A stretch of DNA of 33,331 bases, taken from a virus. Position numbers and translations under genes: made by a program. Positions within the stretch are counted from its first letter, which is position 1. Each line of letters begins with the position of its first letter. Under the pieces are notes generated by a model, which searched no databases, was not told the DNA's origin, and worked only from the letters and a program-made list of their open reading frames with translations. Shown here piece after piece: positions 1 to 33,331 of the stretch. The stretch is from positions 1-33,331 of the IMG/VR virus record IMGVR_UViG_3300012002_000174. One strand, written 5' to 3'.

Positions 1-1
1 T

Positions 2-265
2 GTGACTCACTATGGTATGTCAAGTAAAACTGCTCAGAAACTGCACTATGGATATGTGGAAGATTATCGTGCTAGTGAGGGTCGTACAATACTAATGCCA
101 TATCGTGGAAGTGTTGATACTTACCTTAGAGACTTGAAGGGTTCTTTGCGTTCAGCGATTACATACACAAACTCACGAGACTTAAGAGACTTGAGAAATA
201 GTGGGTGGATACGAGTTCAGCGTACTCACGAAAGTCGCTATGAAGCACTTGACAAAGATGATTGA
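2..265 (+). CDS. IMP dehydrogenase / GMP reductase family protein, C-terminal part (5' end outside window)
   Basis: This reading frame enters from the left edge, so its first codon here is not a real start. The 87 residues contain the C-terminal signature of the IMPDH/GMP reductase TIM-barrel family: YGMSS near the start, then YRASEGRT, a PYRGSVD-like segment, RDLKGSLRSAITY and a final WIRVQRTHES tail, which corresponds to the FIRVTQQ tail of GMP reductases and IMPDHs. In the family this part carries the flap/active-site region (YGMSS, YRASEG) acting on the purine nucleotide IMP or GMP. It ends in TGA, and the next gene begins about 20 bases later. A purine-interconversion enzyme in a T4-like phage suggests nucleotide supply or G/A pool control during infection (inference). 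GMP reductase and IMPDH cannot be separated without the upstream catalytic loop. Confidence 0.8.
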   Translation: MTHYGMSSKTAQKLHYGYVEDYRASEGRTILMPYRGSVDTYLRDLKGSLRSAITYTNSRDLRDLRNSGWIRVQRTHESRYEALDKDD

Positions 266-283
266 TTGGTGTACTGTTTCAAT

Positions 284-820
284 ATGAACTTATTCTATTT
301 TTCGGAAGACGTTGAAGAGAATGCTAAGCAGCACTGCGACAAATATAGCGTCAAAATGGTAGTGGAATACACACAGTTGCTTTCTACTGCTCACCGTGTT
401 CTTGACGGTACGCCCGTGCGCGCGCGTAAGGGCAATCGTACTAAAACGATATATCAACTAAATGATTTTCGTGATAAGCTGCTCTACTCTGCAACTCATA
501 TAAATCATCCTGTAGCGAAATGGGTTAGACAATCACATAGTAACTACTTTTATCTTGTACAACTACTTGACCATCTTCACCGTGAGTACGAATACCGTTA
601 TGGTCGTGTGCATAAATCGAAAACTCTTCTTGCAAGACTTAGAGGGTTGCCACTAAATATTCCATATGGAGACTTTACAAATCCAGCTTTAGCAATGCCA
701 GATGAGTATAAAACATCGTCTGCGACTGAATCATATCGGAAGTATTTCATCGGTGAAAAATCACATATAGCATCGTGGAAAAATAGGAATGTGCCTTATT
801 GGTACAAAGGAGTATCGTAG
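284..820 (+). CDS. conserved phage protein of unknown function (MNLFYF family)
   Basis: The 178-residue product begins MNLFYFSEDVEENAKQHCDK. I place the start at this ATG because the MNLFY opening is, as I remember it, a conserved start in a small family seen in T4-like and other phages; TTG and GTG codons 18 and 15 bases upstream are possible but less likely. Visible features are a predicted helical body, a THINHP...W stretch, an EYEYRYGRVHK block and an aromatic C-terminus ending PYWYKG. No catalytic motif or membrane segment is clear. I do not recognise a proven function. It follows the purine-enzyme gene closely, and its TAG overlaps the GTG of the next gene, so it is probably cotranscribed. 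Confidence 0.75.
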   Translation: MNLFYFSEDVEENAKQHCDKYSVKMVVEYTQLLSTAHRVLDGTPVRARKGNRTKTIYQLNDFRDKLLYSATHINHPVAKWVRQSHSNYFYLVQLLDHLHREYEYRYGRVHKSKTLLARLRGLPLNIPYGDFTNPALAMPDEYKTSSATESYRKYFIGEKSHIASWKNRNVPYWYKGVS

Positions 821-996
821 TGGGAATTGGTGACTGGTTACCACAGTTGATAATTTTGCTTATATTTGGTAGTGTGCCGTATAGGAACCGAAACGCTAGT
901 AACAAAGATTTTTGGTATACAATCGTGGGGTTGGTTATTTTTCTTGGTTTACTTGTATGGGGAGGTTTCTTTGATGGCCTTCTTGGATGGAGCTAA
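820..996 (+). CDS. small two-helix membrane protein, unknown
   Basis: This 58-residue product starts at GTG, overlapping the upstream TAG (TAGTG) and preceded by a good Shine-Dalgarno AAAGGAG at 806-812. Two hydrophobic segments are evident: about residues 7-18 (LPQLIILLIFGS) and 33-56 (FWYTIVGLVIFLGLLVWGG onward). They are separated by a short polar, basic loop (PYRNRNASNKD), which fits a small integral membrane hairpin. Its stop overlaps the ATG of the next gene (TAATG). Function unknown. Small two-helix proteins in phages can be superinfection-exclusion or membrane-modifying factors, but nothing here shows that. Confidence 0.65.
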   Translation: MGIGDWLPQLIILLIFGSVPYRNRNASNKDFWYTIVGLVIFLGLLVWGGFFDGLLGWS

Positions 997-2159
997 TGAC
1001 TGATTACCAATATTCAAAACTATATACATTAGACGAAATACGCTGGGCTCGCGACAAGTATCTTGAATCGTTTCAGCAAGATAACTTAGTGGACTATATT
1101 CGCCGAGAGAAGATTAAGCGAATGAAAGAGGTTCCTACTCCATTGTTTGGGTTTGAGGAATCACTGTTTTCACAATTTGATATGCACCCGAACGATATGG
1201 AGTTCGAAGTTGTGTTCGCGGAATCTCGGGATCAACTCAAAGAGTTCTTTCAGTTGCTTGAGATTACTTCGTCACAGCTGATTGAGCAGTCCATTCCCGG
1301 TCGTTCGCTGAAGATTCTGGTGAGAGAAAAGAAGACGAATACCATCTTTGGATTTATTCGTATTGGTTCACCCGTAATCAATATGAAACCGCGGAATGTT
1401 ATTCTAAATACTCAAGATTATACTCAGAATCCCGGCCTACAACTTTTCAACGACCGGTCATATCTCGGTCAGATTATTGTACCTGCTCAACCTGCTGGAT
1501 TTAACTATGCAGCAGGAAAGTTGCTCTCGCTTGTATGTGTTTCTCACGAAGTTCGACAGAAGTTTAATGAGAAGTATGGTGTTGATATTGTGCTCTTTGA
1601 GACGACTTCACTATATGGAAGCATCAAAGCGCATTCTCAGTATGATGGTTTGAAACCATTCATTCGTAAGGGTGGACAGACTGAATCAGTCTTTATGCCT
1701 GCTATGCAGAAAGACTACTACATTCCATTGAGAAACTGGTTTGAAGAGCGACTTGGTGACCACTTGCTTGATCCAGAAATACCCTCTTCTCGAAAGATGA
1801 AAATTCAACGCCGTATGGAGTCGATTATTCTTAATGTTCTAAAGGAGAATGGTCAACTTGAAGAGGCAAAAGAGTGGTCTCAAGCACTGAAGGGTATTCA
1901 AAATCGAATGACGACTCAAAAGAACTATTACTATTCGACGATGGGGTTTGAAAACTCACTTGATTACATTATGAGTCGTGACTCTGAGAAGAAACCTGCT
2001 GAGAACTGGGACCGTTTTTACTTGTACAATCTCATTGAATGGTGGAGAAATAAGGCTGCTAATCGCTATGAGAAACTAAAGTCAGACGACCGACTGAGAA
2101 CAAAACTCGAAGTCTGGACGGATAAGGATATTCAAAAGGAAGTGGATATTGTAAGATAA
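996..2159 (+). CDS. DUF4338-like (DruA-type) protein, candidate
   Basis: The 387-residue product starts at the ATG overlapping the upstream TAA; an ATG nine bases earlier is in frame. By eye the middle resembles DUF4338, the domain of DruA of the Druantia defence system and of transposon-linked proteins. The order is LKILVREKK...FGFIRIGSPV (residues 105-127), a FNDRSYLGQIIVP block (151-163), a hydrophobic GKLLSLVCVS helix, then KYGVDIVLFETTSLYGS (193-209) and an FIRKGGQTE element (222-230). The C-terminal third is charged and helical with a WWRNKAANRYEKL segment. It has no signal peptide or membrane helix. It lies directly against the tmRNA-like RNA, with no gap. The assignment is pattern recognition only; biochemical function is unknown and a role in counter-defence or inter-phage competition would be speculation. 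Confidence 0.5.
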   Translation: MTDYQYSKLYTLDEIRWARDKYLESFQQDNLVDYIRREKIKRMKEVPTPLFGFEESLFSQFDMHPNDMEFEVVFAESRDQLKEFFQLLEITSSQLIEQSIPGRSLKILVREKKTNTIFGFIRIGSPVINMKPRNVILNTQDYTQNPGLQLFNDRSYLGQIIVPAQPAGFNYAAGKLLSLVCVSHEVRQKFNEKYGVDIVLFETTSLYGSIKAHSQYDGLKPFIRKGGQTESVFMPAMQKDYYIPLRNWFEERLGDHLLDPEIPSSRKMKIQRRMESIILNVLKENGQLEEAKEWSQALKGIQNRMTTQKNYYYSTMGFENSLDYIMSRDSEKKPAENWDRFYLYNLIEWWRNKAANRYEKLKSDDRLRTKLEVWTDKDIQKEVDIVR

Positions 2160-2261
2160 GGGGGTAACTTGGTATCGATTTAAGAAGCGCTTTGAGGCCT
2201 TAACTGCACTTTGCCCTGGCCAAGCTTCTTAGACACGGCAGTTCGATTCTGCCTACCTCCA
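2160..2261 (+). ncRNA. tmRNA-like RNA: tRNA-like domain without an mRNA-like domain
   Basis: The 102 nt fold into the two ends of a tmRNA. The acceptor stem is GGGGGTA (2160-2166) with TACCTCC (2254-2260), 7 bp including a G3-U70 wobble, the alanine identity element of tmRNA and tRNA-Ala. The discriminator is A2261 and no CCA is encoded. The T arm is GGCAG-TTCGATT-CTGCC (2237-2253). The stemless D-like segment CTTGGTATCGAT resembles the tmRNA UGG-x-UUCGAC consensus. An 8-bp perfect P2 helix, TAAGAAGC (2181-2188) with GCTTCTTA (2224-2231), takes the place of an anticodon stem. GACAC before the T stem resembles the tmRNA GGAC(G). Only 35 nt are enclosed by P2, instead of roughly 300 nt with pseudoknots and tag frame. 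A cloverleaf anticodon arm cannot be drawn. Its function is unknown. Confidence 0.7.
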
Positions 2262-2287
2262 ATTGTACTGGAATCCTAAATATAACT

Positions 2288-3736
2288 ATGAAGTCATTTA
2301 AACAGTATATTCAATCACCATTTATAGCTGAAGCTGCATTATCAAGAGCAGAACTGATTAAGCCTTCGAAGAATGTTGAAGGTGGTATTCGCGCACAAGA
2401 TGTATACCAACATATTAAGCGTGGAGAACCACTACAGACCACAGATAAGAGTCGCTTTAATGGAGCTCCTATTGAAGTTGAGTTCATCAATAAAGAAATA
2501 GAGAATGCTTTCAAGTTTGGCAAAGAGGATGATATACCGTCTGGTGAAGTATTTCAAATGACTAGTGATTCAAGTATCAAAGTTAAACTATCAGAGATAC
2601 AAAAGACAAAGGAATTTGGTAGTTCGCGAGGCTCTGGTGGAGGAGCTGCTTCTACAGCTATTGTTGAAGCACTGCAATGTGTGTATTTCTCTTATGTCTT
2701 TAATATCAACAAATCATTGATTACAGAGGATAGTGTTACAAGAGCTCAACTTGAAGAAGCATTCAAGTATGTTCGAACTCCAAAGTCATTTGAAAAGCTA
2801 GTGAATACAAAAGAATTTGATGACCCAGAGTGGAAGCAAACATTTCGACAATCTGCGAATGACTTCTATTCTTGGTATCAATCTAACCGTAATGCTTCTG
2901 GGCCTTTCTTCTTTCATCGTGATTCTAAGTTCATGAATCAAATTTACAACAAGTTTCGAGATTTACAGAAAGATATGGGGTTATCTCTACAAAATGACAA
3001 ATGGAACCCCGGTGATGTTTGGTTAAGTACTTCAACTGGAGAGGGTGTAGTTGCGAATGACTATAACACGCTGAATCAGTATAATACTGCTGTAAATCAA
3101 GCATATATGTCTGGTGATTTAATGGCTATTTCACTTAAGAAACTATCTTCTAAGGGTGCGAAACTGACTGAATATAATGTACCCAACAGCAGACAACATC
3201 AAGAACCAAAAGTTCGACTGATGTCTTTGAATGGGGAGGGTGCTCGTCAACCATTCTTTAATAGTGCAAAATTGATTGTTGAGACTACTGATAATCGTAA
3301 GATTGACTTTCGATCATTCAGCAGAGATAGTTCTTTTCAAGGTGAAATCAAAGGAAAAGCTGCTGCTGGAGGAAAGGTCAGTCACGGTCCAATCAATGAC
3401 ATTTTGAAGATGCTGAACATCGAACAACTTCCTCCACAAAAGAAGATTACTTCAATTGCACGAAAACCAAATGAGCGATTTTACAGAGAGTTCTATAGTC
3501 TATTCAATCGATATGCTAAAGACGCGAATGATTACTCTGAGCAAGAGTTTATTGCTACTATTGAAGGTATGGACCGTGCGGATGCAAATGCATTTCGCTT
3601 CTCTAAGTATATGGCGTGCAAGCTATATGACATTCTGATACAAAACCGACAGAAAGTGGGTGAGGTTCTTGATGAAATCTTTAGCTATGCTTCTTCTTCA
3701 ACGAAAGTTAGCTCAGCGTTCATTAAGATTCACTAA
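2288..3736 (+). CDS. conserved T4-like phage protein, unknown function
   Basis: The 482-residue product begins MKSFKQYI. A glycine-rich central block, KTKEFGSSRGSGGGAAST followed by ALQCVYFSY, is the most distinctive feature and is shared, in my recollection, with uncharacterised proteins of T4-like marine phages. The C-terminal half is mixed charged with an RFYREFYSLF helix and ends FIKIH. There is no signal peptide, membrane helix or recognised catalytic signature. No good Shine-Dalgarno precedes the ATG; instead CTAAATA (2276-2282), a late-promoter-like core, sits six bases upstream, so the transcript could begin at or next to the start codon. The gene follows the tmRNA-like RNA by 26 bases. 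Function unknown. Confidence 0.75.
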   Translation: MKSFKQYIQSPFIAEAALSRAELIKPSKNVEGGIRAQDVYQHIKRGEPLQTTDKSRFNGAPIEVEFINKEIENAFKFGKEDDIPSGEVFQMTSDSSIKVKLSEIQKTKEFGSSRGSGGGAASTAIVEALQCVYFSYVFNINKSLITEDSVTRAQLEEAFKYVRTPKSFEKLVNTKEFDDPEWKQTFRQSANDFYSWYQSNRNASGPFFFHRDSKFMNQIYNKFRDLQKDMGLSLQNDKWNPGDVWLSTSTGEGVVANDYNTLNQYNTAVNQAYMSGDLMAISLKKLSSKGAKLTEYNVPNSRQHQEPKVRLMSLNGEGARQPFFNSAKLIVETTDNRKIDFRSFSRDSSFQGEIKGKAAAGGKVSHGPINDILKMLNIEQLPPQKKITSIARKPNERFYREFYSLFNRYAKDANDYSEQEFIATIEGMDRADANAFRFSKYMACKLYDILIQNRQKVGEVLDEIFSYASSSTKVSSAFIKIH

Positions 3737-3740
3737 ATGG

Positions 3741-3769
3741 TTGACAATACAGAGTCAATAAAGTATACT
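3741..3769 (+). promoter_or_regulatory. sigma70-type promoter (TTGACA-17-TATACT)
   Basis: TTGACA at 3741-3746 and TATACT at 3764-3769 are separated by exactly 17 bases, a near-perfect bacterial housekeeping promoter. It sits in the 53-base gap between the 482-residue gene and the next small gene and points into the run of small genes leading to phoH. That fits host-polymerase (early) transcription of this cluster. The match is seen in the sequence; its activity is inferred. Confidence 0.75.
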
Positions 3770-3789
3770 ATAGAGAATGAGGAGTAAGA

Positions 3790-4209
3790 ATGTCCAAGAC
3801 ACTATCTGAAGGCGGAATTCGATATGAGCTTAACTATAAGGGCTCATTTACAAACCGTAAACCAAAGTTTATTTTGAACCATGTTTTATCATATCGTGAT
3901 ACGTACGATAAATATGGACTACCACGAGATGTTATGAAAACAATAGGCCGTGATATTGAGACTGCAAAGAAGTATGCTCAAGCTTCACGAAAGGGAGTAA
4001 CTGAAGTAGATGAAAAGCTTCGACTTGCGTACTTTCGTCTGCTAAGAGAATACTATACTTCAGAGGGACCATCAAACCCTGGTATGTCTTCGATTGCGCG
4101 GTATGCACCCTTTATTGGATATAAAAATGCTAAGCTTGTTTATGCGGACTTGAAGATGCTTAAGCAAGAGCTTGAAAATGCAGAAAATAAGCCTGAATTT
4201 GAGGATTAG
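3790..4209 (+). CDS. small conserved phage protein, unknown
   Basis: The 139-residue product follows a clear Shine-Dalgarno (GAGGAGTAAG just before the ATG) and a strong sigma70-like promoter at 3741-3769, so it is probably the first gene of an early transcription unit. The sequence is basic and helical, with an RDTYDKYGLPRDVMKTIGRD segment and a C-terminal AKLVYADLKMLKQELENAE helix that could be a short coiled coil. No catalytic motif, zinc site or membrane helix is visible. I do not recognise it. Confidence 0.7.
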   Translation: MSKTLSEGGIRYELNYKGSFTNRKPKFILNHVLSYRDTYDKYGLPRDVMKTIGRDIETAKKYAQASRKGVTEVDEKLRLAYFRLLREYYTSEGPSNPGMSSIARYAPFIGYKNAKLVYADLKMLKQELENAENKPEFED

Positions 4210-4226
4210 GAGAAAACGAAAAGATT

Positions 4227-4418
4227 ATGTCAACTGAACAACTAAAGTCAATCTTGTCGCGTATGGACATTCCGGTGCAACGGAAATCAACGCTAAACAA
4301 GAATAACTTGAAATGGTTGTACAAGAACCTTTGTATCAAGAATGAAGATTGCAAGGGTTATGATAGGGCTATTGCTGAAATTGAGAATCGACTTACTTAC
4401 AAGATATACGACAACTAG
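4227..4418 (+). CDS. small conserved phage protein, unknown
   Basis: A 63-residue product with start MSTEQLKSILSRMDIP. It looks helical, with a basic WLYKNLCIKN centre. A TAGGAGAAAA element overlaps the upstream stop codon, about 14 bases before the ATG, which is rather far for a Shine-Dalgarno. The gene sits between the 139-residue gene and the FmdB-like gene with gaps under 20 bases, so it is probably in the same operon. The run of hydrophobic and basic residues suggests a nucleic-acid or protein-binding mini-protein, but no function can be assigned. Confidence 0.65.
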   Translation: MSTEQLKSILSRMDIPVQRKSTLNKNNLKWLYKNLCIKNEDCKGYDRAIAEIENRLTYKIYDN

Positions 4419-4427
4419 GAGAATATA

Positions 4428-4688
4428 ATGCCCATTTATGATTATAGGTGTGATAGTTGTGGTTATACTTTTGACCGAACTAGTAGCATTGATGACCGTG
4501 ATATGCCTACTCACGAACCTTGTCCAAATTGTGGCAATAAAACTGTGAAGATGGCATTCCTTGGAGTACCAGCATTTCTTGACCCACCGACAATAGGGAA
4601 AAAGAAACCCGATAGAGAATTTAGAGATTTACTTGGCAAGATTAAAAAGGACCATAGGGGGCGCGGCAATATAGACCGATACACTTAA
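4428..4688 (+). CDS. FmdB-type zinc-ribbon protein
   Basis: The 86-residue product opens MPIYDYRCDSCGYTFD, the hallmark of the FmdB/CxxC zinc-ribbon family (MPxYxYxC..CG..F). Paired cysteines at residues 8/11 and 32/35 would hold one zinc. The tail is basic (KKKPDREFRDLLGKIKKDHRGRG), consistent with nucleic-acid binding. The family is widespread in bacteria and is often annotated as a putative regulator; I recall it also in T4-like marine phages, where its role is unknown. It has a TAGGAG Shine-Dalgarno and lies in the small-gene operon upstream of phoH. Confidence 0.8.
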   Translation: MPIYDYRCDSCGYTFDRTSSIDDRDMPTHEPCPNCGNKTVKMAFLGVPAFLDPPTIGKKKPDREFRDLLGKIKKDHRGRGNIDRYT

Positions 4689-4724
4689 GCATCGCCTGAT
4701 TATGAGTTTGATGGCTCTTCATTA

Positions 4725-4743
4725 TGCATACCTATTTTATGCA
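4725..4743 (+). promoter_or_regulatory. hairpin adjoining the phoH ribosome-binding site
   Basis: TGCATA (4725-4730) and TATGCA (4738-4743) form a 6-bp stem with a 7-base loop. The next bases are AGGAG, the Shine-Dalgarno for the GTG at 4755. A stem directly against the Shine-Dalgarno could tune phoH translation. This is only a sequence-level observation on a short stem. Confidence 0.35.
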
Positions 4744-4754
4744 AGGAGCATTCT

Positions 4755-5474
4755 GTGTCAACTAAACTCCCATCGTTAAATGTTGAGAAAATTCATCCGA
4801 TAACTGATAACCAGGAGGTGATTTTTACTGAATTTCGCAAGGGGAAGAACCTGTTCATTAACGGGTCAGCTGGAACTGGAAAAACATATGTGTCATTGTA
4901 TCTTGCTTTGAATGAGATATTCAATAAGCCTGTTCGTGACACAGACAGATACAATATTACTATTGTTCGTTCTGCTGTACCAACTAGAGACGTTGGTTTC
5001 CTACCGGGAGACTTGCGAGAAAAGATGGCCGTATATGAGGAACCATATAAGGCTATTACTGATACTTTAATGAATAATGAAGGTATGTACGACGAGCTCA
5101 AAAAGCGTCAGTACATAGACTTTATGTCAACTTCTTATGTGAGGGGGTTGACAATTGACCACAGTGTTATTATAGTTGATGAAGTACAGAATATGTCTAA
5201 AATGGAATTACGTTCTATAGTAACTCGTATGGGTGAATCTTCAAGAATTATATTTTGTGGAGATTTCTTTCAATCCGATTTACCAGCTGGAAAATCTGGT
5301 ATGAAAGAGTTTATGGATATACTTAAACGAACAGATGACGTATCATTTGTAGAACTTTTACAGGATGATATTGTTAGAAGCGGGTTTGTAAAAAGATACA
5401 TAATGGCTGAAAATGAAGCTGAAGGCGTTCGAGCTGGAACATTTTTCAATCAACAAATTGCTTTTGCTCAATAG
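4755..5474 (+). CDS. phoH: PhoH-like ATPase
   Basis: The 239-residue P-loop NTPase has Walker A GSAGTGKT at residues 37-44, Walker B SVIIVDEVQ at about 137-145, and a sensor-like IIFCGDFFQSDL at about 165-176. These are diagnostic of PhoH, which is widespread in marine T4-like phages. Its phage role is unsettled; proposals include RNA or phosphate-stress metabolism. It starts at GTG with AAGGAG at 4743-4748. The C-terminus (DDIVRSGFVKRYIM near residues 204-217, ending FFNQQIAFAQ) is followed by a late promoter and a GIY-YIG endonuclease gene. A second coding of the same C-terminal segment lies beyond that endonuclease, so the 3' end of this gene was probably acquired with the endonuclease by recombination with a divergent phoH. 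Confidence 0.9.
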   Translation: MSTKLPSLNVEKIHPITDNQEVIFTEFRKGKNLFINGSAGTGKTYVSLYLALNEIFNKPVRDTDRYNITIVRSAVPTRDVGFLPGDLREKMAVYEEPYKAITDTLMNNEGMYDELKKRQYIDFMSTSYVRGLTIDHSVIIVDEVQNMSKMELRSIVTRMGESSRIIFCGDFFQSDLPAGKSGMKEFMDILKRTDDVSFVELLQDDIVRSGFVKRYIMAENEAEGVRAGTFFNQQIAFAQ

Positions 5475-5508
5475 GGTCAAGTTCGTGTTTGGTTAAGTTG
5501 CTATTTTT

Positions 5509-5516
5509 TATAAATA
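5509..5516 (+). promoter_or_regulatory. T4-type late promoter TATAAATA
   Basis: A perfect TATAAATA, the T4 late promoter -10 box, lies in the gap between phoH and the GIY-YIG gene. The predicted transcript start, about six bases after the box, leaves a 13-base leader holding AGGAG (5524-5528) before the ATG at 5535. This gives the endonuclease gene its own late transcription unit. In T4, homing endonuclease genes are commonly driven from late promoters (established knowledge). Confidence 0.7.
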
Positions 5517-5534
5517 CTGCTATAGGAGATTCTT

Positions 5535-6320
5535 ATGGCAGTATTTCACTTTATCTATGAAACGAAAAATTTGGTGAACGGTAAAAAATATATCGGAAAG
5601 CACTCAACGGATAACATCGATGATGGGTATATTGGAAGTGGTGTTGTGCTTAACAATGCTATCAAAAAATATGGTAAAAGTAATTTTTATCGGACTATTA
5701 TCCATTGGTGTGAGAATGAAAAGGAGCTTAATGCTAAGGAAACTGAGTTTATAACAGACGCTGTTGTACACTCGGCTGATTACTATAATATAGGCTATGG
5801 CGGACAGGGAGGTTGTATAATACTTAACCCTAAAAACCCCCGATATTCGGAGACCTGTGAAAAAATTAGTAAATCAGCAAAAGCTAAATCTGAATTTTAC
5901 AGTATAACTGCTAAAAAACTTCATTGCTCAAAAATTATAGGTATGTATGGAAGAAGACAATCCGAACATCAAAAAATGCGTGTCTCAAATGCATTGAAGG
6001 GAAAAAAGCACTCTAAAGAGCATATTGAAAATCAAAGAGAATCATTACTGAAAACAATTTCCGATCCAAATTATGTAAATCCAAATACTGGAAAACGTCT
6101 TAGTGAAGAAACAAAAAAGAAGATAAGTATGAACCATTCCGATGTTTCTGGAGAAAATAACCCCATGTTTGGCTGTAGGCATTCGGATGAAACTAAGAAA
6201 AAAATCTCTGAAGCAGCTGCTTCAAGAAAAAAAGTTAGATGCTCGGATTGTGGTCGTCTCATAACAGAGTCACAATTACCAAAGCATAAAAAAGCAAAGC
6301 ACGATACAACCTCTAAATAG
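5535..6320 (+). CDS. GIY-YIG homing endonuclease (Seg-like), with NUMOD3 repeats and zinc finger
   Basis: The 261-residue product has an N-terminal GIY-YIG nuclease domain: Y8 with KKYIGKH at 17-23, then DGYIGSG at 30-36, AIKKYGKSNF at 42-51, and an acidic KETEF segment at 68-72 likely to carry the catalytic glutamate. The centre holds NUMOD3-type DNA-binding repeats (GRRQSEHQKMRVSNA, GKRLSEETKKKIS, NPMFGCRHSDETKKKIS). The C-terminus is a C2H2-type finger with C236, C239, H251 and H256. This is the freestanding Seg-type architecture of T4-like phages. The gene is AT-rich, has its own late promoter and Shine-Dalgarno, and splits the phoH locus. It would cut a phoH allele lacking the insertion and be copied by recombination. 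Confidence 0.9.
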   Translation: MAVFHFIYETKNLVNGKKYIGKHSTDNIDDGYIGSGVVLNNAIKKYGKSNFYRTIIHWCENEKELNAKETEFITDAVVHSADYYNIGYGGQGGCIILNPKNPRYSETCEKISKSAKAKSEFYSITAKKLHCSKIIGMYGRRQSEHQKMRVSNALKGKKHSKEHIENQRESLLKTISDPNYVNPNTGKRLSEETKKKISMNHSDVSGENNPMFGCRHSDETKKKISEAAASRKKVRCSDCGRLITESQLPKHKKAKHDTTSK

Positions 6321-6330
6321 AGTTGTATTG
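6302..6330 (+). other. strong hairpin spanning the endonuclease stop codon
   Basis: CTCT (6311-6314) pairs with AGAG (6319-6322) around an AAAT loop. After a bulged C6310, CGATACAA (6302-6309) pairs with TTGTATTG (6323-6330), including one G-U pair, giving 12 paired positions. The endonuclease TAG (6318-6320) is inside the hairpin and the duplicated phoH segment begins on its 3' side. No T-run follows, so it is not a standard terminator. It marks the junction of the inserted and resident DNA. Confidence 0.6.
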
Positions 6331-6462
6331 AATATAGAACTGTCTGAACACGACATAGTACGTTCTGGCATCGTTCGCGATTTCATCATGCAAAGGAATC
6401 GTATTATGAGAGAAAGCAGGAGCTTTATTGATGGCCTATACCCCAACGCAGTCACAGCTTGA
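6322..6462 (+). pseudogene. phoH': displaced 3' end of the resident phoH gene
   Basis: Read in the frame of 6337, this stretch encodes ELSEHDIVRSGIVRDFIM and continues QRNRIMRESRSFIDGLY to a TGA at 6460-6462. The first part aligns residue by residue with the intact PhoH segment ELLQDDIVRSGFVKRYIM (residues 200-217). The DNA differs strongly: of the 42 bases from the DD/HD codon pair through IM, I count about 20 identical, with different synonymous codons for R and S. It has no start codon or ribosome-binding site and begins right after the endonuclease gene. It is best read as the original phoH 3' end, left behind when the endonuclease and a divergent phoH end were inserted. Its last 32 bases overlap the start of the gp33-like gene, which would explain why it is retained. 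Confidence 0.8.
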
Positions 6463-6724
6463 GGAATTTGTAGCTGAAAATGCATTGAAGCAAAAGATGT
6501 TGACCCCAGAAAAGTTTTTGGTGGAAGTGGAGTCATACGCTAATGAGTATGACTTCACTATCATCGATGCAATCATTCATTACTGTGACGATAATGATAT
6601 TGACATTGAACTGGTGTCTACGGATTTGCTTAGTGACCGTTTGTACGCTTTGATTGAAGAAGATGCTGAAGACAAGAATTTGATTATGAAGCGCCGAGCG
6701 CGCCTTCAGTTTACTTCTCAGTAA
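6431..6724 (+). CDS. 33: gp33-like late-promoter transcription accessory protein
   Basis: The 98-residue acidic product starts at the ATG with AGGAG at 6418-6422. Residues from about 25 on (EKFLVEVESYANEYDFTIIDAIIHYCDDNDIDIE) match the T4 gp33 pattern in which a short helical domain reads xxSYLEATxxFLEEN. The C-terminal DAEDKNLIMKRRARLQF resembles gp33's AIDENLLRPS and hydrophobic tail. In T4, gp33 binds host RNA polymerase and couples it to the gp45 clamp for late transcription. Adjacency to gp59 and gp32 is the same as in T4, which supports the call. The T4-type late promoters elsewhere in the window are its expected targets. Confidence 0.7.
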   Translation: MAYTPTQSQLEEFVAENALKQKMLTPEKFLVEVESYANEYDFTIIDAIIHYCDDNDIDIELVSTDLLSDRLYALIEEDAEDKNLIMKRRARLQFTSQ

Positions 6725-6740
6725 TTAACTAAGGATTATT

Positions 6741-7379
6741 ATGATTGATGGCTACATAGCCTTTGAGTTGTATATTGCGATTAAACTGACGTATGACTTT
6801 TCTAACTCATATGATTACTTCACATATGGAGGAAAGACGAAGCAGAGTAGAGAGGGATTTACGAAGCGAAAAGACCGTTATCATTTTTACGCATTGGCAA
6901 AAAAACTAAACGGGGATTCTAAAGACATTCGAGATTACTTGTTTGTGAATCTTCTATATGAGCCAAAATCGTGGATTGGTGATTTACTTGACAATCGATG
7001 TATGAATCGCTATCATCGATTTAGTAAGTACCGAAATAGCTATAAGTATGCTTTCGCGGAAGAAGCAAAACACTTAAAAGCTCTTGCTGTTACTCAAGAG
7101 TTTGACTTCAATGAAATGGTATCTACTCGTAATGGTACTCCTAAGCTAATGGAGTTAGTATACGCAGAGACGATTACCCCTTACTTGCTTCATGGGTTTC
7201 ATAGAGCATTTGGAATGCTAGATAAGTGGGAGCAGAAGCCTGAACTTTTTGAGCCACTTTTGCTTGACCCCTTGCATCGTATGAAAATCGCGCAAAATTT
7301 TATCTATCTTTATTCGAACCACTTGACAAAAGACGACTTTTTGAATACACTAAAGTCAATATATGTAGAAGATACATAG
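6741..7379 (+). CDS. 59: gp59 loader of DNA helicase
   Basis: The 212-residue product aligns by eye with T4 gp59: MIDGYIAFELYIAIK at the N-terminus (T4 has YIDGKSVYKLYLMIK), a KRKDRYHFYALAKK segment (T4 KRRDKYFFQKLSEK) and KSWIGDLLD (T4 DAWIGDISD). In T4 this two-domain helical protein recognises forks, displaces gp32 and loads the gp41 helicase, so it links recombination to replication. The length is close to T4's 217. It follows the gp33-like gene with a 16-base gap and an AAGGA Shine-Dalgarno, and sits two genes before gp32, as expected. Confidence 0.9.
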   Translation: MIDGYIAFELYIAIKLTYDFSNSYDYFTYGGKTKQSREGFTKRKDRYHFYALAKKLNGDSKDIRDYLFVNLLYEPKSWIGDLLDNRCMNRYHRFSKYRNSYKYAFAEEAKHLKALAVTQEFDFNEMVSTRNGTPKLMELVYAETITPYLLHGFHRAFGMLDKWEQKPELFEPLLLDPLHRMKIAQNFIYLYSNHLTKDDFLNTLKSIYVEDT

Positions 7380-7390
7380 GAGGTATCGTT

Positions 7391-7633
7391 ATGCATGATG
7401 GAGAAGCTTCCCAAGTTGAGGTAAAACTTCGTGAATGGTATGATGGTGTAACAAGTAATGAGACTGCTAAGTTAACATCATTTGAACACGCATTGAATAT
7501 TGAAGATGCTTTGAGAGTCTTTGAGGAAGCACTGAGAGGACTTGGGTTTGTTGTAGACCAAGACCAAAGGCTTGTTCTTATGAGAGATGAAGACTTGGAG
7601 AAGATGTGGAAAGTTGAAAATATGGAGGAATAA
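7391..7633 (+). CDS. small acidic protein between gp59 and gp32, unknown
   Basis: The 80-residue product has an excellent Shine-Dalgarno (AGGAGG at 7379-7384, overlapping the gp59 stop). It looks helical and acidic: HALNIEDALRVFEEALRGLGF is an amphipathic helix, followed by LVLMRDEDLEKMWKVEN. It occupies the position near gp32 where T4 carries dsbA, but I see no convincing sequence match to DsbA. No motif supports a function. Placement suggests a replication or transcription accessory. Confidence 0.7.
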   Translation: MHDGEASQVEVKLREWYDGVTSNETAKLTSFEHALNIEDALRVFEEALRGLGFVVDQDQRLVLMRDEDLEKMWKVENMEE

Positions 7634-7674
7634 TGAAGTAATAAGAGATTAAACAGTTAACCATTGATATTATG

Positions 7675-7704
7675 GAATCGCTAACGGTCGTTGACCGATG
7701 ATTC
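7675..7704 (+). promoter_or_regulatory. candidate gp32 translational operator hairpin
   Basis: In the 104-base gap before gp32, CGGTC (7685-7689) pairs with GACCG (7693-7697) around GTT. GAATC (7675-7679) pairs with GATTC (7700-7704) outside it. The structure is followed by about 30 unpaired, A/T-rich bases up to the TGGAG Shine-Dalgarno and the ATG at 7738. T4 gp32 represses its own translation by nucleating at a 5' structured element and filling the unstructured leader (established). The layout here is analogous; a true pseudoknot is not shown. Confidence 0.5.
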
Positions 7705-7737
7705 GTGTGAATAAAACTAATATATGGAGAATACTAT

Positions 7738-8721
7738 ATGCCAAGTAGCTTTAATGAATTGAAAAAGAAGCGTCAAGACCGTTTCGACCACCTAAAGAAT
7801 AAGGTCGATAAGATGCAAAACAACTCTGGTCGAAATCAGGACGACCGATTCTGGTATCCTGGTGTAGATAACAGTGGTAATGGGTTTGCAATTATTCGAT
7901 TTCTTGATGCGCCTCAAGGCGAAGATGACCCGTATGTGAGAATCTTTAGCCATGGATTTCAAGGACCTGGTGGCTGGTACATTGAAAACAGCCTTACGAC
8001 ATTGGGTCAAAAAGACCCGGTTTCAGCCTATAATCGTAGACTATGGAACTCGGGTATTGAGTCTGATAAAGATATCGGGCGAAACCAAAAGCGCAAGCTT
8101 TCTTACATTTCAAACATCTATGTGATTAAAGACCCAGCTAACCCCGAAAATGAGGGTAAGGTATTTCTGTATCGATACGGAAAGCGTATCTTTGATAAGA
8201 TTAAGGATAAGATGGAACCAGAGTTTGAAGATGAAACGCCTCAGAACATTTTCGACTTTTGGGAAGGTAGCAACTTTCGATTGAAGATTCGTCAGGTGTC
8301 GGGGTATCGTAACTATGATAAGTCAGAGTTTGACAATCCTGCTCCTTTGTTTGATGATGATGCTGAGATTGAAAAGGTTTGGTCTCAAGAACACTCTCTT
8401 CAAGAGTTCATTTCACCCGACAACTTTAAGACATACTCTGAACTGAAGGCTCGACTGGATAACATCATGGGTTTTGATACTGCGGATGCAGAACTTCATC
8501 GACCCGGTGATGTTGTGCAGAATGATCCAAAGTCTCATGAGACTGCTCAACAGAAGCTTCAAAAGGAAGTTATTGAGGGTAATGATTCGAATGAGAATGA
8601 AGGTGTGCCACCCGGCTGGGACTCTTCTCAACTTGATGAATCAAGTGATGATACTAGCGACAATTCTGATTCAGATAATGATGATGAAGATTACTTCGCT
8701 GATCTTGCGAATCGACTCTAA
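7738..8721 (+). CDS. 32: gp32 single-stranded DNA-binding protein
   Basis: The 327-residue product has the three gp32 parts. The basic N-terminus (SFNELKKKRQDRFDHLKNK) gives cooperative binding. The OB-fold core is recognisable by FWYPGVDNSGNGFAIIRFL, NIYVIKDPANPENEGKVF and FRLKIRQVSGYRNYDKSEFD, all matching T4. The long acidic Ser/Asp-rich tail (about residues 270-327) recruits partners such as gp59. The T4 zinc site is lost: the region from GGWYIENS to NRRLWNSG has no cysteine, and the whole protein contains none. Length is near T4's 301. A structured leader at 7675-7704 may mediate autoregulation, and a strong terminator follows. Confidence 0.95.
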   Translation: MPSSFNELKKKRQDRFDHLKNKVDKMQNNSGRNQDDRFWYPGVDNSGNGFAIIRFLDAPQGEDDPYVRIFSHGFQGPGGWYIENSLTTLGQKDPVSAYNRRLWNSGIESDKDIGRNQKRKLSYISNIYVIKDPANPENEGKVFLYRYGKRIFDKIKDKMEPEFEDETPQNIFDFWEGSNFRLKIRQVSGYRNYDKSEFDNPAPLFDDDAEIEKVWSQEHSLQEFISPDNFKTYSELKARLDNIMGFDTADAELHRPGDVVQNDPKSHETAQQKLQKEVIEGNDSNENEGVPPGWDSSQLDESSDDTSDNSDSDNDDEDYFADLANRL

Positions 8722-8742
8722 GAATCACTGATACTACTTTGA

Positions 8743-8770
8743 GCCCGCGCATCCGACGCGGGCTTTTTTT
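8743..8770 (+). terminator. rho-independent terminator after gp32
   Basis: GCCCGCG (8743-8749) and CGCGGGC (8757-8763) form a perfect 7-bp GC stem with a 7-base loop, followed by seven Ts (8764-8770). It is oriented for + transcription from gp32. The T-run touches the stop codon of the convergent tape-measure gene (8769-8771). On the - strand the stem is preceded, not followed, by a U-run equivalent, so it is probably one-directional. Confidence 0.95.
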
Positions 8771-10691
8771 AGTTAGTTGTTTCCGCAAAGATTCGGTCAA
8801 GTGTTGCTTCAGCTCCACCAGGGTTTGTAATAAAAACTTGATTGGTATTGAAAGAATCTTGTACATTGCTTGCTGTTTGAATATTTGGAGCTGGAAGTGC
8901 TTCTCTTGTTGTAGCTGCAAGACTTCTAGCTCTTGCTTCTCTTTCAGATTCAGAAACTGCGGGCGAACGCCGTGGAGAACCAGCGACTCCAGCACTACTA
9001 AGATCACCAAGAGTCTTAAGCAGTTCTATTCTTTCTTCAGCTGATCCAGGCCCTTTACCAAATCCAAAGAATCCACCTTCGCCTAAGATTGTATCCATTG
9101 ATTCGCGAATTTTTGAAGCATTATCATAAAGACTATCAGCAAAAGTAGAAAGTCCGCTTTCACCAAAACTAACACTACTAAACTGTTCAATTGCTTCACG
9201 TAAGGTGTTTATAGCTTCTGCTGCAACATCAAGTCCAGGCCCAATTTCTTTAAATCGTTCTAGTCTATCGAATATACTTCCTTCGCCGCCAAAAAGCTTT
9301 GAAACACCATCAGCAACTGCTGATGCGACACCACCAACAGATTCAGCTAAATTTGCACCAGCAAATGCAGCAATAGCTAAAGCGATAGCAGTAATACCTT
9401 GAGCAGTGTCCTTTAGTTCGTCTCCATCAATTTCTGAAAGTTCTGTTATGTTTTTCGTTGTGTTATCAAAGACTTCTTGAATTGTGTCTCCAATTTGTTC
9501 AATGATGTCTTTAATGCCACCAAGGACAGAATCAACAACTTCACTAATAGAACCGCTAAAGCTTTCAGCTGTTTGTCTTGCTTCTGCAAATACTGTTTCT
9601 ATTAACTCTTTAATTTCGTTACCAACAGTACTAACCAATCCTTCAAGGTTTGAACTAACAGAATCAATAATATCTTCAATTTCATCGCCGACTGTCTCGA
9701 TAACATTACCGAGCTCTTTAAGAATGGGCTCAATATTGGTCATAATGGTTCTAAGTGTTTCACTTATTTCACTGACAAGATTGTCAAATGAATCAAGGAA
9801 GTCACTGATTACTGGAGCTAATGCTTCAACGACTTTACGAATTTCTGTTAATAGATTATCAAAAGAATCGAGAATACGACTTATAATGGGCTCTAAGGAT
9901 CGTAAGATTTTTGGAAGCTTGTTGATAAGGTTATCAAAGGAATCGAGAAGACGGTCTATCACGTCACTGAGAAGCTCAGCAACAACCTTTGCCATATCTT
10001 CAATGAAGTCGGTTAGTATTTCCAGCACACTTTCGATTAGTGGTTGAATATCTTTAAGAAAATCAGCAAAGATGTCTATAACACCATCTACGAAGTGTAG
10101 TACTACGTCCATAGCGTCCATTAGGGCATCTTTGTTTTCTCCAACCATAACAGCAACTTCAACAAGTGCTGATCCTACTGCAAAAACTAAGTCATGAATG
10201 AATCCTGTAATATCTTCTCCAAAGTATCGTGCAACAAGACCAACAGCAGAGCCGATAGCAGCTATAGCAAGACCAAGATTGACAATACCAAGAATGACTT
10301 TTGGGTTGCCAAACATTATGAGGCCGCGAGCAATGGACCCAAGACCAATACCGATACTAGATAAGAATCCACCAATTTTACCATCAGCTTTCATTGGTTT
10401 TTCTTCACTGTCTGGAGCTGTTGCTTTTTTTGATTCTGCGGGTTGTACTGCTGAAGCTTGTCGAGTATCCTTTTCAAATTCTCTTTCAGATTCACGCTCA
10501 CGAAAGAACTCAAGTTGCTCTCTCAGAGTAAAGGCAATATCTGCAAGGTAACTATTCGTTTGTATGGACTCACGAATCATTATACCGTTATCGCTTAGTG
10601 CTCCAGTCGATATTTGTAAACTATCACGTATCGACTGGAGAGATTGAAACATTGATGTGAGTACATTCTCTAGCTCTTGATCCATTGCCAT
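8769..10691 (-). CDS. 29: tail length tape measure protein (gp29 position)
   Basis: The 640-residue product is almost entirely helical and amphipathic, with a hydrophobic stretch around residues 115-180 (GLIMFGNPKVILGIVNLGLAIAAIGSAVG region) and another near residues 435-465, both typical of tape measures. Three tandem 25-residue repeats begin LDSFDNL, and long stretches of heptad-like ELI/EDI/DII sequence surround them. The C-terminus is Ser/Gly/Ala-rich. Length is close to T4 gp29 (590), implying a T4-like tail of about 100 nm. It begins one base after the stop of the putative frameshifted chaperone extension, the standard position of a tape measure. Identity to gp29 itself is inferred from position and composition; tape measures diverge fast. 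The start may be the first or the third codon (MAMDQ). Confidence 0.8.
   Translation of the reverse strand: MAMDQELENVLTSMFQSLQSIRDSLQISTGALSDNGIMIRESIQTNSYLADIAFTLREQLEFFRERESEREFEKDTRQASAVQPAESKKATAPDSEEKPMKADGKIGGFLSSIGIGLGSIARGLIMFGNPKVILGIVNLGLAIAAIGSAVGLVARYFGEDITGFIHDLVFAVGSALVEVAVMVGENKDALMDAMDVVLHFVDGVIDIFADFLKDIQPLIESVLEILTDFIEDMAKVVAELLSDVIDRLLDSFDNLINKLPKILRSLEPIISRILDSFDNLLTEIRKVVEALAPVISDFLDSFDNLVSEISETLRTIMTNIEPILKELGNVIETVGDEIEDIIDSVSSNLEGLVSTVGNEIKELIETVFAEARQTAESFSGSISEVVDSVLGGIKDIIEQIGDTIQEVFDNTTKNITELSEIDGDELKDTAQGITAIALAIAAFAGANLAESVGGVASAVADGVSKLFGGEGSIFDRLERFKEIGPGLDVAAEAINTLREAIEQFSSVSFGESGLSTFADSLYDNASKIRESMDTILGEGGFFGFGKGPGSAEERIELLKTLGDLSSAGVAGSPRRSPAVSESEREARARSLAATTREALPAPNIQTASNVQDSFNTNQVFITNPGGAEATLDRIFAETTN
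9724..9948 (-). repeat. three tandem 75-bp repeats in the tape measure gene
   Basis: The LDSFDNL codons recur with exact 75-base (25-residue) spacing. On the + strand the repeated core TTRTCAAA...GAATC lies at about 9781, 9856 and 9931. Flanking residues have diverged (INKLPKILRSLEPI, LTEIRKVVEALAPV, VSEISETLRTI), so the duplication is old. Such units can change tail length in steps of about 25 residues. Confidence 0.8.
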
Positions 10692-10692
10692 G

Positions 10693-10896
10693 TTATCTTC
10701 TCATTTTGCCTTTGTTACTGTCTCTTTCTTGCTTGAGCTCTTTGAGATGAGTATTAAGCATATTGAGATATATTTCCCTTTCAAAAGGGATTAGAGATTC
10801 TATTTCTTCTATACTATATTTATGATGTTGAGCTAATGCGAAAATGATTTTATAGTACTCTCTCAGGTCAATATGAGAGAGTCCTATGATAAAAAA
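10693..10896 (-). CDS. putative -1 frameshift extension of gp26-like protein (tail chaperone T domain)
   Basis: This 65-codon open frame has no start codon of its own, yet it is protein-like. It reads IIGLSHIDLREYYKIIFALA, then QHHKYSIEEIESLIPFEREI and YLNMLNTHLKELKQERD, ending TAA at 10693-10695. The IEExxPxERxxYxxxLxxxLxxE pattern resembles the C-terminal domain added by frameshifting to lambda-type tail assembly chaperones. It is entered in the -1 frame from the gp26-like gene at a T-TTT-TTA heptamer just before that gene's stop, and ends one base before the tape measure start. In T4 the same slot after gene 26 holds gene 51. Expression by frameshift is inferred. Confidence 0.7.
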   Translation of the reverse strand, partial: FFIIGLSHIDLREYYKIIFALAQHHKYSIEEIESLIPFEREIYLNMLNTHLKELKQERDSNKGKMRR

Positions 10897-11612
10897 CTCA
10901 TGATACCTTGTAGTGTAATAGTTTCCTTATGAGTGTCTTTTTCATCTTCAGGGTTTGTCCACTCATAGACAATATCCTTTTGAATGCGTGGCATTGTATC
11001 GAAGAACTCTTTGATTTTCAGCAATTGATTACTCTGAAGTTGCTCTAAGAACTCCATCATTTCTTCTTTACTATAGTCGCGACAATCATATGAGCTATCG
11101 CCATCATATATTGTTTCCATGCTGTCCGCGAACAAATCGAACATCATTTCATAGTCTTTGAGATTACTTAGTCGTGTGAGCATACCAAATGTTGGATACT
11201 TCATTTTGACTTTCATATTATCATCAAGGTCAATGATGTTGGTATGATTTTCGTCAAATGTTGGCTCAAGTTCGTCGATGTTTATCTCAGTGTCCATTGG
11301 TGGAAGGCCATTTCTTTTCTGTGGAATAATCTTTAGGTTGACTACTTCACCGACAGACTTTGCTCTTAGCTTTAGAAAGAGATATTCGATGTCAAATGAA
11401 GCCATATCATCCACATTGAAGTCTTCTGGCTCTAAGATGCAATTCTGTAGTATTTGCTTGACTGTTTGAATTTGATGGTCTGCTTCATCTGATTGCTTAG
11501 CAATCAATAGCATTTTCTCTTCTTTGACTTGAAATGGCCTGAACCAGATTTCTTGTTTGTTTGATGGTAGGGTTATTTTGAATTTGGGGGTTTTCACCTT
11601 AGGCAATGCCAT
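10884..11612 (-). CDS. 26: gp26-like baseplate hub / tail-assembly protein
   Basis: The 242-residue product starts at the ATG encoding MALPKVKTPKFKITLPSNKQ; AGGA at 11622-11625 sets this start rather than the GTG three codons earlier. The N-terminus with its FRPFQVKEEKMLLIAKQ block is the T4-like gp26 family pattern (LPS..., (K/R)FRPFxVKEEKxLL). The body is acidic and helical. T4 gp26 is classed as a baseplate hub assembly factor. The final codons AGT TTT TTA TCA TAG contain a -1 slippery heptamer, so part of the product may continue into the next frame. It is in a - strand block with the tape measure, divergent from the gene at 11670. Confidence 0.75.
   Translation of the reverse strand: MALPKVKTPKFKITLPSNKQEIWFRPFQVKEEKMLLIAKQSDEADHQIQTVKQILQNCILEPEDFNVDDMASFDIEYLFLKLRAKSVGEVVNLKIIPQKRNGLPPMDTEINIDELEPTFDENHTNIIDLDDNMKVKMKYPTFGMLTRLSNLKDYEMMFDLFADSMETIYDGDSSYDCRDYSKEEMMEFLEQLQSNQLLKIKEFFDTMPRIQKDIVYEWTNPEDEKDTHKETITLQGIMSFLS
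10890..10896 (-). promoter_or_regulatory. -1 ribosomal frameshift slippery heptamer TTTTTTA
   Basis: On the - strand the gp26-like frame reads AGT TTT TTA TCA TAG, so the heptamer is in the required X XXY YYZ phase (T TTT TTA), two codons before the stop. After a -1 slip, translation continues ATC ATA GGA CTC for 65 codons. The phase, the open -1 frame and the position before the tape measure gene all fit a programmed site. I did not find an obvious 3' stimulatory hairpin by eye. Confidence 0.7.
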
Positions 11613-11644
11613 ACTTTCCACTCCTGTTACATTGATGTTACTTC

Positions 11645-11664
11645 TATTTAGGATTCGATAAATA
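11645..11664. promoter_or_regulatory. divergent pair of late-promoter-like motifs
   Basis: Between the divergent gp26-like gene (-) and the gene at 11670 (+), the - strand reads CCTAAATA (11652 to 11645) and the + strand reads GATAAATA (11657-11664). Both carry the TAAATA core of the T4 late box. The - strand motif is well placed, about 32 bases before the gp26-like ATG. The + strand motif would start transcription at or beside the ATG at 11670. Confidence 0.5.
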
Positions 11665-11669
11665 GGTGT

Positions 11670-12278
11670 ATGGCCGTAGGAAAGGATATATTTACCAAGA
11701 TACTCAACGATGCTGAGGGAAAACGAGTCACTTCAAAGCTTTCAAGGCGTTCTCTTGGATGGTTTCGCCGTAAGGTTCAAAAAGCTACAAAGGGCTCCAA
11801 AGTTTCTACAACATCAATTATGTCTCGTAAAGATGAGTTGACAAGTCGTATTTTGATTGGTCGTATGTACCATTTCAAATACGACCCCAAGTTGAAGAAG
11901 CAACTTCCTTACTATGATATCTTTCCTTTGGTCATACCAATTGAAACATACTCAGACGGATTCTTGGGGTTGAATCTTCATTATCTACCACCGCGACTCA
12001 GAGCTCGATTGATGGACAAGTTGTTTAGTACAATCAATGACGAAAGGTTAGATGAAAGGTCAAAGTTGAGGGTAAGTTATAGCTTGCTGGCAGGAGCTGC
12101 TAAGTTTCGATTGTTTCAACCAACTGTTAAGCGCTATCTGAATAGTCATGTACGCTCTCGCTTCCTTCTAATTCCACCACAAGAGTGGCAGATTGCGCTT
12201 TTTCTACCAACACAACGATTTCAAAAGGCCCGAGACAAGCAGGTTTGGGCTGACTCACGCAAGATTGCTAGGAGATAG
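11670..12278 (+). CDS. conserved T4-like tail-cluster protein, unknown function
   Basis: The 202-residue basic product has a distinctive centre: LIGRMYHFKYDPKLKKQLPY, then YDIFPLVIPIE and GFLGLNLHYLPPRLRARLMD, followed by SHVRSRFLLIPPQEWQIALFLPTQ and a KVWADSRKI-like end. I recall this as a strongly conserved protein of T4-like cyanophage and related genomes, always near baseplate genes, without an assigned function. The N-terminus is Arg/Lys-rich and probably disordered. There is only a weak Shine-Dalgarno (AGG) and the late-promoter-like GATAAATA ends five bases before the ATG. It may be a baseplate assembly factor; this is inference from context. Confidence 0.75.
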   Translation: MAVGKDIFTKILNDAEGKRVTSKLSRRSLGWFRRKVQKATKGSKVSTTSIMSRKDELTSRILIGRMYHFKYDPKLKKQLPYYDIFPLVIPIETYSDGFLGLNLHYLPPRLRARLMDKLFSTINDERLDERSKLRVSYSLLAGAAKFRLFQPTVKRYLNSHVRSRFLLIPPQEWQIALFLPTQRFQKARDKQVWADSRKIARR

Positions 12279-12281
12279 AAA

Positions 12282-12884
12282 ATGTCTGACATTTCAAATA
12301 TGGTTTCTTCAATATCGCGTACAGGAATACAGAAGTTAACTCGATATTCAGCTTCTATAACCTTTCCTACTTCTATATTCTCAAATCTTAATGATGGTGT
12401 TACTACTTCATTATCAGAACAGATAGCTCCACGAATTGAAAGGGTTACGCTTCCTTCCTCAAACTTAGAACAGATGGAAAGACCATCAAGTTATAGAATG
12501 AGCACATCAGTCGTTACTAGTAGGTCGACAATGGACCCTATTTCATTTTCAGTAATACTATCAAATGGAATGCAAGAGAGAAGGTATTTTGAAAAGTGGC
12601 AAAACTTTATCGATAGTGCAAAGTCTTCATACAGACCAAGATTTTATGACGAATACATTAGTCCAACTATGACAATTTTTGTGATGAATGATGAGTCGGA
12701 TGTTTTGTCTAAGTATATCTTCGTTAATGTTTATCCAACTTCTGTGGGTGATATTGAGTTTTCATATTCTGATAACGATAGCTATGCGTCGTGTGCTATT
12801 ACTTTCAACTATGAAGATTGGTATAGAGTTGATGTTAATGAAACCGCATCATCTGGTGGGGCTGAACTGTTAACATCAGTTTAA
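12282..12884 (+). CDS. 54: tail-tube-like protein, probable gp54 baseplate tube initiator
   Basis: The 200-residue product shows the T4 gp19/gp54 tube-protein pattern. An N-terminal strand region with APRIERVTLPSSNLEQ is followed by ERRYFEKWQNFID, then RFYDEYISPTMTIFVMN, and SVGDIEFSYSDNDSYASCAITFNYEDW near the C-terminus. In T4 the tube fold appears in gp19 (tube), gp48 and gp54 (baseplate cap and initiator). Placement beside gp48 and gp53 and away from the sheath gene favours gp54, although it is much shorter than T4 gp54 (320 residues). Its stop overlaps the stop of convergent gp4 by two bases. Confidence 0.7.
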   Translation: MSDISNMVSSISRTGIQKLTRYSASITFPTSIFSNLNDGVTTSLSEQIAPRIERVTLPSSNLEQMERPSSYRMSTSVVTSRSTMDPISFSVILSNGMQERRYFEKWQNFIDSAKSSYRPRFYDEYISPTMTIFVMNDESDVLSKYIFVNVYPTSVGDIEFSYSDNDSYASCAITFNYEDWYRVDVNETASSGGAELLTSV

Positions 12885-13342
12885 ATAATGTGCATTCCCA
12901 ATTTTCTCAATTCTTTCTCCGTTAGTATTTGAAACGAGTATCCTCTTTTTTGAGCATACTCTTTAGCTGCTTCCCATTTAGATATATTGGTAGCATAGGT
13001 TTTTACTTCTGTGAGGTATTTTTTCGTTATGCGCTTTTGTTTGTTTGGTGCTTTCGTCTGCTTTGTTGGCTTTATTTCAAATAGTACAATGCCTTGATTT
13101 TTGAATTTGACTGTAAAGTCTATATAGTATCTGTGCCATCTATTATCAACTTTGGATACGTATGGAATAATAGTAGACTCTGATTTCCACCACTCTACAT
13201 TTGGATTTTGGTCGCACCATTTGGCAAATTGTAACTCCCAACTTGACCTATATACACAGGGGTGTTTAGATTGATATTTGTGTGAGTTACGAGGCCTAAA
13301 TATTCCTTTGTATGATTGCTTATCGGGGTTGCTTGATTTCAT
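12881..13342 (-). CDS. 4: gp4 head completion protein (nuclease-like fold)
   Basis: The 153-residue basic product has the T4 gp4 signature: YKGIFRPRNSHKY at the N-terminus, VYRSSWELQFAKWCDQNPNV at about residues 30-50, a PYVSKVDNRWHRYYIDF block, then IVLFEIKPTKQTK and KWEAAKEYAQKRG. The E (SSWE), D (YYIDF) and ExK (FEIKP) spacing resembles a TnsA/PD-(D/E)xK nuclease core. In T4, gp4 (gp50) acts with gp64 on filled heads before tail joining. It is the only reversed gene in the tail cluster, wedged between gp54-like and gp48, with overlapping stops on one side and a 15-base divergent gap on the other. Confidence 0.9.
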   Translation of the reverse strand: MKSSNPDKQSYKGIFRPRNSHKYQSKHPCVYRSSWELQFAKWCDQNPNVEWWKSESTIIPYVSKVDNRWHRYYIDFTVKFKNQGIVLFEIKPTKQTKAPNKQKRITKKYLTEVKTYATNISKWEAAKEYAQKRGYSFQILTEKELRKLGMHII

Positions 13343-13349
13343 ATAAATA
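13342..13349 (+). promoter_or_regulatory. T4-type late promoter TATAAATA
   Basis: A perfect TATAAATA lies in the 15-base gap between divergent gp4 and gp48, overlapping the last base of the gp4 ATG. The predicted start is at about 13355, leaving roughly three bases before the gp48 ATG at 13358. No Shine-Dalgarno is visible. Confidence 0.6.
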
Positions 13350-13357
13350 TACTCACT

Positions 13358-14209
13358 ATGATATTAGAATTTCCAACTCAAAAAACTCCACAAGACCTCT
13401 ATTTTATCAACTTTATGTTTTATAGCTTAGAGCCGATGGAGATTGTAGAACTCGGATCAAGTGGTCCAAAAGCCCCAAAAGAATCAAGTATTGGTAATAA
13501 TTTGTCATTTAATCAAGTATTCGATTATGACACTAGAACGGAGTACCTGGGTGATAATATTTATCTACCATTACAATCTACTGTCAATGAGACGACTTCA
13601 GCAAATTACTCTGAGACTTCATTAAAAAATATTGGTTCAATTTCCAATTTAATTGAAGGAGTTACTTCAGGGGATGCTGGTAGTTTTATGGAGGGCTTAA
13701 AGCAACAGGCGACAAATAGACTTCCAGATGAACTTAGAAAGCTAGCAACACAAGTAGAAGGTAAAGCTGTAAATGAGAGAATGCAGGTATTTTATGATGG
13801 GCCAAATCGCCGCACATACTCTTTTAACTTCAACCTTGTTGCAAGAAATATAGATGATGCGATTGTAATGCAAAGAATTGCTAAGAGACTTCAATATCAT
13901 GCGTCACCATCTTTATCTGAAAGTAGAGCATATTGGAACTATCCGAATTTGGTGTCATTTCATTTTGAAAGGTTAAATTACCCCGAAACCGATGAAGCAA
14001 ATTTTCAGAATCGAGGCTCAGCTCAACTTCAGACAATTGAATCACTATATAAGTCAAAGAAGTGCTTTCTTCAAAATGTCAATATTGAGTATGGGGATGA
14101 AAAATATATAGAATTCACGAATGGTTCTCAGTCAGAACCAGGAATCATCAAGATTGAATTAGAGCTGCAGGAAGTTGATTACTTTTATCGAGATGATTTT
14201 GCTGAATAA
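13358..14209 (+). CDS. 48: gp48-like baseplate tail tube cap
   Basis: The 283-residue product contains the segment NERMQVFYDGPNRRTYSFNF and continues NLVARNIDDAIVMQRIAKRL, then YWNYPNLVSFHFERLNYPE, matching my memory of gp48 in T4-like phages. In T4, gp48 forms the ring on the baseplate hub from which tube polymerisation starts. It is shorter than T4 gp48 (364). The position between tube-like gp54 and gp53 supports the assignment. There is no obvious Shine-Dalgarno, and a late promoter box ends eight bases before the ATG. A later start is possible, but the hydrophobic opening MILEFPTQKTPQD looks genuine. Confidence 0.8.
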   Translation: MILEFPTQKTPQDLYFINFMFYSLEPMEIVELGSSGPKAPKESSIGNNLSFNQVFDYDTRTEYLGDNIYLPLQSTVNETTSANYSETSLKNIGSISNLIEGVTSGDAGSFMEGLKQQATNRLPDELRKLATQVEGKAVNERMQVFYDGPNRRTYSFNFNLVARNIDDAIVMQRIAKRLQYHASPSLSESRAYWNYPNLVSFHFERLNYPETDEANFQNRGSAQLQTIESLYKSKKCFLQNVNIEYGDEKYIEFTNGSQSEPGIIKIELELQEVDYFYRDDFAE

Positions 14210-14223
14210 GATAGGACGTGTAA

Positions 14224-14745
14224 ATGCCAAATCCAAAGTTCTTTCGTAACTTTCCCATCAAAAATTGGTATATTGGTGAGCAAGAAAAAGCTATCATTGA
14301 TATTGGTAGATATATCAAGATATCGCCAGATATTCTCTCAAAAAAGTACCCATTCTATGACTATCAAATTAATGATGGTGAGCGACCAGACCATGTCGCC
14401 TATAGCCAGTATGGAGATTCTAAATTTTATTGGATTGTATTAGTTGTTAATAATATTAGAGACATTTGGAAAGAGTGGCCATTATCAACAAAGGAATTCA
14501 AGAGCTATATTATCAACAAGTATGGTTCAGTACAAACTGCCAAAACACAGACATATGCTTTTTATAATGCAGACGGTCTAACTGTGAACGAAAGTGTATA
14601 CCTGACACTTCCAGCTGATGAAAGGTCGAAAAAGTCTTACTATGAATATGAAGATGAGCTAAATGAGAATAGGCGCAACATTAAACTAATACAACCTCAA
14701 TTTTTGTCTAAGATACAATCTGACCTTGAATCTTTGTTTGAGTAA
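14224..14745 (+). CDS. 53: gp53 baseplate wedge protein
   Basis: The 173-residue product begins with FFRNFPIKNW and contains YPFYDYQINDGERPDHVAYSQ followed by YGDSKFYWIVLVVNNIRDIW, the recognisable gp53 core (YxxYxxxxGERPDxxAxxxYGdsxyyWxvLlxN). T4 gp53 joins wedges around the hub to close the baseplate. T4 gp53 is 196 residues, so the length fits. It follows gp48 with a short gap and an AGGACG-like Shine-Dalgarno, and precedes the hub gene by three bases. Confidence 0.9.
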   Translation: MPNPKFFRNFPIKNWYIGEQEKAIIDIGRYIKISPDILSKKYPFYDYQINDGERPDHVAYSQYGDSKFYWIVLVVNNIRDIWKEWPLSTKEFKSYIINKYGSVQTAKTQTYAFYNADGLTVNESVYLTLPADERSKKSYYEYEDELNENRRNIKLIQPQFLSKIQSDLESLFE

Positions 14746-14748
14746 CTG

Positions 14749-15996
14749 ATGTTAACAGCAAACCAACTAGTAGTTAAAAATATATCGATACTTTCTTCAA
14801 GTGGTAGGTATGTTGATGTTTCATACTTATTTGAGCAAATTACCATTAAAGAGTCAATGGCAATGCCTGCAATGAACGGAAGTTTGACATTGACTGATGA
14901 TAATGACCACTATGAAACTGTTCCATTTATTGGCCAAGAGATGTTACTTATAGAGTTCGAGACTCTTGATTCTACCTATTCATTAGTATTTCGTATATAC
15001 AAGATATCTAATATAGAGAAAACAAATCAAAGAAGGTCTCGCTATACACTTTTCTTTGTGTCTGACGAGATGATTCGAAACGAAAAACAAAGAGTTAATG
15101 GCTCTTTTGCAAATATGAAGTATAGTGATATGGTTGAGCTTGTACTAAAGGATACTATTAGTACTTCAAAGGATTTAGCTATTGCTGAATCCCTAAATGA
15201 TGCAAACTATATTGCTCCCAATGTTCGGCCATTTCGTATGATTAACCATGTGCTTAGAAAAGCAGTTGCTAGTAGCACAAAAACTAGCAACTATGTTTTC
15301 TTCGAAGACCGAAGAGGGTATATTGCTTCGCCAATGAATGGGTTCATTGCAAAAGAGCCAAAGTATGAGTATCAGTATAATGATTCGTTTCAGAATGCTT
15401 CTTCCGAGAGCTCTAATATTTTTTCAATTCAAAAGATTGATATTCGAAGACAATCCGACGCTTTGAACCTTATGCAAAGAGGGTTCTTTGCGTCTCAACT
15501 ACACAGTATTGATTTATTACAAAGAAAGATAGATGTGTATGATTATGACTATTTTACGGTTTTTGATGAAATAAATCACTTGAATCCAAACCCACTTTTT
15601 ATACCAAAGGAAGAGTTTGATACTGAGGGTCAACAATACTTTACCTACAGTGATGAAACGATTGCGGATAATGAATATGTGAGTGCAAGAGACGCGAATA
15701 TCATACCAGACCTTAGTTCGGAATTTCGTACAAAACGAATGATACAGAATATGAGCTTTGCAAACTATGTCATTAATATGAGTATTATGGGAAACATTTT
15801 GCTGTTTGTTGGTGATGTAGTTAGGATTAATATGAATTCGTCATTCAACAAGAAATCAGAGACGCCTCATAGAATGATATCAGGAAATAGTATGGTGACT
15901 GCGATTACACATAATATCAACTCTGGAAATCAGTACAATCAAAGTGTTGAACTAGTAAAGGATTCATATTCGAAACCACTTGGGGATGAAGTATAA
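14749..15996 (+). CDS. 27: gp27-like baseplate hub protein
   Basis: The 415-residue product starts three bases after the gp53 stop. The N-terminal part (YVDVSYLFEQITIKESMAMP, then AMNGSLTLTDDNDHY) and MLLIEFETLD followed by VFRIYKISNIE are typical of the first tube-like domain of the gp27/hub-1 family. A C-terminal segment NMSIMGNILLFVGDVVRINM fits the second hub domain. T4 gp27 (391 residues) forms the trimer cup holding gp5. Being immediately upstream of the gp5-like gene supports the call. Confidence 0.8.
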   Translation: MLTANQLVVKNISILSSSGRYVDVSYLFEQITIKESMAMPAMNGSLTLTDDNDHYETVPFIGQEMLLIEFETLDSTYSLVFRIYKISNIEKTNQRRSRYTLFFVSDEMIRNEKQRVNGSFANMKYSDMVELVLKDTISTSKDLAIAESLNDANYIAPNVRPFRMINHVLRKAVASSTKTSNYVFFEDRRGYIASPMNGFIAKEPKYEYQYNDSFQNASSESSNIFSIQKIDIRRQSDALNLMQRGFFASQLHSIDLLQRKIDVYDYDYFTVFDEINHLNPNPLFIPKEEFDTEGQQYFTYSDETIADNEYVSARDANIIPDLSSEFRTKRMIQNMSFANYVINMSIMGNILLFVGDVVRINMNSSFNKKSETPHRMISGNSMVTAITHNINSGNQYNQSVELVKDSYSKPLGDEV

Positions 15997-15998
15997 CT

Positions 15999-16949
15999 AT
16001 GGCAGAGTTTTTACCGAATATAGACTTTAAACTATTTACTGGACAAATTGAAGATAATGAAGACCCATTAAAGCTTGGCCGCGTGCGCGTGCGTGTACAC
16101 GGGTACTATACAACAGATGAAGAAGCTTTACCGACTGATGATTTACCTTGGGCTCATGTAACATATAATGACTCATTGAGAGCATATACTCCAAGTATTG
16201 ATGAGTGGGTTGTTGGATTTTTTCTTGATGGCGATGAAGCACAGAAGCCTGTAATTATTGGTGTGCTTCCTGGTATCAATGCTGATCCAGTTGAACCTTC
16301 AACAAGTCGATGGGCTCGAAACGAAAGGGTTAATGAAACTGACCAATATGATAAGAAATCTGATACAGCTAGTATTGGTAGTATCAAAGAGCCAGATTCG
16401 CCATATGACGCGGAGTACCCTTATAACAAAGTCATTGAAACTTCATCGGGACACTTAATAGAGATTGATGATACAGAGGGTGCTGAGAGACTTCATATAT
16501 ATCACAAAAGCGGAACTTTTCATGAATATCACCCCGATGGAAAGATGGTCTCTAAGTCGGTTGGTGATTCGTATGAAATTCATGTGAAGAACCATAATAC
16601 GATTGTACAGGAAAACGATACCACTGAAATAGAGGGTGACTTGACGATAAATGTAACTGGCGAAGTCAACTTGAAAGCAGATGGTAAAGTTATTGTTGAT
16701 GGTAGTCAAGTTGAAATCAATGGAAACAGCAAATCATTCGTGACGTGGGCAGAGTTAGATACAGCACTTGCTGCGTGGAAAGGGAGCATCGAAGGACAGG
16801 TTAATACACAGTTAGGAATAATTGCTGGTCATACACACGTTGGAAACCTTGGTTATCCAACTGCACCTCCAGTGCCGCCGCCGACTAGCATCAGTACATC
16901 ACTTGACATTTCACCATCTGAAACACAAACGGTAAAGACCGGAGGATAG
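15999..16949 (+). CDS. 5: gp5-like baseplate hub/spike protein lacking the lysozyme domain
   Basis: The 316-residue product has an N-terminal OB-fold of the gp5/VgrG kind (LKLGRVRVRVHGYYTTDEEA, DLPWAHVTYND, WVVGFFLDGDEAQKPVIIGVLPG). A glycine/valine-rich repeat region follows (IEGDLTINVTGEVNLKADGK, VIVDGSQVEINGN) that suits a triple-stranded beta-helix spike, then a GHTHVGNLG metal-site-like element. T4 gp5 has a lysozyme domain between these parts. Here the OB-fold passes to the spike through a short linker, so cell-wall digestion must come from elsewhere. The cyanophage-type gp5 is similar in this respect. Confidence 0.8.
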   Translation: MAEFLPNIDFKLFTGQIEDNEDPLKLGRVRVRVHGYYTTDEEALPTDDLPWAHVTYNDSLRAYTPSIDEWVVGFFLDGDEAQKPVIIGVLPGINADPVEPSTSRWARNERVNETDQYDKKSDTASIGSIKEPDSPYDAEYPYNKVIETSSGHLIEIDDTEGAERLHIYHKSGTFHEYHPDGKMVSKSVGDSYEIHVKNHNTIVQENDTTEIEGDLTINVTGEVNLKADGKVIVDGSQVEINGNSKSFVTWAELDTALAAWKGSIEGQVNTQLGIIAGHTHVGNLGYPTAPPVPPPTSISTSLDISPSETQTVKTGG

Positions 16950-16953
16950 TATA

Positions 16954-17346
16954 ATGGCACTTAATTCCACACAACTAGCAGATGCGATTTACAAGAGACT
17001 AGCATTTAAGATTTTCTCGGGAGAATCATCAAATGGTCTGTCCGATGACTTGCGAGAATCAGCAGGTGCTGATCCAGCTACAAGTGATGATAAAGATGAA
17101 TTGGAAACTGCGAATCTTTTTCATGAGGGGTTGTCACAGATAATCGCGGAAGAAGTTCTGAGTCATATTATCAATAATGGAGAAGTAAGTATCGATATTC
17201 CAGTATCGTTCGATAACCTACAAGCAATTACGGGCCAATCCGGTACATTATATGTTGCTGTACAGCAAGGAGAAAGTGCTGGCTCAACATCTTCTTCGCC
17301 TGGTGAAGTTGATGCTTCAGCAACTGGTAATGCATCTATAGCATAA
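16954..17346 (+). CDS. small protein between gp5-like and gp25, unknown
   Basis: The 130-residue product follows an AGGATAGTATA stretch after the gp5-like stop. The first 85 residues look helical and acidic (DELETANLFHEGLSQIIAEEVLSHI). The rest is a VPVSF-type strand and then a low-complexity Ser/Gly/Ala tail. I do not recognise the family. Its position in the hub/wedge operon implies a virion or assembly role. The C-terminal NASIA ends in GCATAAATAATT, where the stop is part of a late promoter motif. Confidence 0.65.
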   Translation: MALNSTQLADAIYKRLAFKIFSGESSNGLSDDLRESAGADPATSDDKDELETANLFHEGLSQIIAEEVLSHIINNGEVSIDIPVSFDNLQAITGQSGTLYVAVQQGESAGSTSSSPGEVDASATGNASIA

Positions 17347-17349
17347 ATA
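17342..17349 (+). promoter_or_regulatory. late-promoter-like CATAAATA built on a stop codon
   Basis: CATAAATA differs from the T4 late box by one base and contains the TAA stop of the preceding gene. The predicted start near 17355 would leave about nine bases, including GAGG, before the gp25 ATG at 17364. The same stop-embedded TAAATA occurs before the 2101-residue gene. Confidence 0.45.
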
Positions 17350-17363
17350 ATTAAGAGGTCAAA

Positions 17364-17762
17364 ATGGCTAACACTATTCTTCGCAGAAAGGACATTCGGG
17401 GCATTGACTTATCGTTCAATCCCAATCCAAATACGGGTGATATATCTGTACTTTCTCATACAGCTGCTGTTCGAGCTTCTCTTCAAAATTTACTACAGTA
17501 TGGATTACTTGATAAACCATTTCAAGAGCAAATTCAATCTTCTCTTAGTGATGTTCTTTTCGAGACAAACGGAACAGTCAATGTTTCCGCAGTTGAATCG
17601 CGAATAGTAAATACGATTGAAAGACTAGAACCAAGAGTTGGAGTTCAAAGCGTTGATGTATATATGAACTCTAAATCTCAGCTTGAAGTTGTAATTCAGT
17701 ACATACTCAAAGAGACGCGAGAAGCGGATAACCTGTCTACTACGCTAGAATTATCGGAGTAA
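17364..17762 (+). CDS. 25: gp25 baseplate wedge protein
   Basis: The 132-residue product is of gp25/GPW size and shows the family pattern: GDISVLSHTAAVRASLQNLL near residues 24-45, IVNTIERLEPRVGVQSVDV with the conserved EPR at about residues 88-92, then a C-terminal strand LEVVIQYIL. gp25 is the most conserved wedge component across contractile injection systems and nucleates sheath-baseplate contacts. T4 gp25 has 132 residues, the same length. It is immediately followed by gp6. Confidence 0.95.
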   Translation: MANTILRRKDIRGIDLSFNPNPNTGDISVLSHTAAVRASLQNLLQYGLLDKPFQEQIQSSLSDVLFETNGTVNVSAVESRIVNTIERLEPRVGVQSVDVYMNSKSQLEVVIQYILKETREADNLSTTLELSE

Positions 17763-17766
17763 TAAA

Positions 17767-19644
17767 ATGTCCAATTATCTAAATATAACAGAACTTGATT
17801 TTACACAAATTAAGTCAAATCTAAAAGCATTTCTTCAAAGTCAGAACCAGTTCAGCGATTTTGACTTTGAAGGTAGCGGTATGAGCGTTCTTCTTGATTT
17901 GCTCTCATACAATACTCACTACAATGCATTTTATATGAATGCTGCAATCAATGAGTCGTTTCTTTCAACTGCAACAAAAAGAAAGAATATCATTAACGCT
18001 GCAAATGCTTTTAGCTATATACCATATAGCAAGACTGGTGCAAAAGCAGTTGTTGATCTTGAGATTACTGTTCCAGAATCGACACTCATTAACGCATTTG
18101 GCGGGACAGACTATGGTATCGTTCAACTTGAAAAGAATAATCGGTTCAAAGCAAAGATTGATAATGTCACTTATATTTTTGTAAACACGAAAACTATCAC
18201 ACTGCGGCAGTTAACTAGTACTACATTTGAAGCAAAAAGTGTAGAGCTAAAGCAGGGTGTCCCAAACACCTTCGAGTATCTTGTTGATGCATCTGATAGT
18301 TTTCAGAGATATGTCATACCAGATCAAAATGTTGACACAACAACCTTACAAGTTCGCTCTCAAGCACCCAGTGAAGCACAAAGCAAGAACTATACATTCT
18401 ATAAAAATATATCAGTTGAAAGTGTTAGTTCAACGACTCCAGTATACTTTCTTTTTGAGAACAGTACGGGAAACTATGAAGTATCATTTGGTGATGGCAA
18501 ATTTGGATATAAACCGGTTAACAATGAGACAATAACTTTTGATTACTTAGCAGTCATTGGAGACCCAGCAAATGGTGCTCAAAATTTCACTGGTTCAAAA
18601 AACATCATTCTATCTGGTAATAGTATTAATGATGCAACGATTACCATTACAACAAAGGAAAAAGCTTCGGGTGGAACATTTCGAGAAAATGATGAATCTG
18701 TTCGATTTTATGCTCCAAAGTATTACTTGACACAAGGTAATGCAATTGTTCAAACAGACTATGTTGCAATACTTCGACAAGAGTTTCCAAACTTGGAATC
18801 GTTTAATGCCTGGGGTGGTGAAAATAATAGTCCACCGAAATATGGTCGCGTGTTCATTGTCGCAAAACCATTTGGCTCTTTATATCTTACTGAGGGCCAA
18901 AAATCGCAAATTAGAAATGTCATTCTGAGTAAAATGGTCACTACAGTTCGACCAGAAATTATCGATCCAAAGTATACATACTTAACATTGAGTACAGGCA
19001 TTCGATTCAACTCAACAAAAACAGTAAAACAAACGGAAGACTTGAAGCAAGAGGTTATTGAAAACATCAAGCAAGAGACACAGAATTCACTGAATAAATT
19101 CAAGAAAGCCTTTATTTTCTCAGATTTGTTACAAAGCATCAAATCGGTCAATTCTTCATTTCAGTCTGTTAGTCTTTCTGTACGTATGAAAAAGGAATTC
19201 TCTCCAGAATTGAATATTGCAACATCATATACATTTTACTTTCAGAATGAAATTTTCTATCCATATACTGGTTACATCGGCTCTATAACATCCAGTTCAT
19301 TCACATATGGTGGAGTTGAAGGTGCACAATTAGAGCAAGACGCTGACGGAGACTTATCGGTTGTTGCTACAATTAATAGTGTAAAGACAGTACTTGTACA
19401 AAAAATTGGGTTTGTTGATTATACTAGCGGTGTAGTTGTTCTAAAAGCATTTCGGCCAGATGATATATTGACAGGAACGATTAAGCTATTTGTAACACCG
19501 AAAAACTCAGATATAGAGACGAGAAGAGAATTCATTTTGACCGTCAAAGAATCTGATATTGATGTTAACTTGACTGACCTTGTTGTTGAAAATGGGTCAG
19601 ATGGTGAGACGATAAATATTGATGTCTCGACGAATGCCTTTTAA
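17767..19644 (+). CDS. 6: gp6 baseplate wedge protein (baseplate J-like)
   Basis: The 625-residue product opens NITELDFTQIKSNLKAFLQS and contains DFEGSGMSVLLDLLSYNTHY followed by NAFYMNAAINESFLSTA, a hallmark of gp6 in T4-like phages. A FGDGKFGYKP segment around residues 240-250 and FRENDESVRFYAPKYYLTQG around 300-320 match the baseplate J fold. Six gp6 dimers form the ring of the baseplate. T4 gp6 has 660 residues. It starts four bases after gp25, as expected for the wedge operon. Confidence 0.95.
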   Translation: MSNYLNITELDFTQIKSNLKAFLQSQNQFSDFDFEGSGMSVLLDLLSYNTHYNAFYMNAAINESFLSTATKRKNIINAANAFSYIPYSKTGAKAVVDLEITVPESTLINAFGGTDYGIVQLEKNNRFKAKIDNVTYIFVNTKTITLRQLTSTTFEAKSVELKQGVPNTFEYLVDASDSFQRYVIPDQNVDTTTLQVRSQAPSEAQSKNYTFYKNISVESVSSTTPVYFLFENSTGNYEVSFGDGKFGYKPVNNETITFDYLAVIGDPANGAQNFTGSKNIILSGNSINDATITITTKEKASGGTFRENDESVRFYAPKYYLTQGNAIVQTDYVAILRQEFPNLESFNAWGGENNSPPKYGRVFIVAKPFGSLYLTEGQKSQIRNVILSKMVTTVRPEIIDPKYTYLTLSTGIRFNSTKTVKQTEDLKQEVIENIKQETQNSLNKFKKAFIFSDLLQSIKSVNSSFQSVSLSVRMKKEFSPELNIATSYTFYFQNEIFYPYTGYIGSITSSSFTYGGVEGAQLEQDADGDLSVVATINSVKTVLVQKIGFVDYTSGVVVLKAFRPDDILTGTIKLFVTPKNSDIETRREFILTVKESDIDVNLTDLVVENGSDGETINIDVSTNAF

Positions 19645-19654
19645 GGAACTATGA

Positions 19655-22603
19655 ATGCTGAACTATAAAGCTAATTCTCTCAGTAGTGTTATTCCAAAGA
19701 AAATATATGAGAATAATCCTCGACTTCAAGAGTTTTTGAGTATTTACTATGAGTGGCAATATAAGACAACGGTACACACCAGAGGTGGAGTTGGTGTTGG
19801 TAACTTAAACTTGTCTTCAAAGGTAAAATCAACTGAAACAAATGTGAATGCGGACATTGAAGCAGTTATTTCAAGCTCATCCTTTGTGACTGAATTCGAT
19901 GAAGTTAACACATTCATTGTTGATGAAAAGATTTGGTCGTATATTGACTTAAGTGATTCATTAGAACTAACACTTTCATCATCAAATGACTACTTGCTTA
20001 ACAATATCAAGAAAACTTCAATAACTCTATTTCGTGGATTTTCTTATAATATCTTGAATAACACAAGTGAATCAGTTTACATTAAGTTTGCTAAAACAAT
20101 TGGGACAGATGAGCAACTATCTACGGTGCAAAATAACGGGTCCGATTCTGGTATAATCACTATTGATGTTAATGAAAGTGCTCCCAATTTTTTGTTTCTT
20201 TATAGTTCTTCAGGTAGCTATTTGCTAACAATAAAGGTCGAGTATGTTCCCGAGCTATATAATATTGTCGAGACAAATGTAAGTCCATTGTTCTTTACGA
20301 TTGTGAAGAACATCTTTTTTCATACAGAGTATTTGTATCAAGTATTTGAGGGCTTAAATTCACCGTCTATACCTAATGCTCTTTTTCAAAGATACGCGGA
20401 AAGCTATGGCCTGGACACATTCTTTCGAAACAACTTTCGATTCAAAAGTTTCTTTGATAACTTTGTTGAATTCTTTCGACAAAGAGGAACAAACGCTGGT
20501 ATAAAATACTTCTTTCGAAACTTCTTCGATACAGATGTTCAACTTGACTTTCCAGGAGAGCGAGTACTTCGTTCATCTCAGTCTGATTTCTTTTCATTTG
20601 ATGAACTATTTGTATCTGTTGAATATGCGGGGCCATTAACTAGTAATCAGACAATTGTTGGAGACTTGTCAAAAGCGGAAGCAACAATTGAAGCATATTC
20701 ATATGATACGAACAGAGACTACTATAAGCTATTTCTTAAAAGAAGCAAGACGACAGCTTCATTTCAAATTGGTGAAAGCTTCAAAGTTAAAGACGATGAT
20801 GAACCATCAATAAGATATGAAGTTGGTGGCCAAGTATTAGGTAATATATCTAACATCGAAATTGTAGAGCCTGGAAATGAATATACAGTCGGCCAAACAA
20901 TCTCTGATAGCTTTACATTTGGTGGAATAACATCTCAGGTTGATGTTCGCGTTGATGCGGTCAGGGACTCTCCAATTAGTAGAATTCGAATTAATTCTCC
21001 TGGTGAGGGATACGAAGTTAATGATGAAGTTATTTTTGTAAAACCAGAAAAAAGAACAAAATTCTCTGGTATTGTACAACCGGACCCTAATAGTGGAGAA
21101 GATAAGTATACCTCAACAGAAATTGGCATTATATTTGAGGATTTGAGTGAATACCAACCTATTGATTTTACGAATGCTACATTTCGAATCGATGCGACTC
21201 CATATATCGTTAATAGCTATACTACTGGTAGTCCAGATGTTATAACTGTACAATCTGATACAACACCAAATGTAACACCAACTGTAAAATCTGGACAACC
21301 AATAACATTTGATGTATTAGAAAGTAATGTAACGGACCCCTATTTTGATGTAAATGGTGTATACTTTCAACCCTCAAATACAACTGTTAAAAGAGGTGCA
21401 AGAGGATATATTACAAGCGTAACAGCTTCTGGAGCTATTGAAGATATATTCATTCAAGATCGTGGATATGGGTATATTAAGCGCCCAAATACATTGGATG
21501 ATAGCATACAAATAATCACTACATCGGGAAACTCTGCTGATCTTGAAGTTATCGGCTCTAATTTTGGCAGTATTGAATCTCTTACAAAAACAAATGACAC
21601 TGTTGGTGCACAATTTACAGAAACCATTGAGTTAGATAAAGGTGGACCAGCTGATGATAATGCAAAAATAAGTCTTGTAGTTGGGCCATTTTCTCAGTAT
21701 GGAAACTTTTTCAGAGGAAATCAAGGGTTCATATCCGATGATATCTATATTCACGATTCGTTATTCTATCAAGACTATTCTTATGTTATTCAGTCAGATT
21801 TAAACATATCAGATTTTGCAACACTTCTAAAAGAGTTAGCTCATCCCGCTGGTATGATTTTCTTCAACCAGTTCTTTATCACAAGAGTTTTTTCGCAAAA
21901 GCTAAATCAAGGCTCAGAGATACCAAATGTTTTCAGAACAATCACAATTAACAAAGAGCTGGTTTCACCATTACTATTGATCGGAACATTAATTGTTGAT
22001 GTTGTACCATTTCTTACTTCTCTGCGCACAAAGCAAATCTTGAATAAGTTTCGTTGGTTTTCTGAGACTCCGTTGGAATTAGATAATGTTGCTTCAGATT
22101 TGAATATTGCTACAGCTTCTGGTACAACAGTTTCTGGGTATAAGGATGTAACTCTCAAAGATGAAACTTTGATAAACCGAGATTCGGATGAAACACACTT
22201 TCAAACAAATTCGAATTTGTTTTTGGAGACAACTGTTAGTGGAGCAGGAACTGTTTCATATGCTGGTACAACTTCGGGCGTATCTTATGAAGGCTTCGCA
22301 ACTATGAGCGGAACATCAACAAGCTTTTTGTCTGCAATAAATACACAAGATATTATTAAGGCTGAGGGTGAATCATTCTGGGTACATAAAGCTCTGACAG
22401 ATACTGAACTAATTGTACAACGCCTAAATACCAATGGTCCCGTATCGATCACGAATAGCATTTATACAATTGATGTTCGAAGAAATACTAAGCTAGAAAA
22501 TGCAAACTATACAGATATATTATACTTTGGTGATAATATAACATTCAGCGGCGACTCTGGTGAATTCACTTTTCAAGAATTGAATGAGATACCTATAAAT
22601 TAG
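19655..22603 (+). CDS. 7: gp7 baseplate wedge protein
   Basis: The 982-residue product sits between gp6 and gp8, the T4 position of gp7 (1032 residues). The N-terminus NNPRLQEFLSIYYEWQ and the helical block FRFKSFFDNFVEFFRQRG followed by TNAGIKYFFRNFFDTDVQ (residues about 265-300) are typical of gp7 in cyanophage-like genomes, while the middle is made of beta-rich modules (IEIVEPGNEYTVGQT and a similar RIRINSPGEGYEVNDEV). The ATG at 19655 has AAGGA at 19643-19647. An overlapping ATG at 19651 in another frame stops at once. In T4, gp7 links gp6/gp53 with gp8 and gp10. Confidence 0.85.
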   Translation: MLNYKANSLSSVIPKKIYENNPRLQEFLSIYYEWQYKTTVHTRGGVGVGNLNLSSKVKSTETNVNADIEAVISSSSFVTEFDEVNTFIVDEKIWSYIDLSDSLELTLSSSNDYLLNNIKKTSITLFRGFSYNILNNTSESVYIKFAKTIGTDEQLSTVQNNGSDSGIITIDVNESAPNFLFLYSSSGSYLLTIKVEYVPELYNIVETNVSPLFFTIVKNIFFHTEYLYQVFEGLNSPSIPNALFQRYAESYGLDTFFRNNFRFKSFFDNFVEFFRQRGTNAGIKYFFRNFFDTDVQLDFPGERVLRSSQSDFFSFDELFVSVEYAGPLTSNQTIVGDLSKAEATIEAYSYDTNRDYYKLFLKRSKTTASFQIGESFKVKDDDEPSIRYEVGGQVLGNISNIEIVEPGNEYTVGQTISDSFTFGGITSQVDVRVDAVRDSPISRIRINSPGEGYEVNDEVIFVKPEKRTKFSGIVQPDPNSGEDKYTSTEIGIIFEDLSEYQPIDFTNATFRIDATPYIVNSYTTGSPDVITVQSDTTPNVTPTVKSGQPITFDVLESNVTDPYFDVNGVYFQPSNTTVKRGARGYITSVTASGAIEDIFIQDRGYGYIKRPNTLDDSIQIITTSGNSADLEVIGSNFGSIESLTKTNDTVGAQFTETIELDKGGPADDNAKISLVVGPFSQYGNFFRGNQGFISDDIYIHDSLFYQDYSYVIQSDLNISDFATLLKELAHPAGMIFFNQFFITRVFSQKLNQGSEIPNVFRTITINKELVSPLLLIGTLIVDVVPFLTSLRTKQILNKFRWFSETPLELDNVASDLNIATASGTTVSGYKDVTLKDETLINRDSDETHFQTNSNLFLETTVSGAGTVSYAGTTSGVSYEGFATMSGTSTSFLSAINTQDIIKAEGESFWVHKALTDTELIVQRLNTNGPVSITNSIYTIDVRRNTKLENANYTDILYFGDNITFSGDSGEFTFQELNEIPIN

Positions 22604-22612
22604 AGGATATAT

Positions 22613-24631
22613 ATGGCACTTTCAATAATCACAGACAAATTTCGAATTGAGAATGCAAAGAAATTTGTACAATCAATGACTATTAGAGATTATCCAAACG
22701 ATTTCTCTACTGCTCAATCAAACTATGAACGGGTAAAGTCAGAGCCCCTTAATGGCGCGATTGATAATATGTATATGATTATCGGTAAGATAACTAGTTG
22801 GTATACAGATGGTACGGAAACTCCCGTGCCCGATACTGGTGGATTTCTTCGACAAGAGTCTGAAATTTGGAGTAATGCACTTGCTGCAAAACGAATTGAT
22901 ACGACCAATATCTCTCATGTAACATTTCGTGAAAATTGGACAATCAACACAGAATATCCATACTATCAATCGACAGAATCTAACACAACTACATTTTCAA
23001 GCTCTTCTACTCCAAATTTTTTCGTTCTTGATGAAAATGAGTTTCGTATATATAAGTGTCTATTCAATAACTATGGTGGGTTATCATCAGTTCGACCAAC
23101 AGATGTTGGTGGTGTAGGTGGAGACGCACGAAGAATTCAAAGAGAGCCCTTTTATACTTCTGATGGTTACCTTTGGAAGTATATGTATACAATTGACCCA
23201 TCGGCAGCTGTCAAATTCTTAACTGAATCTTATATGCCGGTGAGAAAGGACCTTGTGAATGATGATGGTTCTTCAGATGATAATAGAACAGTCGATGGCG
23301 CAATATATAGAATATTTTTTCCCGCTAAATCCAATGCTGGTTCCACAATAGCTATTACGAATGAAGCTGCATCCTTGGCTAGAGTAAGAGTAGAAGGAAT
23401 TAATAGTGGTGCTGATGTTACCGTTAGTGGATTAACGATTGATATGTCAAATACGGACAATCAAAATCGAATTGCAACTATTGAAGATGATGATATGATT
23501 GGCTATCAAGTTGAGCACATCATTGATGATGGTACCAAAACAGTCGAAGTTGCCGAAATTGTTGATTCATCTTTTGCATCATCAACGCTTACACTGACAA
23601 TCAAACGATTGGATGATACCTCAAAGGATTCATTTACAGTACCGGGCAGTGGAACAGAAACTTGGTTCATATCACCTTTGGTGCGTATCAATGGTGAAGG
23701 TAAAGATGCTTCGGCTCTTCTTTATATTAATGGAGAACAACCAGAAGTAGATGCATCTTCAAATAAACTTTTTCCTATTGACCCAGTTAATGTTGGAGAT
23801 GCGGTTGATATTTTGATGAATACAGTAGGGTTTGGCTATCGTAATGTATATGACTTAAACGACTTTTCTGGTACACTAGATTCAATTGTAGAACTGCGTC
23901 AAGGTAAAGCAAAGATTGGAAATATTTCTTCGGGTGATACAACACAAGAGCAAGATCGTTCGATTAGTAATGTTGCGGAAGTTGTTTCTGTCACTCCATA
24001 TGGTGGACATTCTTTTGATAATGTCTCTGAACTATATGCATATACAATTATGATATCCTCAACATTTTCTGGTGATGAATCTGGTTCTGCAACAGTTCAA
24101 AACGACTTTCGACAAATTTCATTAATGCAAAACCCAATAGAACTAGATGGTACATTAGCTGATTCTCTTATCTATCGACAAACAGTTAGAATAGAGTTTG
24201 ATGGTAATATTACTGGAGATATTAATTATGATGATGAAATTTCAGATCAATCAACTGCGGACGATGATAAAACTTTATTTGGAAGAGTTGTAAGATGGGA
24301 ATATAATAGCACAGACGATAAGACACTTGTATACCTTTCATCAAGTTATGGACTTCTCACAAGAACAGCACAAGAAGTATATGACATTAATCCAACGCAT
24401 ACACTTTATCTTTCCATCGATGTTAGTTCTGGTACACCTCCGTACACACCATTCACAATTTCAAGTCGAATTACGGGTACTGGTGATGGAGAATACCAAC
24501 GAGGTTTGTCAGATAGCGATGATAGAGGTCTTGAATTTCTTTCTGGTGATTTGTTCTATACAGAAAATCGACAACCAGTTATTAGAGCTGCAGATCAATC
24601 AGAAAGCATCAAGCTTGTAATTGAATACTAA
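22613..24631 (+). CDS. 8: gp8 baseplate wedge protein, extended form
   Basis: The 672-residue product begins MALSIITDKFRIENAKKFVQ and contains SWYTDGTETPVPDT, an IWSNALAAKRI helix and FRIYKCLFNNYGG followed by PFYTSDGYLWKYMYTIDPSA, matching the gp8 pattern. T4 gp8 has only 334 residues; this one is twice that, with an extra insert of beta-rich sequence. I recall long gp8 in marine T4-like phages. Its position after gp7 fits T4 order. GAGG lies at 22603-22606, with TATAAATT just upstream as a weak late box. The stop codon is embedded in CTAAATA. Confidence 0.85.
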   Translation: MALSIITDKFRIENAKKFVQSMTIRDYPNDFSTAQSNYERVKSEPLNGAIDNMYMIIGKITSWYTDGTETPVPDTGGFLRQESEIWSNALAAKRIDTTNISHVTFRENWTINTEYPYYQSTESNTTTFSSSSTPNFFVLDENEFRIYKCLFNNYGGLSSVRPTDVGGVGGDARRIQREPFYTSDGYLWKYMYTIDPSAAVKFLTESYMPVRKDLVNDDGSSDDNRTVDGAIYRIFFPAKSNAGSTIAITNEAASLARVRVEGINSGADVTVSGLTIDMSNTDNQNRIATIEDDDMIGYQVEHIIDDGTKTVEVAEIVDSSFASSTLTLTIKRLDDTSKDSFTVPGSGTETWFISPLVRINGEGKDASALLYINGEQPEVDASSNKLFPIDPVNVGDAVDILMNTVGFGYRNVYDLNDFSGTLDSIVELRQGKAKIGNISSGDTTQEQDRSISNVAEVVSVTPYGGHSFDNVSELYAYTIMISSTFSGDESGSATVQNDFRQISLMQNPIELDGTLADSLIYRQTVRIEFDGNITGDINYDDEISDQSTADDDKTLFGRVVRWEYNSTDDKTLVYLSSSYGLLTRTAQEVYDINPTHTLYLSIDVSSGTPPYTPFTISSRITGTGDGEYQRGLSDSDDRGLEFLSGDLFYTENRQPVIRAADQSESIKLVIEY

Positions 24632-24634
24632 ATA
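24628..24634 (+). promoter_or_regulatory. late-promoter-like CTAAATA at the end of gp8
   Basis: TACTAAATA contains the gp8 stop codon and the TAAATA core of the late box. The predicted start at about 24640 leaves a 22-base leader with AAGGT before the ATG at 24662, a normal arrangement. It may give extra late expression of the 2101-residue gene. Confidence 0.5.
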
Positions 24635-24661
24635 ATAGGAAACACCTAAAAAGGTAGCATA

Positions 24662-27600
24662 ATGGTAGGACGCAACTTAAACACAAATTTCAATGTAGCT
24701 CCATATTTCGATGACTATAATGAGGCAAAGAAATTTCTACGAATTCTTTTTCGCCCAAGTTATCCAGTTCAAGCTCGTGAACTTACACAATTACAAACGA
24801 TTCTTAATGACCAAATTGGTCGTTTTGGTGAATCAATATATGAAGATGGTTCACTTGTAACTGGTCTAAATTTTAGTCTTACGGATAACACTTATCTCAA
24901 ACTAGATCAGCTAGTCGATTGGAATGCATTGAAACAGTTCATTTCCGCTAAATCTTTTGGAACTGGATATCAAATTAATGATACTGTTCGTCTTTCAAAT
25001 GGAACAGATGATGCAGTTCTTGTTAACATTGGCGCTGCTAGTACATTCAGTTTTTCATTAATCAATAATAATGTTCCAAGTGGATTTTTTGGACTTATTG
25101 CAACCGATAATATCAATGTAACTTCTGGGGCTGAGGGAGCTCAGTTTGAAGTTAATGCTAAAATTTCGACAACAAGTGAGCCCACTGATGGTCGAGAAGA
25201 AAGACCAGTATTTCTCGTACAAGGATTTACTACACTTACTTCGGAAGACCCGCCGACTCTCTTTGGTGAATACTTAACAGGAACAGAGTTTGTTGCTGGG
25301 GACGAAATTGGAATTTGGAACCCAGAAAATGAAACAATTACGCAAACTCTTCAAACACTTCCTTCAGATTTTCAAGGGGCTTGCCAACTAGCTTCTGTGC
25401 AATCTGGTATTATTTTTACAAATGGACTTTTTGCACTTGTTGACCAGCAAACTCAACCACTTGCGAAATACAGTACTAATACTTCAGCGCGCGTAGGATT
25501 AACAGTTAATGAAGACATTGTAACTGAACAAACAGACCAAACGCTTCTTGATAATGCAGCAGGTTCACCCAATGAAAATGCTCCTGGTGCTCATCGTTTT
25601 CGGTTAACTCTTCAATTGGGCTCAAGACGTATTTTAGATGCGGATGAAGAGCAAGAAGCAGATGAGTCGTTTTATGAACTATCAAGAGTTGTCGATGGTG
25701 AAATTGTAGATCGTAAAGAACGACCAGATTATAGTGTTCTTGGCGATGAAATGGCGAAGCGTCTTTATGATGTCAATGGAAACTTTGTATTAGAGCCGTT
25801 TAAGATTACATTTGACGATAAGCTTCTTTTCTCATTAACAGTAGATTTTCATACACAAGGCTCCGAAACAATCGAGGTTACCGCTTCTGAAGAAGACCTT
25901 GGCATTTCCGATTTAACTGGTCGAATCTTTGTTGTAGATAATATACCATTTGAAATTACGAATACAGTTGCTGGAGGAACCAATACAGAATTTACTTTGA
26001 CATTGAATGATGTACCAGATTGGTTTACATTTGATACTGGTCTATTAATTGATGTGTATGACTCGAATAACTTCGAAGCTTCGTTTACACCCGGAGAAGC
26101 TTATGTTGCGGGTAATAAATTCTCTACAATAGGTACTACCAAAAAGGACTTAGAGAAAACACGAACAAGCAAGCATCTTATATCCGAAGAAAATCAGTTT
26201 ATTGGTACTTCATTTGGCAACTATCTTGTTCTCGATCAACCAGATACAAGTACAAGCCTTACTGTTTCTGATTTTGACACAGGAGCTTCTGTAAATCTTT
26301 ATGGAAGTGATAATGGAACGGGAACTTCCATCGGAACTACGAGAGTCAAGCAACTCAAGAATACTGTTAATAACCGAATGGAGTTGTACTTCTTTGATAC
26401 ACAGTTTTCAACGATTACATTAACAGGAATTGATGGTTCTGGTACTACATTAACAAGTAGTTCAGCTTTTGAACCTGGCCACGCGGGGTCTACATTTCTT
26501 TATGATGGAATTCGGTATAAGATTGTTACATATACAGACCCAAATACCGTTGAGCTAAATACAGCAATACCTTCTCCTGGATTTACTGGAGAGACCATTG
26601 AATTGAATTATAATGGCTCTGCTATTAAATCCGTGGAGCTTGCTAATTCGTTAGCAATTCTTCCAGTTTCAAGTTCTATAATAAGTGATTTGAACGGAGA
26701 CGGGTATGACGAAACGAAGCTTTTGGAGACAGATAAGACAAAGCTGATATTTGAAATCTCAGATAATATTGCACAGAGTCTATCAGATGTTGAATACCGA
26801 TATATGCTTGAGGACTCTACAACCGTTGATGGTTCAAATGTAATCTCACCTTCTCTTAAAGAAAATGATGAACTACTTTGGCCATCAAGAGACCAATACT
26901 TTATTCAACTAACTAGTAGTAATGCAGTTGTTCCAACTGAGGATATTTCCAGTATTGACAATGAAACGATAACTCTTGTTCCGGGGTATTCAGGCGAAAG
27001 CATTATAATATCATACCCCGTTCGTCGAGTAGGAAATACGAATCCACTACAAACAACTTTTGTGTTTGGAAATAATATTTCTGCGACAACTAGTATGGTT
27101 GATGGTACTCAATATGTGGCACCCTCTGAAGGTCAGATATATATACCTTCAACTGAAATCACAAGCACAAATACACCACAGACATTAGGATTGACTGGAG
27201 TTGTTAAAATTAAGGAAATCTATGAGCTAAGTGCATCAAGTCCAGACAATGAAATTCTTGATGTTGATGACCCGTCATTTGGCAACACAATTGTTACAAG
27301 CAACTATCGACTTGATAATGGCCAAAGAGATGATGTTGTTGACCACGCTAGCATAAAGCTAAAGCCTGGTGCTCCACTTCCTCAAAATGATTTGCTTGTA
27401 GTTGTTGATCGAATTCAAACGAATTCAGCTACAGTTGGAGATAGAACTTATTATTCTGTTGACTCATATAATCAGATTTACTATGACTATCTTCCGACTG
27501 TCTATACTTCGGATGGTGATGCATATGACTTGCGCTCATCTATTGATTTTCGACCAAGAGCACAAGACTTGGGCGCTGGAGATAATCTACTAAGCTTTAC

Positions 27601-30600
27601 GAAAACTTTCAGTCAATTGGTGTTTCCACCTCATGCTGCAAATAATTCACTTCTTGAGTTTGATGTTGATTACTATATACCGAGAATTGATAAAGTTAGT
27701 ATTTCTCCCGATTTGGACTTTAAGATTGTGCAGGGAACACCCTCTGTGGACGCTGAAGCGCCAAGTACTCCAGACCGTTCTTTGGTTCTTTATGACATTT
27801 ATCAACACCCATATTCTACTGAAAAGAATGATGTTGAAACTACTCCATACAATCACGACAGATATACAATGAGTGATATATCTGAACTTGAAAGTCGTGT
27901 TAAGACACTAGAGAAAAATGTTCAATTGGACAAAGTTCAAAAAGCAATTCTTTCGGAAGAAGTTACTGATGAAAGCAATACGAACCTATTAAAGACTGGT
28001 GTGCTAGTTGATTCATTTTCAACTACTGATGTTTCAGATGTTGCAAATGAAGACTTTCGTGCTTCAATTGATGTTGAAAATGGACAAATGAGACCTGGTT
28101 TTGACCAATACACATTTAGCCTTTTCTTGGATGAAACTGATAACGATACAACAGCTACAAAAACTGATGATGGTATTATTCTTGCTAACTATGATGATAA
28201 TGCTCCAGTTTCCTTTGTCAACCAATCTTTCGCGACTAAAACAGAGAATTTGAATCCATTTGCTGTTATTGACTGGCTTGGAGAAGTAAAGCTATTTCCA
28301 GATAAAGATTTCTGGAAGGATTTGATTCGAAAACCAGATGTCGTAACAAATATGAGTGGCTCAAATGAAGCTTGGAAATTCCTTGAAAATAATGTTCCTG
28401 ATAGAACGGAATGGAATAACTGGAAAACAAGGTGGACTGGACGGCGAAGAGTTTCAACTGGATTTGAGCGAAGATTAAGAGGTCGAAGAGGAATATTAGG
28501 ATTTGCTGGAAAGGTACTTTCTCGCCGGCGAAGATTTTCGACATATGAAACGCGCTCACTTCAAACTCGAAGTGGAATAAGAAAGAAGTTTGATACGCAG
28601 ATTAAGAAAAAGAGTCTTGGTGACCAAGTTGTTGACCAATCTGTCATTCCATATATGAGAGAAGTGCCCGGCGGCATTCGTTTCTATGGAAAGGCTTTGA
28701 AACCAAATACTCGCGTCTATCCATTTTTTGATGGAACAAGTGTAATGGATTTTGTTCGGCCGGGTATTATATATATAGCACCAAGATCGGACAATGAAGT
28801 AGTGTACTCAAATGCAGTTGTGGGTAAATCACTTGCAGAGATTACAGGATATAGTAACTTGACTCTTACGGGAAAGTCTGCTGATATCAATAATGTGTAC
28901 TTTCATATTACACCTGAGAGTAGAAGTGTTTTGTATGGCTCAGCTTCAAATACAGATGATTTGGCGATTGACTCAACAGCTATTTCTAATATCTCAAAAG
29001 TCGTTGATCAAAAAATCGGTGGAGAATTTAGACTCAAAACTGACTCAGTTGGCTCTATCACGGGAATATTTGAAGTACCATCTGGAAAGTTCAAAACTGG
29101 AACGCGAACATTTAAACTAACTGACTCAAGTACAGATATAGACGGTAGCAGTAATACAAATGCTGAGAAAGACTTTGAGTCTTCTGGTCTTCGAAGTGTT
29201 GTACAAAAGAATATTGTATCAACAAGAACTCCTATCATCAAAAAGATGTCTGTGAGACAATCAAGAGTTAGTACAAGTCGTAAATTCCGCGTTTTCTCTA
29301 ACAGTCCTACAATTAAACGATGGAAGGACCCGATTGCACAAACTTTCAATGTAGACTCAAATGAATATCCTTCTGGTCTTTATCTTCATTCTGTGGACCT
29401 TTGGTTCACTAGTCGTGACAGCTCACTTCCAGTAACTGTACAGATTCGACCAGTCGATAATGGATATCCAGATTCACAAACAGTACTTCCTTTTGGAGAG
29501 ACAACATTAGACCCAACAGAGATTGCCGTTACGGGAACACCGTCTCAAAGTAACTATACTCGATTTAAATTTTCGACTCCTGTTTATCTTGAACCTGGTG
29601 ATTATGCAATAGCTGTTATGTCGAATTCATTGAACTATGAGATTTATACAGCAACACTTGGAGAGAAAATCCTTAGTACAACTAGTGGTGCTCCTACAAA
29701 TCGTGTTATGAACAAACAACCATATTCTGGTGTAATGTTCAAATCTCAAAATGCTTCAACTTGGACACCCGTAAATGAACAAGATTTGATGTTTAGAGTA
29801 AATAGAGCCGATTTCAATGTTGGAAGTTACATTGGAAAGATTGATGTTGAGTTTGATAATAAGCAACTTGAAGCATTAAATCCATTTAAGTCACCAAGTG
29901 ATGTTCATTTTACATATGACTCAACCGGAACGAATTCTCAATTCTCATACAATTACTATCAAATCAATGTACCAGAAGTTCAAGACTTTGAGGAAGTCAT
30001 TCCTCCAGTGTACTCTGTTAAGCAATCAAAGGTCAATGTTAACAATGGCAATCTTACTCCAGATACATTGTTTAGTGAAACGATTGTTAATGAAACAGTT
30101 GAAACAAATTCTGTTCGTGGTGTTCGTAACCTTTCGAACAATACAAGCTTTCAGGTAGAAATGAATTTCGGAACGAATAGCAATATCGTTTCTCCAATGA
30201 TTGATGAACAGCAAATGAATGTGTTGTTTGTGCAAAATCTTATTGATGAGCTTCAGATTACTCCATTAAATGATATCACGATTACAGCTGAAGGTAGTAA
30301 CTATGCGGTTAATGATACATTTATAGTACAGGATACAAGAAGCCTTGAGGAGTTGGGAAAACTTGAAGTTACAAGTGTTGATCCAACAACTTCTGGAGTA
30401 ACCGGTCTTGGAATTCTATCCTCTGCTGAACCTAAGTATATTACAGGAACGGTCAATATAATAGATGATACTGTTTCTGGTACAGGATTCACAGCAGAAG
30501 TTCAGTCTGAACTTGATGCTGATGGGGGTGTTGCTGACGCAAGATACATCTCTAAGCGGGTTAACTTGAAATCTGGTTTTGAATCTAAAGACCTCAAAGT

Positions 30601-30967
30601 TGTACTTTCCGCGTATCGCCCAAAGGGAACAAGAGTTTATGTCTACTATAAGGTCAAGGCTTCTGAAGATTCAAATTCCTTTGATAACAAAAATTGGAAC
30701 TTAATGTATGAATTGTCAAATCCAAATGATTACTCTATTGAAGAATCTGATTATATACCCCTTGAGTTCGTAACTTACAATCAAAAGGTTGATGGTACTG
30801 TTGAGGCCTCGACAAGAGGTGGAGTATCTTACAGTAATGGTGGAACGGTATATGCAACCTTCAATATGTATGCGATTAAGGTTGTAATGACTTCTGAGTC
30901 TACAAATAAAGTACCAATTCTTCAAAACCTTGGAGCAATGGCACTTATTGACCCAGTTATGAAGTAG
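24662..30967 (+). CDS. 2101-residue structural protein with DUF4815-type N-terminus (baseplate/fibre-associated)
   Basis: The N-terminus (APYFDDYNEAKKFLRILFRP, SYPVQARELTQLQTILNDQI, then GRFGESIYEDGSL) is the DUF4815 pattern seen in large virion proteins of T4-like and other myophages. I recall relatives in cyanophages annotated as VrlC-like or baseplate-fibre proteins. The middle is a long array of beta-rich modules. Around residues 1255-1317 lies a very basic patch (GRRRVSTGFERRLRGRRG, then LSRRRRFSTYETRS). The C-terminal half contains jelly-roll-like segments (SVDLWFTSRDSSLPVTVQIR, PGDYAIAVMSNS). A single frame stays open for 6.3 kb, so it is surely expressed. It follows the wedge genes and precedes the fibres, the site of gp9/gp10/gp12-type proteins in T4; the equivalence is inferred. 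Confidence 0.8.
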   Translation: MVGRNLNTNFNVAPYFDDYNEAKKFLRILFRPSYPVQARELTQLQTILNDQIGRFGESIYEDGSLVTGLNFSLTDNTYLKLDQLVDWNALKQFISAKSFGTGYQINDTVRLSNGTDDAVLVNIGAASTFSFSLINNNVPSGFFGLIATDNINVTSGAEGAQFEVNAKISTTSEPTDGREERPVFLVQGFTTLTSEDPPTLFGEYLTGTEFVAGDEIGIWNPENETITQTLQTLPSDFQGACQLASVQSGIIFTNGLFALVDQQTQPLAKYSTNTSARVGLTVNEDIVTEQTDQTLLDNAAGSPNENAPGAHRFRLTLQLGSRRILDADEEQEADESFYELSRVVDGEIVDRKERPDYSVLGDEMAKRLYDVNGNFVLEPFKITFDDKLLFSLTVDFHTQGSETIEVTASEEDLGISDLTGRIFVVDNIPFEITNTVAGGTNTEFTLTLNDVPDWFTFDTGLLIDVYDSNNFEASFTPGEAYVAGNKFSTIGTTKKDLEKTRTSKHLISEENQFIGTSFGNYLVLDQPDTSTSLTVSDFDTGASVNLYGSDNGTGTSIGTTRVKQLKNTVNNRMELYFFDTQFSTITLTGIDGSGTTLTSSSAFEPGHAGSTFLYDGIRYKIVTYTDPNTVELNTAIPSPGFTGETIELNYNGSAIKSVELANSLAILPVSSSIISDLNGDGYDETKLLETDKTKLIFEISDNIAQSLSDVEYRYMLEDSTTVDGSNVISPSLKENDELLWPSRDQYFIQLTSSNAVVPTEDISSIDNETITLVPGYSGESIIISYPVRRVGNTNPLQTTFVFGNNISATTSMVDGTQYVAPSEGQIYIPSTEITSTNTPQTLGLTGVVKIKEIYELSASSPDNEILDVDDPSFGNTIVTSNYRLDNGQRDDVVDHASIKLKPGAPLPQNDLLVVVDRIQTNSATVGDRTYYSVDSYNQIYYDYLPTVYTSDGDAYDLRSSIDFRPRAQDLGAGDNLLSFTKTFSQLVFPPHAANNSLLEFDVDYYIPRIDKVSISPDLDFKIVQGTPSVDAEAPSTPDRSLVLYDIYQHPYSTEKNDVETTPYNHDRYTMSDISELESRVKTLEKNVQLDKVQKAILSEEVTDESNTNLLKTGVLVDSFSTTDVSDVANEDFRASIDVENGQMRPGFDQYTFSLFLDETDNDTTATKTDDGIILANYDDNAPVSFVNQSFATKTENLNPFAVIDWLGEVKLFPDKDFWKDLIRKPDVVTNMSGSNEAWKFLENNVPDRTEWNNWKTRWTGRRRVSTGFERRLRGRRGILGFAGKVLSRRRRFSTYETRSLQTRSGIRKKFDTQIKKKSLGDQVVDQSVIPYMREVPGGIRFYGKALKPNTRVYPFFDGTSVMDFVRPGIIYIAPRSDNEVVYSNAVVGKSLAEITGYSNLTLTGKSADINNVYFHITPESRSVLYGSASNTDDLAIDSTAISNISKVVDQKIGGEFRLKTDSVGSITGIFEVPSGKFKTGTRTFKLTDSSTDIDGSSNTNAEKDFESSGLRSVVQKNIVSTRTPIIKKMSVRQSRVSTSRKFRVFSNSPTIKRWKDPIAQTFNVDSNEYPSGLYLHSVDLWFTSRDSSLPVTVQIRPVDNGYPDSQTVLPFGETTLDPTEIAVTGTPSQSNYTRFKFSTPVYLEPGDYAIAVMSNSLNYEIYTATLGEKILSTTSGAPTNRVMNKQPYSGVMFKSQNASTWTPVNEQDLMFRVNRADFNVGSYIGKIDVEFDNKQLEALNPFKSPSDVHFTYDSTGTNSQFSYNYYQINVPEVQDFEEVIPPVYSVKQSKVNVNNGNLTPDTLFSETIVNETVETNSVRGVRNLSNNTSFQVEMNFGTNSNIVSPMIDEQQMNVLFVQNLIDELQITPLNDITITAEGSNYAVNDTFIVQDTRSLEELGKLEVTSVDPTTSGVTGLGILSSAEPKYITGTVNIIDDTVSGTGFTAEVQSELDADGGVADARYISKRVNLKSGFESKDLKVVLSAYRPKGTRVYVYYKVKASEDSNSFDNKNWNLMYELSNPNDYSIEESDYIPLEFVTYNQKVDGTVEASTRGGVSYSNGGTVYATFNMYAIKVVMTSESTNKVPILQNLGAMALIDPVMK

Positions 30968-30976
30968 GATAATTGA

Positions 30977-31216
30977 ATGAATGATGAAAAGATTGTTGCG
31001 GACGATGAAAGGTACACCATGGTGTCTAATGGCATTATGGTAGCTCACGACCGCAAGGCTCTTCAAGAGTATGAAAAAAGAGCAAGTAAAAATCAACAAG
31101 AAAAGGAAAGACTAAATAGTATTGAGGGTCGAGTTGAGCAATTGGAAACAAGCATCGATGAAATGAAAGGCCTTCTTCATACAATAGTCAACCAAACAAA
31201 AAGGAATACTGATTAA
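30977..31216 (+). CDS. small coiled-coil protein, unknown
   Basis: The 79-residue product has a charged N-terminus and a helical, heptad-like region, KERLNSIEGRVEQLETSIDE, continuing to LLHTIVNQTK, which should form a coiled coil. It starts nine bases after the 2101-residue gene. Its TAA overlaps the ATG of the next gene (TAATG), indicating translational coupling with the fibre genes. It may be a fibre-assembly chaperone or a trimerising connector; no family is recognised. Confidence 0.65.
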   Translation: MNDEKIVADDERYTMVSNGIMVAHDRKALQEYEKRASKNQQEKERLNSIEGRVEQLETSIDEMKGLLHTIVNQTKRNTD

Positions 31217-31917
31217 TGCCCGCACCTACAAGACCTGTTACAATCTATATCTCCGATACATTTGAACAATGGCGTACACAAATCAATAACGCCTCAGCTG
31301 TAATAAACTACTTTGTGAATAGTAGTGGATTTCTACAAGCTGATAATGCTACCTTAACAAATGTTAACATTTCTGGTGGCTCAAATGATATCGTAAATGC
31401 GGACATTCGTGATGTGACGATTAGTGGAGCTACAACAGCTTCTGGAATTGTTTTGAATAGTTCCACAGTCAATACTAGTACACTAAACAATGGTGATGTT
31501 GAAAGCTCAAATGTAAATGCAAGTATACTAACAAACTGTGTTATTGGCGCAACAAACACATTTAACACAGCATCCTTTAATCTTCCAAGTGATGATGATT
31601 GGAGAATTGTTGGGAATGCTGGAGAACCATCATATGAAAGCGCTTTTGCAGCTGAAAGTGGTGCTCAAACAAACTTTATCACATTACTGGATCAAGTAAC
31701 AATATCATTGAGAGTTGATGCATCCTCAGCAACTGGTGTCACCATTTTTACATTACCCACAGCTTATCGACCAACAATTGATTTGTACTTTAATGCTTGG
31801 GATAATGTTGGTGGTTCAATCGTTAATTGTGTGGTTCTTACGGATGGCCGCGTTCAGATTGTAACTTCAACATCGACTACAGAACTTCGTGGAACAATTA
31901 GTTACCCCGCAACTTAG
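31216..31917 (+). CDS. tail fibre protein with a receptor-binding-like C-terminus
   Basis: The 233-residue product has an N-terminal helical attachment-like segment (ISDTFEQWRTQINNASAVIN), then a run of short Asn/Ser/Thr repeats (ATLTNVNISGGSNDIVNADI, STVNTSTLNNGDVESSNVNA) typical of right-handed beta-helix or pentapeptide-like stacks. The C-terminal part (GVTIFTLPTAYRPTIDLYFN, then GRVQIVT and ELRGTISYP) resembles the receptor-binding beta-sandwich found at fibre tips. It overlaps the preceding stop and is followed by a related fibre. Role: host adsorption (inferred from composition and position). Confidence 0.75.
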   Translation: MPAPTRPVTIYISDTFEQWRTQINNASAVINYFVNSSGFLQADNATLTNVNISGGSNDIVNADIRDVTISGATTASGIVLNSSTVNTSTLNNGDVESSNVNASILTNCVIGATNTFNTASFNLPSDDDWRIVGNAGEPSYESAFAAESGAQTNFITLLDQVTISLRVDASSATGVTIFTLPTAYRPTIDLYFNAWDNVGGSIVNCVVLTDGRVQIVTSTSTTELRGTISYPAT

Positions 31918-31927
31918 GATATAGTAA

Positions 31928-32848
31928 ATGGCATATTCAAGAAAACCAATAATAATAGAACTGACAAACAAACTGAATGACTTGAGAATTGAGTTCAATG
32001 CTTCTGTTGAAAAACTAAACGAACTGTTTAATGCTTCAAATGAATTTGAGCCTCAACCAGGAAGTGTACTTGTCTCTCCTACGATTAGTGGTGCTTCCGT
32101 TGAAGCTTCGACATTGAATGGTTCAACATTAAATAGTGCGTCTATCGTATCAAGTACGCTTGAAAACTCTAATTTTAACAATGGTACTGTTGATAATGGT
32201 ACAATTCAGAATTCCGTTATTGAATCCAGTACAACTTGGAACAGTCCAAACTTGACGAATCCAACGATTTCTGGTGGAACTTTAACAAATTCACAAATTG
32301 ATAATGCAACTCTTAATGATCCCACAATAACGAATGTTGTGCTTTCAGAGCCAACGATTTCTGGTGGTAGTTACGAACAAGGTACTTTTACTAATAACGA
32401 AATAAACAACCCAACGATTTCTGGTGGCACTATTAATAGTGATGAGCTTATTACTCCAAGTATTTCATCATCTATTGATGGTGCTATTTGGAACTCAGGT
32501 AGTGGCTTGTATTTGCAAATTGGTGGAGTCGCGGAAAGGATATTCTCAGACGAATATCACCCAAATGCTGATAAACTGACAACAGCAAGAACTATAGATA
32601 TTACGGGTGATATTACAGCAACAGCTGTTGCTTTTGATGGAACTTCAAATATCGCGATATCTGCGTCCGTTGATAATGATAGTCACACCCACGATACTCG
32701 ATACTATACAGAAACAGAAAGTGATAGTAGATTTGTTCGAACTGATAGTACGACCCAGTCTGTTGATGGTATAAAAACATTTACACAAATTAGAGTACCA
32801 ACTTCTCAACCCTCTTCATTAGGAAATGGTGCAATTTGGGTGACGTAA
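31928..32848 (+). CDS. tail fibre protein, repeat-rich
   Basis: The 306-residue product starts with a helical segment (IIIELTNKLNDLRIEFNASV, then EKLNELFNAS) similar in design to that of the upstream fibre. A beta-helix repeat region follows with a 10-residue rhythm (NPTISGG, DNATLNDPTI, EPTISGG, NNPTISGG), then a classic fibre segment (NADKLTTARTIDITGDITAT, DNDSHTHDTRYYTETESDSR). The HTHDTRYYTETE signature is frequent in T4-like distal fibres and adhesins. The C-terminus ends SLGNGAIWVT, with no obvious endosialidase chaperone. Three perfect 17-bp repeats in the gene provide substrate for recombination. Confidence 0.8.
   Translation: MAYSRKPIIIELTNKLNDLRIEFNASVEKLNELFNASNEFEPQPGSVLVSPTISGASVEASTLNGSTLNSASIVSSTLENSNFNNGTVDNGTIQNSVIESSTTWNSPNLTNPTISGGTLTNSQIDNATLNDPTITNVVLSEPTISGGSYEQGTFTNNEINNPTISGGTINSDELITPSISSSIDGAIWNSGSGLYLQIGGVAERIFSDEYHPNADKLTTARTIDITGDITATAVAFDGTSNIAISASVDNDSHTHDTRYYTETESDSRFVRTDSTTQSVDGIKTFTQIRVPTSQPSSLGNGAIWVT
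32261..32427 (+). repeat. three perfect 17-bp repeats in the fibre gene
   Basis: CCAACGATTTCTGGTGG occurs at 32261-32277, 32351-32367 and 32411-32427, all in the same frame (PTISGG). The spacings of 90 and 60 bp are multiples of 30 bp (10 residues), as expected for beta-helix coils. A degenerate copy (CCTACGATTAGTGGTG) lies at about 32077. Confidence 0.9.
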
Positions 32849-32869
32849 TAATATAATGAAGGAGTAATA

Positions 32870-33316
32870 ATGATGAAGGTTACGCTATTGCAGATTTTAA
32901 ACAGTAGGGAAGTACTTTCCAAATTGAATCAAATTGAGCAAGGAAAATTTGCTATTAAGTTTAGTCCTATTGTAAGGGTTATTGATACTTTACTTGATGA
33001 CTTCAATAAAGCGAAAGATAGATACTTGAATGCACACTCTCCCGATGGAAGTGGAAACATCGACAAAGAAGAGTATCCAGTGAAATTTGAGCAATATTCA
33101 CAATTTGTTAATGAAATGCTGCAAGAGAAATTTGAACCAACTTGGGAGCCTTTACCTTTAAAGGTCTTTGAGAAAAGCAATATTGAGCTAAATGGTGATG
33201 AACTTAGAGCTCTTCAAAATATTGGTGTTGTGGAGGATAGTGAAATGTACTCTCCTATCAAGCTAAAAGCTTTTGAACAAGTAACGAACGAGGAGAATGA
33301 AGTAGATGGCTCTTAA
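32870..33316 (+). CDS. small conserved phage protein, unknown function
   Basis: The 148-residue product has an AAGGAG Shine-Dalgarno at 32859-32864 and two adjacent ATGs (32870, 32873). The N-terminal part (KVTLLQILNSREVLSKLNQI) and VRVIDTLLDDFNKAKDRYLN resemble a helical family common in phages with a KV-L-LL-S--AL-KL motif followed by a helix rich in E/K and a C-terminal P-PL--F segment. I do not know a proven function. It lies just after the fibre genes, and its end overlaps the next start by 11 bases. Confidence 0.65.
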   Translation: MMKVTLLQILNSREVLSKLNQIEQGKFAIKFSPIVRVIDTLLDDFNKAKDRYLNAHSPDGSGNIDKEEYPVKFEQYSQFVNEMLQEKFEPTWEPLPLKVFEKSNIELNGDELRALQNIGVVEDSEMYSPIKLKAFEQVTNEENEVDGS

Positions 33317-33331
33317 TTACTATGATGGTAG
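33306..33331 (+). CDS. start of a further gene (truncated by window end)
   Basis: ATG at 33306 is preceded by GAGGAG at 33290-33295 and opens a frame reading MALNYYDG that runs to the window edge. It overlaps the end of the upstream gene by 11 bases, as is common in this genome. Only eight codons are visible, so no product can be suggested. Confidence 0.5.

Follow-up and report, generated by a model that had tools for sequence, protein, structure and literature searches.

tmRNA is the ribosome-rescue RNA of bacteria, and a short stretch of the viral record IMGVR_UViG_3300012002_000174 raises the question of whether a phage tmRNA can consist of its tRNA-like domain (TLD) only and, if so, what such an RNA would do. 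The stretch occupies positions 2160-2261 (+ strand) of the record, whose 33,331 nucleotides are referred to here as the window. It is a complete tmRNA tRNA-like domain without an mRNA-like domain. A TLD-only phage tmRNA has already been described, in mycobacteriophage DS6A, but the form is rarely recorded, and the window element is a further member. The breadth of this form in phages and the conservation of its alanine identity appear to be new.

Structure of the window element

The element and its two neighboring genes are laid out as follows:

987..2159, + strand: upstream gene X, 390 aa, phrog_19197 (unknown function; PHROGs, E 9e-117)
2160..2261, + strand: TLD-only (mini) tmRNA, 102 nt (R1 covariance model, MFE fold, chance test)
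2160..2166, + strand: 5' strand of the acceptor stem, GGGGGUA, with G3 at 2162; 7/7 pairs with 2254-2260
2167..2178, + strand: ACUU and the stemless D-like segment GGUAUCGA (2171-2178); column-by-column match to relatives, 5' end as in full-length phage tmRNAs
2179..2188, + strand: 5' strand of P2, UUUAAGAAGC; in-register 10-bp helix with 2224-2233
2189..2223, + strand: 35-nt loop where a standard tmRNA has its mRNA-like domain and pseudoknots, with inner pairing GGCC...GGCC (fold, P2 register)
2224..2233, + strand: 3' strand of P2, GCUUCUUAGA; pairs with 2179-2188
2237..2253, + strand: T arm, GGCAG-UUCGAUU-CUGCC (pairing, relatives; weak match to the cyano_tmRNA T arm)
2254..2261, + strand: 3' strand of the acceptor stem, UACCUCC (U70 at 2258), and discriminator A73 (2261); CCA not encoded
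2288..3736, + strand: downstream gene Y, 482 aa, phrog_1462 (unknown function; PHROGs)

All parts of a tRNA-like domain that the initial annotation had recognized from the sequence (acceptor stem with G3-U70, A73, D-like segment, T arm, and P2) lie within 2160-2261 where it placed them. The helix it described as a perfect 8-bp P2 is present, but its length was misjudged: P2 comprises 10 bp in register, including one U-G pair. The MFE fold of the element is exactly the TLD architecture, at -33.9 kcal/mol (z -2.1). The spacing of the two halves was also read correctly, since the loop between the P2 strands (2189-2223) measures 35 nt and leaves no room for a tag reading frame or a pseudoknot domain. 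The 14-codon frame previously pointed out at 2188-2232 does exist (CGC TTT GAG ... TCT TAG), and its stop codon at 2230-2232 falls inside the 3' strand of P2. The alanine identity elements, G3-U70 (2162/2258) and A73 (2261), are both present.

Standard annotation does not recover this RNA: ARAGORN did not call the element in the window, Rfam gave no match to it at gathering score, and RF00023 run alone likewise gave none. A covariance search had been proposed as a check, and where the Rfam models miss the element, our covariance model R1, derived from 46 sequences that exclude the window element, scores it at 55.7 bits (E 4.8e-11) across the full model; cross-matches of R1 to tRNAs score about 20-28 bits. 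Among 300 first-order Markov random windows of 33 kb, the paired ends alone arose twice and the paired ends together with the D-like motif never.

Three other identities were considered and set aside. An ordinary tRNA whose anticodon arm is unusual does not fit, as the D stem and anticodon arm are lacking and both ARAGORN and the Rfam tRNA model are empty here. An integration-site remnant, which would hold the 3' end of host ssrA only, is unlikely because both ends are there and paired. Nor is the element a permuted two-piece tmRNA, since its 5' half precedes its 3' half.

TLD-only tmRNAs in other phages

A search for the same element in related phages, also suggested at the outset, was productive. 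We found at least 177 distinct RNAs of the TLD-only form, 62-137 nt long, window included (about 151 clusters), nearly all of them in viral contigs. A pattern search for tmRNA ends around a short interior yielded 45 matches in viral sequences and 89 in genome contigs; a complete 7-bp acceptor stem and 5-bp T stem were present in 28 viral matches (window aside) and in 3 of the 89 genome-contig matches. Searches with shorter and longer interiors added at least 124 further RNAs from viral contigs. The full set of at least 177 combines these pattern searches with one search in which the ends were left free; the patterns used bias which RNAs were found, and the metagenomic contigs are fragments.

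The dominant size class among the matches listed is 75-84 nt, in which an inner hairpin such as CCGCAYGCGG is frequent. In the shortest relatives, at 62-64 nt, just a few bases separate the two P2 strands. In a subclass of 106-109 nt, the interior is branched and conserved, with a GCGAAAGC or GCGCAAGC hairpin and GATTA..GCCC, and the RNAs sit mostly within tRNA arrays; its members include L124, L127, L135, L140, L141, L143, L145, L147, L155, and L223.

Six phages that have been cultured and sequenced (Shaeky, BRock, LuckySocke, GiJojo, pSt2308, and Jojan60) also carry mini-tmRNAs. Unannotated ones are found in Streptomyces phages, to which LuckySocke and BRock belong, and in the Stenotrophomonas phage Jojan60. 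A degenerate copy is found in Alone3. In GiJojo, gene 44 (L480, 1499-1741) is annotated over the mini-tmRNA and is probably a wrong gene call. Searching cultured phages with blastn gave no match for the window element or for 24 of the 45-75-gap relatives, and the 79-nt class gave matches.

RF00023 scored above its cut-off in 29 of the 32 mini-tmRNA records tested, with most relatives at 51-73 bits, and gave nothing for the window. Its best match in the MAGs of L223 and L229 is a standard full-length tmRNA, and the L229 mini-tmRNA itself appears below the cut-off. Full-length phage tmRNAs of 320-400 nt have 5' and 3' ends like those of the window element. Separately, L050-L052 hold apparent full-length tmRNAs in which the D-like segment is GGGTATAGC rather than GGTWTCGA and the 3' end is that of the window element.

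Conservation of pairing and of alanine determinants

Compensatory changes in P2, the T arm, and the acceptor stem, which the initial annotation had named as a further check, are extensive in the alignment. Acceptor and T-stem pairing was imposed by how the sequences were selected, so these stems are not independent tests of covariation; P2 pairing was not selected on. With P2 in a fixed register, each of its six pairs varies on both sides, and 88% of cells are paired. The covariation score of the whole structure is 0.754, compared with 0.165 for shuffled and at most 0.152 for slid alignments.

The alanine determinants are nearly invariant. G3-U70 is found in 176 of the 177 mini-tmRNAs listed, for which most searches fixed U70 and left G3 free. 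A set of 68 RNAs was recovered using only the D-like segment and an inner hairpin, with the ends unconstrained; pair 3-70 is G-U in 66 of these and A73 is present in 68/68. The adjacent pair 4-69 in the same 68 RNAs is GC in 41, CG in 19, UA in 5, AU in 2, and GU in 1, leaving 27 off the commonest type. LuckySocke, GiJojo, and BRock, which were found by BLAST, have U4-A69 and retain G3-U70. Since G3-U70 and A73 are held while pair 4-69 varies, these patterns point to selection for charging of TLD-only tmRNAs by alanyl-tRNA synthetase (AlaRS).

Gene neighborhood

The window phage is a marine, T4-like phage, with a gp32-type SSB, helicase loader, DNA end protector, tail tube, and head closure, and its nearest relatives are among the cyanophages and pelagiphages. 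Its mini-tmRNA begins (2160) directly behind the gene X stop codon. Neither a mini nor a permuted tmRNA was found at about 129 loci with homologues of gene X or Y, and the search next to homologues of both flanking genes found no closely related copy of the window element. At those loci, R1 gave one weak match, which is a tRNA-Gly gene; in the relative L249 it fills the position right after gene X that the mini-tmRNA has in the window. Further weak R1 matches in records with gene X or Y homologues score 20-28 bits and are tRNA genes where checked. Gene X neighbors the clamp-loader and regA genes in the cultured cyanophages examined, where the packing is mostly tight and a mini-tmRNA is absent. 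The window also contains an open reading frame at 5535-6320 with, judged by eye, a GIY-YIG-like start (HFIYETKNLVNGKKYIGKHS); it lies between phage core genes and may encode a free-standing homing endonuclease.

Across the wider set, mini-tmRNAs tend to accompany tRNA genes. Among the matches listed, 31 of 177 lie within 50 nt of a tRNA gene (7.9 expected at random positions), about a quarter are near tRNA genes, and all of the nearby tRNA genes (121/121) are on the same strand. In Shaeky, the mini-tmRNA lies between the tRNA-Phe and tRNA-Leu genes of an array. The phage contigs L587 and L588 carry large tRNA arrays that include a tRNA with a CTA anticodon, called tRNA-Pyl by ARAGORN.

No SmpB gene was found in any of 51 mini-tmRNA records, window included, so host SmpB would be needed for any SmpB-dependent activity. 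An RF-1-domain release factor was absent from 50 of these 51. Contig L601 (behind L437), which has a mini-tmRNA, carries an RF-1-domain release factor gene that may encode a phage-borne rescue factor.

Comparison with described tmRNAs

The window element shares its acceptor stem, D-like segment, P2, and T arm with standard one-piece tmRNA (RF00023), which in addition has an mRNA-like domain and pseudoknots; the window element has neither and is not matched by RF00023 at gathering score. The initial annotation was aware of no earlier description of such a phage RNA, a statement that DS6A overturns: PMC4131195 (Table 2) and PMC11915505 list its tmRNA as 'TLD only', a phage RNA that, as described there and like the window element, has little beyond the tRNA-like domain. 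DS6A infects mycobacteria, in contrast to the T4-like window phage and its cyanophage and pelagiphage relatives. A description of the wide phage family of TLD-only tmRNAs was not found in the literature we searched. For the DS6A form, PMC4131195 and PMC11915505 cite Mao et al. 2009, RNA Biol 6:355. The 2025 tmRNA database counts 9 standard tmRNAs that lack a tag frame among 97,179, and its phage tmRNAs total 79 (PMC11915505).

Reduced tmRNAs are also found in organelles. Jakobid mitochondrial tmRNAs (Jacob et al. 2004, as described in PMC3985003 and PMC11915505) likewise lack a tag frame and pseudoknots but, unlike the window element, are organellar, one- or two-piece, and usually permuted. 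The plastid tmRNAs of Mallomonadaceae, CDS-less and about 65 bp long, fall in the size class of the 62-64-nt phage RNAs but are plastid genes (PMC11915505). Those shortest phage forms are also close to the construct in the crystallized SmpB-TLD complex, whose 5' and 3' TLD parts were joined by UUCG (PMC3985003).

Permuted two-piece tmRNAs (Melnitz, PMC9004378) likewise occur in marine phages of the T4-like type, some of them related to the window phage, but differ in gene order: in S-SSM7 and S-CAM3 the 5' half comes just after the 3' half. S-SSM7 (L478, record 21008-21056) and S-CAM3 (L479) were considered as mini-tmRNAs and turned out to be permuted full tmRNAs; PA_L9 (L485) and Tunturi_4 (L484) also look permuted. 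In these four cultured phages, the permuted genes either lack annotation or lie under hypothetical protein genes. In Tunturi_4 (L484, 816-1163), an RF-1-domain release factor gene, possibly for a rescue factor, stands beside the permuted tmRNA.

Possible functions

We favor, as rather probable, a role for the window element as an alanylated decoy of SmpB and the ribosome that damps host trans-translation. The mini-tmRNA would be co-transcribed with the flanking phage genes and probably cut out by tRNA-processing enzymes, with RNase P acting at the 5' end. CCA would be supplied by the host, whose AlaRS would charge the RNA with alanine and whose SmpB and EF-Tu would bind the charged form. Without a tag frame, the RNA would compete with host tmRNA for SmpB and stalled ribosomes, and this competition may damp trans-translation during infection, an inhibition published for the DS6A form. 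The initial annotation had already raised a decoy or inhibitor of host trans-translation as a function. By analogy, the proposal agrees with what PMC4131195 and PMC11915505 report: that a DS6A-type TLD molecule strongly inhibits tmRNA, perhaps through SmpB titration. A similar TLD is reported in the former to inhibit whether chargeable or not, which counts against a decoy that has to be charged. Conversely, a pure SmpB sponge needs no G3-U70, and the near-invariance of this pair counts against a simple sponge.

The main rival to the charged decoy is tagless rescue, in which the charged mini-tmRNA and host SmpB would take over the nascent chain at a stalled ribosome and a host release or rescue factor would free it untagged, sparing phage proteins the proteolysis tag. 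We consider this unlikely, though it stays alive because G3-U70 and A73 are near-invariant while neighboring pairs change, suggesting a need for charging; in mitochondria, tmRNAs that lack a tag frame also persist together with SmpB (PMC11915505, PMC3985003). Against it, a mini-tmRNA offers no termination codon to end the chain, an RF-1-domain release factor is missing from 50 of 51 records, and the effect published for the TLD-only form is inhibition (PMC4131195). The charged decoy is the most likely reading. More broadly, we propose tentatively that TLD-only tmRNAs are a common, largely overlooked phage class, selected for alanylation, that may act as charged tagless rescue or poison molecules and not as simple SmpB sponges.

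Other explanations fare worse. The shared 5' and 3' ends of full-length phage tmRNAs and degenerate copies such as that of Alone3 are what one would expect of a decaying, functionless phage tmRNA with its middle deleted, but this is improbable and, for the family, already contradicted by sequence comparison: all stems are paired in many divergent copies, with compensatory change, the alanine identity is conserved, and several size classes recur. Translation of a hidden very short tag, from the 14-codon frame or a similar one, is more doubtful still; an open frame is present and two-residue tags have been reported (PMC11915505), yet the frame stops within P2, is unlike a degradation tag in sequence, and would have few bases to occupy in the 62-64-nt relatives. 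That the window is a single metagenomic contig could suggest a fortuitous match or a chimeric deletion, a reading left scarcely credible by the chance test, the R1 score, and the same form in the six cultured phages.

Biological significance

Phages appear to use the TLD-only form widely, most likely, by analogy with DS6A, to jam host ribosome rescue. These mini-tmRNAs are missed by standard annotation or have protein genes drawn over them. With at least 177 tagless tmRNAs and the cases in cultured phages, what had been a single curiosity in DS6A becomes a strategy that recurs among phages, directed against ribosome rescue or working within it, and the cultured phages make it testable why phages carry a non-tagging tmRNA.
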